Assembly: GCF_011065405.1 (NCBI RefSeq)
Contig: NZ_CP047056.1
Coordinates: 1,572,747 to 1,636,746, forward strand
Reading direction: 5' to 3'
Source of the DNA: Succinivibrio dextrinosolvens
GTDB taxonomy: Bacteria; Pseudomonadota; Gammaproteobacteria; Enterobacterales; Succinivibrionaceae
Length of the DNA: 64,000 nt
Under the pieces are notes generated by a model. The model ran no database searches. It was not told the DNA's origin and saw nothing but the letters and a program-made list of their open reading frames with translations. The translations under genes were made by a program, and so were the position numbers. Below, piece after piece: positions 1-64,000 of this stretch. Positions within the stretch are counted from its first letter, which is position 1. Each line of letters begins with the position of its first letter.

Positions 1-1700
1 TACAAAATACCAGGACTGTGCCTTACCATCTCATATTTATCAGCCACCCCAACAAGAGTTTCCGTTGAACCAAGAATCAGATACCCACCAGGATTTAAGC
101 ACATGGTAAGCTTACGCAGAATTTCAGCTTTCACGTCATTTGAGAAATAAATCAGAACGTTTCTGCAGAAAATAACGTCAAACTTACCCATTAGCGCATA
201 TGAACCGAGCAGATTCATTGGTCTGAATTCAACCATAGATTTAACTCTAGGATCAATCTGCATAATGTTAGGATTTCTGGTTGGTTTAAAGAACTTAGAC
301 TTACGCTCTGCCGATAAACCTCTAGATAATGCATGAACATCGTATTGACCAAGCTTACAGGTTGCGAGCATCTCAGGAGACAGGTCTGTTCCAATGATCT
401 GAGTCTGTTTAGGATCAATATGGAGCATTTTTGCCATCTGCTCCTGAACCACGATACCGATTGAATAAGGCTCCTGACCTGATGAACATGCTGCTGACCA
501 TATTCTGACAGGATACTTACCTTTCTTAGCTAGCTCAGGAAGAATGAACTGCTCTAAAGCTGTATAAGGATAGGTATCACGGAACCATAAGGTTTCGTTA
601 GTTGTCATCGCATCTATAACAGCCTCCTGAATCTTGTTATTAGGAGTATTCTCCATTGCCTTGTTAATAAGCTCATCGACATTGGAAATACCAAATTTTG
701 AAAGCAGAGTGGACAGGCGGCTGTTAACAAGATACTGTTTGCCGGCACCTAAAACAATACCGCATTTTTCCTCAATAAAAGCAGCAAAGCGTCTGTACTG
801 AACATCAGTAACCTCCTGACCAGGCTCAACAGCAGGAGCATTTCCTGCATCAGAAGAACCAGAATGCAGAGGTGATCTTTTAGCAGTTGAAAGCGCAGCC
901 CTTGTCTCAGCAAATTTCTTTGCAAATTCATCGCTGCTGACAGGAGCAGAGGTTCTTGAACCTAAAGTTCCTGAGACCGAAGTGGCAGATGTCGCCGTAA
1001 ATGCAGAAGGTCTTACAGCTGTAGAGACTGTTGAAGTGAAGGATGAAGTCCTTGTAGCAGCGGTTGAAGCGGCTGAAGCAGTTGCAGCCATCGATGAAGT
1101 AAAAACAGATGGACGAGTTGCAGCACCGGCAGATGAAGATGGTTGCGCTGTAGTACCAAAGGCAGATGGTCTTGCAGCTGTAGTTGATGTTGCTGTAAAA
1201 GCAGAAGGTCTTGCTGTTGTAGCTGTAGCCGCTGATGTGGCAGATGCATTAGGAGCGGTTCCTAAAGTAGAAGGTCTTGCCATGGATGAACCAGCAGCAG
1301 AAGCTGTTGAAGCACTTGCAGGTGTTGGAGGAACAGGACTTGGAGACAAAGCTGCAGGACGGGCAGCAGTTGCACTGCTTACAGAAGTTAAAGGCACGGT
1401 CTTGCTTTGAGCCGTTGACGAAAATGCAGAAGAAGCACTAGGTACAGATGTTTTACCGTAAGCAAACTGTGATGCTGCCGAAGCAGTCGCTCCACCAAAA
1501 CCTGCCGGCTTAGCAGCTGCAGAGGATAAAGTTGAACCAGTTCCGGCTGTAAAAGTTGATGGTTTTGTGGAAGTCCCAGCATTAGTTCCAAAAGAACTAC
1601 CGCTAGTTGAAGAAGTTGAGGCTGGTGAACCTAAAGATGAAGAAAATGTTTTAGAAAACTTACCTTCACTGTTGTTATTATTTGAATTTGTAAATGTCAT
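1..1700 (-). CDS. cheR: CheR chemotaxis protein methyltransferase, 3' end beyond window, long low-complexity N-terminus
   Basis: This protein methylates glutamates of chemoreceptors using S-adenosylmethionine. The C-terminal part carries the CheR all-alpha N domain (from about residue 300, YRRFAAFIEEKCGI) and the methyltransferase domain, with the SAM-site motif WSAACSSGQEPYSI and the FCRNVLIYF motif. The last codons lie beyond base 1. What is odd is about 290 residues in front of these domains, almost only Ser, Thr, Ala, Pro and Gly, with RPSAF-type units repeated several times. Family members are usually about 270-300 residues in total. The ATG at 1700 lies 10 bases from an AAAGG; an in-frame ATG at 1709 is too close to it. 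The frame is open throughout. CheR identity is certain from motifs; the role of the extension is unknown. Confidence 0.93.
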   Translation of the reverse strand, partial: MTFTNSNNNNSEGKFSKTFSSSLGSPASTSSTSGSSFGTNAGTSTKPSTFTAGTGSTLSSAAAKPAGFGGATASAASQFAYGKTSVPSASSAFSSTAQSKTVPLTSVSSATAARPAALSPSPVPPTPASASTASAAGSSMARPSTLGTAPNASATSAATATTARPSAFTATSTTAARPSAFGTTAQPSSSAGAATRPSVFTSSMAATASAASTAATRTSSFTSTVSTAVRPSAFTATSATSVSGTLGSRTSAPVSSDEFAKKFAETRAALSTAKRSPLHSGSSDAGNAPAVEPGQEVTDVQYRRFAAFIEEKCGIVLGAGKQYLVNSRLSTLLSKFGISNVDELINKAMENTPNNKIQEAVIDAMTTNETLWFRDTYPYTALEQFILPELAKKGKYPVRIWSAACSSGQEPYSIGIVVQEQMAKMLHIDPKQTQIIGTDLSPEMLATCKLGQYDVHALSRGLSAERKSKFFKPTRNPNIMQIDPRVKSMVEFRPMNLLGSYALMGKFDVIFCRNVLIYFSNDVKAEILRKLTMCLNPGGYLILGSTETLVGVADKYEMVRHSPGIL

Positions 1701-1709
1701 CTCATCCAT

Positions 1710-2234
1710 GCCTTTACATATAATTACGAAACAAAAACATTTTATAAATCAAAATGTTCAGTGATCTTTATTATAGTTAATAAATAGCGTTTTTTTATAA
1801 AAAACAGATATTAATAAGAAAAAAGCCTTATTGTAGACAAAAATTTTAATTATAAAAATATCAATTTGATTTTTAAGCACAAAATACACTTAGCCGTTTA
1901 TTGATTATCAACAAAACAGCAAAACAATTCAGTCTTTTCAAAGAGAAAAAGGCAACCTCATCTGTGGCAATTTGCCTACCATATACAATAAAGAATAATT
2001 TGCAAATCAGAGTAAACAAAAGAAATCTAAAAATTTTGCGGATTAAATCACACCGGCAACACTATTATTTGTAAATAAGTGCGATAACTCCAACTTTACT
2101 GAAACAGCTACTCAAAAATCATATCAGACACATTCTTTCTCTATTTAAAAACTGTGTCTTTTAATACGGTCTGCACGGCTAGAATATGCTATTATCTGAG
2201 TAAGAATATTCATTTTCTGAACAAGGAAAATCCG
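1710..2234. other. divergent intergenic region between cheR and flgA
   Basis: About 520 bases, very AT-rich, between two divergently read genes. It must hold the promoters of both. I looked for sigma-54 (GG-N10-GC) and sigma-28 patterns and saw no convincing match. No small gene with a good ribosome site was seen. Confidence 0.5.
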
Positions 2235-2942
2235 GTGCTACAGATTATAAAGCAAATATCCTGTTTAGTTTTGTGGGGACTCTTTATTCGCCCTTTGACT
2301 GTCAATGCGACTCAAGCAGAGGCAGATTTCCTTTCAAATGTGGCAAAACAGTACATGCTGGCACAATTTTCCACAAACAGTCCAGATAAAAAATATGTTG
2401 TAAAAGTTGCAAAGTTGGATCCTAACCGCAACTACGGAGGAAAATGTTCAGGCTATCTGACAGCAGAACTCCAGAATACCGAAATAAAAAAGAGTAATGT
2501 CGTAAAAATCACCTGTTCAAGAAAAGAAAATCCTTATGTGATAAGTATTCCTGTAACTGTGTCCGTATTACGAGCTTCAATTGTTGCTGCATCCAATATC
2601 CAGAGAGGAAATGTTATTACTCCTAACATGATTGAAGATACCTATGTTAATGAAAACACAACAACAGCTTCAGTTATCAATGATAAGGCTCAGCTTGTCG
2701 GCAGTAAAGCAAAGAAAGATATCAGAGCAGGAGAACAGTTTAAGATAAGCGATATCACACTTATTGCAAAGGGAGATATCGTAACCATTGAAGCAAGTTC
2801 AAAGAATCTTTACATAAAAACTCAGGGAATTGCTCTTGATGAAGGAAAATTGAACGATACGATTCAGGTCAGAAACAGTAAAACCGGAAAAATAGTCACC
2901 GGAATCGTAGATGGGCCTGGAATTGTGAGAGTTATTTTTTAA
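2235..2942 (+). CDS. flgA: FlgA, flagellar P-ring assembly chaperone
   Basis: FlgA is a periplasmic chaperone for assembly of the FlgI P-ring around the flagellar rod. The C-terminal half has the SAF/FlgA pattern: SNIQRGNVITPNMIE, then KAKKDIRAGEQFKISDI, then IVTIEASSKNLYIKTQG and a terminal GPGIVRVIF. I place the start at the GTG at 2235 because an AAGGA lies 8-9 bases upstream and because it gives a clean signal peptide (hydrophobic stretch ending near VNA). A longer frame from a GTG at 2154 has no ribosome site and would bury the signal peptide. The result is about 235 residues, close to the E. coli length of 219. It reads in the same direction as flgM, about 160 bases further on. Confidence 0.92.
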   Translation: MLQIIKQISCLVLWGLFIRPLTVNATQAEADFLSNVAKQYMLAQFSTNSPDKKYVVKVAKLDPNRNYGGKCSGYLTAELQNTEIKKSNVVKITCSRKENPYVISIPVTVSVLRASIVAASNIQRGNVITPNMIEDTYVNENTTTASVINDKAQLVGSKAKKDIRAGEQFKISDITLIAKGDIVTIEASSKNLYIKTQGIALDEGKLNDTIQVRNSKTGKIVTGIVDGPGIVRVIF

Positions 2943-2998
2943 TAAAATCAAAGAGAAAGAATTTTTTCAAAAAAATTTAATTTTTTTTAAATTTTTGT

Positions 2999-3025
2999 TT
3001 AAGTTTTTTTCCTTTATTCCGTTAA
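2999..3025 (+). promoter_or_regulatory. predicted sigma-28 (FliA) promoter of flgM
   Basis: TTAAGTTT (7 of 8 to TAAAGTTT), 11 bases, then TCCGTTAA (6 of 8 to GCCGATAA). Spacing equals the enterobacterial FliA consensus. It is about 75 bases before the flgM start, and flgM is a classical class III target. Confidence 0.6.
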
Positions 3026-3100
3026 CAAATTAACAGTGATAATTTAGTGATTCACTGATAATATATCTTAAAGAGAGAGAAAAGAATTGAGGGTAGTATC

Positions 3101-3427
3101 ATGGCAATAGATGCATTAAATAGCCGCATATATAAGAGCGGTGTCAAAGAGTCCGTTGCTACTGCCAAAAACGTAGCACAAAGTCCAATTGAGAATGTCG
3201 CAAAAGAGGCATTATCAAAAGCAGGCGCAGATTCTGTAGTTCTGACAAGCAATGCACAGATTCTGACAAAAGGCACTCAAAAAGCAAAAGATGCCTCTGG
3301 GATAGATTTAACCAAGGTAGAAAAATTAAAAAATGCAATAAAGGATGGCTCATATAAGATAGATTATGAATCTGTAGCAAATAAGCTGATTGATTCTGAG
3401 GACGAGCTGTCTTCCATATTTGGATAA
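3101..3427 (+). CDS. flgM: FlgM, anti-sigma-28 factor
   Basis: FlgM binds sigma-28 (FliA) and holds late flagellar genes off until it is exported through the finished hook. At 108 residues it has the family length (about 100). The conserved C-terminal half is visible: DSVVLTSNAQIL, then DLTKVEKLKNAIKDGSYKID and YESVANKLI. The start ATG follows GAGGG at good spacing. A predicted FliA promoter lies upstream and a strong terminator follows after an unusual structured 3' UTR. Odd: flgN, normally the next gene, is on the opposite strand 2 kb away. Confidence 0.93.
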   Translation: MAIDALNSRIYKSGVKESVATAKNVAQSPIENVAKEALSKAGADSVVLTSNAQILTKGTQKAKDASGIDLTKVEKLKNAIKDGSYKIDYESVANKLIDSEDELSSIFG

Positions 3428-3428
3428 G

Positions 3429-3488
3429 CTCTGTTTTGCAGGAGAACAGAGTATCCCAATTAAACCTCATTTTTGCAGGAGGATGAGG
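3429..3488 (+). ncRNA. flgM 3' UTR: twin hairpins with GGA loops, possible CsrA-binding RNA
   Basis: Two consecutive hairpins follow the flgM stop. The first has stem CTCTGTT/AACAGAG (3429-3435 with 3445-3451) and loop TTGCAGGAG. The second has stem CCTCAT/ATGAGG (3465-3470 with 3483-3488) and loop TTTTGCAGGAGG. The stems differ in sequence, but both loops expose the same TTGCAGGAG, and GGA in a hairpin loop is the CsrA recognition element. A terminator follows at 3494. The structure is seen directly; CsrA binding is inference. Confidence 0.5.
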
Positions 3489-3493
3489 TCTTA

Positions 3494-3524
3494 CCCAGCA
3501 ACCAGTTGCTGGGTTTGTTTTTTT
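3494..3524 (+). terminator. rho-independent terminator after flgM
   Basis: CCCAGCAAC pairs with GTTGCTGGG and is followed by TTTGTTTTTTT. Strong stem and uridine tract on the plus strand. Confidence 0.9.
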
Positions 3525-3550
3525 ATAACTAAGGACAAAATCGTATTTAC

Positions 3551-3655
3551 TTACGCAAGCAAAAATTTATTACCCCATCTTACAGCGTAAACAAACATAC
3601 AAAATTCTAGAATTATTGCAACTACTCCTAAAATTACGATAGCAAGATCAGACAT
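3551..3655 (-). CDS. 34-residue single-span membrane peptide
   Basis: I do not recognise this gene. It encodes 34 residues beginning MSDLAIVILGVVAIILEF, one hydrophobic segment followed by a short basic tail (RWGNKF). The ATG is preceded by GGAGACTGAAA, a good ribosome site. The same leader, GGAGACTAGAA, precedes the neighbouring 30-residue gene, and 12 bases (AACCAGTTGCTG) beyond its 3' end recur at 3714, so the two may be copies of one unit. Possible roles include a small membrane regulator or a toxin; nothing visible decides this. Confidence 0.5.
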   Translation of the reverse strand: MSDLAIVILGVVAIILEFCMFVYAVRWGNKFLLA

Positions 3656-3820
3656 TTTCAGTCTCCAAATATACAAAAAAAATCAAACAGGATACGCATA
3701 ATCCGAAAACGAAAACCAGTTGCTGAAGTTGTTTTTTTTAGAAATAAATCTTGTTTACGTACGCTGTTTCTTTAGTCATAGCATCTTGCTAACCACTTCA
3801 TACTATTTATACTGGAATCA

Positions 3821-3913
3821 CTACTTAAAAGCTCTTTTTGCTAAATAAAAAAAGACACCAAAACAAATAAATATTGAAACAAAACAAACAATTGTTAGTA
3901 TTAGTCCATACAT
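3821..3913 (-). CDS. 30-residue single-span membrane peptide
   Basis: Unrecognised. The 30 residues start MYGLILTIVCFVSIFICF and end in YLAKRAFK, a single membrane helix with a basic C-terminus. The ribosome site GGAGACTAGAA is nearly identical to that of the 34-residue gene downstream on the same strand. It starts 18 bases after the stop of the preceding 64-residue gene, so these look co-transcribed. Confidence 0.5.
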   Translation of the reverse strand: MYGLILTIVCFVSIFICFGVFFYLAKRAFK

Positions 3914-3931
3914 TTCTAGTCTCCATTCTTT

Positions 3932-4126
3932 TCAGCCAAGCTCAAAAAAAATAAACTCAACAAACAAAGAGGTTAGAGTTATTACTGATGCTGTCCCCGT
4001 TGTAAGCTCATATTCATAAATTCTCTTATGATTAACGATTGCATATCCAAAGATACTCAAAATAGCTGTTACATCAATGACCAAGAAGGATTTAGTTAAA
4101 TCTATATAATTCTGAATTTTCCTCAT
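3932..4126 (-). CDS. small two-span membrane protein, hypothetical
   Basis: Unrecognised. From the ATG at 4126 it has 64 residues with two hydrophobic segments (SFLVIDVTAILSIFGYAIV and ASVITLTSLFVEFIFFELG) around a polar loop (NHKRIYEYELTTG). An ATG at 4135 in frame is too close to the AAGG motif, which suits the 4126 start better. It heads a row of three tiny leftward membrane-protein genes placed between flgM and an AAA ATPase. Confidence 0.45.
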   Translation of the reverse strand: MRKIQNYIDLTKSFLVIDVTAILSIFGYAIVNHKRIYEYELTTGTASVITLTSLFVEFIFFELG

Positions 4127-4252
4127 ACTGTACATGCCTTGAATTATAGACTATTTGCTCTCTCAAAAATCAACGCATCAATCCCAAACATAAATTCAAA
4201 ACATTCTTGAACTCGTATTATAAGTTATAGACCTAAGAAAGATTTCTCATAC

Positions 4253-5230
4253 TTATTCCTGATTAACAACCACTTTAGAATTTTCATGCCCAAATATATC
4301 ATTGCACAATCTCATAACATATTCATATTCAACTGCAGGCAATCTTAGAGCAAAACACATCTTTATGATCTTATGAACATCCAGCGAAGTATTTAAGGAT
4401 AAAAGACCTGCTATTTTAAGTAAGGATCTGGTAGAAAAAGGAGCAGATAACTGTCTGATACCATTTTCAAAACCATTCTCTATAACCTGTCTTAAATCAT
4501 GAGCAAATTTAAGCAGCTTCAGACACATATCTTCATCAATTGAGGGGTACATACTACGGATCATGGCTTTTTCAACATTTAATTTAGGATATGACATTTC
4601 CATAAATCTAAATCTATCTAAAAACGCCTGATTAAGCAGTCTGACGCCATTATAGAATCCACTCAGATCACCATTTCCCTTTGAATTGGCTGTGGCAACG
4701 ACTCTAAAATTAGGATGTGGTTTAATGATCTCTCCCTGATTGGCAACAATAGTTAGATCTTTTCCTTCTAAAACATCATTCAGTACGGTTAAATCTCCAG
4801 GAGACATTAAATCAACCTCATTTAAGATCAGGATTTCACCATACATCATTGCTCTGGCAAGAGGGCCGTATTCATATACCAGTTCTCCATTTTTAATTGA
4901 GGAATGACCTATAAGCTCCAAGGATTCAGATTTATTTGAAAGGGTAATCTGTTCTACAGGCCAATTAAGTCTTGCTGCAACCTGAAGTACAAGAGAGGTC
5001 TTGCCGCAGCCAGATGGCCCGCTTATATAAAGACAGTCTTTAAATGGATGGACCAGAAACAGTAACAAATCATTCAGACTGTTAAGTTCAAATACATAAT
5101 CAGAATCATAATTAGGAATATGAGCAGTGTAATTTACGGGACTAAAGTCAAATTCAGAAACTACAAGCTTATCATTACCAAAGATATTACAAAGATTAAC
5201 CAACCCCATCATCTCTCCATTTTTTTTCAT
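4253..5230 (-). CDS. MoxR/CobS-type AAA ATPase, orphan
   Basis: A 325-residue ATPase. It has Walker A GPSGCGKTS (about residue 70), Walker B ILILNEVDLMSP (about 133), sensor-1 VVATANS and an arginine-finger region FLDRFRF. The layout matches the AAA_5 / CobS-MoxR group, which usually works with a VWA-domain partner to remodel or insert metals into target proteins. No VWA partner is seen nearby. The gene lies between three tiny membrane-protein genes and the flgOPN operon, so a flagellar or envelope role is possible but unproven. Start is not certain: the ATG at 5230 has a weak site, and a downstream ATG follows GGAG. Confidence 0.75.
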   Translation of the reverse strand: MKKNGEMMGLVNLCNIFGNDKLVVSEFDFSPVNYTAHIPNYDSDYVFELNSLNDLLLFLVHPFKDCLYISGPSGCGKTSLVLQVAARLNWPVEQITLSNKSESLELIGHSSIKNGELVYEYGPLARAMMYGEILILNEVDLMSPGDLTVLNDVLEGKDLTIVANQGEIIKPHPNFRVVATANSKGNGDLSGFYNGVRLLNQAFLDRFRFMEMSYPKLNVEKAMIRSMYPSIDEDMCLKLLKFAHDLRQVIENGFENGIRQLSAPFSTRSLLKIAGLLSLNTSLDVHKIIKMCFALRLPAVEYEYVMRLCNDIFGHENSKVVVNQE

Positions 5231-5397
5231 TTCTTATTCTTAAAGGATTTCCTTAAAAAATTTATCTGAATAATAAATGAGAAATTTTTGGGTATGCATT
5301 TAACCTATTCAAAATTTGTCAGAATTCGAAATAGCTGATTGATTTGTAAGATATAAAAAAAATTTAAAAGAGATGGCAGGAGGATAATAAAATTACA

Positions 5398-5427
5398 ATA
5401 GTCCTGACAAAAGCAAATCAGGACTAT
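5398..5427 (-). terminator. terminator after flgOPN
   Basis: ATAGTCCTGA and its complement TCAGGACTAT around a 10-base loop, followed on the minus strand by TGTAATTTTATT. It sits just after the flgN stop. Confidence 0.7.
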
Positions 5428-5436
5428 CCAAACTGA

Positions 5437-5922
5437 CTAGGCAGAAACGGAGACACGAAGTGGTGCTCTTGCTGAGGCGCTTCCCTTGCAGTTATAGGTT
5501 TTATTGCAGGTAACCAGATCGCGAGCCTCAATCAGCAGAGCCTGAAGTTTATTAGAAGACTGCATGCACATGGTTATAAGTCTGCCATTGACCTCATTTC
5601 TGAAATGACATTTCTTCATCTTGTCTTTGATAATCAGCACCTCGGCACTGTATTTGGTCTTAAGCGTCTGAACCTCAGGATGAAGCTTTAACTTCTGATC
5701 ATTTGACTGAAGCTTTAGCATAAGATCTGACTTTTCAGTGGATATTCCCTGCAGAAGCTCAAAATGTCTGTCCTTTAAAGCCATATATTCTTTGCTGATA
5801 ACCTGTTCAAGGCTATTAAGTACAGCATTCTGCATCATCAGATAGTCTTTTATTGGTTTTACAGCAGGGGCCTGATTATTAGGAGTTATTTTTTTGAATA
5901 CAAATCTGTTTGCTGTTTCCAT
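5437..5922 (-). CDS. flgN: FlgN, export chaperone for hook-filament junction proteins
   Basis: FlgN keeps FlgK and FlgL soluble and delivers them to the flagellar export gate. The 161-residue product is mostly alpha-helical and ends with the family's C-terminal signature, NGRLITMCMQSSNKLQALL followed by a TYNCKGSA tail like the LYDAKG of Vibrio FlgN. It has a GAGGAG ribosome site and starts 9 bases after flgP. It is the last gene of flgO-flgP-flgN. In many bacteria flgN follows flgM; here they are apart and on opposite strands. Assignment rests on the C-terminal motif and on context. Confidence 0.8.
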   Translation of the reverse strand: METANRFVFKKITPNNQAPAVKPIKDYLMMQNAVLNSLEQVISKEYMALKDRHFELLQGISTEKSDLMLKLQSNDQKLKLHPEVQTLKTKYSAEVLIIKDKMKKCHFRNEVNGRLITMCMQSSNKLQALLIEARDLVTCNKTYNCKGSASARAPLRVSVSA

Positions 5923-5931
5923 AATCTCCTC

Positions 5932-6384
5932 CTAAAGAGCTCCGCGCATATCATACATATCGTATACCACACGGGTATCAAGCTCGACTTCTGTTGCATA
6001 TGTGTCACCCATAGCATACTGTCTAATAACTCTTGCACCGTGAATAAAACCATCAACCTCGGTATTTACATTATTTGAGGTTTCAACACTGTTGCTGTTA
6101 AGAGAATCCTTTGCACTAATATAAACGCCATTTACCTGCTCGGACAGTTCTCTATATGCTTCAATCTTAGATGCGCGCATCGCTTTAATCTGCTTCATCT
6201 GAGAAGTTGCTCCAGGCTGTCTTGAAATTGACGCATATCCGGTAGCTCTTAATACAGGGAAAGCGCTAGGCTTTTTCACCCCAGAATCAGTAAAGCTTAG
6301 ATTTCTTGTCAGAAAAGTTGAAGAGCAGGAGGTCAATGCCAAAGACATGGCAATTGCGACTACAGCTATCTTTAAAACCTTCAT
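5932..6384 (-). CDS. flgP: FlgP, flagellar outer-membrane lipoprotein
   Basis: FlgP is an outer-membrane lipoprotein that Vibrio and Campylobacter need for motility and for outer-membrane structures round the flagellar motor. The 150-residue product has a lipobox (LALTSC, Cys at about residue 20). An LPP20-type domain follows, with YASISRQPG, MRASKIEAYRELSEQVNGVYI and a terminal VVYDMYDMRGAL. A strong GGAGGGG ribosome site precedes the ATG, 12 bases after flgO. Confidence 0.88.
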   Translation of the reverse strand: MKVLKIAVVAIAMSLALTSCSSTFLTRNLSFTDSGVKKPSAFPVLRATGYASISRQPGATSQMKQIKAMRASKIEAYRELSEQVNGVYISAKDSLNSNSVETSNNVNTEVDGFIHGARVIRQYAMGDTYATEVELDTRVVYDMYDMRGAL

Positions 6385-6396
6385 TTTTCGCCCCTC

Positions 6397-7413
6397 CTAA
6401 TCACTTACTCTTGAATAATGACTCTCGTCATGAACGTCTCTAGTTAGTCTATCCTTGTACATATAGGATTGTGCTGGATAGATAACAGAGGATTTACCCG
6501 ATGTACCGATTGAGGATTTTTTCTTCTCGTACATATATCTCTCATAATTTCCGGTAGATGTTCCAGGAACTTTTGCTCCTTCAACATAGTACTTGGAATT
6601 AAAATCCTTCTTGTCAGTTGTATAGTAGTTATTTATAAATTCATCTTCCTTTCTCTTCTGAACTATTTTCTCCTGTTCTGGAGTCAGAGTAGAGCTATAT
6701 GAATAGGATGAAACGTGGACACTGCTAACAGTATCAGTTACCCCATTACCTGTCTTCTTAGTACTGTTAGGAAGATAATACAGATAAGATGTGGTACCGT
6801 TGATTGAACAGTTTTTCTCCCCCGTTCTGTAGCAGTAAGGAAGTCTTTCATAAGGTATAAAACCGGTTGAAGAGCCGACAACAGTTGAATTTGCCATATT
6901 AATGATACGGCCAACAACTACAATACCTTTATCGTTTCGTGTAATGGTACCAGCCAGAATGTGACGTACCATCGCCTGACGGGCAACCTTCTTCCAGTTA
7001 CGGGAGAATACAAATTCACCATCCTTGGTAATGGATATTGAACCTGTTAGTTTGTAATCAAAAACCTGAATACCTCTGCGGTCAAGCTCATGAACAAACA
7101 TTTCAGCCATTGATCTGCCTAAATATCCTGCATTCTCATATGTATCAGTGTCAACAAAAGATGTTACAGCAACTTTTGGAATTGACGGATTTCTGACAGC
7201 TCCTTTACCGTTAGCTGCATCAATTGCCTTCAAATCAGCAATCATTGTGGCATATAAGGTATCAGCCATTTCGGATACAGTCTTACTGATCTCCATGCCT
7301 CTCTGCTCATATACCTGAGCTCCTCCATTGCCACCAGGGGCAGGATTTGCCGTACAGCCAGAAATTGCAATCAATGTTGCAACACTTAGCATTTTTAATA
7401 ACATTCTCTCCAT
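6397..7413 (-). CDS. flgO: FlgO, flagellar outer-membrane protein
   Basis: FlgO is a secreted or outer-membrane flagellar factor first described in Vibrio, where flgO and flgP lie together next to flgT as here. The 338-residue product has a lipobox (AISGC) and a FlgO domain (about residues 50-190): IPKVAVTSFVDTDTY, GYLGRSMAEMFVHELDRRGI and HILAGTITRNDKGIVVVGRI. The C-terminal third is polar, Tyr- and Ser-rich, and less conserved. It heads the flgOPN operon, divergent from flgT. Confidence 0.87.
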   Translation of the reverse strand: MERMLLKMLSVATLIAISGCTANPAPGGNGGAQVYEQRGMEISKTVSEMADTLYATMIADLKAIDAANGKGAVRNPSIPKVAVTSFVDTDTYENAGYLGRSMAEMFVHELDRRGIQVFDYKLTGSISITKDGEFVFSRNWKKVARQAMVRHILAGTITRNDKGIVVVGRIINMANSTVVGSSTGFIPYERLPYCYRTGEKNCSINGTTSYLYYLPNSTKKTGNGVTDTVSSVHVSSYSYSSTLTPEQEKIVQKRKEDEFINNYYTTDKKDFNSKYYVEGAKVPGTSTGNYERYMYEKKKSSIGTSGKSSVIYPAQSYMYKDRLTRDVHDESHYSRVSD

Positions 7414-7462
7414 CCTGACCTTCTTTTGTACGTATAATCAACATATTACTGCAGAAAGAATT

Positions 7463-7480
7463 TCGTTATAAAAATAACGA
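7463..7480. promoter_or_regulatory. palindrome between flgO and flgT
   Basis: TCGTTAT, four A residues, ATAACGA: a perfect inverted repeat with 7-base arms in the middle of the divergent promoter region. It could be an operator shared by flgO and flgT; no known factor is recognised. Confidence 0.35.
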
Positions 7481-7550
7481 TTTCTAAAATCTTGGTGTGA
7501 ATAATGCAATTTCAATGCCATATGACAAAATTCAAACATCTGAGGTTTAT

Positions 7551-8708
7551 ATGAAGTTTTCTAAAATAACAAAAGTATCTGTCACTTTATTTTTAGCTTC
7601 GATATCGCTTCAGTCATACGCAAGCTGGCAGGTTGCCACAGGTATTGGACAGAATCGCGAGGATGCGGTAAATGATGCAATTCACAATCTGCTGATGCAG
7701 TCAGGAGCAGATATAAGATTAGAACAGTCATACAAAAGCGGAGTTCTAAATGGAACTTCCTATGGACCTGCCTCACAGAATATAATCAAAAAGCTGGTTG
7801 TACTGGAAACTCAGCACACCCTCAACAGAACCACCGTAACTATTAAGGCATTTATTGACGATAAAAAGGCAAAAGCAAAATGCTCTGGCTCAACTGTTAA
7901 CAAGTCCATATTGCCTCTGTCATTCAAGTATGCTGACTCACAGGCTTTCCAAGGAGCTTTAGGAATTGAAGATACCAACAAAGAACTGGATAAAATGCTT
8001 TACGATCAGCTGAATAACTCAGCAACCTTCAATACACGACCTGTACTTAGAATGAATGTTGTAAATGACAATGGCAAAAATGTTCCAAATAAGAATAAAC
8101 TGAACAATCTTAAAGCCATCTCAACACAGTACGGCAGTCAGTATATTATTACAGGAACCATAAATTCCCTTAGCAAATCAAAAGTAGGCAATAACGTTAT
8201 AACCAATATGCTGTTTGTCCCAACCAGAACAATAAATTTTGATATAGAAGTTTTTGATGCAATAAACCAGCAGATAATCTTCCATAAAAACTACTCTGGA
8301 GAAACCGACTGGCCTTTTGATTCGAATGAATTTTTAGACTTACGCTCAGACAGATTTAGAGGTTCTGATTATGGTCAGCGACTATATGATCTGACTTCAA
8401 GTGCAGCGAAGGATCTGGTAAGAGAACTGCAGTGTGCGCCTGTATCGGCAAGGGTTATTGATACAAAAGGAGATGATGTTATCATCAACATGGGAAGTGA
8501 TAATGGGCTTAAGAAAGATATGAAATTCTCTCTGGCTCAGTCATCAAATATGATCAGTTCAGTAGGAACGGAGTACGAAATTCATGAGAATGCAAAGGGA
8601 CTGTATCGTGTTACTGCTGTTTATCCTCACTCAGCAAAGCTTAAGCCACTTGATCTGCAGAACAATACCCTAAATGTGGATGTTGATGATATAGTCACCT
8701 TAGAGTAA
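7551..8708 (+). CDS. flgT: FlgT, flagellar H-ring protein
   Basis: FlgT forms the H-ring that anchors sodium-driven or Vibrio-type motors in the outer periplasm. The product, about 385 residues from the ATG at 7551, begins with a signal peptide (KFSKITKVSVTLFLASISLQ). It has the N-terminal FlgT domain (GIGQNREDAVNDAIHNLLMQ), a middle domain with YIITGTINSLSKS, and a C-terminal domain with VINMGSDNGLKKDMKF-type sequence. The start is set by GAGG 5 bases upstream and by the signal peptide; an upstream in-frame GTG at 7497 is less likely. Confidence 0.9.
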   Translation: MKFSKITKVSVTLFLASISLQSYASWQVATGIGQNREDAVNDAIHNLLMQSGADIRLEQSYKSGVLNGTSYGPASQNIIKKLVVLETQHTLNRTTVTIKAFIDDKKAKAKCSGSTVNKSILPLSFKYADSQAFQGALGIEDTNKELDKMLYDQLNNSATFNTRPVLRMNVVNDNGKNVPNKNKLNNLKAISTQYGSQYIITGTINSLSKSKVGNNVITNMLFVPTRTINFDIEVFDAINQQIIFHKNYSGETDWPFDSNEFLDLRSDRFRGSDYGQRLYDLTSSAAKDLVRELQCAPVSARVIDTKGDDVIINMGSDNGLKKDMKFSLAQSSNMISSVGTEYEIHENAKGLYRVTAVYPHSAKLKPLDLQNNTLNVDVDDIVTLE

Positions 8709-8723
8709 AGTATTAGCAAAAGA

Positions 8724-8771
8724 GTGGTAGAGTTGAATTCATTATTTACAATTGACACAAATCTCTACCAC
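8724..8771. repeat. inverted repeat after flgT
   Basis: GTGGTAGAG at 8724-8732 and CTCTACCAC at 8763-8771, separated by 30 bases, shortly after the flgT stop. No uridine run follows, so it is not a standard terminator. The rest of 8709-8936 shows nothing more than AT-rich sequence and a TATAAT at 8908-8913 before the tRNA. Confidence 0.4.
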
Positions 8772-8936
8772 AGTGTGGTTAAGATCATTAAACCAAGTTT
8801 TTATTCAAAGAAAACAGAATTATTTGTAAATAGTCTACCTTTCCAAAAGATAATCCTAAAAACTTAACAAATTCAACAAAAAACAAACTACTACACAAAA
8901 TATACTGTATAATATTTAGCTGTTCTTTATGAGGCT

Positions 8937-9013
8937 GTCCCTGTAGCTCAGTTGGATAGAGCGTTCGCCTCCTAAGCGAAAGGTCGGCGGTTCAATTCCG
9001 CCCAGAGACGCCA
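8937..9013 (+). tRNA. tRNA-Arg (anticodon CCT)
   Basis: A full cloverleaf of 77 bases with encoded CCA. Anticodon arm TTCGC-CTCCTAA-GCGAA, D arm GCTC/GAGC and T arm GGCGG-TTCAATT-CCGCC. The acceptor arms GTCCCTG and CAGAGAC pair except for one C-A mismatch at position 4-69. It ends 5 bases before the stop of the convergent iclR gene. Confidence 0.93.
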
Positions 9014-9018
9014 TAAAG

Positions 9019-9780
9019 TCATAGCATTAGCCCTGACGAAATTGATATTGAACTTCTTTTCATCAAATCAATAATTGAACTTAGCTTTGCTGTTGTAAAG
9101 TTATTGATGGTTCCTACCACCGAAATTGCTCCAATAAGATGATTATCCAGATCAAAAATTGGAACAGCTATACATCTTATCTCAAGACCTACTTCAGCAT
9201 TATCAAAGGCATAACCTCTGTTTCTTATCTGAGCAAGCTCTTTACGTAAAGCTTCCGGAGTTGTTATAGAGTTAGCTGTAGCAGGAGTGTAATCCAAGGT
9301 TGTCACAATTCTTTCTCGAAGCATACTGTCCTGATAAGCAAGAAGACACTTTCCCAAAGCAGAATGAACCAGAGAAACCTCTGCTCCTTCCCTAGACAGA
9401 ATCCTCATACCAGATTTTGAACTGGTACGCTTTAGGACATAATAGGCCTTATCGTCATCCATTATGCCAAAATGAACCGCAAGACAGTCAACAGAAGAAA
9501 TAAGCTTATCAAGATAAGGAGAAATCATCTCCTTTAGATCAAGAGAATCTGATGCAGAATTACCAAGAGACACCAGTTTCATCCAAAGCTGTACCGTCTT
9601 GTCAGAATTCTGCCTTAAAAGACGCAGCTTAACCATATCATCCACCAGAACATAAACAGAGCTTCTTGGAAGCCCTGTAATAGATATAAGTTCTGAGATT
9701 GTACATCGATGGTGTTTTTGAAGAACCTCAAGTATATTAAGAGCTCTTTCCAGGGCTGGAACTCTAATTTTTGAGGCCAT
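9019..9780 (-). CDS. IclR-family transcription regulator
   Basis: A 253-residue DNA-binding regulator. The N-terminal winged helix (about residues 1-65) includes VPALERALNILEVLQ and ISITGLPRSSVYVLVDDMV. The C-terminal IclR effector domain shows GLEIRCIAVPIFDLDNHLIG and GAISVVGT. Members respond to small metabolites, often aromatic or central-carbon acids. No catabolic genes adjoin it, so the ligand cannot be named. It lies between tRNA-Arg and flrBC. Confidence 0.9.
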   Translation of the reverse strand: MASKIRVPALERALNILEVLQKHHRCTISELISITGLPRSSVYVLVDDMVKLRLLRQNSDKTVQLWMKLVSLGNSASDSLDLKEMISPYLDKLISSVDCLAVHFGIMDDDKAYYVLKRTSSKSGMRILSREGAEVSLVHSALGKCLLAYQDSMLRERIVTTLDYTPATANSITTPEALRKELAQIRNRGYAFDNAEVGLEIRCIAVPIFDLDNHLIGAISVVGTINNFTTAKLSSIIDLMKRSSISISSGLML

Positions 9781-9845
9781 AAAAACTCCTTAAATTCGCC
9801 TTTAAGCTGCAGTTAGATTCTAGTAGAGGATTCCTGGAAATGTCT

Positions 9846-11270
9846 CTAGCCAGGAATAATCATCCCCATCTCTCTCATTTTAGCTATTTTATATCTTAAA
9901 GTACGAGGGGAAATGCCTAATTTTTCAGATACTTCCTGTCTTGAACCTCTGTATTCAATCAGGGCATCTAAAATAATCTGGTATTCCTGCTGCTTTAACT
10001 CTCCGCCAAGATCCTGAGGGATTTTCTGATTTCTTACGGCATCATCTGATACTCCTGAGGCATTCTGAACCTGCTGTTCAAGATCAAGAGTTGGAGATAT
10101 TCCTTCAATATTAAGCGTCTGATTTAAAAGAGCCTCTTCTAAGGAATTTTCATCAAGAATAATACAGCCTGCATCAATTTTACCGCCAGAAGCCAAAATC
10201 AGAGCTCTCTGCATAACATTATCAAGCTCTCTGACATTTCCTGGCCATGCATAGGACAAAAGCTTCTTCTGAGCCTCTTCAGTTAGTTCAGGAATTGAAA
10301 GTGAGGCCTCAGTAGCATGCTTTGACAGTACAGCTTTGGCTATTGGAATAATATCTAAAGGACGCTTGGATAAAGGCAGCCATCTTAAAGGAAAGACATT
10401 TAATCTGTAATATAAGTCCTCTCGGAATTTCTTTTCTGCAACCGCCTGTTTTAAGTCCCTGTTTGAAGTGGCAATTACTCTTACATCAAGGGCTATGGTC
10501 TTGCGAGAACCAAGTCTTTCGACCTCTTTCTCCTGAAGGACTCTCAAGAGCTTAGCCTGCAGGGATAAGTCCATCTCAGTAATTTCATCTAAAAGAATTG
10601 TTCCTCCCTGAGCCTGCTCAAACTTACCAGGACAAGCTTGAACCGCACCTGTAAAAGCGCCTTTCTCATAACCGAATAAAGTGGACTCAAGCATAGTGTC
10701 TGGAATAGCAGCACAGTTTATAGCAACGAAAGGTCCTGAGGCACGTGCAGATTTATCATGAATATATCTTGATAAAACTTCCTTTCCTGAACCTGAAGGA
10801 CCTGTAATCATTACTGTCGCATCTGTGGAGGCAACCTTAAGAGCAAGACCTAAAAGTTCAGCTGTAGACGGATCTGCAAATACCGGTTCTCCACTTACTG
10901 TCTTGCTAACAGGAACATAGCGTGAAACCTGATTTAATAGAACTTCTGGGGCAAATGGCTTTGAGAGATAATCAATTGCGCCATCTCGCATTGCTCTTAC
11001 AGCACCGTTGATATTTGCATAAGCGGTCATCAGCAGCACAGGAAGCTGTGGATATTTTTCATGAATGGTGTTTAAAAGAGTATGTCCATCCATTCCATCC
11101 ATCTGGATATCTGAGATAACCATATCAACTCTGTTTTTAGACAGCATCTCTAATGCAGCCTCACCGTTTGAGGCTTCAAGACAGACATATCCTGTCAGCA
11201 TTAACGTATCTACGATAGCCTCTCTCAACTCGCTATCGTCATCAACAATCAGAATCTGGCTATTACTCAT
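9846..11270 (-). CDS. flrC: FlrC, sigma-54-dependent flagellar response regulator
   Basis: A 474-residue NtrC-type activator in three parts. The receiver (residues 1-120) has VDDD, the phospho-acceptor in MVISDIQMDGMDG, and K in YLSKPF. The AAA+ domain (about 130-370) has Walker A GPSGSGKE, GAFTGA (the sigma-54 contact) and GGTILLDEITEM. A Fis-type helix-turn-helix (SRQEVSEKLGISPRTLRYKI) closes the protein. In Vibrio and Aeromonas FlrC is phosphorylated by FlrB and switches on hook, basal-body and flagellin genes. It starts 15 bases after flrB, with AAGGA as ribosome site. No flrA is seen in this window. Confidence 0.94.
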   Translation of the reverse strand: MSNSQILIVDDDSELREAIVDTLMLTGYVCLEASNGEAALEMLSKNRVDMVISDIQMDGMDGHTLLNTIHEKYPQLPVLLMTAYANINGAVRAMRDGAIDYLSKPFAPEVLLNQVSRYVPVSKTVSGEPVFADPSTAELLGLALKVASTDATVMITGPSGSGKEVLSRYIHDKSARASGPFVAINCAAIPDTMLESTLFGYEKGAFTGAVQACPGKFEQAQGGTILLDEITEMDLSLQAKLLRVLQEKEVERLGSRKTIALDVRVIATSNRDLKQAVAEKKFREDLYYRLNVFPLRWLPLSKRPLDIIPIAKAVLSKHATEASLSIPELTEEAQKKLLSYAWPGNVRELDNVMQRALILASGGKIDAGCIILDENSLEEALLNQTLNIEGISPTLDLEQQVQNASGVSDDAVRNQKIPQDLGGELKQQEYQIILDALIEYRGSRQEVSEKLGISPRTLRYKIAKMREMGMIIPG

Positions 11271-11285
11271 TTAGAAATCCTTAAT

Positions 11286-12311
11286 TCAGGCAACATTGCT
11301 ATGCAGCCCCATACTCTCACTCGGCTCTAATGTGCCTTCGTATTTTGGAATTATCATTGAAAATACAGTTTCATTTTCATCTGATAACAGTGTCAAACGC
11401 CCCTGATGAACTTTGGCAACAGCAGAAACTACTGCTAATCCAAGTCCAGTACCATTGCTCTTTGTGGTAAAAAACGGCTCAAAAATCTTTCGTTGAACAT
11501 TTAACGGAATCATTGGACCGTCATTTTTTACACTGATAATGATATTTTTTTCATCAGCATCCAACTTTATATTAACTTTTTTTGCACCAGCTTCAATGGC
11601 ATTTGTCACTAAATTGGTAATTGCTCCATTTAACGCAGTAACATTTCCAAGAATAGTCATTGGACGAGGACCAATATCCGTGATCAGTTCAGCTCCATGC
11701 TTTTCAATAATAGAAACTACGCTATTGGAAACATCTTCCACAATATCAACGGCATCCAGTGCTTTTACAGACTGTTCTCCAGATCTTGCATACATCAGAA
11801 TATCACTAACCTGAGACTCTAAAGCCTGAAGTCTGGACATCAGCTTTTTCTGGAATAAAACACGAGATGCAGGAGGTAGCTTTGCATTTCCAAGATTGGC
11901 TGCATAAAGGATTGCTGCTGACAGAGGCGTTCTTATCTGATGAGCTAGAGATGCTGCCATTTTACCAAGTGAAGATAATCTCTCCATGTGGTTAAGCTTA
12001 TCAGTAAGTTCACGGGTGGCCGTCTGATCAGTCATCTGTACTAGCTGACCATGAGTCAGAGGTTTAGTTGAAACCTGAAGTCTCTTTCCATTTTTAGTGG
12101 AAATTTCCTGACCATCATCCTGCTGAGGACGGAAAACTTCACCGATAACCTGATACCATTTTCTGCCAATAAGACTCTCTACCCCCAGCATATCTAATGC
12201 TGACTGATTAACCTTACATACAACGCCACGCTCATCAAGAATGATGATTGCTGAAGGTTCTTTCTCAAATATTTCCTGATAAAGTTCAGAATCATTAACA
12301 AAATCTGGCAT
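11286..12311 (-). CDS. flrB: FlrB, flagellar sensor histidine kinase
   Basis: A 341-residue soluble kinase that phosphorylates FlrC. An N-terminal PAS domain (IIILDERGVVCKVNQSALDML) is followed by the HisKA helix with the phospho-histidine in SLAHQIRTPLSAAI. The HATPase domain shows the N box (NLVTNAIEAGAK), G1 (ISVKNDGPMI) and G2 (GTGLGLAVV). No membrane segments are seen, as expected for FlrB/FleS. It forms an operon with flrC. Confidence 0.93.
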   Translation of the reverse strand: MPDFVNDSELYQEIFEKEPSAIIILDERGVVCKVNQSALDMLGVESLIGRKWYQVIGEVFRPQQDDGQEISTKNGKRLQVSTKPLTHGQLVQMTDQTATRELTDKLNHMERLSSLGKMAASLAHQIRTPLSAAILYAANLGNAKLPPASRVLFQKKLMSRLQALESQVSDILMYARSGEQSVKALDAVDIVEDVSNSVVSIIEKHGAELITDIGPRPMTILGNVTALNGAITNLVTNAIEAGAKKVNIKLDADEKNIIISVKNDGPMIPLNVQRKIFEPFFTTKSNGTGLGLAVVSAVAKVHQGRLTLLSDENETVFSMIIPKYEGTLEPSESMGLHSNVA

Positions 12312-12429
12312 AAAATCTCTCCAAATTACTTTTTTGGAGAATCATTCAAATTTTATGCCATTCAATTTTTATTATTATAAATCAATCAGATGAATATAAA
12401 CATCAAAAATAAATGACAAATTTATGGCG

Positions 12430-12463
12430 AAAAAAATGTCGCAATCGATGAACAACTGCGACA
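12430..12463 (-). terminator. terminator after purL
   Basis: On the minus strand TGTCGCA, a 13-base loop, TGCGACA and then seven T residues, just after the purL stop. Confidence 0.85.
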
Positions 12464-12504
12464 CTTTCGATGATAAAGCTTTTAATCAGAATGATATATC
12501 TGTC

Positions 12505-15500
12505 TTAGCCAACAAATACACGGGCATTTCTGAACAATCTTACCCAAGGACTATCCTCTCCCCAATCATCTGGATGATATGAGTTAGCCACTGTACGCAT
12601 TACACGTTCAGGATGAGGCATCAGAATAGTAAAGCGACCATCATCGTTGGTTACAGAGGTTATACCATTAGGAGAACCATTTGGATTTAGAGGATATTCT
12701 TCGGTAACCTTGCCTGCATGATCAATGTAACGAACAGCAACCTGCCCTGAAGCCTCTAAAGCATTGAGATGATTTTCATCTCTGAACTCGGCTCTACCCT
12801 CACCATGAGATACTACGATTGGAAGACGAGAGCCTTCCATTCCAGCAAACAGAACTGACTTGGTTTTCTGAATCTCAACCTCTACAAAACGGGCCTCAAA
12901 TCGCTCTGACAAATTTGTAACAAAGCGAGGCCAGTTTTCTGCACCAGGAATCAGTGAGGATAAGGTTGACATCATCTGACAGCCATTACATACGCCTAGA
13001 GCAAAGGTATCTTTTCTGTTGAAGAATCTTGAGAACTCATCTGCAGCAACAGAGTTGAACAGAATTGACTTAGCCCAGCCTTCACCTGCGCCTAGAACGT
13101 CACCGTAGGAGAAACCACCACAGGCAGCAAAGCCCTTAAAGTCGTCAAGTTTAACCTTGCCTGCCAGAATATCAGACATGTGAACATCAATACAGTTGAA
13201 ACCGGCACGATTGAAGGCTGCAGCCATTTCTCCGTGGGAATTTACGCCCTGTTCACGCAGAATTGCAATCTTAGGCGCTACACCCTTTGCAATATAAGGA
13301 GCAGCGATATCTTCCTTGATATCAAAGGACAACTCAGCAAACAAACCTCTGTCGTTTGATTCATCCTTAGCCTCAAATTCCTGTTTTGCGCAGTCAGGAT
13401 TATCACGAAGTGCCTGCATGTGATAGGTAGTCTCAGCCCAGATTTTTCTGAAATACTGACGGGGCTCGTTGATTACATCGTTACCGTCTCTGCTGAATAC
13501 AATGCGATCATCATCTCTTAGAGTACCAATCTCAAAGATACAGTTAGCAAGACCATGTCCTGAAAGAATATTCATAACTGTTTCTGCCTCTTCAGTCTTA
13601 ACCTGGATAACAGCACCGATTTCTTCAGAGAACAGTACAGGTAAATCGTCCTCGCCTAAATGATCGATTCTTACTGACACACCTGTATGACCTGCAAAGG
13701 CCATTTCACACACAGTTGTAAACAGACCGCCATCAGAGATATCGTGATATGCTAAAAGCAGATTCTTTCTATTTAAGAACTGAATTGCATCAAACAACCC
13801 CTTCAGACGAACAGGATGATCAAGATCAGGACACTTGTCACCAAGCTGACGATATACCTGAGCCAGAGCTGAACCACCTAAACGGTTCTGTCTTTCTCCA
13901 AGAGTAATGTAGATAAGTGTGGTCTCTCCCTTATCTGTACGTAGCTGTGGAGTCAGAGTCTTTCGGATGTCCTCAACACGAGCAAATGAAGAGATAATCA
14001 GAGACATTGGAGCTGTAACTGATTTTTGCTTACCGTCCTCTTCCCAAGTGGTTTTCATAGACATGGAGTCTTTACCAACAGGAACAGTAATACCAAGCTG
14101 TGGGCAGATTTCCATACCCACTGTCTTAACAGCACTAAACAGACCAGAATCCTCACCAGGATGTCCATTAGGAGCCATCCAGTTGGCAGATAGTTTAACT
14201 CTCTTTAAATCGCCGATATCAGCCGCAGCAATGTTGGTAATTGCCTCGGCTACGGCAAGCCTTGCAGAGGCAGCATGATCTAATAGTGCAACAGGTGTTC
14301 TTTCACCAACAGCTCCTGCTTCGCCCTGATATGAGTCATAAGAAGCCGCTGTAACAGCAACATCAGCAACAGGAACCTGCCAAGGACCTACCATCTGGTC
14401 TCTTGCAACCAGACCGGTTACAGAACGGTCACCGATAGTAATCAGGAAGGTCTTTTCTGCAACTGTAGGCAAACGTAAAACCCTTTCAGCAGCTTCTCTT
14501 GCTGTTACCCCTGAAAGGTTCAGTTTTGGAGAATTCTGTTTTAGAGTCTTAACATCCTTGTGCATACGAGGAGGTTTACCTAGAAGAATATCTAAAGGAA
14601 GATCGATTGGCTTGTTACCAAAGTATGGATCCTCAAGAACTACTCTTCTCTCCTCTGTTGCCTCACCGATTACAGCATACTGAGCTCTTTCACGCTTACA
14701 GAATGACTCAAATAAGTCAAACTTGTCAGCTGCTACCGCAAGAACATATCTTTCCTGAGATTCATTACACCAGATCTGTAAAGGAGACATACCTGGTTCA
14801 TCATTTGGAATCTTACGTAAATCAAAACGTCCGCCAACACCACCATCAGCAACAAGCTCAGGCATTGCATTTGACAGACCGCCAGCACCAACGTCATGAA
14901 TAAACATGATTGGGTTATCTTCACCCAATTCCCAGCAGGCATCAATTACTTCCTGACAGCGTCTCTGCATCTCAGGATTTCCACGCTGAACAGAGGCAAA
15001 ATCAAGATCCTCTGAAGAAGCACCAGAATTCATGGAAGAAGCAGCTCCACCGCCCAAACCGATATTCATGGCAGGACCGCCTAAAACAATCAGTTTTGCA
15101 CCTGGATCAATATGATCTTTAATAATGTGCTCTCTGCGGATATTGCCCCAGCCACCGGCAAGCATAATTGGTTTATGGTAACCACGAACTTCCTTACCGT
15201 TGAAACTTGTAACCTCTTCCTCGTAGGTTCTGAAATAACCGCAGAGGTTTGGCCTTCCAAACTCGTTATTGAAGCTTGCACCGCCTAAAGGACCGTCAAT
15301 CATAATCTGCAGAGCAGAGGCAAGACGATCTGGCTTGCCAAAATCATGTTCCCATGGCTGAATAGCTCCAGGGATCTTCAGATTGGATACGCTGAAACCA
15401 CTGATACCGGCTTTTGGTTTTGAACCTATACCAGTAGCACCCTCATCTCGAATCTCACCGCCAGAACCTGTAGCTGCACCAGGGAATGGAGAAATAGCAG

Positions 15501-16398
15501 TCGGGTGATTGTGAGTTTCAACCTTCATTAGAATAGGCATGTCTTCCTGATGATAAGCCCACTCGTGATTTGGATTTGGGAAAAATCTTCCTGCGCATGA
15601 ACCTTCCATGACGGCCGCATTATCTTTATATGCAGAGAGTACATAGTCAGGAGTTGCCTCATAGGTATTTTTAATCATACCAAACAGAGAGTTTTCCTGT
15701 TTTTTACCGTCAATCTCCCATTCTGCACTGAATACCTTATGACGGCAGTGCTCTGAGTTCATCTGGGCAAACATATAAAGTTCAATGTCGGTAGGATCAC
15801 GACCGATTCCCTTGAAGCTTTCTAAAAGATACTCCATCTCTGGCTCTGATAAAGCCAACCCCAGTTCAACGTTTGCAACTCTTAGAGCATTCATACCCTG
15901 AGTTGTCAGAGCAACTGTCTTAAATGGCTTTGGAGTCTGCTTTTCAAATAATTTTGCAGCAGCATCGAATGAAGGAAGAACATTCTCCATCATACGATCG
16001 TGAATCAAAGCGGAAATAATCTTCTTTTCTTTCTCGTCAAATGAGCCCTGTTCCTTCTGAATGTAATAGGCAATACCACGTTCAATTCTTAAAATCTTGT
16101 TTAAACCGCAGTTGTGAGCGATATCTGTAGCTTTTGTAGCCCATGGAGAAATGGTGCCAATACGAGGAATAACAAAAAATAATTCTCCTTCACTTTCCGT
16201 ATCTGATTTTGAAGGACCATAACTCAAAATCTTTTTTAATACAGAGCTTTCCTCGTCAGTAAGAGTTTCCTTCAGATCGACTAAGTGAACAAAATGAGTG
16301 TTGATTGATCTTACCCTGATGCCATCTTTTACTAAAGATTGAATGATTTTTTCAAGTCTAAAGGTAGAAACGGCTGGAGAACCTAAAATGATATCCAT
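12505..16398 (-). CDS. purL: PurL, phosphoribosylformylglycinamidine synthase (large form)
   Basis: PurL converts FGAR, ATP and glutamine to FGAM, step four of purine synthesis. At 1297 residues it is the single-chain proteobacterial form. It shows an N-terminal PurS-like part, the synthase core with [20 protein letters not shown] and [19 protein letters not shown], and a C-terminal class I glutaminase with nucleophile Cys in [10 protein letters not shown] and a late HPERVMR. AGGA lies 9 bases before the ATG. The frame is intact over 3.9 kb, evidence that base calling is good in core genes. A small GTCGG/CCGAC hairpin lies upstream near 16443. Confidence 0.97.
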
Positions 16399-16636
16399 CA
16401 GAATTGTTCCTGTAATGACTATGATGTGAAATGAAATATCTTGTCGGAGTACCCGACTAAAATATTCTTTAATTTTAGCATATCAGATCAGTTTGTTGGA
16501 TAGAGTCTGTACATGCTCACACTTTTGGAACATCCGCAAAAAAGAAGAAACCGCAACAAAACAAAAGAAACACTTAAACAATAAATGGGGAAAACAAAAT
16601 TCTGCTACAATTAAAGTGCAGATGCAGGAGAGCAGA

Positions 16637-18256
16637 ATGGGATCATATTTAAATACTGGTTTTGAAAAATTTGAAGAATCACTGAACGCAAGACTATATG
16701 TAGATAAATCAGAACTGATTGATATTCTAAATAGTAATATAAAGACGCCTCAGAAATATATCTGTATCAGTAGACCAAGACGCTTTGGAAAATCAGTAAC
16801 CGCAAATATGCTTTGTGCATACTACTCAAAGGATACTGACAGCTCTTTTCTGTTTGATAATCTTAAAATATCCCATGACGACTCTTATAAAACTCACTTA
16901 AACCAGTACAACACCATCTTTATAAACATGCAGCAGTTTTTTAGCAATGCTGATTTAAAGGTTGAAAAGATGTTATCTGACATTGAGTCTGAAATAAAAA
17001 ATGAACTAAGACATGCTTTTCCTCACATTGAAATATCTGATGAAAGAAAACTTAATCTTGTTCTATCTGATATATACAATAAAGAATCTCCATTGAATAA
17101 AAAAGGTTTTATTTTCATCATCGATGAATGGGACTGCATCATGAGAGAAAAACAGAGTGATGCAGAGGGAATAAAGATATATCTTGATTACCTTAGAGCT
17201 CTCCTAAAAGACCAGTCTTACGTCGCTCTGGCCTACATGACAGGAATTCTCCCAATCAAAAAGTACGGCTCGCACAGCGCATTGAATATGTTCAAAGAAT
17301 ATTCAATGGTAGATGCCGGTAGGTATGCTCCTTACATTGGTTTTACAGAGAATGAAGTTTTAAATCTTTGTGAAAAATACAAGATTGACTCTAATTCCAT
17401 GAAGAAATGGTATGACGGCTATTCTTTTGAGAACACACCTCATCTTTATAACCCAAATTCTGTCGTCTGTGCCATTGACGAAAATAAATTCAAAAGCTAC
17501 TGGACACAGACAGAAACCTTTGAAAGTCTAAGACGCTATATAGATTTGAATATGGCTGGACTTAGAGATGAAGTTGTAAAACTCATTGCCGGAAATGAAG
17601 TTGTGGTTAATACTTCAAGATTCCACAATGATATGACAACCTTTGAAACCAAGGATGATGTATTAACCCTGCTTATTCATCTGGGGTATCTTGCAATAAA
17701 TCCTGATTCAAATATAAGACTTACAAGTTCAAAACAGGTAGTTGCCAGAATTCCTAACGAAGAGATAAAAGATGAATTCCGCAACATCACCGAGGAAAAC
17801 AAGAACTATCCTGGCATCTATGCTCTTATCAGTCAGTCTCTGGATTTACTCGATAAAATCTACGAAATGGACAACAAGGCTGTAGCAGACGCTTTTGATT
17901 TAGCTCATCAGGATCATACATCCATTCTCAAATACAATGATGAGAACTCCTTAAGCTGTGTCATTTCACTGGCCTTAAATCTTGCATCGGTAGACATTTA
18001 CAATGTCCACAGAGAGCTTCCTGCAGGAAAGGGCTTTGCTGATATGGTTTTCCTTCCTAAACAGGGAGTTGAAAAACCAGCTCTACTGGTGGAACTTAAA
18101 TACGACAAGTCAGCACAAACTGCGATTGACCAGATAAAACAGAAGAATTACGGCAGGATCTTTCAAGACTATAAGGGCGAGGTTCTAGTAGTTGGCATTA
18201 ACTACGATAAAAACACCAAAGAACATCAGTGTCTTATTGAGAAATATCATAATTAA
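16637..18256 (+). CDS. predicted AAA-ATPase with C-terminal PD-(D/E)XK nuclease-like domain (intact copy)
   Basis: About 539 residues from the ATG at 16637, chosen because AGGAG lies 7-8 bases upstream; an upstream TTG frame has no site. The N-terminal AAA-ATPase-like domain begins LYVDKSELIDIL, with a Walker A-like SRPRRFGKS and Walker B FIFIIDEWD. The C-terminal PD-(D/E)XK (DUF1703-type) domain shows GKGFADMVFLP and LLVELKYDKSA. The family is abundant in Bacteroides and gut bacteria; its function is unknown, with defence or DNA maintenance as guesses. Two broken relatives lie at 21.8-27.7 kb and 49-50.6 kb; this one is more diverged from them than they are from each other. Confidence 0.85.
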   Translation: MGSYLNTGFEKFEESLNARLYVDKSELIDILNSNIKTPQKYICISRPRRFGKSVTANMLCAYYSKDTDSSFLFDNLKISHDDSYKTHLNQYNTIFINMQQFFSNADLKVEKMLSDIESEIKNELRHAFPHIEISDERKLNLVLSDIYNKESPLNKKGFIFIIDEWDCIMREKQSDAEGIKIYLDYLRALLKDQSYVALAYMTGILPIKKYGSHSALNMFKEYSMVDAGRYAPYIGFTENEVLNLCEKYKIDSNSMKKWYDGYSFENTPHLYNPNSVVCAIDENKFKSYWTQTETFESLRRYIDLNMAGLRDEVVKLIAGNEVVVNTSRFHNDMTTFETKDDVLTLLIHLGYLAINPDSNIRLTSSKQVVARIPNEEIKDEFRNITEENKNYPGIYALISQSLDLLDKIYEMDNKAVADAFDLAHQDHTSILKYNDENSLSCVISLALNLASVDIYNVHRELPAGKGFADMVFLPKQGVEKPALLVELKYDKSAQTAIDQIKQKNYGRIFQDYKGEVLVVGINYDKNTKEHQCLIEKYHN

Positions 18257-18338
18257 AAGATTTCATCAGACTTTCTTCCAAAATTTACTTGCTTTGATAA
18301 ATAGACGGTGACAAAATGCTTTTTTGGAGGTTTTAATC

Positions 18339-18479
18339 GTGAAAAAATCAAGTCGTTTACTTCATAACAGCACAGCTCAGAGACGTTCTCGCCTAAGACA
18401 GGCTTTTATAAAAAATGCACGCTCACGCCGTCAGGCAAGACAGGAAGTATTCTTCATTCAGGAACAGTCTCACTCTTAA
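18339..18479 (+). CDS. 46-residue arginine-rich protein
   Basis: Not recognised. A GTG start with GGAGG at good spacing opens a 46-residue frame. It is rich in Arg, Lys, Gln and Ser (AQRRSRLRQAFIKN, ARSRRQARQE), with an acidic/polar tail FFIQEQSHS. It looks like one amphipathic basic helix and could bind nucleic acid. It lies 95 bases before fliS on the same strand, with a GGTGGCA/TGCCACC hairpin (18520-18539) between them. The ribosome site and codon pattern support a real gene; function is open. Confidence 0.55.
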   Translation: MKKSSRLLHNSTAQRRSRLRQAFIKNARSRRQARQEVFFIQEQSHS

Positions 18480-18573
18480 TCTCGGCACTCTTCTTGCATC
18501 AATAAATCAAAATACAAATGGTGGCAAAAACATGCCACCTGAAGAAAATTATTGTTAAAGCAAGGAGAGATCT

Positions 18574-19041
18574 ATGTATGGCCGCAATCTAAAAGCCTAT
18601 CAGAAAACCAACGTCAATGCAGAATTGTCTGTTGCCGATCCATATTATGTAACCAAACTGCTGTATCAGGGGTTATTTGAAAGAATCGCACAAGCAAAAG
18701 GAGCAATCGAAAGAGGAGATCTTGCCCTTAAAGCAAAAAAACTATCCTCAGCAACAGCAATTTTAGAAAATCTTCGAAGTACTCTGGATTTTTCACATAG
18801 TCAGTCTATTGCCCAAAGTCTTTTTGACATATACTCGTACATGATTGATCAGATAGCAGAAGCGTCAATTCAAATCAAAACAGATCCTTTGGATAATGCA
18901 CTTAGAGCGTTTATGCCAATAAAAAAAGCATGGGATGCAATTCCTATTGAAGCTCAGAGACAAGCTCAGGCACAGAGGTCGGAGGAACAGCTGAATATTG
19001 ATTTGAATCATGATGCCAATATAGCAAAAGGCTTTATTTAA
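18574..19041 (+). CDS. fliS: FliS, flagellin export chaperone
   Basis: FliS binds the C-terminus of flagellin in the cytoplasm and prevents early polymerisation. The 155-residue product has the family pattern: YQKTNVNAELSVADPYYVTKLLYQGL, then the helix with GAIERGDLALKAKKLSSATAI, then LDFSHSQSIAQSLFDIYSYM. The tail is about 25 residues longer than in E. coli FliS. AGGAGAG precedes the ATG. It is coupled to the next gene, which starts one base after the stop. Confidence 0.93.
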   Translation: MYGRNLKAYQKTNVNAELSVADPYYVTKLLYQGLFERIAQAKGAIERGDLALKAKKLSSATAILENLRSTLDFSHSQSIAQSLFDIYSYMIDQIAEASIQIKTDPLDNALRAFMPIKKAWDAIPIEAQRQAQAQRSEEQLNIDLNHDANIAKGFI

Positions 19042-19042
19042 G

Positions 19043-19369
19043 ATGGAACTGCAGAAAATAATCAGAAAAATTACCGAGACAGAGGCATCTATCTCCAAGG
19101 AGCTTGAAAAGGATAATCTTGAACTTGCTCAGGAATATCTAAATCGCTCTCATGAGCTATTAAAGGAATTAGTTAAATTAAAAGACTCTCTGTCAGACGA
19201 AGAGCTTAATACAGCAAAGGAATTTGCCTCTGCCTACGCTGAACATATAAAAGAGCAGGTAAAGATTCTTGCTTTTGAGCAATCTAAGATCTCAGATGAA
19301 TTTAAAAGAGTAAGAAAACAGCATCAGGTCTCAACCAAATACGCAAAAATTCAAAAAATGCCTTACTAA
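19043..19369 (+). CDS. FliT-like small coiled-coil flagellar protein
   Basis: A 108-residue, almost fully helical and highly charged protein (ELQKIIRKITETEASISKEL, LLKELVKLKDSLSDEELN). It begins one base after the fliS stop, the position held by FliT or FlaI-type chaperones in other flagellar clusters. Sequence alone does not prove FliT; the call rests on position, size and helical nature. Confidence 0.6.
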   Translation: MELQKIIRKITETEASISKELEKDNLELAQEYLNRSHELLKELVKLKDSLSDEELNTAKEFASAYAEHIKEQVKILAFEQSKISDEFKRVRKQHQVSTKYAKIQKMPY

Positions 19370-19441
19370 TACATTATTCGTCATGTTCGTTAATTAAAAA
19401 TCATCATGAGGACATCATCCCCAAGGTTCAGCGGTCTTAGA

Positions 19442-19610
19442 CTATGTTACACCACATGACAACCTATCAGAACATTTTCCATATGCCTTGATTCTAAGTT
19501 CAGAAAGCTCTTTTTCACTTAAGAAATTGCACTTCCCCCCACACACACTTCATTTCGAAGATATCTTCATAGAGAATTGTGTCAGAGTCTTTTATTTTAT
19601 TGGGTGTCAT
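19442..19610 (-). pseudogene. short frameshifted gene overlapping the end of the GNAT gene
   Basis: On the minus strand an ATG overlaps the GNAT stop region and opens MTPNKIKDSDTILYEDIFEM, which stops soon after a run of six G. Removing one G continues the frame through FLSEKELSELRIKAYGKCSD to a stop at 19442. I do not recognise the product. It may be the remnant of a further gene of a glycan operon, or chance. Confidence 0.3.
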
Positions 19611-20064
19611 CCCCACTACCACAAATTTTCATGGGTTTTCTTGTGTAACACGAATACTTCATTTCGTATCCCTCACTTTCAAATAGTTTTTTTGAAACCG
19701 TATTATCCGGTTTAACTTTTGCCACTAAAGCTCGGATCTCTGAATGGTTCTTTGCAACTTCCTCTGCTACAAGTTGTAGTATTCTCCGTCCATATCCTTT
19801 TCCTCGATGTTCCGACGCAATGCTATATCCAATCTCTGCATCACCATCTTGAATATTCAGTCTTATCTGCCCCACAGGAATTTCGTCATCCATAAGAATA
19901 TACTGAAGGACACTATCATTCTGCATAATACTGGTATACCACTGTTTATGACTATCATAGGGGATGATCCCTGAATGAAAAGAGTTATTCAAAACCACAG
20001 GATCATTAGCCCATTCAAAAATCAGATTCATATCATTCATGGTAGCTTTGCGTAAAAATAGCAT
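19597..20064 (-). CDS. GNAT N-acetyltransferase, PseH-like
   Basis: A 155-residue GNAT enzyme that transfers acetyl from acetyl-CoA. The start, LRKATMNDMNLIFEWANDP with SFHSGIIPYDSHKQWY, resembles acetyltransferases of nonulosonic (pseudaminic or legionaminic) acid synthesis. The acetyl-CoA loop is seen in SEHRGKGYGRRIL. A GGAGG ribosome site precedes the ATG. Two Maf-type transferases for such sugars lie 10 kb away, which fits flagellin glycosylation, but the rest of a pse/leg operon is absent here. A different small-molecule target cannot be excluded. Confidence 0.7.
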   Translation of the reverse strand: MLFLRKATMNDMNLIFEWANDPVVLNNSFHSGIIPYDSHKQWYTSIMQNDSVLQYILMDDEIPVGQIRLNIQDGDAEIGYSIASEHRGKGYGRRILQLVAEEVAKNHSEIRALVAKVKPDNTVSKKLFESEGYEMKYSCYTRKPMKICGSGDDTQ

Positions 20065-20104
20065 TGTTCCTCCTACTCAAACATTTCCAAGATTCAATGG
20101 TTTT

Positions 20105-20231
20105 TCAAATGAAATCTCCGGCTTTGCCTTTCTTCCTAGTATTGACCTTAACAACCAGAGCTTTAGTCATATTTAAAATATGATGCTCTAGAGACATTAT
20201 CATCGGTAGAGACTTCTTATGCTTTAATGTC
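20105..20231 (-). pseudogene. C-terminal gene remnant cut by an IS end
   Basis: An open minus-strand frame runs from the IS edge to a TGA at 20105 and encodes a basic tail (for example MTKALVVKVNTRKKGKAGDF). Its upstream part is missing at the IS boundary. Product not recognised; possibly the gene that once preceded the GNAT gene, or another transposase tail. Confidence 0.25.
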
Positions 20232-20232
20232 T

Positions 20233-21269
20233 TTTAAACACAATCATTCATATTTTTAGGGATATGAAACAAAAACTATGCAACTACCGGTGTTGGTTCA
20301 AATCCCATGACTTTCAACCTTTCAAGATCTTTCTTACGAGTGTTGCATAAATGCCACTTGTTCTTGATAAGATTGATCTTCATAAATCTTGCCATAGTCA
20401 GTACATCATATATTGAGGAGATATTATCGTGTAGTTTTTTTACAGATTGCTCCACGTAATGATGTATCTGATCTGCTTTTAGTTCCTTGAATTTATATCC
20501 TGTTTCTGCAAAATCATTTTCGTCAGACATTGATCTGAATCTATGTCCGTCTATTGCAATCTTTGCATTTGCTGTAATGCAGTCGGCAATCATTGATTGC
20601 TCGTAATTATGTACACGGTTTCCCTTTCTTGCTAAGTCATCAAGTAATGTACCTATCGCAGTACGCCCCATGGAAATACCAAGATTCTTATTTTTTAATG
20701 ACAGCCAGCTCTGCTTATAAAAAGCGTTCACCTGATCAACATGGATAAATCCATTTGCATATATAAGTGTGGCATAGCTGAAGATTTGAGATGCTACATC
20801 CGCCTTAAAATACTGTTCAAGTTTTTTTAGAACTGGAGCGGCAACGGTGTAAATCAATCCATACTGTCCATATTCAAGCACTGTGATTTCGTCAACAGAA
20901 GCGAACTGCTCATCTGCCGTATAACTCTTATTAGGAATGAAACCTTTACCTTCTACAATTTTTCCGATACATTGTCCAGATGATTTACCACACTTGCCAC
21001 TACTCAGTTTTTTGGCAGAATATTTGTAGACGTAGTAATAACCACTGATTTCCTTAATCTCCATTCCCTTTTCTGGAGGATACTGCTTTAGTGCTTCTGG
21101 GACAGCCATAATTTTCACATCATATCCCTAATTCCCTAAAAGCAGTATTGTACAGATTTTTTAAATGTCAAATAACTCCAACACGCTTAAAAATAAAAGG
21201 AAATACACGATAGTACAATCTACAATCAATTAATTCATATCCCTAAAAGAATGAATGATTGTGTTTAAG
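20233..21269 (-). mobile_element. internally deleted insertion sequence (about 1.04 kb)
   Basis: Imperfect inverted repeats of about 35 bases bound the element: the left reads TTAAACACAATCATTCAT... and the right edge is its complement (33 or so matches). A shortened transposase gene lies within. No clear target duplication was found. Confidence 0.65.
20276..21109 (-). pseudogene. DDE transposase with the catalytic core deleted in frame
   Basis: About 278 residues are left of a transposase that normally has 500-600. The N-terminal part reaches the first catalytic region (AIDGHRFRSMSDENDFAET, Asp in AIDGH). The sequence then jumps after KFKELKADQ straight to a C-terminal segment (YDVLTMARFMKINLIK, GFEPTPVVA). 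The frame stays open across the deletion. It should be inactive, but the ends could be moved by a full-length relative. IS1634-like by impression; the family name is uncertain. Confidence 0.6.
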
Positions 21270-21344
21270 AAATCGACATGAACGATCATCATAAATTTGA
21301 TTCGCGAATAGAAAGATATTCACGATTTTCAAATTGATAACTCA

Positions 21345-21440
21345 AGTTTTACATTTAGATTTTAAATAAAAATCGGCTAATAAATATGGTGCTAGACCGC
21401 ATTTTTTAACGGTTCTTTCGTTAATATTGAAGTGCAAAAG
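21345..21440. repeat. MITE-like short palindromic element related to the IS4-like element
   Basis: About 96 bases. The left part, GTTTTACATTTAGATTTTAA and onward, and the right part, ending TTGAAGTGCAAAAG, match in inverted orientation the long ends of the IS4-like element at 27741-29485. A single copy of the core ATGGTGCTAGACCGCAT lies in the middle. No coding capacity. Best read as a deletion product of that element. Confidence 0.55.
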
Positions 21441-21790
21441 AGATAGATAATATGATATTAGTCCTCCACTATTGATATTATTGCGATTTATACGACATAA
21501 CTTTTGATCAGTTCAATGTTGTTTTGTTTTTTCCATTAAAGGGGAGTTCTATAAATTATTTTGCATTTAATTAATTGAACTATAAAGAAAAAAAAAAGAA
21601 GACCTCTTGTATAATATATTCAAGAATATTTTTAAGAACAAATATAGCGCAGAGGAGAATAATAAAGAAATCTCAATATATTAATATTATAAAAATCAAT
21701 CTGTAATAATATTTTTTACTAGGGAAGTTAAGATAATGGTCAATGTCTGGTATAAGCATCAATGTTATAATTACTGTAGTAAATATGTAG
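21441..21790. other. AT-rich leader before an AAA-ATPase pseudogene
   Basis: No gene seen. Bases around 21762-21786 (AATGTTATAATTACTGTAG) recur at 48949-48967 before the second related pseudogene, so this is probably the shared promoter of that gene family; TTATAAT would be the -10 box. Confidence 0.4.
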
Positions 21791-22579
21791 ATGGGTCGTG
21801 AAATGAAAGGTATTGCACAGTCAGAAAATATAGAGAACCTTGTTGATAAAGATTCAATATACGTTGATAAGACAGAATATATTTACAATCTTACAAAACA
21901 ATATGATAGAGTCTTTATTTCTCGACCTCGTCGCTTTGGTAAATCTCTTACGCTGAACACTATAGGAACTCTTTTTGAGAAAGGTGTAGAGCCTTATTTC
22001 AAAGGAACCTGGATTTACGATAAATGGGAGCAGGATAAATATCCTGTACTTCATTTAAGTTTTCTAAAGTTTTCTGTCACGAATTTAGCTGATTTTAAAA
22101 GAGAATTCTGTAACGAAATTCTTAAATTCGCCAAAGCAAATAACATTACCGGTTTTGATGATGACAATGAACCCAAAATTCTTTTAGGTAATGTTTTTTC
22201 TGCTATGCCTGATGGGCGTCAACTTGTACTTCTCATTGACGAGTATGACTGTCAGCTGACAGCCAATATCAACAATAAAGAGTTATATGAGGAATTCAGA
22301 ACTCTTTTCAGAGCTTTTTATGCTGTGCTAAAAGGCGAAAAGCATATTAAATTCATGGCTATCACAGGTGTTACCAGATTAAAGGATGTCTCAATCTTCT
22401 CGGTTGGCTCCGATATAAAAGATTTAAGCTACGATCATGCATTTTCACAGATGATAGGATTTACTAGAGAGGAAATAAAGAAATTCTATATTGATTACTT
22501 AAGGCTTGGTGTTAGCTTTGAAAAGCATGTAGAAACAAATGCTGTTACTGATGCCGATATTGAAGAATTCCTTAACAGA

Positions 22580-22657
22580 TGTTACTGATTTCCTAATTTG
22601 TCCAAAAACTGCTATTAAATTCTGTCCATAATTAAATGCTGCTATAACATTTTGTCC
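22580..22657. repeat. left end of transposon with three 19-bp transposase sites
   Basis: CTGATTTCCTAATTTGTCC (22585-22603), CTGCTATTAAATTCTGTCC (22609-22627) and CTGCTATAACATTTTGTCC (22639-22657). Shared pattern CTG...ATTnTGTCC, expected to be bound by the TnsB-like transposase. Confidence 0.85.
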
Positions 22658-22681
22658 CTAATATTTATTTAGGGATAACAA

Positions 22682-22699
22682 AGCCCCAAAAAAGGGGCT
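22682..22699 (-). terminator. terminator inside the transposon left end
   Basis: AGCCCC, six bases, GGGGCT, followed on the minus strand by TTTGTTA. It ends the five-gene leftward transcript. Confidence 0.6.
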
Positions 22700-22731
22700 A
22701 AAACGTAAGACAATACTTAATCTGTATACTG

Positions 22732-23349
22732 CTACATCAGCTGATTGTAATTCTTATCTGAGACATAGGTTATATTCATTTTTCCCTCTATTTCCTTTAT
22801 TCTCTCTGCTCCATCTTCAATAAACCTTAGCAGCTTTGCTACTTCGTCGATCCTTTGAGCAAATATGCGTATTTCATAGTTAAAATCATCCAGACTCTTT
22901 AGATAATCTTCACTGAATTCAAGCAGTTCCTTCGTTTCGTAGCTATTCAGATGCTCAATCAGATATATCAGTCTGGTTTTCCTCTTAAGCGTTGAATTTA
23001 TTCGGTAGTATTTATCCCTCAGGGAATCCAGTTTTTTAATGGAAGTTGCCAGCTCTACTGCATGTATGTCCTTAAGAGCGTCCACGTAGTAAAACTTAGG
23101 CTTTTCCTCATAGAGATCATCGGCAGCTCTATAGGATTGCGGCTCTCCTTCAAGGTAATCTGCAACCGGATCACATTCAGGATCAGGTAATCCTTCAATA
23201 TAAGGCTCAGTATTGCTTCCATTATCCCAAGGCAACGGATCATTGAAAACAAAGTGTTCTGAGCTCTGATTACTGTTTGTATTGCTGAACTCTTCCTGAT
23301 TAGATGTCTCCTGCGTAACAGGTGAACTTATCTTTAAATTTTCACTCAT
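22732..23349 (-). CDS. transposon accessory protein of 205 residues, unknown
   Basis: Not recognised. The N-terminal 95 residues are acidic and rich in Asn, Ser, Pro and Glu, probably disordered (FVFNDPLPWDNGS, PDPECDPVADYLEGEP). The C-terminal part is helical (LDSLRDKYYRINSTLKRKTR, LRFIEDGAERIKEIEGKM) and may form a coiled coil. AGGAG precedes the ATG, 13 bases after the ATPase gene. Position suggests a partner of the transposase or ATPase, perhaps in target choice, the role of TnsD/TniQ elsewhere, though no zinc-finger TniQ pattern is present. Confidence 0.7.
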   Translation of the reverse strand: MSENLKISSPVTQETSNQEEFSNTNSNQSSEHFVFNDPLPWDNGSNTEPYIEGLPDPECDPVADYLEGEPQSYRAADDLYEEKPKFYYVDALKDIHAVELATSIKKLDSLRDKYYRINSTLKRKTRLIYLIEHLNSYETKELLEFSEDYLKSLDDFNYEIRIFAQRIDEVAKLLRFIEDGAERIKEIEGKMNITYVSDKNYNQLM

Positions 23350-23362
23350 AGAATTCTCCTTT

Positions 23363-24217
23363 TTATTTGCTTAAGACTATATTTGGAAGCTCTTCATTGG
23401 CAAAAACACTGGAGATCATCTCTCCAGTCACCACGTTGGCAGACTGTGACATTGCGTACAGCAGTCCCTGGGTGCAGATTTTGTTGATTACTCTTGGTAT
23501 ACCTCCACTGCTGTTGGCAATAAGCTTAATCGCATCTTTTTCAAATAAACCATCGGTACCTCCAGCCGCCTTCAGATGAGCAGCAATATAGGCCCCAATC
23601 TCAGAAACTGTCAGAGCCTCGGTTTTACAGGTCAAATCAATTCTCTGTACGATGGCTTTACATTTGGCATTTCCCAGACAGCTCTGTTCCCATATTTCCT
23701 CCTGTCCGCACAATATCAGGGATAGAGGATTTCCTGAGTCATATTCAATGTTCAGAAAAAATCGTATTTCCTCAAAACATTCGTTTGAATAACGGGAGGT
23801 CTGCTCCAGACGATGAGCTTCATCTATGATGTAGACTACTTTCTTTCCTAAGGTTCTGGTAAGCCTTATTACCTCCTTGTTGAACTGTTCTTTCAGGTTA
23901 AACATATAAAACTTTGGTTTTATTCCCATCTGAAGCAGAGGAGCCAGGTAAAAGAATCTTGGAGTCATGGCAGAGCAGGAGATATAGAAAACCTGATACT
24001 CATCCTTATTAAGACCGCCGGTAAAACAGCGCAGGACCGTGCTCTTCCCGGTACCTACAGGGCCTGACAGCACCAGAAAACGGTTATCAGCTGCTGCAAA
24101 TGACATTTTGCTGAGAATTTCTCTGGTCCTGTCATTCTGGTATAGAAATTCCACCGGTATATTCTGTGAAAACGGCATTCTTACGAATTTAAAATGCTCT
24201 TTAATGTTGAAGTTCAT
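23363..24217 (-). CDS. TnsC/TniB/ExeA-like AAA ATPase of the transposon
   Basis: About 284 residues. The N-terminal segment FVRMPFSQNIPVEFLYQND is typical of ExeA-like ATPases carried by transposons. It is followed by Walker A SGPVGTGKST (about residue 54), Walker B VVYIIDEAHRLE and sensor-1 LSLILCGQEE. SSGGIPRVINKIC marks the winged lid. In Tn7 and Tn5053 relatives this protein selects target DNA and activates the transposase. GAGG lies 7 bases before the ATG at 24217, which starts two bases after the 74-residue gene. Confidence 0.88.
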   Translation of the reverse strand: MNFNIKEHFKFVRMPFSQNIPVEFLYQNDRTREILSKMSFAAADNRFLVLSGPVGTGKSTVLRCFTGGLNKDEYQVFYISCSAMTPRFFYLAPLLQMGIKPKFYMFNLKEQFNKEVIRLTRTLGKKVVYIIDEAHRLEQTSRYSNECFEEIRFFLNIEYDSGNPLSLILCGQEEIWEQSCLGNAKCKAIVQRIDLTCKTEALTVSEIGAYIAAHLKAAGGTDGLFEKDAIKLIANSSGGIPRVINKICTQGLLYAMSQSANVVTGEMISSVFANEELPNIVLSK

Positions 24218-24219
24218 AA

Positions 24220-24444
24220 TCAATCCTCATCTTTTTTAGAGTTCATTTCCGCCAAAGTGGTATAAGGGGAAGTGATGGAGGCAGCCTGTCTTATATCTTC
24301 AGATGACACTCCGTCTTTCTTCTGCTTTTTAAAGTCTGAAAGCTCCTGTTTATTTCCTTCCTTTTCAGAAATTATGTTGTAAACCTCCTTTTTCATGTAT
24401 TCTCTAAAGGCCTCTTCAGTGGTATAGCGATTCTCCTGTCTCAT
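24220..24444 (-). CDS. transposon small accessory protein, 74 residues
   Basis: Unrecognised. Very charged and helical (EEAFREYMKKEVYNIISEKE, KQELSDFKKQKKDG), with an SPYTTLAEMN tail. It lies between the transposase and the ATPase, tightly spaced on both sides, so it is probably co-translated. Possible roles are an adaptor between the two or an antagonist; the sequence does not say. Confidence 0.6.
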   Translation of the reverse strand: MRQENRYTTEEAFREYMKKEVYNIISEKEGNKQELSDFKKQKKDGVSSEDIRQAASITSPYTTLAEMNSKKDED

Positions 24445-24466
24445 TTTTCTCTAAACAGTAAATCAA

Positions 24467-25765
24467 TCATTGGATATTCCTTCTCGTAGGCCTCGGAGGA
24501 GAGGAGGCATGAAAACACTTTTGAGATACCTTCTCACCAATCTCGTATTCCTTAAGAGGAATACAGCCGTCGGTTTCTGTGTAAAGCTCAGGACATGGAG
24601 AATTGGGGCGGGTAATAATCATTACTTTCTTATCAGCCTTTATGTACTGAGGTTCAATCTTCCATTTCCTTTTGTCATACTTGATGTAATCACTGTAGAC
24701 TCTGCATGTTTTGGCAAATTCAAAAGCATTGGCAACAGCCAAATCATCCAGATATACAAGAGGAGTCAGATCACTATTAAAAGACTCATTAGGAGTTTTT
24801 CCGTTGAGAATTTCATTGGAGTGAGGAGTATCGTTATAAACTCTGATCCTCTCTGCAAAGCCCTCGCAGAAAGCGGTAAATCCCATTGATTTAGCCTTTT
24901 CAACCTCCACCAGATAATCATCAATGGTACGGTTGAGTCTTTCTATAGAGCCTTTCTGCCAGGCAGACCTGGGCTTACAGTATTTAAGAGTGATATTCAG
25001 AAGCCTGCAGGCATTGGTTACTTTCTGATTCCTGTACTGAGAACCTAAATCCAGATGTAATGCCTTAATCTGACCATAAAGCTTGATAACGTTATACAGG
25101 CCTGATAAGAATAAATCCGTATTGCCTGTGGTTGAAATCTGATAGTCCAGCACTTTTCGATGACAGTTATCTATCAGGATGGCAATGTAAATCCTGTCTA
25201 AAAGCTCGGTATGCTCATCATTCCATACGATTTTTCTTGCAGGCTCCTTGATATCGCCGACTAGTAATGCCATTCTGGTTTTAACCTGAAACCTACCCAG
25301 TACTCTTCTGCCATGCTGGAGTGCATTGCTAACCAGATCTCTTCTGGCAGCTTCATGCTCCTGAAGGTGCCTCTGCAGCGTAGAACGCTTGATGCGATTT
25401 TTAAGAGCAGGATTCTCTGATTCAAGACAGCGGATAATATTGGCAACACTGAGAGTATTGTCAGCATGACGCATGGCTACAGCTCTTTCTAATGCCTCCT
25501 CAAAACACTGAGGAAGTCTTTTATCGGAACGGCTTTCTCTATATGCCGGTGTCAGTCCGGTAAAACCTCCAGCTTTATAAGCTTTAAGCCAGCGTTTGAT
25601 AGTCTTAACAGAAAGTCCATAGTTCTCTGCTACAGTCCTAATCCTGGACGCACGGGCTCTTACGTCGGCAGGAGTATCTGCCGGCATATTTATAAGTTCA
25701 CAGATTATCTGGTAACGAATACCATTTACTTCTTTATTGCGCTGGTATTTATTAACTGCTGTCAT
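24467..25765 (-). CDS. TnsB/TniA-like DDE (rve) transposase
   Basis: About 432 residues from the ATG at 25765, chosen for GGAG 9 bases upstream; longer forms overlap the preceding gene by over 100 bases. The N-terminal helix-turn-helix includes SRIRTVAENYGLSVKTIKRW. The rve catalytic core shows LLVGDIKEP with further Asp in DRIYIAILIDN, LHLDLGSQYRN, and Glu in WQKGSIERLNR. The spacing from the second Asp to Glu is 35 residues, as in integrase-type DDE enzymes. It should cut and join the TGT/ACA ends by binding the 19-bp repeats. The exact first Asp is uncertain. Confidence 0.9.
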   Translation of the reverse strand: MTAVNKYQRNKEVNGIRYQIICELINMPADTPADVRARASRIRTVAENYGLSVKTIKRWLKAYKAGGFTGLTPAYRESRSDKRLPQCFEEALERAVAMRHADNTLSVANIIRCLESENPALKNRIKRSTLQRHLQEHEAARRDLVSNALQHGRRVLGRFQVKTRMALLVGDIKEPARKIVWNDEHTELLDRIYIAILIDNCHRKVLDYQISTTGNTDLFLSGLYNVIKLYGQIKALHLDLGSQYRNQKVTNACRLLNITLKYCKPRSAWQKGSIERLNRTIDDYLVEVEKAKSMGFTAFCEGFAERIRVYNDTPHSNEILNGKTPNESFNSDLTPLVYLDDLAVANAFEFAKTCRVYSDYIKYDKRKWKIEPQYIKADKKVMIITRPNSPCPELYTETDGCIPLKEYEIGEKVSQKCFHASSPPRPTRRNIQ

Positions 25766-26588
25766 TGAATTTTTCTCCATTTGCCGACACTTCAGTTCGC
25801 TTGAGGCTAATTTTCCAATAGGTTCGGGCATAGGAGATTGCAATCTGTGTTGGTAAATGAGGGACATATTTTGAGAGCAGAAACAGCATGGAGGAAATAA
25901 GGCTGTCTGCTGGATGTAAGTACGGACTGTCGTGATTCTTTAAAGGGACTGAGGATTGCTGAGGTGACAGGTAGTTTGTAAGAAGCAGCTTGTCAAAAAA
26001 GTAGTTTACATTTTTCTTAAGAGCTGAGACTAAAGCTCCGATCCTTGATTTTCTACAGGGCGTAATAAAATCTCTAAAAAAATCATTATCAGATTCATCC
26101 TCTGTTACAGAGAGTTTCCTGTTCAGGGATTTTATTATTTTCCTGGCAGCATGTCTTTCCTGAGCATCGGACTCAGATTGATTTATTATGCTTTCAGAGT
26201 TGATGTAGTCAGACGTTAAGTCCATCAGTTCCGGTAAATACTGTCTGAAGGGCATAAATATGCTGGGATTAAAAATCCCAAAGGTGGTTACTCCGCTTTT
26301 ATTACTTTCAACCAAAGGACATTTCTTAGAGGTACAGCACAGCCGTGGAACTCTAATCTCAAGCCTGCCCTTGGAACTATTGACTGCAGGGTTGGTAAGT
26401 TTCAACAGTCTTAGATTAAACTCAATGGCTCTCGGATGCTTATAGTAATAGCCAAATCTGGTTAGAGAGAATTTGCAGTAAGGACAACTGAGAGTTTTCA
26501 ATTCATCATTTGTGATTGTTATTGAAATTCTGCAAGTATCTTCGTAGTTTTGTACTGTAATAACGGGCTGTTGTGCTAAGATTTGCAT
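25752..26588 (-). CDS. transposon zinc-ribbon protein, about 278 residues
   Basis: The first gene of the transposon operon. The N-terminal third has CPYC (about residue 37) and later CCTSKKC, a likely zinc ribbon. Then comes TFGIFNPSIFMPFRQYLPEL, a pattern I associate with DUF6431 or ISL3-like zinc domains that accompany rve/ExeA transposons; that match is from memory and uncertain. The remainder is helical without known motif. It overlaps the transposase start by 14 bases, so translation is probably coupled. It may bind DNA at the ends or at the target. Confidence 0.7.
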   Translation of the reverse strand: MQILAQQPVITVQNYEDTCRISITITNDELKTLSCPYCKFSLTRFGYYYKHPRAIEFNLRLLKLTNPAVNSSKGRLEIRVPRLCCTSKKCPLVESNKSGVTTFGIFNPSIFMPFRQYLPELMDLTSDYINSESIINQSESDAQERHAARKIIKSLNRKLSVTEDESDNDFFRDFITPCRKSRIGALVSALKKNVNYFFDKLLLTNYLSPQQSSVPLKNHDSPYLHPADSLISSMLFLLSKYVPHLPTQIAISYARTYWKISLKRTEVSANGEKFNDSS

Positions 26589-26620
26589 TGTCAACTTTAT
26601 GTAATGGTATTGGTTGACAC

Positions 26621-26659
26621 GGGAGTCGTGTAAGTCGGGAAAACTTTGGCACGACTCCC
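26621..26659. repeat. perfect 10-bp inverted repeat before the transposon operon
   Basis: GGGAGTCGTG at 26621-26630 and CACGACTCCC at 26650-26659, just upstream of the first transposon gene. It could be an operator or a structure that limits read-in transcription. Confidence 0.45.
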
Positions 26660-26778
26660 CCCTCAGAAATTCAATTCAGAACTTCCTCTCCTAAATTTAG
26701 ATTAGCTTTTGTTTTTATTCCAGAAAACAGCTTAAAGATGCCTGGGTAGACGAAATATAAAGATCGCTGTTTGATGGT

Positions 26779-26858
26779 GGACAAAATATTATGGCAGAGG
26801 GGATGGAAAGGGACAGAATTTTATATCAATTTATGGACATTATTACTTAGCAGTAACA
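26779..26858. repeat. right end of transposon with three 19-bp transposase sites
   Basis: GGACAAAATATTATGGCAG (26779-26797), GGACAGAATTTTATATCAA (26811-26829) and GGACATTATTACTTAGCAG (26835-26853). They are the reverse complements of the left-end pattern. Confidence 0.85.
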
Positions 26859-27740
26859 ACAGAATAGCTAAACAGTATGACAGTTATTGTTTTGATAATT
26901 ACTACGAAAAAAAAGTATTCTCGACTTATTCTGTGAATAATTTTCTGCAGGATATTGCAAAGGATGAAAGAGTAGTCTTTGGAGATTACTGATACGATGT
27001 AGGTGGTCTGCCATCAATACTTATGAAATATATGGAATCGCTTAATCTGAATATAGAGAACCTTCTGACCTCAGAGATTGCTATTCCTTATAACGATTTT
27101 GTGAATCCAACCTCTCTAGTTGATATCAATGAGAATGTTCTGATGTGTCAGACCGGATATCTGACATTAAAATCAGAAATAGACCGTAATGAAGATGTTA
27201 TTCTTGGTACTGTTAATCGTGAAGTAAGCTCCGCTTTATTTTCCCTTTTAAGTCTTAGAATCTATGAAAGAAATATCTCTCCTTATGCAGCAGGAAAGAA
27301 ATACGTTCTTGAGCATGGATCTGCTGACGATATTATCTCTTTATTCAATAGTGTATTAGCTGTTTTGTCTTATGATAAATACCCAGTAAGAGATGAGTCT
27401 GTTCTTAGAGCTTTGCTTCAGGTTTACCTTTTAGGAAAAAATCATGATGTTCGAGTTGAACAGCATAACAGCAGAGGTAGAAGTGACATTCTGGTAAACT
27501 TTCCTAAACGCAGAGTTGTACTTGAACTGAAGTACACTGACAAAGATGCTGAGAAACAAAAGAAACTTGCTGAAGCAGAAAAACAGATCATAGAGAAAGG
27601 CTATGGTCTTGAAACGCTTGGAGACAGAGAGCTTCTTCAGATTGCCTGTGTATTCAATGGAGATAAAAATAAACGACAGATCACTGAGTTTAAGACAGTA
27701 AGATCCGCATGATCTGATTTTAAAGAAATATATTTTTTAC

Positions 27741-29485
27741 TCAACTTTTGCAGTTCAATATTAACTGATAAAGACTATATAGATGCGGTCTAGCACCACA
27801 TTTGCTGTTTAAAAATCAATTTCTTTATTTATTTTTGAATCGGATTAGAATTGAAGGTTTTGAAGTGAAAAATCACAGTTTTTATATTGAAAAATCATAT
27901 AGTTAACTGTGATTTAAATGGTGTTCTGTGTTATAATATTTCTTGCTAAATCAAATAGATAACACGAGAAACACCATGGATAATATACAACAGATCGCTT
28001 CAAATTCCAAAACTTTTTTATCCTTTTCATCTGTCCTTTCTAAGGAATGTCTGAATATCTCCAAACTTTTACATCAGAGTGGATTTAGAAAACGTTCTGG
28101 AGCGGATATTCTTACCATGTTTATGGTTTTCATAAAATCCATATTCTGTGGTGCTTATTCACTGCATGACAGGTATTCTCTAAACGATGTTGAGTCTCCT
28201 GACTGCAGTTACTATGCTCTGATGAGATTTATCTCCAATAGTAAACATAACTGGTCTTTACTGCTGCTTCTGGTTGCAAAGACAGCAATATCTATCATCT
28301 CATCTCTGAATAACAAAGGTCACATCTATACTCTGTGCGTTGATGACACTGTAATAGAAAGACCAAGAGGGAAAAGATAGAAGGTCTGTCTAGAACGTTT
28401 AACCATGTAATAGGAAAGACAGTAAAAGGTTACGCAAATCTACTGATTACCTGGACTGACGGTATTACCAATATCCCTGTTGCCTCTGAGCTAATGTCCT
28501 CCAGAAAAGAAGACTGCATAATCAGAAAACACAACAAGCGCATTGATAAACGCAGTGCGGGTGGCAAAAGAAGAGCCAATTCCGTTATGAGAAAACCCAA
28601 GCTTCTAATCAAGCTCTGTAAAGGTATTCTGAACAAAGGCATCAAGGCAGAATATGTTCTTATGGACACCTGGTTCTATTCAGACAGTCTGGTTGCATCT
28701 TTAAAGGAGTTATCTCTGGATTCAATCTGCATGATTAAGAAGAATCTGAAGTTTGCCTTTGTCGGTGAAACCGTAAGACATAACCTGAAGTACATTCTGT
28801 CCACCTTAGGTCAGCGTAATCATACTTCAGATATTATCAGCACTGTTGTGGTTCAGACTGAATCAGGTCAGCAGGTTAAACTGGTCTTTATCAGAAACAG
28901 AAATAACCGCAAAGAGTTCATTACTCTCTTAAGCTCAAATATTCATTTGTCAGCTGAAGAGATTGTTGAACTGTACTCCAGAAGATGGTCTATCGAATGC
29001 TGCTTCAAAGCAGCAAAACAATACCTTGGGCTGAACTCTGAATGCTTCGCCAGAGACTATGATTCCATCTGTGCTTTAAACAGAATCTCTTACATCAGAT
29101 TCACTGTACTTGAAATCATAAGACGTCATGAAGAAGATCCAAGAAGTCATGGACAGCTATTCAGAGATTCTTGCTCTGCAATAAGAACCATATCTTTTAT
29201 CGAGGCACTGGAAACATTGTCTGTATGTTTCACCTCTCTAATTGATGCCCTGGATAAAGCCGGTTGCATAGTAAAAGGAAAGCTTCAGGATGCATATAAA
29301 CTAGCCGAGGAGATTATTGAGAAATGGTATGATTCCATTTCAGAATTTCTCAGGAAACTCCTGAAACCTTCCAATATACCTGAGTTTCTGAATAATTAAA
29401 GAAATTGATTTTTAAACATAAAATGTGGTGCGAGACCGCATTTATTAGCCGATTTTTAGTTAAAATCGAAATGCAAAACTAGAGT
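27741..29485 (+). mobile_element. IS4-like insertion sequence, about 1.7 kb
   Basis: Long imperfect inverted ends of about 55 bases: both run inward from TTTTGCA through ATGCGGTCTnGCACCACAT. The exact edge is uncertain to a few bases and no target duplication was recognised. A perfect 11-bp inverted repeat (AAATCACAGTT at 27870, AACTGTGATTT at 27905) and a TTATAAT at 27931 precede the transposase. Confidence 0.7.
27976..29399 (+). pseudogene. IS4-family DDE transposase, frameshifted
   Basis: The N-terminal part runs from the ATG at 27976 to a stop at 28378-28380. It carries the first catalytic Asp in CVDDTVIERPRGK. The frame then resumes at -1: IEGLSRTFNHVIGKTVKGY, second Asp in VLMDTWFYSD, and the IS4 Y-(2)-R-(3)-E-(6)-K box in YSRRWSIECCFKAAKQYLGL. 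One A added in the AAAAG run near 28374 would join them. No good slippery heptamer is seen, so a mutation is more likely than programmed frameshifting. Confidence 0.85.
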
Positions 29486-29569
29486 TTTTTATTCTGTTTT
29501 GTACGTGATACAGAAAAGAAGCGTTATAGCGTTATCGTCTAAAGAGCACGTAATGAAGCACAAACAAAA
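29486..29569. other. short AT-rich spacer between IS4-like element and maf gene
   Basis: It holds a GCGTTATAGCGTTAT direct repeat (29521-29535) and nothing else I can support; no clear terminator for the maf gene. Confidence 0.3.
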
Positions 29570-31798
29570 TCAATCATATTTCTTAACAAATGTTTTCAGC
29601 GGATCATCAAACTCTGTCCTGATAATCTCGAACTTTTCAGGGAACGGTGGAGCCTTACCATAAGAAGTATCCTTTCCAACAAGACCATTTTCAAAATACT
29701 TTCTGTGATCCCACATTGCATAATCTGGAAGATATGAGAACAGCACCTGTGCTTCAGTTAAGAAGTCCTTTACCAGATTCATAATTCTGTTGGCTCCATC
29801 TATACATTTTGTCTCTTCGGAACTGTGATAAAGAGCTCTAGAAACCAGAATAAAGAGATTCTGGATACTGCCGTTCAAGACCGAGCCATAATAGAAGGTA
29901 TCCTTATATTTTGTTAGTTCAAAGATGTATTCTGACAGCTTTACCATTACCTTCACATAATCAGATCTGTTATCAGGCAGATTATCAAGCATAAAAAGAG
30001 ATTTTTTACAGATTTCGTTAAACTTCTCTGAATCAAACAGCTTACTGAAGGCATGTTCAGGGAAGTGTAAAACAGCAGTTTTCTCCCCAATTAAATATTC
30101 TGAAAACTTATGTTTATCAATATCAGATTTGGAAGCAAACTCTCCTGCAAGATCATCTGAGTGGGTAGGAATGGTATTCTCCATAAAAATACCATCAGAG
30201 CAGTTATGACAGATAAGTTTATCGTTATTAAGTTTCTCCATCTGAAGAAGGAAACCTATATTATGACCAGACATGGCAAAGAAGAAGCTACTTTCACACT
30301 GTCCGCCAAAGTTACCTGGCAGCACTTTCTCTATCTGATAAGAACCAGCATTATCCACCACACCTCTATTTGAATAAAGAGTCGTAAAAGATGAGTGCAT
30401 CTGACTTGTACCAATCTTTTTACCGTTATCAATTCCAAACAGATAGATGTTTTCAAATCCAAAATAAATGGCCGAGGCTAGACCAGCGTTTCCCACTACG
30501 GGATTTGACAGCTTAATCTCCTGAATATTTTCAAGTTCTGGATAATAAGATGTTAAATAAGGGAAAAACGGCTCATCATTTTTGGCAAAGATAGCCGAGT
30601 TCTTAAAATATTTAAGAGTATTTCTATGACAGGTATCAGATGCAACAATAATTATATCCTGAAGAAACTTCTTATCAGGAATAACCCCAAGAGTTGAATC
30701 ACCAATATTGAAGGTTCTTTCAAGATTTACGTATAAATCAGGTTTTATGCCCGCATGATACAGTGAATCAATGGCAGTACCGCAAGCAATTACAATAGCC
30801 TTATCCTGATACTTTCGTAAAAAAGGAATATCGTGATCTAATGAAGGACCTGCGCCAATAACAAATACAGGCAAATCTTTATATTCCTTTTTTAAGGGCT
30901 TTTTTAAAACAAACTTATGCTTGTTGTTAATTAGTTCAATTCCCTGACTGGTTGCAAACAGATGGTCATCAAAGAAGCCAATAGCCTCATGAATCTGATC
31001 ATAGTGTTTTTTTATTTCATCCCAGGTTTTCTTGGTCTCATCGTTTATGTAATGAATATAGGTAAACCAAGAGCCAGATAAAAATATACCTGATTTCGTA
31101 TAGCAAGACTCAAGCTCTAAAAAAAGCTGATCAATCTCAGCTCCAATAATAAAATGAATCTGATGCTCACTTTCATGCAGGTATTCAAGAAGATTACTCC
31201 AGTCAAAGGCAAACATTGACGCATAGAACAGGTCAGGATCAGGCTCAACCAGTACCAGATTCTCAATTTCAACCTGTTCATACAGTCTTGCCAAATGATA
31301 GCCTAGACCACATCCAATCATCAGACAGTTAGGGAAAGATTTAACATCCTTAATTAAGAGATCTTTATTTCGAGGCAGAGAATTCTCAATTGCTACAGCT
31401 TGATTACTGTATTTAAAGTGAATCTGACCATATGGATCAAATTCCTGCTGATATTTTATCTGCTGAACCTTTGCTGTGGATAGAAACTTATCCATCTCCT
31501 CCTGACAGTAAGCTATAGGATCTTCAGTTTTATAGAAGAAATCATTCTCTTTGGTAAAGATAAGATTAGGAATTCCGTTCTGGGTACAAAAAAATTCAAA
31601 TTTTTTGACAGGATTATAGACATCAAATCTTTTGGCTATTTCAGGATAATACTTTTTAAAGGTTTCCAGGTTATTACAAAATCTCTCTTCAAGAAACAGG
31701 TACATCTGAGACTGGATTTTCTTTAGTTCTTCAATATCCTGGGAGGATAATTCATTATTGTTTGAAGAACTGATTTCATCTTTTGTATTATTCTGCAT
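29570..31798 (-). CDS. Maf-type motility accessory factor (flagellin nonulosonic acid transferase), copy 1
   Basis: The Maf family (MAF_flag10/DUF115) transfers pseudaminic or legionaminic acid to flagellin before export. The central domain shows VFVIGAGPSLDHDIPFLRKY, AIVIACGTAIDSLYHAGIKP and the conserved LSNPVVGNAGLASAI with FGIDNGKK. An N-terminal domain carries MIGCGLGYHLARLYEQ. About 742 residues from the ATG at 31798; an in-frame ATG at 31843 would add 15 residues, and neither has a strong ribosome site. It is divergent from a paralogue at 32017, both intact amid many IS elements. Confidence 0.88.
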   Translation of the reverse strand: MQNNTKDEISSSNNNELSSQDIEELKKIQSQMYLFLEERFCNNLETFKKYYPEIAKRFDVYNPVKKFEFFCTQNGIPNLIFTKENDFFYKTEDPIAYCQEEMDKFLSTAKVQQIKYQQEFDPYGQIHFKYSNQAVAIENSLPRNKDLLIKDVKSFPNCLMIGCGLGYHLARLYEQVEIENLVLVEPDPDLFYASMFAFDWSNLLEYLHESEHQIHFIIGAEIDQLFLELESCYTKSGIFLSGSWFTYIHYINDETKKTWDEIKKHYDQIHEAIGFFDDHLFATSQGIELINNKHKFVLKKPLKKEYKDLPVFVIGAGPSLDHDIPFLRKYQDKAIVIACGTAIDSLYHAGIKPDLYVNLERTFNIGDSTLGVIPDKKFLQDIIIVASDTCHRNTLKYFKNSAIFAKNDEPFFPYLTSYYPELENIQEIKLSNPVVGNAGLASAIYFGFENIYLFGIDNGKKIGTSQMHSSFTTLYSNRGVVDNAGSYQIEKVLPGNFGGQCESSFFFAMSGHNIGFLLQMEKLNNDKLICHNCSDGIFMENTIPTHSDDLAGEFASKSDIDKHKFSEYLIGEKTAVLHFPEHAFSKLFDSEKFNEICKKSLFMLDNLPDNRSDYVKVMVKLSEYIFELTKYKDTFYYGSVLNGSIQNLFILVSRALYHSSEETKCIDGANRIMNLVKDFLTEAQVLFSYLPDYAMWDHRKYFENGLVGKDTSYGKAPPFPEKFEIIRTEFDDPLKTFVKKYD

Positions 31799-32016
31799 AA
31801 ATTTCACATGCCTGTCTTTTATATTGCACAAAAAAAAACTCATTCAAATCTTAGTCTTCTTATGTGTCTAGTTTACAAGAACCAATCTTTGCAAACTCCA
31901 ATGTAGATTTGATTTTTCTTATTCATTTTTGATGTATGGTCTACAACACTGGTAAAGGATAAATGTTATGATACTAGAGAAAAAATAACTATCTTAAATA
32001 TAAAGAAAATTTATAA

Positions 32017-34281
32017 ATGACAGAAAACAAAATCAATCCTTTTATCCATAAAGATACAGAATTAAAGAATCTTGAAAAGAAATATGCTGACATATTCGTA
32101 AAGAGCCTTCAAGATCTTCAGGAACTAACAGAATTACAAAAAGATTTAAAAGATAATCTGGAACTACGTTTTCGAAGAAACCTTGAAGCATTCAGAAAAT
32201 ATATTCCTGAAATTGCAAAAACCTTTGAAAACTATACTCCCAAAAGGGAAATGGATTTTTTCTGCCTAAAAAATGAAATACCAAATCTTATTTTTCTGGA
32301 CAATAACGATATTCTTTACAAATCAGCAGATCCATTTGAGTTAACCAAAAATCAGGTTGATAAAATTATCAACAATACAAACATCAATCAGTTAAGCTAT
32401 CAGATTGAGAAAGATCCTTACGGTCAATTACACTATAAGTACAATAACCGGCTTATAGAAATAGAACAATCCGTATTAAGAGATAGAACAATAACCCCCA
32501 AACAAATCGAATCTCTACCAAACTGCGTCATGCTAGGAATTGGATTGGGATACCCACTTGCAGATCTGTACAATCAGGTTGAAATTGCAAATCTTATAAT
32601 AGTTGAACCTAATCCAGATATTTTCTTTGCATCCCTTAAGGCTTTCGAGTGGTCTCCATTTCTGGAATATATATTTGAAAATAAACTTGGAATCCACCTT
32701 ATGATTGGTCAGAATTCTGATCAGTTCTATCTCGATCTGGAGAAATTTTACGAAAAACACGGAAGATTCCTGTCAGGAACCTGGCTAGGTTTTACTCACT
32801 ATTCAAGTAAGAAAATTTTTGAATTTGTTTCCCTATTTGATAAGCACTACAGATCAATAAACGCAGCAATGGGCTTTACAGATGATCATCTATTCGGAGC
32901 ATCACATGCCTGTTATTCAATTCAAAATAAGAAGAAATTTGTTTTAAATACACCATTAAAAAAAGAATATGAAGAAAAGCCTGTATTCATAATAGGATCA
33001 GGTCCTTCATTAGATCATGATATTCCTTTCATACGAAGATATCAGGATAAAGCCATAATTATTGCGTGTGGAACAGCTCTGGATGCGCTATATCACGCAG
33101 GGATCAAACCGGATCTTTACGCAAATACAGAAAGAGTTCCAGAAATAAGGCAGACCTTAGATCTTATTTGCGATAAAGATTTCTTTGACGATATTATTAT
33201 AATCACTGGCGATGTATGTCATCCTGCCACAATAAACAAGTTTAAGCATACAGCTATATTTGGAAAGCCCGATGAACCTTTGTATCCATATTTTGCAATG
33301 AATTTTCCTGAATTTAAAAAAGTACAGTACATACAGCTAATGAATCCGCTAGTCGGAAATATGGGCGTATCTGGAGCTGTTTATCTGGGTTTTAACAATT
33401 TATATTTGTTTGGAATAGATAACGGTAAAAAAGTCCATGGTAATGCAATGCATTCTGAATTCACATCCGTATATAAAGAAAAGTTTATTGAAGATACGGG
33501 AGGTGTTTATTCAATTACCAAAAATATACCTGCAAACTTTGGGGGAGAATGTGAAACATCCTACCTGTTCGATCTATCTAGAAGAAATATAGATTTTGTT
33601 CTTCAAATGGAAAAAACCAAAAGACCTGAGATTACATGCATTAACTGTTCAGACGGAGCGCTACTAGAAGAAGCAAAACCTGTTCATAGCGAAGAGTTAA
33701 CAGATTATTTTGAATCACTGCCAGACATAAATAAAAAAAATTTCTTCAAATATATAACAGAAGAGAAAACCTCCTCTATAGATATTCCAAAAGATATTTT
33801 AATAAAATCGTTTGACACAGAAATTTTTTCGCAAACATGTAAAAAAATAAAAGGGATAATTCTTGAAAAACCAACCAACAGAATTGATTACATAAAAAAC
33901 ATGGAAACAGTTTCTGAAATTCTGTTCTACCTAAAGACACAACCTTCGACATATTTTTATGGCGCAGCACTGGAAGGTTCAATTCAAACCTTCTTTATGC
34001 AGATAGCTAGAATGCTATATCACAGCAAAGACGAGAACGCATGTATCGAGCTTGCCAATCAGGGAATGGATGTTATAGGAGACTTTCTTGAAGAAGTTCC
34101 TGACTTATTCAGTCATATGCCTTTTTTATATTTAGGTCCGCATCAGAAACTCTATAAAAATGGAAAAGTAGGAAAGGATATGCCTCACTGCAAGGCTCCT
34201 GGTTTGCCTCAGATGCATATTCTAGTTAAGGATGATGACTATAAAGATCCTTTAGACAAATTTGTTAAGAGGTATGAATAG
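32017..34281 (+). CDS. Maf-type motility accessory factor (flagellin nonulosonic acid transferase), copy 2
   Basis: A 754-residue paralogue of the divergent gene at 29570, clearly homologous along its whole length. It has the central domain VFIIGSGPSLDHDIPFIRRY, IACGTALDALYHAGIKPDLY, LMNPLVGNMGVSGAVYLGF and FGIDNGKKVHGNAMHSEF. The N-terminal domain has MLGIGLGYPLADLYNQ. Carrying two Maf genes is common where flagellins differ or carry different sugars. The spacer of about 220 bases between the two should contain both promoters; no sigma-28 match was seen. Confidence 0.88.
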   Translation: MTENKINPFIHKDTELKNLEKKYADIFVKSLQDLQELTELQKDLKDNLELRFRRNLEAFRKYIPEIAKTFENYTPKREMDFFCLKNEIPNLIFLDNNDILYKSADPFELTKNQVDKIINNTNINQLSYQIEKDPYGQLHYKYNNRLIEIEQSVLRDRTITPKQIESLPNCVMLGIGLGYPLADLYNQVEIANLIIVEPNPDIFFASLKAFEWSPFLEYIFENKLGIHLMIGQNSDQFYLDLEKFYEKHGRFLSGTWLGFTHYSSKKIFEFVSLFDKHYRSINAAMGFTDDHLFGASHACYSIQNKKKFVLNTPLKKEYEEKPVFIIGSGPSLDHDIPFIRRYQDKAIIIACGTALDALYHAGIKPDLYANTERVPEIRQTLDLICDKDFFDDIIIITGDVCHPATINKFKHTAIFGKPDEPLYPYFAMNFPEFKKVQYIQLMNPLVGNMGVSGAVYLGFNNLYLFGIDNGKKVHGNAMHSEFTSVYKEKFIEDTGGVYSITKNIPANFGGECETSYLFDLSRRNIDFVLQMEKTKRPEITCINCSDGALLEEAKPVHSEELTDYFESLPDINKKNFFKYITEEKTSSIDIPKDILIKSFDTEIFSQTCKKIKGIILEKPTNRIDYIKNMETVSEILFYLKTQPSTYFYGAALEGSIQTFFMQIARMLYHSKDENACIELANQGMDVIGDFLEEVPDLFSHMPFLYLGPHQKLYKNGKVGKDMPHCKAPGLPQMHILVKDDDYKDPLDKFVKRYE

Positions 34282-34468
34282 ATCAAGTTTCTGAGAAAGT
34301 TCTGTTAGAAAAAAAATTTTTCCGATCTTGAAGGGGAAAAATCTGCAGTTCTATTAGTTAGATCTCTCAATTAAAATTCTTCAGCTTTGATTTTTGTAAA
34401 AGTGACAATACAATTTGCGAAAATACGAGATGAAATAAATAGATAGGAAATCAAAGAGAAAAGGGATG
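34282..34468. other. spacer after maf copy 2
   Basis: AT-rich, with a run of A then T (34310-34320). I see no gene or convincing terminator here. Confidence 0.3.
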
Positions 34469-34477
34469 TGATATTAT
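34469..34477 (+). promoter_or_regulatory. extended -10 promoter of the small peptide locus
   Basis: TG-A-TATTAT, an extended -10 box; transcription would begin near 34484 and run through the hairpin leader into the 20-residue gene. The -35 box is not clear. Confidence 0.4.
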
Positions 34478-34483
34478 AAGCAC

Positions 34484-34553
34484 GCGGTTTACCCGCACAC
34501 GGTGGCTCTAGCTCATACTAGGGTCATTTGCGCTGACCCTAGTAGGTAGAGCC
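34484..34553 (+). ncRNA. highly structured leader RNA
   Basis: A small hairpin GCGG/CCGC (near 34484-34496) is followed by a long one. Its outer arms are GGCTCTA (34504) and TAGAGCC (34547-34553), and its inner arms are CTAGGGTCA (34518) and TGACCCTAG (34534). GC content is far above the flanks. It ends 30 bases before the peptide start, the arrangement found in type I toxin mRNAs, but the hairpin could equally serve another RNA. Confidence 0.5.
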
Positions 34554-34583
34554 TTGTAATAAACTAAAGATAAGGTTTCTTTT

Positions 34584-34646
34584 ATGAAATATATCTTAAT
34601 ATTTATTATCTTGGTTTTACTATTCTGGTGCACAGCCGCTTGGTAA
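34584..34646 (+). CDS. 20-residue hydrophobic peptide, candidate type I toxin
   Basis: A 20-codon gene starting MKYILIFIILVLLF and ending in CTAAW: one membrane helix, similar in size and make-up to Ibs toxins of E. coli. AAGG lies 8-9 bases before the ATG. The gene sits between a GC-rich structured leader and a terminator at 34657, a complete small transcription unit. An antisense antitoxin RNA is expected if the call is right; I could not identify its promoter. Toxicity is inference. Confidence 0.5.
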   Translation: MKYILIFIILVLLFWCTAAW

Positions 34647-34656
34647 AACCGCAGTC

Positions 34657-34694
34657 AAGGGTGGAGAGAAATCCCTGCCCTTTGTCTTTATTAT
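34657..34694 (+). terminator. terminator of the small peptide locus
   Basis: AAGGG and CCCTT arms (34657-34661, 34678-34682) with an inner GGA/TCC pairing, then TTTGTCTTTATT. Confidence 0.6.
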
Positions 34695-34734
34695 AGCTTA
34701 AAAATTTCAAATAACTCACATCTTGTAAAAAAAG

Positions 34735-36564
34735 TATGGCGTCAACACCATATGATGGCGCTCACATAGTTACAAATTTGTAATTTACAAAAATTAATGT
34801 AAATTAATCAGTTAGTTAACCTACTGATTTTGTTCTTTCAAAATGTGATTCACGGATCAAACTTAATGTTGAATAATTAATATCCTTTCCCTGTAATTGT
34901 AACGGATACGAAAGAATAAAAATGACTTCAACTGACCAGAATGCTTTTGACAATACTATTAACGATGCTTCCTTTCTTCAGAGAATTGTTGAGCTGAATT
35001 TAACTGATCCTCGAGCACAGGATCGCATTATCTATCCTCTGAGTGTCATATGCTCTATAGTTATTTTAGCCAGAATATGTAACTGTAATGACGCAAGAGA
35101 ACAGAGACTGTTTTGGTTAGAAAAGCTGCCTTGGCTTAAAGAAAGTTTCTATGGTTTGGATGATGACGTTCCATCAGAGCAGACCTTAAGAAGAGTAGTA
35201 AGCATTCTTAATACTAATGAAACGGTAAACTTCCTAACAAACTACTTTGCCAATCATAGAGAACTCTCAGAGAAACCATTGGGTTCAGTACCCTTAAAAG
35301 AAAGAGAGGTAATAGCAGCAGATGGACAGAATATCAATGCAACAAGATCAAGCAAGAACGGTAATGATGCACGAAAAGATTCTGGCATCGACATCGTTAG
35401 TCTGCATTCCTCAACCTACGGAATTACTCTCTCCCAGAGAACTGTAGACAAGAAAAATCATGAGGCAGAAGTAATTCTGGATATGATTAAAGCTCTGAAT
35501 CTGAGAAATGCAATCCTCACCTGGGATGCCATAAATACCAGACCATATACTGTAAAGGCTGTGGTTGATGCCAATGCCGACTTTCTGGTTTGTCTGAAAG
35601 ACAATCAGGGTAATCTGATAGATGACGTAAAACCGGATTTCAATTCTACGATATGGATAAATATCCAGGGGAATCTGTTTCATCTACCATGGTCTTTGAG
35701 GCTCATGGCAGAAAGGAAGGCAAAGAGATTGCAATTCTTGATGCCAAGTACGCCCTCTCTAAGGAAATGCGCAAAAAGTGGCCTGATGTCAATTCTGTGA
35801 TAAGAGTAAGAACCACAAGAATTTACAAAACTCTAATACCATAGTTGAGAATGAAGACAGATTCTATATCAGCTCTCTGGTTATAGATGGACTGGATAAG
35901 GAATTTGCCGATACCATGCTTAAAATCATTCTCCAGAGATGGAAGGTTGAATCAATGCACTGGGTACTGGATGTGGTCTTTGAGCAGGATCAGCTGCCAT
36001 TAAGGAATAGAGACTATATAAACAACAGCACAATCTACACCAAAATGGCATTCAATATTCTTAGCTACATCAGGGACAATATTCCTTACCACTACAATAA
36101 ACCATGGTCTTTCAAGACACTGAGAATGCTTGCACAGAAAGATGATTATGGATTCAAGTTCATGAAAGCATTCTTTACCAGGGATATGTCAGAGCTTGAG
36201 AACGATGAAGGTCTCATCGGCATTGTCTACAAAGAGGCTGAGCCAACAGGCAATGACATTCCTGACAATCTAAAAGAAACCGGTTTTGAGGCCAGTATCA
36301 ATGATGATACGCCACTTGGTAAGTTTGCTAGAGGAAGACATAAAATCAAGGCTAAACGAACTTAGATTTAATCCTTTGAATCATATTTTGAAAGAACAAA
36401 GCCAAAGTTAGTGAATAACCTTGGCACTTTGTCGTGCCTGACTATAAAACAGGGCTTTTGACAAAGATTTGTAAATTTGTAAATTGGCACAATTACCTGC
36501 CGATTTGGTTGAAAATCAGGCTTCAACAGATTTGAGATAATGATCTGATCGTGTTGGCGCCATA
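34735..36564 (+). mobile_element. ISAs1-family insertion sequence, 1830 bp
   Basis: Ends TATGGCGTCAACAC (left) and GTGTTGGCGCCATA (right) are inverted repeats with one mismatch. TAAAAAAAG stands directly outside both ends (34726-34734 and 36565-36573), a 9-bp target duplication. Inside is one transposase gene of the ISAs1 type. Confidence 0.8.
34922..36365 (+). pseudogene. ISAs1-family transposase with two frameshifts
   Basis: Parts in three frames join to one transposase. 34922 to about 35660 encodes RIVELNLTDPRAQDRIIYPL, the DDE region VIAADGQNINATRS and NAILTWDAINTRPYTVKAV. About 35653-35825 encodes VSSTMVFEAHGRKEGKE. About 35826-36365 encodes VENEDRFYISSLVIDGLDK, IILQRWKVESMHWVLDVVF and a normal C-terminus. 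The second shift is one A missing from an A run near 35831. Inactive as it stands. Confidence 0.85.
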
Positions 36565-36603
36565 TAAAAAAAGTGAAATATTGTTTCTGCTGATAATAAT
36601 CTG

Positions 36604-36668
36604 AAAAAAATATGAACCTCGTCATTTGCGCACATCTAACCCAAAAACAGCAAACAAATAACGAGGTT
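36604..36668 (-). terminator. terminator after clpB
   Basis: On the minus strand AACCTCGTTATTTG pairs (13 of 14) with CAAATGACGAGGTT across a 26-base loop, followed by CATATTTTTTTC. Confidence 0.6.
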
Positions 36669-36694
36669 AAACAAAAGCAATTTTTAAACAGCTA

Positions 36695-39289
36695 TTAAGC
36701 CTGTTTTACAGCCTTGCAGCTTAACTTACCATCCTTATCAATCTCAAGATTCAATGCCTTGTTGGTAGGAATCTTGCCTGACAGCAGCAACTTTGACAGA
36801 GGATCAGCAATCTCATTCTGAATTGCTCTACGTAAAGGTCTTGCACCAAATACAGGGTCAAAACCAACCGTAGCAACTCTCTCGTAAATGCTGTCACCAA
36901 GAGACAGTTCAAAGCCAGCATTCTTAAGTCTGTTGGAAAGAGTCTCAAGCTGAATCTTAGCAATACTCTTAATGTGTTCATGGGTAAGAGGGTGGAATAC
37001 CACAGTCTCATCTACACGGTTAAGGAATTCTGGCTTAAAATTCTGTTCAAGGATATTAAGCAGTTTTGCCTTTATAGCCTCATAATCACTCTTGCCACTT
37101 TCTTCCTGAATCATTGCTGAGCCAAGATTTGAGGTCATAATGATTACAGTATTTCTAAAATCAACAGTTCTTCCCTGACCGTCAGTCAGACGACCATCAT
37201 CAAGTACCTGCAGAAGAATATTGAAGACGTCAGGATGAGCCTTTTCTATTTCATCCAGCAGAATCACTGAATATGGTCTGCGACGCACAGCCTCAGTCAG
37301 ATAACCGCCCTGCTCGTAACCGACATATCCTGGAGGCGCACCAACAAGTCTAGATACAGTGTGCTTTTCCATAAACTCTGACATATCAATACGAACCATA
37401 GCCTTTTCCGTATCAAATAGAAATTCGGCTAAAGCCTTACACAGCTCAGTCTTACCCACACCGGTAGGACCTAGGAACATAAAGGAGCCAATTGGTCGGT
37501 TTGGATCAGACAGACCTGCTCTACTACGTCTGATGGCATTGGCAATAGCTTCAACAGCCTCGCTCTGACCAATCACACGCTTATGCAGAGAATCTTCCAT
37601 TCTCAGTAGCTTTGAGCGTTCACCTTCAAGCATCTTTGACACTGGAATACCGGTTGCCTTAGAAACCACCTCAGCAATCTCAGCATCCGTAACCTTATTA
37701 CGAACCAGCTGAGTATCGGAACCATTTCCTGAAGCTTCATTAATCTGAGCAATCTGCTTTTCTAAAGTTGGGATAATTCCATACTGCAGCTCACTCATAC
37801 GGTTAAGGTCACTGTTTCTCTTGGCCACATCAAACTCGTGGCGAGCTGCATCCAATTTAACCTTTAACTTCTGAGTTCCATCTAAAATCAGCTTATCGTG
37901 ATTCCACATGTCAGTCAGCTTCTTGTACTCTTCATCCTTCTGAGCAATTTCTTCATCGATAGCAGCAAGACGCTTCTTACTTGCCTCATCCGTCTCTTTT
38001 GCGACAGTCTGACGTTCCATCTTCAGCTGAATCAGACGACGATCCAGTTTATCCAAAGGCTCTGGTTTAGAGTCAATCTGCAGTCTAATACTTGCCGCAG
38101 CCTCATCAATAAGATCAATAGCCTTATCAGGAAGCTGTCTGTCAGATATATATCTGTTGGACAGAGTTGCAGCAGCTACGATCGCAGGATCAGTAATCTG
38201 GACGTGATGATGAATCTCATAACGCTCCTTTAAACCACGCAGAATAGCGATTGTACTCTCAACAGAAGGCTCTCCTACGAAAACCTTCTGGAAACGACGC
38301 TCTAAAGCAGCGTCCTTTTCAATATACTGACGATACTCATCAAGAGTAGTAGCACCCATACAGTGCAGATCACCACGGGCCAGAGCAGGCTTCAGCATAT
38401 TACCCGCATCCATCGACCCTTCGGATTTACCTGCGCCTACCATGGTATGCAGTTCGTCGATGAAGAGAATAATCTTTCCCTCTTCCTTGGCAAGATCATT
38501 TAAAACCGCCTTCAGACGTTCCTCAAATTCACCACGATATTTGGCACCAGCAATCAGAGCTCCAAGATCTAGGGATAAAACACGCTTATTCTTAAGACCT
38601 TCCGGAACCTCTCCCTTTACAATACGCTGAGCTAAACCTTCAACAATGGCTGTTTTACCAACACCAGGCTCACCGATGAGAACAGGATTATTCTTGGTTC
38701 TTCTCTGCAGTACCTGCATGGTACGGCGAATCTCATCATCTCTACCGATAACAGGATCGAGCTTGCCTTTCTCTGCGCGCTCAGTTAAATCAATACAGTA
38801 TTTCTTTAATGCCCCGCGGGTGTTTTCAGCATTTTCATCGTTAACTTTCTTTCCGCCACGGATCTCCTTTAAGGCTGCATTCAGTTTTTCAGTTGTAAGA
38901 TTGCAACGGGAGAAAATCTCCTTTAACTCGCTGTCACCTTCTAAAGCTGCCAGAACAAAAAGTTCTGAGGAAATATAGGAGTCACCTGCTTTCTGGGCAA
39001 GTTTGTCACATAAATTCAATAATCTTCCGGTCTGAGCAGATAACTGAATATCACCGCCAACACCAGATACTTTTGGAAGCTTTTCTAATGCCTTATCTAC
39101 CAGTAATTTTAGAGCGGTAGGATCGGAACCTGCTAATGTCACCAAAGGTCTGATAGCACCATCTTCCTGTGCTAAAAGAGCAGACATTACATGAATTGGT
39201 TCGATAAACTGATTATCATGTCCTACAGCTAAAGATTGAGCATCAGCAAGCGCTTCTTGGAATTTAGCTGTAAATCTGTCTAAACGCAT
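36695..39289 (-). CDS. clpB: ClpB disaggregase
   Basis: ClpB is the hexameric ATP-driven chaperone that resolubilises aggregates with DnaK. At 864 residues it is full length. It has the N domain, the first AAA module (Walker [10 protein letters not shown] about residue 205, Walker B ILFIDELH), the coiled-coil middle domain ([20 protein letters not shown]) and the second module ([23 protein letters not shown]). It has no ClpP loop. It lies downstream of rluD-pgeF as in E. coli and has its own heat-shock promoter. Confidence 0.97.
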
Positions 39290-39345
39290 GATTGATACCT
39301 CATATTCATATATTCTTTCAGTTTACTTATCTTGTCTATATATGA

Positions 39346-39373
39346 ATATGGGGGCTTATTACAATTTTTAAAG
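39346..39373 (-). promoter_or_regulatory. predicted sigma-32 heat-shock promoter of clpB
   Basis: On the minus strand CTTTAAA, 13 bases, CCCCATAT, against the consensus CTTGAAA-N14-CCCCATnT. It overlaps the last codons of pgeF. Confidence 0.65.
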
Positions 39374-39388
39374 AGGAGGGGTAATTTT

Positions 39389-40168
39389 TTAAGTGATAGA
39401 GATTATCGAGGCCATACGTCCGGTCACATTTGCTCTGCGATAAGAATAAAACTTTTCACCTATATAGGTATCCTCATCACTGAAAACAGTATTGTTAACT
39501 CCACACTGAGTTAAAGCCTGAGAACACAGCAGAGGCAAAGAACAGAGGTATTTGCCGTTATTTCTGGAAACAAATGCTTCTTTTGCCTTGGGGAAAGTTT
39601 CAGAAAACTGCTCTAAAACTTCAGATCCAACCTCAAAGCTCTTTGGACCAATGCATGGACCAAGATAAGCATGGATATTTGCAAGAGAGCATCTTCTCAT
39701 AAGAGTTACTGCATTCTTTACAATTCCGGACTTAAGTCCTTTCCATCCACAGTGCACAGCAGCAATAACCTTTTTATCCTCACTTGCCATGAGTAAAGGC
39801 AGACAATCCGCTGTAAGTACAGCCAAAGCAACATTTCTGTCATTGGTTACAATGCCGTCAGCCTCAATTCCTAAGGTAACAGCTTCTGTACCTCTAAGCA
39901 TTCCCCTGGCACTTTGAGCATTCCTATAATCACAAAGAACAACCTTGTTAGAATGAGTTTGATTCATCCAGACAATGCTTTTGTGAATAGACTTTTCTAA
40001 AATCTGTCGGTTTTTAAGAACAGTCTGTTCCTCATCTCCGACATGCAGACCAAGATTAAAGCCCTGATAAGGACCTTCACTCTTGCCACCTTCCTTAATC
40101 GTATAAGCGACATAAATACCATTGAGGAAATTCTCAACCTCAACAAGAGAACTACAGTTTTTCGCCAT
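39389..40168 (-). CDS. pgeF: PgeF, peptidoglycan editing factor / multicopper polyphenol oxidase-like (YfiH)
   Basis: A 259-residue YfiH-family protein. In E. coli it removes wrongly built muropeptides (L-Ser in place of L-Ala); homologues also act on purine nucleosides. The metal-site motifs are present: VLTADCLPLL, VIAAVHCGWKGLKSG and HAYLGPCIGPKSFEV, with the His and Cys ligands intact. It overlaps the 3' end of rluD by 17 bases, so translation is probably coupled. Confidence 0.92.
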   Translation of the reverse strand: MAKNCSSLVEVENFLNGIYVAYTIKEGGKSEGPYQGFNLGLHVGDEEQTVLKNRQILEKSIHKSIVWMNQTHSNKVVLCDYRNAQSARGMLRGTEAVTLGIEADGIVTNDRNVALAVLTADCLPLLMASEDKKVIAAVHCGWKGLKSGIVKNAVTLMRRCSLANIHAYLGPCIGPKSFEVGSEVLEQFSETFPKAKEAFVSRNNGKYLCSLPLLCSQALTQCGVNNTVFSDEDTYIGEKFYSYRRANVTGRMASIISIT

Positions 40169-41126
40169 TTACTCTCTCATCCTCTCGTAGAAATTCAATC
40201 AGTCTGTTAAAGTCATCAGGAATAGGAGCATCAAAAGACATTGGCTCACCGCTTATAGGATGAATAAATTCAATATGAGCAGCGTGCAGTGCCTGATGGC
40301 GGTAGTTTCTCAATGCCTCAGACAGTTCCTCGGATGCCCCCTTCATCAGACGAAGTCTCTTGATTCCATAGGTAGCATCACCTAAAAGAGGATGATCAAT
40401 TGAAGCCATATGAACACGGATCTGATGAGTTCTTCCTGTTTCAAGACGAAGTCTTAAAAGGGTGTGTTCACGGAACTGCTCCATAACTCTGTAATGAGTT
40501 ACAGCCTCGCGCCCCATACCGTCACATACAGTAGCCATTCTGGTTCGATTGTGAGGATCACGGCTGATTTCCTTGTCAATAGTTCCGCCTGCAGTAATCA
40601 GACCCTCACAGATAGCCTCATACTCGCGCACCACATCATGCTTACTGATAGCACGAACCAGCTTGATCTGAGCATATTTTGACAATGCAATTACCATCAG
40701 ACCAGAGGTATCTTTATCCAGACGATGAACAATACCTGCTCTGGCAAGCTGAGCTGTGGCAGGAAAATGATAAAGCATGGCATTCATGACAGTACCATCC
40801 TTTACTCCGGCACCAGGATGGACCACCAGGCCTACAGGCTTATTTATTACAATCAGATCCTCATCCTGATAAATGATATCCAGTGGAATATCCTGAGGTA
40901 CTGCATCAAGATTTTCTGGTTCAGGAAGGTCTACCTCTATTTCCTGTCCAGTGCTTACCTTTACGCTTGGCTTTTTGGTTATAGTGCCATCCACACTGAC
41001 GAGACCGCTCTTGATAAACTCACCTAAAGTGCTTCTTGAATTGGTATCATCAAAAGAAGCTAGGACGGCATCCAGTCTTTTTCCGTGAAGCTCGTCAGTT
41101 ACTATATATTTAATTTTTTCAGCCAT
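40152..41126 (-). CDS. rluD: RluD, 23S rRNA pseudouridine synthase (1911/1915/1917)
   Basis: RluD makes three pseudouridines in helix 69 of 23S rRNA. It has an N-terminal S4 domain (HGKRLDAVLASFDDTNSRST) and the synthase core with catalytic Asp in GIVHRLDKDTSGLMVIAL, then LETGRTHQIRVHMASIDHPL. I place the start at the ATG at 41126 (MAEKIK), giving about 324 residues, like E. coli (326); an upstream ATG at 41168 adds an unlikely leader. It is divergent from bamD, the usual gammaproteobacterial order. Confidence 0.94.
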   Translation of the reverse strand: MAEKIKYIVTDELHGKRLDAVLASFDDTNSRSTLGEFIKSGLVSVDGTITKKPSVKVSTGQEIEVDLPEPENLDAVPQDIPLDIIYQDEDLIVINKPVGLVVHPGAGVKDGTVMNAMLYHFPATAQLARAGIVHRLDKDTSGLMVIALSKYAQIKLVRAISKHDVVREYEAICEGLITAGGTIDKEISRDPHNRTRMATVCDGMGREAVTHYRVMEQFREHTLLRLRLETGRTHQIRVHMASIDHPLLGDATYGIKRLRLMKGASEELSEALRNYRHQALHAAHIEFIHPISGEPMSFDAPIPDDFNRLIEFLREDERVNGEKL

Positions 41127-41179
41127 ACGCTCACTATTATTAATTTGGATTAGATATTTACTACGCAATAAGATAACAT

Positions 41180-41198
41180 ATACAATACGTTATTGTAT
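41180..41198. promoter_or_regulatory. palindrome between rluD and bamD
   Basis: ATACAATA-CGT-TATTGTAT, a perfect 8-bp inverted repeat in the divergent promoter region. It may be an operator or overlapping back-to-back -10 boxes. Confidence 0.35.
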
Positions 41199-41233
41199 CT
41201 AATTAATAAAAAGAAAACATGAGGCTGAATTTG

Positions 41234-41983
41234 ATGTTTAAGAAGATTCTCATGCCATTTATGGTTGCAGCAGCTATTGCTGTTACAGGCTGTTCTTCAG
41301 ACAAAGTTGAAAAAGATGCTGTTCCTGATTTATCCCAGGAAGCTTTACATGCAAAAGCCAGACAGATGGCAGCATCAGGAGATTATGCAAAAGCAAGAGA
41401 ATATCTTGAGGCTCTTGATTCAAGATATCCTTTTGGTGAACTTACCGATCAGGTTCAGCTGGATCTAATCTACGTTAACTACAAATCCCGTAAATCAGCT
41501 GAGACCACTGCAGCAATTGAAAGATTCCTCCGTTTAAATCCTAATTCCCAGTACACTGACTATGTTCTGTACATGAAAGGATTAAATGAAATGCAGAAGC
41601 ATGGCTCTTTAATTCAGGACTTCTTAGGCTTTGACCGTTCCCAGAAAGATCCTCAGAATTACTTTGACGGATATAAAGCTTTCAAGGATCTGATTGAGAG
41701 ATATCCAAATTCACCTTACGCAGCTGATGCCTATCATCGCCTTGTCTACATCAAGACTCAGCTTGCAAAGAGAGAATGGGCTATTGCCAGCTACTATCAG
41801 GAAAGAGGAGCTCTGGTTTCAGCAATCCGTCACTGCCAGGCGATCGTCTATACCTACTATGACACAGAGTACTGTGAGAAGGCATATAAGCTGATGGCAG
41901 AAGACTTTAAGAAATTAGGTCTGCAGCTTCCTGCAACCAACGCAGAGAAAGTTATTGCAGCTTCAACCTTCGAGAAGAAGTAA
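41234..41983 (+). CDS. bamD: BamD, outer-membrane assembly lipoprotein
   Basis: BamD is the essential lipoprotein partner of BamA in beta-barrel insertion. The signal peptide (FKKILMPFMVAAAIAVTGC) ends in a lipobox Cys. TPR repeats follow: ALHAKARQMAASGDYAKARE, LEALDSRYPFGELTDQVQ, ERYPNSPYAADAYHRLVYIK. About 249 residues from the ATG at 41234, which follows GAGG by 9 bases and starts right at the signal peptide; an ATG at 41219 adds five residues. Confidence 0.95.
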   Translation: MFKKILMPFMVAAAIAVTGCSSDKVEKDAVPDLSQEALHAKARQMAASGDYAKAREYLEALDSRYPFGELTDQVQLDLIYVNYKSRKSAETTAAIERFLRLNPNSQYTDYVLYMKGLNEMQKHGSLIQDFLGFDRSQKDPQNYFDGYKAFKDLIERYPNSPYAADAYHRLVYIKTQLAKREWAIASYYQERGALVSAIRHCQAIVYTYYDTEYCEKAYKLMAEDFKKLGLQLPATNAEKVIAASTFEKK

Positions 41984-42038
41984 TCTTCCTTTCATATATG
42001 CATGAGTGTGTCTAGCACTCATGCCTTCAGGATCACCC

Positions 42039-42737
42039 TTGGAAAATTTTAAATACAATCCTCCTAAAGAACCTTTTCTTGATATCCTTTTCCATGACGA
42101 ACATATTATGGTCGTCAACAAACCCTCAGGTCTACTAAGCGTACCAGGACGCCTTGCAGAAAATCACGACAGTATTATCTCAAGAATACAGACAATGCAT
42201 CCAGAGGCAATGGCTGTACACAGACTTGATATGGACACCTCAGGTATTATGGTGGTTGGCCTGACAAAAGAGGCAATTTCTAATCTTGGTAAACAGTTCA
42301 ATCAGAAAACTGTAACCAAAAGATATGTTGCTTTGGTTGACGGAATAATTCCTGATGAAGGTGAAGTAAATCTGCCTTTGCGCTGTGATCTTGAAAACAG
42401 ACCATTGCAGATCGTTGATTTTGAACAGGGAAAAGAGAGCAGAACTCTATACTGCAGGTTAGACAACAGCTTCATAAGTAACGATTATAACCGCCCACAT
42501 ATAAGTGCAGTAAAACTTATACCGGTTACAGGAAGATCACATCAGCTAAGAATACACATGGCTCAGACTGGACATGCTATTCTCGGTGACCGTTTCTATG
42601 CTTCTGAGGAAGTTATGAACAGAACCGAAAGATTATGTCTACATGCTTTTTATCTCAAATTCCGACATCCTGTTTCTGGAATTGAATATGATTTTTTGAG
42701 TACTCCTGAATTTCTTAAGGCGCTACCGGAGATTTAA
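42039..42737 (+). CDS. rluA: RluA, dual-specificity pseudouridine synthase (23S 746, tRNA 32)
   Basis: The catalytic motif AVHRLDMDTSGIMVVGLTK is followed by LIPVTGRSHQLRIHMAQTGH and ILGDRFYAS. The N-terminus, ENFKYNPPKEPFLDILFHDE, aligns with that of E. coli RluA and there is no S4 domain. I prefer the TTG at 42039: AGGA lies 6 bases upstream and it gives the family N-terminus. Longer starts (ATG 42021, GTG 42006) lack a site. About 232 residues (E. coli 219). Confidence 0.9.
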   Translation: MENFKYNPPKEPFLDILFHDEHIMVVNKPSGLLSVPGRLAENHDSIISRIQTMHPEAMAVHRLDMDTSGIMVVGLTKEAISNLGKQFNQKTVTKRYVALVDGIIPDEGEVNLPLRCDLENRPLQIVDFEQGKESRTLYCRLDNSFISNDYNRPHISAVKLIPVTGRSHQLRIHMAQTGHAILGDRFYASEEVMNRTERLCLHAFYLKFRHPVSGIEYDFLSTPEFLKALPEI

Positions 42738-43680
42738 AAGTAAGCCGTATTTGAAATGAAAATACCAAACAGTTTAATCACACAATGATCACCATTCAAG
42801 GCTGTTGGAATTCTGTAAGAAGTCGAAAAGACTAATTGTTAAGATACCATCCTCATCCTGGAACGGTTTAATAACATCCTTTACAATGATAATTTTCTTA
42901 AATGAATCTTTTATAGCTAATAAGGATGCCTTCTCCTGCTTAATCTTCTCAGCATTCGGCATCTGAAATGCAGACTGTATATAGATACGTCTGCTGCCCA
43001 GATTTGCTACAAAATCAATTTCAAGATGTTTTGTCAGTTTACTGCCTGATGATTTATCAACGAATCGCTGTTTTACATTTCCAACGTCTACATTGTACCC
43101 TCTCATCCTGAGTTCGTTATAAATGATATTCTCCATCAGATGCGTTTCCTCTACCTGACGAAAATCCAACAGAGCATTACGCAGACCAACATCCTCAAAA
43201 TAATATTTCACAGGGCTGCCAATATATTTTCTGCTCTTAACATCATAGCGTTGAGCCTCGTTAATCACAAATGCTTCTTTCAGATAGACAATATATTTAC
43301 TGATGGTATTGTTGCTAATCGATGAATGCAATCGACTTTTAAAAGTATCCTCTATCTTCAATGGATTTGTTAGCCCTCCGATAGTTGAGGAGAGTACATT
43401 CAGCAAATCTTCAAGCTCCTTCTGTTTTTCGATTTTATTTCGTTCAACAATATCCTTGATGTAGGTCTCCCTGAACAAACTTTTAAGATACTGAACCTTC
43501 TGCTCATCCGTTTTCATGATTACTGCGAGAGGTAATCCACCGTAAATCATATATTCAGCCCATCCATGGTATACATCACCATCATATATCTGCATAAACT
43601 CCTGGAAGGACAAGGGGAAGATATGAACTTCATCTCCTCTACCACGGAATTCCGTTAATACGTCTTTGGACAGAAATTTT

Positions 43681-45853
43681 GTAAATGGTCAGAAATAAAT
43701 TCTGGCAGGCATAATCCAATCAATCTTCACGGTTGATTTGTTCTTTAAAAATTCAATGTGATTGATTTCACAGTATCTTCAATATTTGTTTTTTCTTGAA
43801 GACAGAAATTTAGCCTCATTATTGCAACGTAGACGCGTCATATGGAATTCTTTTTTCTGGTGAAGGTTTTTGTCATTTTTTCATGGAATCGATCTCTGTG
43901 GATCTGTACAGATCGTTCTGAGATCTTCTGAAGCACTTCAGGGATTGCAGATTCAGCCCATAAAAATCCTTAAAAATGAGTTTGTTATAATATCGGTAGA
44001 TAGATGTAATAAGGACATTAAAGTGGATTTACAAGAGCTGAAAGCGAACTTTGAAAAGATTGCCAAACAGTTACAGGAGGAGACTAAATCAAATCCTGCA
44101 CAGGCATCCCTGTTCGTTGCATTGCTGGGAATAATGCAGCTCTTATTTGGACTTGTAGAATCTCTGCAGCAACAGCTGGCAAATAAGACTCTCTCAAATA
44201 AAAGAGTCGCAGATGAAAATATTAACGGAAAACGTTCAGAAAAGAAGAAAGGAGTAGATTCCTCTGATAAGAATCGAGCAGACAATCTATCCTCTAAGAA
44301 AAAGACCAATCAGAAAGAGCTCAAAATAGAACACCGTGAAAGAGTTATTGGCTATAAGGGAAAAGAGCTATCTACAGAAGAAGCAGATAAACTCATTGGT
44401 ACCACCTTCACAGGAGATGACGGTAAAAGATACCGTTACACCAGAAGACTGAATTCCTCAGTAAAGCAGGAAATTGAAATCAGGCTGATACAGACTCAGT
44501 ACTACAAGCTTGAATATATTGAAGTAGATGAGGACGGAAATGAGAAAATCAGCACTTTAAGGCAAACAGCACTAAGTTCCAAAACAGATTTTCTCAAGAA
44601 AACCTCAGTCAGTGTAAACCTGATGGCATATATCATTTATCTGTGGATTAGACTGAAAAGTCCCCTCAACAGAGTGGCAGTTTCACTTGCAGAGTACGGA
44701 ATAAAGCTATCAAGGCAGCAGCTGTATAAGGATGTAGGAATTACCTCGTTTATGCTTCAGCCTGTGTATGAGCATATAAAGACATACATTAAGGAAGAGA
44801 AAACCTCTGTATAGATGAAACATACTTCCAATGCAGAGAGAAGCTTAAATCCAGAATTGAGGAGCCGCCCTCTGGGGGAAGCAAACGTAAGGCCCAGAAA
44901 TCACTGTCAAAAAGTATGCGAAGCTATATCTATGGGATTGCAGGAGAGCGTGTCTGCATATTCAACCATGATATTTGCAGAGACTATGATATTCCAAAGA
45001 AAATACTTCTGGAAAACGGCATAGACATAAATACCTATGTAGAAACTGATGGCTTCTACAGAGGTGGCTTCAACCGTGATGAGAATGATGAAATCCTATT
45101 TCAGCATGGCTGGTGCTGGATTCACTGTAAAAGAAACTTCTGTGTACTGATGAACTATGGCACTAAGACAGATGACACACCAATCGATGCATTTATCAAA
45201 TGTCACTGGGAGAAAGACATTGAAGAAGGTCGCTGGTTCTGCGATAAGATTTCCAATGCATTCCATATACTGCATCAGCTTACTGATAAATGCAAGAAAG
45301 ATAGCAGACTGAATATTGTAGAGCTTAAAAATAAAGAGCTTAGACCAATAATTGAGGAAATCTGTACTGAAGCAAACAGAATTTATCCAGACATTAAGTC
45401 AACCAAAAATGAAGAAGCCAGAAGAAGCTGTTCTGAAAAGTTTCATGCAGCTATTGTGTATATCGTGAACAATGAAGATAGGCTCAAATCCTTTCTGGAT
45501 TCTCCATACGGACTAATGCACAGTACAAGGATTGAGGAAAGTTTTAGAGAACTGGATATTCTCAGGAACAGTATGATGGCATCTGATACTATCCAGGGCG
45601 CAGAGCATCTGGCGCTGATATACACTCTGTACAAGACTGCTCAGCTGAATCACATTGAATTTGAAACATATCTGAGAAAGGTTATTTCAGCTATGACAGA
45701 ACATATGCATCAGATTGTATTTGAGAAAGATGCCAGAGGAACAATTACAGGTTATAAATCTCACAGCATTCCAAGTGAGATTTTAGATGCACTGATGCCT
45801 TGGAATATGGATCAGGCAAAATAAAGGTCAGAGATTTATTTCTGACCATTTAC
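43681..45853 (+). mobile_element. IS66-family (single-ORF type) insertion sequence, copy 1, 2173 bp
   Basis: Perfect 20-bp inverted repeats starting GTAAATGGTCAG, and an 8-bp target duplication GAAATTTT (43673-43680 and 45854-45861). GTAA ends and 8-bp duplications are IS66 hallmarks. Only one long gene is present, without tnpA/tnpB, as in the ISBst12 subgroup. It differs from copy 2 only by single-base indels that I can see. Bases 43681-44022 form a leader with the palindrome GATCTGTACAGATC and a TTATAAT. Confidence 0.9.
44023..45824 (+). pseudogene. IS66-type transposase, copy 1, one frameshift
   Basis: The start is probably the GTG at 44023 with AAGGA 7 bases upstream. The N-terminal helical part (QELKANFEKIAKQLQEE) is a likely zipper. 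Next come KTSVSVNLMAYIIYLWIRLK, the first Asp region CIDETYFQCREKL, ETDGFYRGGF, the zinc-like GWCWIHCKRNFCV and the final Glu in RIEESFRELDILRNSM. One A is missing from the AAAA run at about 44800 relative to copy 2, so the frame breaks after KTYIKEEK. Confidence 0.85.
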
Positions 45854-46248
45854 GAAATTTTGAATTACTACCAGTCACATAGATATCGAGATTCGATTCC
45901 CTCATCAGCGAATTAAGGACTTCTTCAAAACTTTGAAGCATCTGTACTTCATCAAGCAAAATATAATAGTCCCCTTCATCTGTAATCTGCTTTTTTAAAT
46001 AATCTAACAAAACATATGGATCTCTGTATTGACGATTTTCAATACGATCAAACTCCATAACCAAAATATGGTTATCCTGAATACCAGATGCCCGCAGATG
46101 ATTACGAAACAGAGTCAAAAGCAGATAGGATTTTCCGCTTCGACGAATTCCTGTTATTACCTTTATCATGCCGTTGTGCATACGGTTTATAAGTTTTTTC
46201 AAATAAGTATTGCGTTGTACTTCCATTTGCCACCAATTTCAAAAAAGC

Positions 46249-46332
46249 TGTCCTTGGACATATTTTTATATATACTACATTTAATTATATATTGAATTAC
46301 ACTTGTATAGTAAAAAAAGTTGTCCTTGGACT
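46249..46332. promoter_or_regulatory. paired palindromes upstream of the DUF4143 ATPase gene
   Basis: TGTCCTTGGACA at 46249-46260 and TGTCCTTGGACT at 46321-46332, each in the context AAAAAAG(C/T)-TGTCCTTGGAC-TTTTT. They lie about 23 and 95 bases before the ATG of the leftward gene. They look like two binding sites for one regulator. Confidence 0.45.
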
Positions 46333-46406
46333 GTTTTTTTAAATAAGATTAATAAAATATGTTTTTTGTAATCCATTTTGTGAAATACACTAAGAAAGAA
46401 AATTTC

Positions 46407-48577
46407 GTAAATGGTCAGAAATAAATTCTGGCAGGCATAATCCAATCAATCTTCACGGTTGATTTGTTCTTTAAAAATTCAATGTGATTGATTTCACAGT
46501 ATCTTCAATATTTGTTTTTTCTTGAAGACAGAAATTTAGCCTCATTATTGCAACGTAGACGCGTCATATGGAATTCTTTTTTCTGGTGAAGGTTTTTGTC
46601 ATTTTTTCATGGAATCGATCTCTGTGGATCTGTACAGATCGTTCTGAGATCTTCTGAAGCACTTCAGGGATTGCAGATTCAGCCCATAAAAATCCTTAAA
46701 AATGAGTTTGTTATAATATCGGTAGATAGATGTAATAAGGACATTAAAGTGGATTTACAAGAGCTGAAAGCGAACTTTGAAAAGATTGCCAAACAGTTAC
46801 AGGAGGAGACTAAATCAAATCCTGCACAGGCATCCCTGTTCGTTGCATTGCTGGGAATAATGCAGCTCTTATTTGGACTTGTAGAATCTCTGCAGCAACA
46901 GCTGGCAAATAAGACTCTCTCAAATAAAAGAGTCGCAGATGAAAATATTAACGGAAAACGTTCAGAAAAGAAGAAAGGAGTAGATTCCTCTGATAAGAAT
47001 CGAGCAGACAATCTATCCTCTAAGAAAAGACCAATCAGAAAGAGCTCAAAATAGAACACCGTGAAAGAGTTATTGGCTATAAGGAAAAGAGCTATCTACA
47101 GAAGAAGCAGATAAACTCATTGGTACCACCTTCACAGGAGATGACGGTAAAAGATACCGTTACACCAGAAGACTGAATTCCTCAGTAAAGCAGGAAATTG
47201 AAATCAGGCTGATACAGACTCAGTACTACAAGCTTGAATATATTGAAGTAGATGAGGACGGAAATGAGAAAATCAGCACTTTAAGGCAAACAGCACTAAG
47301 TTCCAAAACAGATTTTCTCAAGAAAACCTCAGTCAGTGTAAACCTGATGGCATATATCATTTATCTGTGGATTAGACTGAAAAGTCCCCTCAACAGAGTG
47401 GCAGTTTCACTTGCAGAGTACGGAATAAAGCTATCAAGGCAGCAGCTGTATAAGGATGTAGGAATTACCTCGTTTATGCTTCAGCCTGTGTATGAGCATA
47501 TAAAGACATACATTAAGGAAGAGAAAAACCTCTGTATAGATGAAACATACTTCCAATGCAGAGAGAAGCTTAAATCCAGAATTGAGGAGCCGCCCTCTGG
47601 GGGAAGCAAACGTAAGGCCCAGAAATCACTGTCAAAAAGTATGCGAAGCTATATCTATGGGATTGCAGGAGAGCGTGTCTGCATATTCAACCATGATATT
47701 TGCAGAGACTATGATATTCCAAAGAAAATACTTCTGGAAAACGGCATAGACATAAATACCTATGTAGAAACTGATGGCTTCTACAGAGGTGGCTTCAACC
47801 GTGATGAGAATGATGAAATCCTATTTCAGCATGGCTGGTGCTGGATTCACTGTAAAAGAAACTTCTGTGTACTGATGAACTATGGCACTAAGACAGATGA
47901 CACACCAATCGATGCATTTATCAAATGTCACTGGGAGAAAGACATTGAAGAAGGTCGCTGGTTCTGCGATAAGATTTCCAATGCATTCCATATACTGCAT
48001 CAGCTTACTGATAAATGCAAGAAAGATAGCAGACTGAATATTGTAGAGCTTAAAAATAAAGAGCTTAGACCAATAATTGAGGAAATCTGTACTGAAGCAA
48101 ACAGAATTTATCCAGACATTAAGTCAACCAAAATGAAGAAGCCAGAAGAAGCTGTTCTGAAAAGTTTCATGCAGCTATTGTGTATATCGTGAACAATGAA
48201 GATAGGCTCAAATCCTTTCTGGATTCTCCATACGGACTAATGCACAGTACAAGGATTGAGGAAAGTTTTAGAGAACTGGATATTCTCAGGAACAGTATGA
48301 TGGCATCTGATACTATCCAGGGCGCAGAGCATCTGGCGCTGATATACACTCTGTACAAGACTGCTCAGCTGAATCACATTGAATTTGAAACATATCTGAG
48401 AAAGGTTATTTCAGCTATGACAGAACATATGCATCAGATTGTATTTGAGAAAGATGCCAGAGGAACAATTACAGGTTATAAATCTCACAGCATTCCAAGT
48501 GAGATTTTAGATGCACTGATGCCTTGGAATATGGATCAGGCAAAATAAAGGTCAGAGATTTATTTCTGACCATTTAC
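46407..48577 (+). mobile_element. IS66-family insertion sequence, copy 2, 2171 bp
   Basis: Same ends as copy 1. Target duplication AAAATTTC (46399-46406 and 48578-48585), the reverse complement of that of copy 1. Against copy 1 it lacks three bases and has one extra, all in short homopolymers. Confidence 0.9.
46749..48548 (+). pseudogene. IS66-type transposase, copy 2, three frameshifts
   Basis: The same protein as copy 1. Single-base losses lie in an A run near 47025 (after DNLSSKK), in a G run near 47078 (GYKGK region) and in an A run near 48131 (DIKSTK). The site broken in copy 1 is intact here (KEEKNLCIDETYF). Each copy holds the sequence that repairs the other, so an undamaged parent can be rebuilt from the pair. 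Confidence 0.85.
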
Positions 48578-48637
48578 AAAATTTCTAATTTATTTATCCT
48601 ATAAGTGAAGACAGACATTTTTTAGGAAATCTCTTCT

Positions 48638-48950
48638 ATGCCTTGAACTTCCAATTATGAAATATCAGATGCAGAAATAGCAAAAGCTCAATCCATCCTC
48701 AGAAAAATCCACGATAAAACAAAACTCGGTATTGATAATGGTAAAGGCCCTTTTTATGCCGAACTTTACGATGAGCATTACAATTTCGTAGTGGGGGGGG
48801 GCATCAAACAGCGTGATTGAAGATCAGTGCGCACTTAATCATGCTGAAATAAATACTCTGCGCTTAGCCTTTGAAAAATATAAATCAGCCCTATTATTAC
48901 GAGGACAAATCTTAAAAATAATTAGAACAAATCTGATTGTACAAGCATAA
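48638..48950 (+). pseudogene. nucleoside deaminase family remnant
   Basis: A decayed cytidine/guanine-deaminase-like gene. It reads NYEISDAEIAKAQSI, GPFYAELYDEHYNFVV, then, after a run of nine G (48793-48801), ASNSVIEDQCALNHAEINTL with the zinc-binding HAE motif. One G fewer restores the frame. There is also a TGA at the third codon of the only nearby ATG. The sequence ends before the PCxxC zinc motif, so the C-terminus is lost. Copy 2 of the IS66-type element lies just upstream. Confidence 0.65.
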
Positions 48951-48991
48951 ATGTTATAATTACTGTAGTAATTCAGCAGATAGGCCGAGAA

Positions 48992-50615
48992 ATGAAACTA
49001 ATAGCACAGTCAGAAAATATTGAAGATTTTTTAGATAGTGATTATATCTATGTAGATAAGACTGAATATATCTACAATCTTACAAGAAATTTTAAAAGAG
49101 TGTTCTTTTCTCGTCCTCGCCGTTTTGGTAAATCTCTTACCTTAAAACACCATCGGAACTCTTTTTGAAAAAGGTGTTGAGCCTTATTTCAAGGGAACCT
49201 GGATTTACGATAAATGGGAGCAGGATAAATATCCTGTACTTCATTTAAGTTTTCTTGAATACTCTGCAACAGATCTAGATGCTTTTAAAAAAAGCTTATG
49301 TCAGCCACTACGTGATTTTGCAAGGCTTAATGGCATCACTGATTACGCTGACGACATTGAACCAAGCAATCTCATAAGAAATATTTTTACAGTCATGCTG
49401 GATAAGATGCAGATAGTACTTCTTATTGATGAATACGACCGTCAGCTGACAGCTAACATAAACAAACCTGAACTCTATGAGAAGTTCAGAATCTGTATTA
49501 GAGATTTCTATGGAGCAATCAAAGGCAAGAAGCAGATTAAATTCATGGCTGTTACCGGTGTAACCCGTCTTAAGGATGACTCAATCTTCTCAGTTGGGTC
49601 TGATATTAAGGATTTAAGCTATGAAAATGATTATTCATCCATGATTGGCTTTACACGTGAAGAAATAAAGCATTTCTATTTAGATTATCTCAAACTTGGC
49701 GTTGCTTATGAAAACGACAAATCTCAAGAAAGTGTTACCGATTCAGAAATTGAAAATCTATTAGACAGAATGGCAGAGCATTATGACAGCTACTGTTTTG
49801 ATGAGTTCAATAAGAATAAAGTATTCTCTACCTATTCCGTTAACGGTTTTTTACAGGATATATACGAGAACCAAACTGTAAGATTCGGAGATTACTGGTA
49901 CGATGTCGGAGGGCTTCCATCAATTCTCGTGAATTATGTGGATTCTCATAATCTTGATATTGAGAAACTTCTGACATCAGAAATTGCAATTCCATATAAC
50001 GATTTTGTAAATCCGACCTCTCTTATTGATATCAACGATAATGTACTGATGTGTCAGACAGGATATCTGACACTAAAATCAGAACTTGATCCTTATGATA
50101 ACGTGCTACTCGGACCAGCTAATCGAGAAGTTCGCTCTGCCTTATTTTCTCTTTTAACCCTCAGAATATATGAAAGAAACATATCTCCATATGCAACAGA
50201 AAAAAAATACGTTCTTGAACAAGGAACTGTCGAAGATATTATTAATCTTTTCAACGAGGTTTTAGCTGCCATATCCTATGACAAATATCCTGTAAAGGAC
50301 GAACCTGTTCTAAGAGCTCTGCTTCAGGTTTATCTGATTGGTAAGAACCATGATGTCAGAATTGAACAGAACAATAGCAAAGGTAGAAGCGATATTATTG
50401 TAAACTTCCCTAAACGTAGAGTTGTCCTTGAGCTGAAATACACAGATAAAGTAAATAGCGAGAAAGCAAAGTTAGCTGAAGCTGAACAACAAATCATAGA
50501 AAAGGGTTATGGTCTTGAGGATCTTGGTGGCAGAGAACTGATTCAGATTGCCTGCGTATTTAATGGAGCCAAGACCAAACGTCAGATCACTATGTACAAA
50601 CAAGTTGAAAAATAA
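48992..50615 (+). pseudogene. AAA-ATPase / PD-(D/E)XK gene with one frameshift
   Basis: A close relative of the transposon-split gene at 21.8 kb. The ATG at 48992 opens KLIAQSENIEDFLDSDYIYV and SRPRRFGKSLTL, then an extra A in the run at 49143-49146 breaks the frame. The rest is open from the next frame: VLLIDEYDRQLTANI, FMAVTGVTRLKDDSIFSVGS, FGDYWYDVGGLPSILV and the nuclease-like GRSDIIVNFPKRRVVLELKY. About 540 residues if repaired. A downstream start inside could give a partial protein without the Walker A motif. Confidence 0.85.
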
Positions 50616-50789
50616 TTACTTTTTGAGATCTTAAAATTTAGTAGCTATTTTTATAATTTTACTAATTCGGTTTGATATCTAATTTTCACTTACTACCAAA
50701 ATCAGAGTCATTTGTTTTTTTTACGGTAAAACATTCTTCAATATTACGTAGATATCGGAAAGACCGTCTACAAACAAATACTCGACTAA
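50616..50789. other. spacer between convergent genes
   Basis: AT-rich. It has an imperfect GTAGA...TCTAC structure (about 50751-50770) that might end the leftward djlA transcript. No gene seen. Confidence 0.25.
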
Positions 50790-51698
50790 CTACATTACTC
50801 GTTCTTTTTTGATGAGATCAAAAGCTGCCTGAATGTCCTTGGCCTTTTCTGTATAAAGCTTAATCATTTCAGGTGTCAGGCCCTGTGAAGCAAGTCTATC
50901 CGGATGATACTTCAGCATCAGACGCTTATGTGCCTTTTTAACTTCATCATCAGAAGCAGAAGCCTCAACTCCTAGAATTTGATAAGCAGCCTCAAGTTTA
51001 GATGAAGAAGAACCAGAACTTCCTGAGTAGCTGTCGTTATATTCATAAGAACGCTCTGAACCAGAGTTATCGTAACCTGAACTGCCTCTTTCATAACGAG
51101 ATCTGAAGTAATCATTAAACTGCTGTTCAAAGTGCATTTCATTGTATCTTGAGCGAATATACTGCTCCATTGATTCACGGGATGCACCAAGCTTAACGGC
51201 AATATCCATAAGACGACGGTATTCTTCGTCTTCCAAAACACCATCTGACAAAGCCAGCTGAACCTGGATTTCCAGAATAAAGTTAACAAAGCTAAAATTA
51301 TTCCCAATAAGAGATTTAATCTCAGCTATAGTATCATTCAGATTAAAATAATCACTCTTTCCTGAATTAAAAGCCTCAATAGCAATCTTGCGCATCTGAG
51401 GATTCAGGCTCATCACATTCATAATCTGAGAGGCTTTCTCAATATGATTCTCGTTAACTCTACCGGCACCTCTGGCAACATACCCCATAAGAGCAAAGGT
51501 AACCTTAACCAGTGACTCGTTATAGTTGGCATTAGATGTAAAAGCACGAACGGCCTCATCATTCTGCTGTTTTTTTATATTGGCAGGCCTATCAAAGAAA
51601 AAATAGCCAAGGATCATGAATAGAATTGCCCCAGGGATATTTAAAAAGATAAGACCAAGAATGAAGCCTATAACACGGCCTTTATAACTAGTATTCAT
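50790..51698 (-). CDS. DjlA-like membrane J-domain protein, copy 1
   Basis: A 302-residue co-chaperone type. An N-terminal membrane segment (VIGFILGLIFLNIPGAILFM) is followed by a TerB/DjlA-like helical domain (LVKVTFALMGYVARGAGRVN) and a C-terminal J domain (YQILGVEASASDDEVKKAHK, HPD in LKYHPDRLAS). DjlA stimulates DnaK ATPase from the inner membrane. It lies 31 bases behind a paralogue and at the end of the prfB-lysS-dapA-trmB-amgK-murU run. Which of the two copies is the true djlA cannot be told. Confidence 0.85.
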   Translation of the reverse strand: MNTSYKGRVIGFILGLIFLNIPGAILFMILGYFFFDRPANIKKQQNDEAVRAFTSNANYNESLVKVTFALMGYVARGAGRVNENHIEKASQIMNVMSLNPQMRKIAIEAFNSGKSDYFNLNDTIAEIKSLIGNNFSFVNFILEIQVQLALSDGVLEDEEYRRLMDIAVKLGASRESMEQYIRSRYNEMHFEQQFNDYFRSRYERGSSGYDNSGSERSYEYNDSYSGSSGSSSSKLEAAYQILGVEASASDDEVKKAHKRLMLKYHPDRLASQGLTPEMIKLYTEKAKDIQAAFDLIKKERVM

Positions 51699-51729
51699 AT
51701 TTTCTCTTAATCATGACTCTCAAATATAA

Positions 51730-52782
51730 TCAGATAACTTCACTGTAGAGTTTCTTCAGATAATCAAATGCTGCCTGAATTGCCTTTGCCTTATCTGTAT
51801 AAATGGCAACCATATCTTCAGAAAGTCCCTGAGAAGCCAAACGGTCAGGATGATATTTAAGCATAAGTTTTTTGTAAGCCTTTTTAATATCATCAAAGGT
51901 GGCAGAAACATCAAGCTGTAAAATATCCAGAGCCTCAGAAGTTTTCTCTGCTCCTGTATGATTATAGGAAGAACTTGAACTCTTTTTGGATTTTTTCTTG
52001 CCTGAAGAACTATTTTGGGACTCAAAAGAGGATACCGAGGTACTATCTGATAGCTCCTCCTGAGACTGTTTTTCAAATTCACGTGCAAATCGGGCTTCTG
52101 CACCGTTAGATTTGAATAATCTCTTCAATGCAGCCATCGATGAGCCCATAGCCTTACCAATAGCTACAAGACGGTCCTTAGCATCATAATGAATATTGTC
52201 ATCAACAGTTGCAATGATAAGTGCATAGGTTAGAACATAATTTATATAATCACGGTTCTTTCCTATGTAGAGAAGATAATTCTCCACAAACTCATCTACA
52301 TTAAACTCAGGATCTAGAGCGTAATTAAACGCCTCTACCGCAAGACGTCTTTCCTCTTTTGAGGCCTTGAAATAGGTAATAACATCCTCGGCATTCTGAA
52401 TATACTCAGTAAGATCTTCCTGATTGGCAAGGATATAGCCAGCTACAGTATAAATATTCTCGTAAAGAGAGGCTTTATTTTCTCTGTTCTTTTTCTGTAC
52501 TGCCTTAATCTTCTTCTCAACCTTTTTCTCTTCTTTAATACGAGCTTCTTCCAGAGCCTTTTCTTCCTGTTCTTTCTGAAGACGTCTTTGTGTCAGGATT
52601 TTTTCTACAGCTTCTTTATACTTAGGTCGGTCATAAAGGAAAAAAGCAACTAGAGGAGCAATAATAGCAGGAAGAATATGAGAACAGATAACAGCCAGTA
52701 CAATACCTAAGACAATACCAATAATACTGCCCTTATAGCTAAATTTAATTCCAGCTTCTCTGCCCTTTTCACTTAATGACAT
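51730..52782 (-). CDS. DjlA-like membrane J-domain protein, copy 2
   Basis: A 350-residue paralogue with the same order: membrane segment (IIGIVLGIVLAVICSHILPA), a long charged helix (RRLQKEQEEKALEEARIKEE) that the other copy lacks, a TerB-like domain (IYTVAGYILANQEDLTEYIQ) and a J domain (LDILQLDVSATFDDIKKAYK, HPD in LKYHPDRLAS). A Ser/Lys-rich linker precedes the J domain. It begins 13 bases after murU. Confidence 0.85.
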   Translation of the reverse strand: MSLSEKGREAGIKFSYKGSIIGIVLGIVLAVICSHILPAIIAPLVAFFLYDRPKYKEAVEKILTQRRLQKEQEEKALEEARIKEEKKVEKKIKAVQKKNRENKASLYENIYTVAGYILANQEDLTEYIQNAEDVITYFKASKEERRLAVEAFNYALDPEFNVDEFVENYLLYIGKNRDYINYVLTYALIIATVDDNIHYDAKDRLVAIGKAMGSSMAALKRLFKSNGAEARFAREFEKQSQEELSDSTSVSSFESQNSSSGKKKSKKSSSSSYNHTGAEKTSEALDILQLDVSATFDDIKKAYKKLMLKYHPDRLASQGLSEDMVAIYTDKAKAIQAAFDYLKKLYSEVI

Positions 52783-52795
52783 GATTATTTTATCT

Positions 52796-53476
52796 TTAGA
52801 TGATATTGTGAGATTTTATATAAGTATTTACATTGTTAAGACGATCTATGGTTCCAACATCAAACCAGCTTCCTTTCAGAAGTTCACCTTTCAGTTCTCT
52901 GTTCTGAGCAAGTTTTTCAAAGATTGGTAGCAGAGGTCTTTTTTCTATAGGATACCCCTCAAAAACAGCCGAAGAATAGACAGCAACGCCGGAGAAAGTG
53001 AACTGAGGACCTCTTGAACAAAGTTTACTTTGTGGATCTAAAGAGAAATCACCATGAGAATTATGCTCTGGATTTTCAACAAGATAAATTCTTGCACTCT
53101 CCCCTTTTTTCAGTGGATGAATAAACTGAGAATAATCTGCATCAATGAAGGTATCGCCATTTACAACCAGAAAGCTCTCTCCCTTGAAGAAAGGAAGAGC
53201 CTTGATTATGCCTCCGGCGGTTTCCAGTCCGGTAGGACCTTCAACTGAATGAGTGATACTAACACCAAAGTCAGCCCCGTCTTTTAGGAAAGAAACAATT
53301 TTTTCTGAGAGGTGTGCAGAATTAACAATGATTTGGGTGATTCCAGCTTTTTTCAGCTTGAGGATATGCCACAGAAGTAGTTCCTTGTCGCCAACCTTCA
53401 CCATTGGCTTAGGAATGGTATCAGTAATCGGTCTTAGTCTTTCACCGCGTCCTGCCGCCAGAATCATAGCTCTCAT
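52796..53476 (-). CDS. murU: MurU, MurNAc-1-phosphate uridylyltransferase
   Basis: A 226-residue nucleotidyltransferase with the sugar-nucleotide signature MILAAGRGERLRPITDTIPK, Asp in FLVVNGDTFIDADY, and GSWFDVGTIDRL near the end. With AmgK, whose stop overlaps its start, it makes UDP-MurNAc from recycled cell-wall MurNAc, bypassing fosfomycin-sensitive MurA. The adjoining kinase is the main reason for choosing MurU over other NTP transferases. Confidence 0.85.
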   Translation of the reverse strand: MRAMILAAGRGERLRPITDTIPKPMVKVGDKELLLWHILKLKKAGITQIIVNSAHLSEKIVSFLKDGADFGVSITHSVEGPTGLETAGGIIKALPFFKGESFLVVNGDTFIDADYSQFIHPLKKGESARIYLVENPEHNSHGDFSLDPQSKLCSRGPQFTFSGVAVYSSAVFEGYPIEKRPLLPIFEKLAQNRELKGELLKGSWFDVGTIDRLNNVNTYIKSHNII

Positions 53477-54450
53477 CAGAAATTTCCTACCACATATTTT
53501 TTAATAATATTAGATAGTTTACTAAAATGAGGGTCGTTTTTGCACTCATCTAAAACGTAATTTATGACACGAGGTAAATCTTTTAGATATCCGTTTTTTC
53601 CATCTCGAATAGAAAGTCTGCAGAAAATGCCTAATACCTTAATGTGTCTCTGAAGAGAAGTTATATTTAAAAGACGTTTAAACTCCTCTTCTGACATATT
53701 CTTCAGAATATTTAGCTCAACATATCTGTTGTAGGCTCTATCTATACACTTACTAACAAGCTCTTTATCCAGAACAACGTAACAGTCATAAATCAGAGAA
53801 GCAAGATCGTAGGTTATAGGTCCTTTGACCATATCCTGAAAATCAATAACAGCAAGCTCATCTTCAAAGACCATCAGATTACGGCTATGAAAATCTCTGT
53901 GCATTGCAACGTAAGGAAGAAGCTTCTGGCTTTTACAGATATAGTCATAAGCATCTAAAAGAACCTGTTTTTCCTCAGCAGAAAGAGTAATTCCAAGTCG
54001 TTTTTCAAGCATCCAGGTCTCAAATAGGGACAGCTCAAAATTTATGAATTCATCATCAAATAATGGAAGATCTAGTTTTAATCCGGTTCTGGCAATGGGG
54101 GCTAAAAGGTCTATGGCCTTAAGATATAAAGACTCAGAGGCTGCTCCGACTGCAACCTGAGCAAAAGTAGTATTGCCGAGATCCTCCAAGAGGATAAAAC
54201 CTTTCTCAAGATCATATGCCAGAATCTTTGGAACCTTTACTTTTTCAGAGGCAAGAGCCTTATCTATTGAAATGAACTCTTTATTTTTTTGAGTTTCTGG
54301 AGGAGCATCGACTGCAATTAAGTTTTTTCCTGAAACTCTGAAATATCTTCTGAAACTTGCATCGCCATTTAAAGGCAAAAGCATTATTTCATCTTCTAAA
54401 ATAATGCTTTTTACAAATGCAGTTAATTGATCTTGTCTTGAATCAGTCAC
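53476..54450 (-). CDS. amgK: AmgK, anomeric MurNAc/GlcNAc kinase
   Basis: A kinase of the APH fold that phosphorylates recycled MurNAc at C1. Motifs: LPLNGDASFRRYFRV, VDAPPETQKNKEF, the catalytic loop VAMHRDFHSRNLMV and VIDFQDMVKGPITYDLASLI. I take the GTG at 54450 as start: it overlaps the trmB stop in GTGACTGA, the mark of coupled translation, and gives about 324 residues. A longer frame from 54504 would overlap trmB by 60 bases. Confidence 0.87.
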   Translation of the reverse strand: MTDSRQDQLTAFVKSIILEDEIMLLPLNGDASFRRYFRVSGKNLIAVDAPPETQKNKEFISIDKALASEKVKVPKILAYDLEKGFILLEDLGNTTFAQVAVGAASESLYLKAIDLLAPIARTGLKLDLPLFDDEFINFELSLFETWMLEKRLGITLSAEEKQVLLDAYDYICKSQKLLPYVAMHRDFHSRNLMVFEDELAVIDFQDMVKGPITYDLASLIYDCYVVLDKELVSKCIDRAYNRYVELNILKNMSEEEFKRLLNITSLQRHIKVLGIFCRLSIRDGKNGYLKDLPRVINYVLDECKNDPHFSKLSNIIKKYVVGNF

Positions 54451-55174
54451 GAACAAATACCAAATCCCACACTCCATGACCCAGTCTCTGACCGCGTTGT
54501 TCAAATTTGGTTAAAGGACGCCATGAAGGACGAGGAATATATGTACCATCCGCTGAAGTATTGGTGAAGCCTTCTGCTCTACTTAGAACATCCAGCATCT
54601 GAACTGCGTAATCTTCCCAGTCTGTTGCCATACGGAACTGACCACCTGATTTAAACAGAGGAGCAACCAGTTTTACAAAATCATCATTGATAAGTCTGCG
54701 CTTAACATGACGTTTCTTCGGCCAAGGATCAGGAAAAAAAATCTGAAGAATATCTACACTCTGAGGTTTCAGACATTTTTTCAGAACCTCAAAGGCATCA
54801 AACTTTATCACCTTAACATTGGAAAGCTTTTCCTGTTCAATCAGTTTCAGTGCAGAACCAACCCCTGGAGGATGAACTTCTATTCCTAGAAAATTATACT
54901 GTGGAGCTTCTTTTGCCATCTGTACAAAAGAAACTCCCATACCAAAACCAATTTCTACAACTAAAGGAGCACTGCGACCGAAAATACCATCGATATCAAG
55001 AGGCTTTAAATCCTCAACATCGACCATATATTTTGGACCGAGTTCCTCAATTGCTCGAATCTGACCTTCTGTCATTCTACCAGCGCGAACAACAAAAGAC
55101 TTGATTCTAAAATCTTTTTTCTTTTCAGAAGACTCTGCTGACGGAGTCTCCTGAACATCTTTATTATCTGTCAT
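54443..55174 (-). CDS. trmB: TrmB, tRNA (guanine-N7) methyltransferase
   Basis: TrmB makes m7G at position 46 of tRNA. The 243-residue product has the SAM motif VVEIGFGMGVSFVQMAKEAP, LGIEVHPPGVGSALK and the family signature IFFPDPWPKKRHVKRRLI, then TDWEDYAVQML and PLTKFEQRGQRLGHGVWDL. It starts 3 bases after dapA, within the long leftward operon. Confidence 0.95.
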   Translation of the reverse strand: MTDNKDVQETPSAESSEKKKDFRIKSFVVRAGRMTEGQIRAIEELGPKYMVDVEDLKPLDIDGIFGRSAPLVVEIGFGMGVSFVQMAKEAPQYNFLGIEVHPPGVGSALKLIEQEKLSNVKVIKFDAFEVLKKCLKPQSVDILQIFFPDPWPKKRHVKRRLINDDFVKLVAPLFKSGGQFRMATDWEDYAVQMLDVLSRAEGFTNTSADGTYIPRPSWRPLTKFEQRGQRLGHGVWDLVFVRD

Positions 55175-55177
55175 TAA

Positions 55178-56065
55178 TTAAATAAGCTCTAACTTCTGCA
55201 TCTGAGTCTTTATTTCTTCTCTCAGACTCTGACTAATTGGAAGAATTGGCAGACGAGATTCTTCAGAACATAGACCTAACAGTGAAGCACCGTATTTAGC
55301 AGGAGCAGGGCTAGGCTCTTTAAACATCAGCTTATGCAGTGTCATAAGTTTCAGATGCTCATCAGCAGCCTCTTCCCACTTTTTCTCCAGAGTCAGGTTC
55401 TGAACCTTTGCAACTAGGGCAGGAGCAACGTTGGCAGTTACAGAAATAACACCAACACCACCTGCAACGTTAAAGTTGACAGCAGTTGAATCTTCACCTG
55501 ACAGCCAGATAAATGGTTTGTCAATAAGATTTCTCTCAATCCATGGTCTCTCAAGATTGCCAGTAGCATCCTTGATACCAATAATACGCTCAAGTTTAGC
55601 AAGTTTGGCTACAAGCTCTGAAGAGATATTTACAACAGTACGGCCGGGTACGTTGTAAAGGAAGATTGGCAGATCAGTATTGTCATGAACCATCTTGAAA
55701 TGGGCATACAGTCCTTCCTGATTAGGACGGTTGTAATAACCCGCATTATGCAAAAGACAATCTGCTCCGGCATCTTTAGCAGCATTAGATAACGCAATGG
55801 CCTCTACAGGGTTGTTTGAACCAGCACCAGCCATAACCTGAATACGTCCCTTTGCATAGTCAACTACTGCCTTTATCGCCTCAACATGTTCATCAAATGA
55901 TAATGTTGGGCATTCACCGGTAGTTCCTGTTACAACAATGCAGGTGGTTCCATTTTTAACATGAAACTCAACCAGACGTTCTAATGCTTCAAAATCAATC
56001 TTTCCATTTTTGAATGGAGTAATTAAAGCTACCATTGAGCCTTGATACTTTTGCATGGTCTTCAC
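55178..56065 (-). CDS. dapA: DapA, 4-hydroxy-tetrahydrodipicolinate synthase
   Basis: DapA condenses pyruvate with aspartate semialdehyde, the first committed step to lysine and diaminopimelate. The 295-residue product has VTGTTGECPTLSFDEH, the Tyr in FLYNVPGRTVVN and the Schiff-base Lys in RIIGIKDATGNL. It lies between lysS and trmB, 16 bases after lysS. Confidence 0.96.
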   Translation of the reverse strand: MKTMQKYQGSMVALITPFKNGKIDFEALERLVEFHVKNGTTCIVVTGTTGECPTLSFDEHVEAIKAVVDYAKGRIQVMAGAGSNNPVEAIALSNAAKDAGADCLLHNAGYYNRPNQEGLYAHFKMVHDNTDLPIFLYNVPGRTVVNISSELVAKLAKLERIIGIKDATGNLERPWIERNLIDKPFIWLSGEDSTAVNFNVAGGVGVISVTANVAPALVAKVQNLTLEKKWEEAADEHLKLMTLHKLMFKEPSPAPAKYGASLLGLCSEESRLPILPISQSLREEIKTQMQKLELI

Positions 56066-56081
56066 CTTCCGAAGAAAAATC

Positions 56082-57608
56082 CTAATTGCGTCTTAATGTT
56101 GGGAATAGGATTACATCACGAATGGTGTGGCAGTTGGTGAACAGCATAACAGTTCTGTCAATACCAATACCTTCACCTGCAGTTGGAGCTAAACCGTACT
56201 GCATTGCGGTAATGTAATCGTCGTCGTAATACATAGCCTCATCGTCACCGGCATTCTTTGCTTCTGCCTGCTGACGGAAACGTCCAGCCTGATCATCAGG
56301 ATCATTTAACTCTGAGAATCCATTACCGATTTCACGACCACCGATAAAGAACTCGAAACGATCAGTAAACTCCTCATCACCATCTGTTCTGCGGGCTAGA
56401 GGTGATACAACAGCTGGATAGCTGGTAATAAAGGTTGGCTGCTGCAGATTAGCTTCAACTAGCTCGTCAAACAGAGCAGTAATAAAGTGACCTAAAGTCC
56501 AGCCCTTCATAATCTCGATGTGGTGCTTCTTGCAAAGCTCACGGGCCTTGTCTTCATCCTCTAGATCAGCCATGGTGATGCCATTACCATACTTAACAAT
56601 AGATTCTTTCATGGTCAGACGATCAAATGGCTTTGAGAAATCAATATCCAGACCAGGCTCGCCTTCCTTACCATAGTGAATCTTGGTGGTTCCCAGAACC
56701 TCTAATGACATCTTCTTGTAAAGATCCTCTGTAAAATCAATCAGATCTTTATAATCATGATATGCCATATAGAATTCCATCATGGTGAATTCTGGGTTGT
56801 GGCGAACGTCAATACCTTCATTTCTGAAGTTACGGTTAATCTCGTATACACGTTCAAAGCCACCTACAACCAGTCTCTTCAGATAAAGTTCTGGAGCAAT
56901 ACGCAGATACATATCCATATCCAGAGCATTGTGATGGGTAATGAATGGCTTGGCATTTGCACCGCCAGGAATTACGTGCATCATTGGAGTTTCAACTTCC
57001 ATGAACATATGCTCGTTCATGTACTTACGAATGAAAGAAACAACCTTGGTACGAATCTCGAAAGTACGACGTGATTCAGGATTTGCAATCAGATCAACAT
57101 AACGCTGACGGCAACGGGCTTCCTGATCAGTAAGACCATGGAACTTCTCTGGCAGAGGACGAAGGGCCTTAACCAAAAGACGAAGTGCGCTAACATGAAG
57201 AGAAAGCTCACCAGTCTTGGTCTTGAAGGCATAACCGGTAACACCGATAATATCGCCTAAATCAAGCTTCTTGAATACGTCCTGATAAACACCTTCAGGA
57301 AGATTGTCTCTTGCAACATAAATCTGAATTCTACCGCCCATATCCTGAATGGTGGCAAAACTAGCCTTACCCATGATACGGCGAGTCATAACTCTACCGG
57401 CAATGGTATAAGTATTATGTTCTTTCTCCAGAACTTCATTGTCTTTATCTGCACATGCTTTGATGATATCTGATGAGAATGCGTCTCTACGGAAATCATT
57501 TGGGTATGCCTGACCTTTTTCACGAAGAGCATTCAGCTTATCTCTACGATCCTGCATTACGTTGTTTAAAGACTCTGCAGAGCCAATGTTTTCTTGTGCC
57601 ATTTTCAC
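56082..57608 (-). CDS. lysS: LysS, lysyl-tRNA synthetase (class II)
   Basis: A 508-residue class II synthetase. It has the anticodon-binding OB fold ([20 protein letters not shown]) and motif 1 around [15 protein letters not shown]. Motif 2 is [20 protein letters not shown] with [12 protein letters not shown], and motif 3 is [18 protein letters not shown]. It directly follows prfB as in E. coli. Confidence 0.97.
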
Positions 57609-57626
57609 TTTCCTAAATTTCTAAGT

Positions 57627-58725
57627 CTAAAGTCCAGACTTCAGACTTGCTTCAATAAACTGATCCAGATCGCCATTCAACACTTTTGTTGTATCGCGAC
57701 ACTCTACTCCTGTACGTAAATCCTTAATACGTGCATCATCAAGAACATATGATCGAATCTGAGAACCCCAGCCGATATCTGACTTGCTGTCTTCAATTTC
57801 CTTCTGAGCACTCATTCTCTTTTCAAGTTCAAGGGTATACAGCCTTGCTCTCAACTGTTTCATTGCCTGATCTCGGTTCTGAAACTGGGAACGTTCATTC
57901 TGACAGGAAACAACAATTCCAGTTGGAATATGTGTTATACGAACTGCAGATTCTGTCTTATTAATGTGCTGTCCACCAGCACCTGATGCTCTGTAAACAT
58001 CTGTTCTTAAGTCAGCTGGATTGATTTCAATCTCAATATTGTCATCAACCTCAGGATAAACATATGCAGAACAGAATGAAGTATGTCTGCGATTATTTGA
58101 ATCAAAAGGAGATTTTCTGACTAAACGGTGTACACCGGTCTCGGTTCTGAACCAGCCGTATGCATGCTCTCCCTCAAAGCGCAAAGTTGCAGATTTAATT
58201 CCAGCAACTTCACCTTCTGACAGTTCTGTTACAGTAACTGTAAAGCCATGCTTTTCACCGAACTTAACGTACATGCGCATGACCATTTCGGCCCAGTCCT
58301 GAGCCTCAGTACCACCTGAACCGGCCTGAATATCCATATAACAAGGATCATTGTCGTTTGGACCTGAAAACATTCTTTCTATTTCCAGTCTTTCCAAAGC
58401 GGCTTCCAGTCTTTTTGCCTCCGCATTCGCCTCTTCGGCAAGCTCAGAAGAATTCTCCTCTTTGGCCATTTCATCCAAGGTCAAAAGATCATCGAATCCC
58501 TGATACAGATTGTCAAAATTCTTTACAACAGTTTCTAGTGACTGTCTTTCTTTTCCAAGTTCCTGTGCCTTTTGAGGGTCATCCCATAATTTGGGATCTT
58601 CTAACAGTCCATTAACCTCTTCAAGACGTTCTCTCTTGGTCTGAAGGTCAAAGGTACCCCCTTAATGCATCAGCTCTCTGTTTAAGAGCTTCAACCTGAT
58701 CTTCAATAGAGATTGTTTCTAACAC
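57627..58725 (-). CDS. prfB: PrfB, peptide chain release factor 2, with programmed +1 frameshift
   Basis: RF2 ends translation at UGA and UAA. The first 25 codons begin at a GTG at 58725 ([20 protein letters not shown]) and end at an in-frame TGA (58650-58648). A +1 shift there continues into [16 protein letters not shown] and a 340-codon body. That body has the GGQ motif in [15 protein letters not shown] and the stop-recognition tripeptide context [18 protein letters not shown]. The total is 365 residues, the family length. Confidence 0.95.
58648..58665 (-). promoter_or_regulatory. RF2 programmed frameshift site
   Basis: On the minus strand TTA AGG GGG TAC CTT TGA C. The AGGGGG acts as internal Shine-Dalgarno, CTT is the slippery codon and TGA is the regulated stop. 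Nearly the E. coli site. Confidence 0.95.
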
Positions 58726-58904
58726 GTTTTTATCTCTCACAATTAAAGTAAATTAAGTTTCGATTATATCAAAAACAAAGTGCATGTGCAGTCTTTGTCA
58801 CATTTTCATGTATTTTTTTGGCGCAAAATTTCCCCTCATGCAAATGGCTGAAAGTCCCTTAAACAAAGAATGTGTTATTATTACTAGAAAAAATTTATAA
58901 CTAG

Positions 58905-59762
<858 letters not shown>

Positions 59763-59774
59763 GCTACTAATATT

Positions 59775-59795
59775 GCCATGCCTTATAGGCATGGC
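59775..59795. terminator. hairpin between nadC and alr
   Basis: GCCATGCC-TTATA-GGCATGGC, perfect 8-bp stem between two convergent genes. The uridine tract is poor on both sides, so termination efficiency is uncertain; it may serve both. Confidence 0.55.
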
Positions 59796-59802
59796 TTAAA
59801 CT

Positions 59803-60885
59803 CTAGCCAAAAACAAAATCCACTCTTGGCATAACATGGCAAATCAGCTCATAAGGAATGGTATTGCAAAGTGCAGAGATTTTCTCTACTGGTAATCCCT
59901 TTCCCCAAAGAATAACCTCATCACCGACTTTATCAGTACAGTTTTCACCAAGATCAACAAACAGCATATCCATGCATACATGACCGGCTGTCTTTACATA
60001 TCTTCCATTGATAAGAACAGGAGTGCCATTTGGAGCTGTACGAGGGTAACCATCGCCATAGCCGCATGAAACAATACCGATAGAGGTATCCTTATCTGCT
60101 ACGTAATAGGCGCCATAACCAATCTTATCACCTTTTTTTACCTTATTTATGGCAATAAGATTACTCTTTAAGGTCATAACAGGCTTAAGTCCAAGATCTT
60201 CACCGGTTCTGTCTTCAAAAGGAGAGATTCCATACATAACAATTCCAGGACGAATCCACTGTGTATGGGAATTTTCCCAGTCAAAGATGCCAGCAGAGTT
60301 AGTAAGACATAGATCTCCCTGCATATCCTTTGCAAATTCAAAGAAATTAGAAATCTGAGTCTTATTGTATTCAACCTCAGCAGGAGTATCTGCAACTGAC
60401 AGGTGTGACAGAAGACCTAAAGGCTTAATAACCTTGTCGCACTTTTCTAGACGGGACTTTATCTTGGCAATTGTAGATTTATCGTTTGATCCCAAACGAT
60501 GCATACCAATATCAACCTGAACCCAGACATGTATAGGCTTTGAAAAAGGAACTCTCTCGATGGCCTCGACCTGCTCCATTGTATTTACAGCAGTGTACAA
60601 ATCATATTTAGAAATGAATGGAAGATCATCATCATTATAAAAACCTTCCAGAAGAAAAATAGGATTTTTTATGCCGTCGCGACGTAAATCCATTGCTTCG
60701 CCAATTCTTGCAACAGCAAAACCTTCAACTTTATCCTTTAAGGCATTTGCTACAGCGATAGCACCGTGTCCATATGCATTAGCCTTAATAACAGCTATTA
60801 CTTTTGAATCTTTTGCCTTATTCTTGATTACTTTTATATTGTGTATCAATGCCTGCTTATCAATTAAAGCAGTTACGCTTTCCAT
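59803..60885 (-). CDS. alr: Alr, alanine racemase
   Basis: A PLP enzyme making D-alanine for peptidoglycan. The 360-residue product has the PLP Lys in VIAVIKANAYGHG, HLSVADTPAEVEYNKTQ, IRPGIVMYGISPF and the C-terminal catalytic Tyr in KIGYGAYYVADKD. It follows dnaB by 22 bases, the common dnaB-alr order. Confidence 0.95.
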   Translation of the reverse strand: MESVTALIDKQALIHNIKVIKNKAKDSKVIAVIKANAYGHGAIAVANALKDKVEGFAVARIGEAMDLRRDGIKNPIFLLEGFYNDDDLPFISKYDLYTAVNTMEQVEAIERVPFSKPIHVWVQVDIGMHRLGSNDKSTIAKIKSRLEKCDKVIKPLGLLSHLSVADTPAEVEYNKTQISNFFEFAKDMQGDLCLTNSAGIFDWENSHTQWIRPGIVMYGISPFEDRTGEDLGLKPVMTLKSNLIAINKVKKGDKIGYGAYYVADKDTSIGIVSCGYGDGYPRTAPNGTPVLINGRYVKTAGHVCMDMLFVDLGENCTDKVGDEVILWGKGLPVEKISALCNTIPYELICHVMPRVDFVFG

Positions 60886-60907
60886 GTTTGTTATTCCTTA
60901 TAGACAA

Positions 60908-62359
60908 TTACTGTCTCTGATAATAATCATTCTCTGGTAGAGGAACTTCATCATCAGTTGCAATATAGTTAGCTTTATCATAGAAGGTGGTATATGCGCC
61001 CTGGAACTGCAGTTCAATATCCGCAGTCGCACCACTTCTGTTCTTACCGATGATCAAAGTAGCTTTGGAATCATCACTGTTTTCACCACGATTTACATCT
61101 CTGTCGATAAACATGATCATATCTGCATCCTGCTCAAGAGAGCCTGATTCACGTAAATCAGAGTTCATTGGACGGTGGTCCTTTCTAGCTTCAACATCAC
61201 GATTCAGCTGAGCTAGAGCAAAAATAGGAACCTCAAGCTCTTTTGACAGCTGTTTTAATGATCTTGAGATTTCACCAACTTCCTGTGAACGGTTGTCGTG
61301 CTTTGACTGACTTCTCATCAACTGAATATAGTCAATCATAATACAAGATAAACCGCCATTCTCTGCAGCAATCTTTCTTGCTCGAGAACGTAATTCCAGA
61401 GGAGTCAGATCAGAACTGTCATCAATATATAATTTTACACGGTCATTACCGTTTCCATCTGATTCGGTAAGCAATTTTACCTTACGAATAATATCTTTCC
61501 ACTGCTCAGGACTTACTCTGCCTGCAGCAAGATCTTTTCCGGACACTCTTCCGAAGGAAGAAATCAAACGCATTGCAATTTCATTGGCAGGCATTTCCAA
61601 AGAAAAAACCAGAGCAGGTCTGTGCTCATCAACATTCATTGCAATGTTGGAAACAATATTCATTGCAAAAGAGGTTTTACCAACACCAGGACGAGCAGCA
61701 ATAATGTTAAAGGTACCAGGTCTAAAGCCCTGTGTAATATCATCCAGATCTGTAAATCCGGATGCGACACCGTTCATCTTTCTGCCCTGATCAACATCGT
61801 CACGGATCTTCTTGATAAGGTTATAGGCCACTGTTGTCATTGGTACAGGACCTTCATCAACAGCAGTATTTGATTCAGCTAGCTTAAAGATCAGGCCCTG
61901 AGCCTCATCGTAGATTTCATCAACAGTAAGACCGTTAGGACTGTAGCAGATCTTTTCAATGTGTTCTGAAACCTTAATCAGACGGCGTCGTCTTGAAGTA
62001 TCACGGATAATTTTTGCATATTCACTGACAGCAGCGCTTGGTCCAGTAAGCTCAGTAAGTCCGGCAATATATACCATACCGCCAGCATCCGACAATCTGC
62101 CCTTTCGCTCTAGTTCCGCACAAAGTACGGTAACATTAAAGTCATCAGATGTGGCAGCTCTTGAAAGAATTTCTTCGTATACAACCTGATTTTTTGAACT
62201 GGAAAATTCAGAAACCTCTAACATACCAACAGTTTCTCGAACTTTTTCCAGTAAAGAGCCATCAAGAATAAGAGAGCCAAGAAAATTGTGCTCTGCCTCT
62301 AAATTTTTAGGTGGTTCCTTATAAGCGGAAAGTTCATCCTGAGAGTTATTCTTTGCCAT
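60908..62359 (-). CDS. dnaB: DnaB, replicative DNA helicase
   Basis: The hexameric fork helicase. The 483-residue product has the N-terminal domain (PPKNLEAEHNFLGSLILDGS) and RecA-fold core with Walker A AARPGVGKTSFAMN, FSLEMPANEIAMRLISSFG, Walker B ISCIMIDYIQLM-type and the late ESGSLEQDADMIMFIDRD. No intein or insertion. Confidence 0.97.
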   Translation of the reverse strand: MAKNNSQDELSAYKEPPKNLEAEHNFLGSLILDGSLLEKVRETVGMLEVSEFSSSKNQVVYEEILSRAATSDDFNVTVLCAELERKGRLSDAGGMVYIAGLTELTGPSAAVSEYAKIIRDTSRRRRLIKVSEHIEKICYSPNGLTVDEIYDEAQGLIFKLAESNTAVDEGPVPMTTVAYNLIKKIRDDVDQGRKMNGVASGFTDLDDITQGFRPGTFNIIAARPGVGKTSFAMNIVSNIAMNVDEHRPALVFSLEMPANEIAMRLISSFGRVSGKDLAAGRVSPEQWKDIIRKVKLLTESDGNGNDRVKLYIDDSSDLTPLELRSRARKIAAENGGLSCIMIDYIQLMRSQSKHDNRSQEVGEISRSLKQLSKELEVPIFALAQLNRDVEARKDHRPMNSDLRESGSLEQDADMIMFIDRDVNRGENSDDSKATLIIGKNRSGATADIELQFQGAYTTFYDKANYIATDDEVPLPENDYYQRQ

Positions 62360-62476
62360 TACGAATCCAGTTAAAATCGAAAAATTAGCTAATAGATTGT
62401 TTTTCTACTGCTCGAATATTTTAAGGCAAAATCAAAAACAGTTGGAAAATAAATTTGGAAAATGAGAAAGAAGAAA

Positions 62477-62553
62477 TGGCGCACTTGAAGGGATTCGAAC
62501 CCCTGACCGATCGGTTCGTAGCCGATTACTCTATCCAGCTGAGCTACAAGTGC
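62477..62553 (-). tRNA. tRNA-Arg (anticodon ACG), copy 1
   Basis: 77 bases with encoded CCA. Acceptor GCACTTG/CAAGTGC, anticodon arm ATCGG-CTACGAA-CCGAT, T arm AGGGG-TTCGAAT-CCCTT. A34 would be edited to inosine by TadA. Confidence 0.96.
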
Positions 62554-62580
62554 GTGCTTGGAATAAGTTTACTTTTGGAG

Positions 62581-62657
62581 TGGCGCACTTGAAGGGATTC
62601 GAACCCCTGACCGATCGGTTCGTAGCCGATTACTCTATCCAGCTGAGCTACAAGTGC
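62581..62657 (-). tRNA. tRNA-Arg (anticodon ACG), copy 2
   Basis: Identical to the copy at 62477, 27 bases apart, within the same tRNA operon. Confidence 0.96.
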
Positions 62658-62745
62658 AACCAAAAGTGTTACTTACGTCGCAAAATTATATCACCAGATT
62701 TCGAATTTGCAAGAAAAAATAAAATCTTTTTCAATCTCATCTGAG

Positions 62746-62840
62746 TGGCGGATAGAGAGGGATTCGAACCCTCGATACAACCTTTATAGTCGTATGCTCC
62801 CTTAGCAGGGGAGTACCTTCAGCCTCTCGGTCATCTATCC
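62746..62840 (-). tRNA. tRNA-Ser (anticodon GCT)
   Basis: 95 bases with encoded CCA and the long variable arm of serine tRNAs. Acceptor GGATAGA/TCTATCC, anticodon arm CTCCC-CTGCTAA-GGGAG. It leads the operon Ser-Arg-Arg, the same order as serV-argV in E. coli. Confidence 0.96.
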
Positions 62841-62860
62841 GCTGAAATTAAGCGAGACAT

Positions 62861-62889
62861 AGTATCTGATTTTTAACTATCAATGTCAA
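62861..62889 (-). promoter_or_regulatory. sigma-70 promoter of the tRNA operon
   Basis: On the minus strand TTGACA, 17 bases, GATACT, then the tRNA-Ser 20 bases further. A GC-rich discriminator is weak or absent. Confidence 0.75.
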
Positions 62890-62931
62890 GAGTTTTTTTA
62901 CGGCTCAAGGCATTGATATTAGTTAAGTGGC

Positions 62932-63105
62932 TTATTTATGGCTTTTATCTGAAGTATTTTCTTTTTGTGGAACTCGTCTGATTTCAACATCCTTAGGAGC
63001 TTCAATTCCAAGACGCACCTTTCCAGATTTTACTTCAAGAATACTAATAGTAATACCACTACTCAGCACGAGCTTTTCCCCTTCTTTTTGTGATATTACT
63101 AACAT
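62932..63105 (-). CDS. csrA: CsrA, RNA-binding post-transcriptional regulator (divergent)
   Basis: CsrA binds GGA motifs in mRNA leaders and controls carbon flow, biofilm and motility. The 57-residue product aligns without gaps to E. coli CsrA: LVISQKEGEKLVLSSGITIS, ILEVKSGKVRLGIEAPKDVE, IRR. The position between alaS (6 bases upstream) and tRNA-Ser/Arg is that of csrA in other gammaproteobacteria. R44 is present. The other key RNA-binding residue, R6, is Gln here, R7 is Lys, L4 is Ile and the G-D at 15-16 is S-S. The ribosome site is weak (AAAGAG), so it may depend on alaS translation. Confidence 0.88.
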   Translation of the reverse strand: MLVISQKEGEKLVLSSGITISILEVKSGKVRLGIEAPKDVEIRRVPQKENTSDKSHK

Positions 63106-63111
63106 ATAAGA

Positions 63112-64000
63112 CTAGACTCTTTCTGAAACAATTTTTTCAACTGAAGCTAAAGCCTTATCAAGACCTTCTGGATTAGTACCACCGGCCTGAGCCATATCAG
63201 GACGACCACCGCCCTTTCCGCCTACGTAGGCAGCAACTTCCTTGATCAAATCACCTGCTTTGAGCTTAGAAACAAGATCTTTTGAAACCGCTGCAATCAG
63301 GCTTACCTTATTATCCTCAGCTACAGAACCTAAAACAATAATGTAGGACTGAAGTCTGCACTTTAGATTGTCGATGGCAACTCTTAATTCTTTAGCACCA
63401 TAGTTTTCAATCTTTGAACAGATTACAGGTACGCCGTTTACATCATGGGCCTTCTCAACAAGAGAAGCACTCTCTAAAGCAACAATTTTCTCTTTGAGAA
63501 GCTCGTTCTCTTTCTCTAGAGACTTAGCATGATCAAGCACCTGCTCGGCCTTATCAGCAATATTTGAACTACCTCCGACCTTCAGTAAAGCTCTGGCAGC
63601 ACCAACCTCTGCAAATACCTCATCCAGATATTCAACTGCGGACTTACCTACAAGAGCCTCAATACGACGGATTCCAGATGCAATAGATTCATCTGACAGC
63701 AGAACAAAGACACCAAGGTCGCCTGTCATTGCTGTATGGGTTCCACCGCACAGTTCCTTTGAGAAATTACCCATTGAAACTACACGAACATTCTCTTCGT
63801 ATTTTTCATCAAACAAAGCAATAGCACCAGACTTCTTAGCTGAATCCAAATCCATGCACTCAGTCTTTACAGGAAGATTTGCCCGAATCTGTTCGTTTAC
63901 AAGGTCAGCAACTGCCTTGCGTTCTGACATAGTCAAAGGCTTTGAGTGTGAATAGTCAAAACGAAGACGATCGTTTGCAACATATGAACCTTTCTGAGCA
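63112..64000 (-). CDS. alaS: AlaS, alanyl-tRNA synthetase, C-terminal part (5' part beyond window)
   Basis: The frame is open to the right edge of the window. It covers the end of the editing domain (AQKGSYVANDRLRFDYSHSK, then the zinc Cys/His in ELCGGTHTAMTGDLG). After that come a coiled coil (AEQVLDHAKSLEKENELLKE) and the C-Ala/DHHA1 domain with the glycine-rich GGKGGGRPDMAQAGG. It charges tRNA-Ala and clears mischarged Ser and Gly. It is read together with csrA. Confidence 0.96.
   Translation of the reverse strand, partial: AQKGSYVANDRLRFDYSHSKPLTMSERKAVADLVNEQIRANLPVKTECMDLDSAKKSGAIALFDEKYEENVRVVSMGNFSKELCGGTHTAMTGDLGVFVLLSDESIASGIRRIEALVGKSAVEYLDEVFAEVGAARALLKVGGSSNIADKAEQVLDHAKSLEKENELLKEKIVALESASLVEKAHDVNGVPVICSKIENYGAKELRVAIDNLKCRLQSYIIVLGSVAEDNKVSLIAAVSKDLVSKLKAGDLIKEVAAYVGGKGGGRPDMAQAGGTNPEGLDKALASVEKIVSERV

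Follow-up and report, generated by a model that had tools for sequence, protein, structure and literature searches.

IS481 is a one-gene element, and IS21 moves by a circular or tandem route. In the part of a published survey drawn on here (PMC10293859), target choice by Tn7-like elements depends on TniQ/TnsD, TnsE or CRISPR effectors, and no target selector is reported for IS21. Excerpts of a second source (PMC11406308) describe type V-K CAST as having neither TnsA nor a resolvase, IS481 as having TGT/ACA ends, and Tn5469 as a cargo-free element with one TniQ and apparently untargeted insertion. According to the portions of two further papers used here, the extreme C-terminal hook of TnsB touches TnsC (PMC11208146), and IS21, which is composed of a transposase and an AAA+ helper, often has multiple terminal repeats, with 5-bp repeats in IS5376 (PMC10122671). 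The Succinivibrio dextrinosolvens element described below resembles each of these systems in some respects and departs from all of them in others.

Boundaries, copies and insertion sites

The element lies in a window of 64,000 nucleotides (the whole stretch of DNA that was analysed; contig NZ_CP047056.1) and is a real transposon with exact boundaries (Table 1). It is compact and carries no cargo, and its tips read TGTTACTG / CAGTAACA. The genome contains five copies with identities of 96–100%, among which two pairs are base-identical except for single-base gaps. The target duplication is 5 bp at four copies and 4 bp at one. One copy is nested in another repeated element, of the IS21 type, whose uninterrupted copies present the empty site with a 5-bp overlap (4/4; L137 and L138 share flanks too and count as one insertion event). 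The boundaries are proved by the five genome copies together with this empty site, and they coincide with the limits and the ACAGA duplication given in the initial annotation. That annotation had also stated that removal of the element puts the interrupted host gene back in frame: the frame across the junction is indeed restored, but an in-frame TGA follows at the 43rd codon after the junction.

Insertion sites vary in both sequence and context: the window copy interrupts an AAA-ATPase/nuclease gene, one copy has entered the IS21-type element and the rest lie elsewhere. No shared target motif or gene was seen across the five sites, which are too few to exclude one.

The ends are of the TGT/ACA type with multiple repeats, as in Tn7-like transposons. 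Three 19-bp repeats at each end, as first reported, begin 6, 30 and 60 bp from the left tip and 6, 30 and 62 bp from the right tip, and are putative transposase-binding sites. A scan of the window with the repeat pattern (≤3 mismatches) gave six matches, compared with a mean of 0.12 in shuffled sequences; four fall at the element ends, a fifth in the element's interior and the sixth elsewhere.

Table 1. Coordinates of the element, its genes and repeats, and the interrupted host gene in the window.
Feature	Coordinates	Strand	Basis or remark
Whole element	22580..26858	-	4279 bp; genes read right to left; 5 genome copies
Target-site duplication ACAGA, left	22575..22579	.	sequence
Target-site duplication ACAGA, right	26859..26863	.	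sequence
Interrupted host gene, 5' part, AAA-ATPase_like	21791..22579	+	Pfam
Host gene, 3' part, PDDEXK_9; in-frame stop precedes	26859..27712	+	Pfam
Gene 1, zinc-ribbon protein, DUF6431-like, 280 aa	25752..26594	-	via relatives L026, L017 and alignment A4
Gene 2, first part, TnsB/IS481-like DDE transposase (rve)	24467..25867	-	Pfam, NCBIfam, profile
Gene 2, severed C-terminal tail of transposase	24220..24444	-	continuous 549-aa frame in L009, L010
Gene 3, AAA+ ATPase, MuB/ExeA/TnsC-like, 286 aa	23363..24223	-	AAA_22 5.4e-20
Gene 4, 205-aa protein, variable slot	22732..23349	-	no family above cut-off
Left terminal repeat 1	22585..22603	+	sequence
Left terminal repeat 2	22609..22627	+	sequence, pattern scan
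Left terminal repeat 3	22639..22657	+	sequence, pattern scan
Right terminal repeat 1	26835..26853	-	sequence
Right terminal repeat 2	26811..26829	-	sequence, pattern scan
Right terminal repeat 3	26779..26797	-	sequence, pattern scan

Gene content and affinities across relatives

The core order of zinc ribbon, transposase, ATPase and small gene is repeated in Succinivibrionaceae and Bacillota. Accessory genes, the zinc-ribbon gene among them, are linked in distant relatives, and both the repeats and the duplications recur at other insertions, contrary to the grounds for rejection named in the initial annotation. Elements of this kind occur in gut and other bacteria, and annotated plasmids carry an identical gene order. 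Of 50 loci, 40 have the ATPase downstream of the transposase and co-oriented with it, and 31 have the zinc ribbon upstream; a broader model, for which these loci supplied part of the training data, finds a zinc-ribbon ORF at any position in 48. Relatives in which ends were found have ends of the same kind. The automatic end scan demanded TG/CA, and most of its top pairs look like chance; TGTT-tipped pairs were kept. This TG/CA-only scan recovered TGTTNNTG tips in L055, L061, L066 and L078, while a second scan searched for TGTTNNTG tips by pattern, and the word is not independent there. Target duplications of 6–7 bp were found in five of eight testable Bacillota insertions and none in the other three.

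The transposase family was compared with known structures and families. A 14-member profile has TnsB as its top match in the PDB (7.2e-21, positions 172–443 of 473), in entry 7svw, which we take to be a type V-K protein. By contrast, a narrower six-sequence profile ranks a retroviral integrase first, then IS21 IstA (1.2e-11) and then TnsB (4.5e-9). In NCBIfam the window transposase is nearest to the IS481 model (116 bits, and 143 bits for relative L061; both are below the cut-off of 224). By alignment, the true start of gene 2 is probably nearer 25765–25780.

The ATPase matches NCBIfam TIGR03015 (4.5e-29, below cut-off) and Pfam TniB (0.00034, below cut-off). Its family profile is nearest to the phage Mu target-DNA activator B (MuB, 4.5e-11), followed by CDC6/RFC proteins (2.8e-5 to 7e-4) and VchTnsC (1.3e-3), and IS21_help_AAA is absent among its best 25 of 98 NCBIfam families. 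PHROG transposition families match both the ATPase (5e-16) and the transposase (9.9e-30). In agreement with the initial annotation, neither TnsA, TniQ nor a resolvase is among the Pfam (E ≤ 1) and NCBIfam matches listed for the element proteins (for the ATPase, the best 25 of 32 Pfam and the best 25 of 98 NCBIfam families). No TniQ match was obtained in this whole genome in a search whose control genomes gave none either; a separate TniQ search was positive in 18 of the 79 same-order genomes that it covered.

The zinc-ribbon proteins share four invariant cysteines across the 28 sequences of alignment A4, the window protein included; relative L037, outside A4, lacks the first. The window protein alone does not match Pfam DUF6431 (PF20020). 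Its Succinivibrionaceae relatives L026 and L017 score 28.2 bits (above cut-off) and 22.4 bits (below), respectively, and all 29 zinc ribbons of alignment A6, which contains no Succinivibrionaceae row, match it at E ≤ 0.1. The predicted structure of the window protein is poor (pLDDT 58), and a fold search of the PDB with the L061 zinc-ribbon model (pLDDT 87) returned 261 matches, none with E ≤ 0.001. Elsewhere, 35 DUF6431 places were found in other genomes; 11 of the 20 that were read lack a transposase of this kind in the sequence covered, although three of these 11 are on pieces shorter than 2 kb and one proved IS21-linked on longer reading.

At least six families with no detectable similarity occupy the fourth slot (DUF6618, DUF5348, DUF6075, KfrA_N and two nameless ones). 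Fourth ORFs were assigned by an automatic rule that took the longest frame beginning close to where the ATPase gene ends; in L046 the rule selected a different frame from that of a separate reading, and probably not all singletons are genes. Fourth-gene types mostly track the transposase lineage (8 changes against a minimum of 7 for 8 types), so frequent swapping is unsupported. Three candidate relationships were rejected: (i) the window and L028 fourth genes are not supported as homologues, because direct BLASTP gives E = 52, the model match is circular (the model had been built from both proteins) and the 25 percent figure reflects a forced alignment; (ii) compared with the gene that closes the IS21-type element, the window fourth gene gives E = 1.2; and (iii) a DUF5348 gene common to both engine types is not supported, as the small terminal gene of an IS21-type element has no Pfam match. 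Regulating transcription or binding the ends is another possible role for the zinc ribbon and the fourth gene alike.

These affinities qualify the earlier assignment to the Tn7/Tn5053/Tn402 superfamily. The TnsB/TnsC-type character stands, but the superfamily is too narrow given the IS481-nearest transposase, the MuB-nearest ATPase and the 6–7 bp duplications of Bacillota relatives, which differ from those of Tn7 and its kin. With Tn7-like elements, including type V-K CAST, the element shares the TnsB match of the 14-member profile, multi-repeat TGT/ACA ends and, at four of the five copies in this genome, a 5-bp duplication, and with type V-K CAST also the lack of TnsA and resolvase; however, it has neither TniQ nor Cas, and instead carries a zinc ribbon of the DUF6431 kind together with a fourth gene that is specific to the lineage. 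IS481 provides the nearest NCBIfam transposase model and has TGT/ACA ends, whereas the element adds a dedicated AAA+ ATPase and two genes and its transposase falls under the family cut-off. MuA–MuB of phage Mu is close in its ATPase and through the PHROG families, but the element stands alone in bacterial genomes and the L061 transposase is unmatched among 50,697 phage records; viral contigs gave two relatives among 25 pattern matches. Tn5469 is similarly cargo-free and apparently untargeted but possesses a TniQ. In the literature searched, a single paper mentions DUF6431, in one annotation line of a gene table, and none names DUF6618, DUF6075 or DUF5348, consistent with the poorly described branch that had been suggested.

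Proposed mechanism and competing explanations

We consider it rather likely that this is a compact, cargo-free, TniQ-less transposon of the TnsB/TnsC type, of a kind unnamed in the sources searched, in which, we infer, guidance or regulation of the ATPase falls to the zinc ribbon, perhaps along with the fourth gene. The transposase would bind the three repeats at each end, nick the TGT/ACA tips and link these to target DNA at positions staggered by 5 bp. The ATPase, of MuB/TnsC type, would assemble on target DNA, deliver the target and activate the transposase, docking on its C-terminal tail. The zinc ribbon, in the place of TniQ, would regulate or position the ATPase on target DNA, while the fourth gene could be an exchangeable part that adjusts target choice or regulation. 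Insertion would proceed by replication to a cointegrate, which host recombination would then resolve, a route expected because both TnsA and a resolvase are lacking.

That the element is simply an insertion sequence of several genes, targeting almost at random, is a doubtful explanation, but one that deserves weight. Only the transposase and ATPase would then take part in transposition, and the zinc ribbon and fourth gene would be transcription regulators, copy-number controls or passengers. The diverse insertion sites and the lack of cargo suit such an element, and KfrA_N (in Pfam, a plasmid DNA-binding domain), which occupies the fourth slot in two relatives, suggests regulators. However, the zinc ribbon stays beside the transposase across distant relatives and a DUF6431-like gene accompanies a second transposase type, which together suggest more than a passenger.

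That second type is the IS21-type element of this genome, which is also opened by a DUF6431-like gene, as are IS21-type elements elsewhere; the gene therefore recurs with two engines. Tentatively, the DUF6431 zinc ribbon could be a general, transferable module for target selection or ATPase licensing, unrelated to TniQ, that serves two engines (TnsB/MuB-like and IstA/IstB) alongside a target-setting, lineage-specific fourth gene. We hold this to be possible rather than probable: it is made less likely because fourth-gene types for the most part follow lineage and because the DUF6431-like protein of the IS21-type element lacks the second-pair cysteines.

It is improbable that the element is IS21-like in all but name, with a circular or tandem intermediate and no cointegrate. 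The two share a two-part transposase/AAA+ engine, terminal repeats and, in this host, the DUF6431-like first gene. Their transposases and ATPases nevertheless belong to different families: by both NCBIfam and profile comparison the ATPase resembles MuB/ExeA, not IstB, and the transposase scores 37 bits with the IS21 model (cut-off 160) versus 116 with IS481.

The initial annotation had described five genes, including a separate 74-residue protein. This ORF is the C-terminal tail of the transposase, which forms a single 549-residue frame in two of the five copies (L009 and the divergent L010), and the genes are therefore four. In the other three copies, the window copy among them, the frame is split; frame-changing differences between copies sit in homopolymer runs, and the splits may reflect genuine decay or errors of long-read sequencing. 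A separate or frameshift-made protein, produced from a split kept functional by programmed frameshifting, is very unlikely. Three split copies with slippable runs, and relative L025, split at a different place in the gene, would fit it, but the open frame of L009 and L010 and the single frames of 496–537 codons in five Succinivibrionaceae relatives (L016, L017, L023, L026 and L038) argue against it.

Finally, a Tn7/Tn5053 family member in which the zinc-ribbon protein is a TniQ changed past recognition is already disfavoured and barely credible: TniQ has a zinc finger (in the part of PMC10293859 used) and the TnsB-like transposase, ends and 5-bp duplications are compatible, but profile comparison of the zinc ribbon with 14 TniQ proteins gave probabilities of 0.6 and 1.3 percent, where a divergent TniQ withheld from that set as a positive control scored 97.8 percent, and both the fold search and the Bacillota duplications speak against it.

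If the transferable-module explanation were true, IS21 would possess a target selector. The TniQ-less TnsB/TnsC-type transposon that we favour would be a simple natural system, small, cargo-free and from a widespread family, for studying how AAA+ regulators learn an insertion site, and a testable function is now proposed for the DUF6431, DUF6618, DUF5348 and DUF6075 families.

Copies and boundaries of the transposon

The genome that holds the window (G000; one contig of 3.47 Mb) contains five transposase matches, five left-tip matches and five copies of the element (L006, in the window, and L007–L010), all of them full length (4278–4282 bp). Reading of both strands gives the tips TGTTACTG and CAGTAACA for the window copy. 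The copies are flanked by the duplications ACAGA, TGAGG, GGTGG and AATCT (5 bp each) and, at L007, by ATTG (4 bp, because base 5 is mismatched). Six 19-bp repeats occupy near-mirror positions, three at each end; with up to three mismatches allowed, the repeat pattern matches six places in the 64-kb window, four of them at the element ends, against a mean of 0.12 in shuffled sequences. L008 sits within another repeated element of G000, and comparison with the uninterrupted copies of that host element is a direct empty-site test: in all four, the flanks of the insertion join with the 5-bp overlap TGAGG, and these copies represent three independent places since two of them (L137 and L138) are part of one longer duplication and have common flanks. 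The exact boundaries, the ACAGA duplication and the three repeats per end claimed in the initial annotation are borne out.

Copies L006 and L007 differ by no mismatch and one gap, L008 and L009 by no mismatch and three gap columns, the two pairs from each other by 18 mismatches, and L010 from the other copies by 139–157. Because the copies are near-identical, the element appears to have been recently active.

The five-gene set first proposed, which included a 74-residue protein, does not stand. This stretch and the transposase form a single 549-aa frame in L009 and L010, which rules out a separate gene; the transposase frame is split from it in L006, L007 and L008, and the ATPase frame is also split in L008. 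The frame-changing differences among the copies each alter the length of a homopolymer run by one base, a kind of change in which decay and long-read error look alike, and the window copy as read is without a full-length transposase. Five relatives from the Succinivibrionaceae (L016, L017, L023, L026 and L038) have one transposase frame, while that of L025 is split at a position different from the G000 splits and that of L036 is short. The transposase tail is only modestly conserved among these relatives; it may dock the ATPase, since the extreme C-terminus of TnsB touches TnsC (PMC11208146).

In the host gene that the transposon interrupts (AAA-ATPase_like + PDDEXK_9), codon 43 past the junction is an in-frame TGA, a result of decay or read error. 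The last 380 bases of this gene's 5' part have 24 matches in G000, itself included, at 74–100 per cent identity, one of them ∼1.1 kb from another transposon copy. By translation, ORFs on either side of the element resemble fragments of other transposases.

Features of the transposon, its surroundings, the IS21-type element and the fourth-slot families
Feature	Position	Remarks
Transposon (L006)	window 22580-26858	both strands read
Flanking duplication ACAGA	window 22575-22579 and 26859-26863	basis: sequence
Host gene, 5' part	window 21791-22579	
Host gene, in-frame TGA	window 26980-26995	
ORFs resembling transposase pieces	window 20276-21118 and 27943-29399	translation reading
IS21-type element	L135 315-4744; also L136, L137, L138, L139+L140	five places, two with common flanks
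Fourth-slot family DUF6618		8 members
Fourth-slot nameless family		4 members
Fourth-slot family DUF5348		3 members
Fourth-slot family KfrA_N		2 members
Fourth-slot family DUF6075		2 members
Fourth-slot second nameless family		2 members

Relatives, gene order and ends

The element is a real and widespread kind of transposon. Transposase matches occur in eight of 60 related genomes searched (four below 1e-25; G000 is counted in all three figures), and a two-peptide-pattern scan of 84,980 species genomes gave 93 stretches and 50 confirmed loci, by their titles mostly from Bacillota and Succinivibrionaceae with single bins of other phyla. A same-strand ATPase follows the transposase in 40 of these loci; of the remaining ten, five stop no more than 150 bases from the transposase frame. 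The order noted initially, with a zinc ribbon ahead of the transposase, recurs in 31/50 loci with the first seeds; a widened model matches somewhere in 48/50, at any position, a partly circular figure as ten ORFs picked by hand from these loci went into the model, and the remaining two loci start at a contig end that falls within the transposase frame. Two annotated plasmids, from Alicyclobacillus dauci and Ruminococcus albus, carry DUF6431, DDE-type, AAA ATPase and small genes in this order, and a third, from Acidithiobacillus caldus, carries DUF6431 and transposase genes, the ATPase being unannotated in a gene table known to be incomplete. Locus L020 (genome G048) has a 469-codon transposase followed by a 307-codon ATPase frame, with no zinc-ribbon match in the stretch read; it may be a related engine from a different taxonomic family within the order.

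A first scan for ends, whose only criteria were TG/CA tips, a degree of inverted identity and a direct repeat, ranked TGTT-tipped pairs top in L055, L061, L066 and L078; a pattern search for TGTTNNTG tips then detected ends of this kind, accompanied by spaced repeats, in many further loci. Among eight Bacillota loci with both tips and enough flank, five have direct repeats (i.e. CATGAT and TCCGAA of 6 bp; ACTGGAT, ATCAGCG and ACAATGT of 7 bp, the last reading as 4 bp with the tip taken 3 bp further out), and three (L044, L051 and L053) have none.

Transposition enzymes and the zinc ribbon

The element is new as a described variant; the underlying enzymes are known. The transposase has an rve domain (Pfam) and scores 116 bits against the NCBIfam IS481 model, under its cut-off of 224. 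Against solved structures, a 14-member transposase profile matches TnsB best (7.2e-21; entries that we take to be type V-K), then retroviral integrases (4.1e-12) and IS21 IstA (1.3e-10; the IS5376 transposase, presumably IstA of the IS21 family), while a narrower six-member profile places retroviral integrase (1.2e-12) and IstA (1.2e-11) ahead of TnsB (4.5e-9). The ATPase matches AAA_22 (Pfam) and falls below the cut-off of TIGR03015, which we take to be an ExeA-like model; its profile matches 'ATP-dependent target DNA activator B' (MuB) best (4.5e-11), followed by CDC6 and RFC proteins and then VchTnsC (1.3e-3). The engine should work like TnsB–TnsC.

The first gene encodes a zinc ribbon whose four cysteines are conserved without exception across the 28 sequences of one alignment (A4); the first is absent from the zinc ribbon of L037, outside that alignment. 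The window protein has no match to Pfam DUF6431, those of L026 and L017 score 28.2 bits (above cut-off) and 22.4 bits (below), and all 29 members of a second alignment (A6), entirely from outside the Succinivibrionaceae, match it. The window protein gave a poor model (pLDDT 58), and the fold search was made on that of L061 (pLDDT 87).

A divergent TniQ is rejected as the identity of the zinc ribbon: compared as profiles with 14 TniQ proteins, the two alignments score 0.6 and 1.3 per cent, against 97.8 per cent for a divergent TniQ kept outside that set as a control, and a PDB search with the L061 model gives no hit at E<=0.001. The TniQ search of G000 gave no match, as did its control genomes; TniQ matches occur in 18 of the 79 searched genomes from the same taxonomic order. 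As judged from these comparisons, the label Tn7-like, in the sense that implies TniQ, is inappropriate for the element.

DUF6431-like genes with two engines, and the fourth gene

A DUF6431 search of G000 revealed five additional places, all outside the window element, which belong to a 4.43-kb IS21-type element (IstA 105 bits, cut-off 160; IstB_IS21 114 bits, above cut-off). Its DUF6431-like gene comes first, within the element ends, and the final two, of 138 and 160 aa, match no family. The copies are 98.6–99.8 per cent identical, some with split frames, and have duplications of 5 or 7 bp (AATTTAC, GACAG, ACAAT and, as read from the flanks, GTTTGCC). Genome G081 has DUF6431-like, IstA-like, IstB-like and 82-aa genes in a similar arrangement, and G008 and G009 have a DUF6431 gene beside IstA- and IstB-like genes. 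Profile comparison supports homology of the IS21-linked proteins to the zinc-ribbon family (G081, 95.6 per cent, E=1.1e-8; G000, 91.5 per cent, E=8.7e-7). The G081 protein keeps 4/4 cysteines; that of G000 is without the second pair and so may no longer bind zinc. Twenty of 35 DUF6431 places outside G000 were read: seven lie beside a window-type transposase, two beside IS21-type genes and 11 beside neither in the stretch read (three on pieces <2 kb), one of which, G081, proved IS21-linked over a longer stretch.

The fourth gene of the window matches no Pfam or NCBIfam family above its cut-off. Automatically picked ORFs downstream of the ATPase cluster into six multi-member families and singletons; within this set, the fourth genes of the window and L028 match neither each other nor any other. 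A quick tree of 40 transposases (22 labelled rows) requires eight changes among eight fourth-gene types, against a minimum of seven and a shuffle average of 13.4, which suggests that type mostly tracks lineage and shows replacement rather than frequent swapping. DUF6618 departs from this pattern: taken by itself it requires six changes, at least four of them forced by well-supported branches, as if it were old and several times replaced. The six rows of the Succinivibrionaceae branch hold three types with undetectable similarity between them.

In the literature searched (5.39 million papers), DUF6431 is mentioned by a single paper (PMC12323340), in a table of genes on a Ruminococcus gnavus contig (NZ_NIHU01000030.1). 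There, genes for a DDE-type integrase and for a DUF6431 protein stand where the contig begins and precede those of the sialic-acid (Nan) region; the two are possibly an unrecognised member of the transposon's family. DUF6618, DUF6075, DUF5348 and three Pfam accessions had no mention there, and the titles and opening abstract lines listed describe no order of zinc ribbon, transposase, ATPase and small gene. The kind is thus unnamed in that literature, a scope separate from catalogues such as ISfinder. According to a survey of target selectors (PMC10293859), no selector has been reported for IS21.

Overall, we consider it fairly probable that this is a TniQ-less TnsB/TnsC-type transposon in which the zinc ribbon, perhaps with the fourth gene, steers or regulates the ATPase. 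That the DUF6431 zinc ribbon is a transferable target-selection or ATPase-licensing module of two engines, with a lineage-specific fourth gene setting the target, seems rather unlikely. Confidence in both readings is reduced because fourth-gene types mostly track lineage and the G000 IS21-type protein is without two cysteines. The point of most interest is that a DUF6431-like gene, of putative function, precedes engines of two kinds and is accompanied by a fourth gene specific to the lineage.
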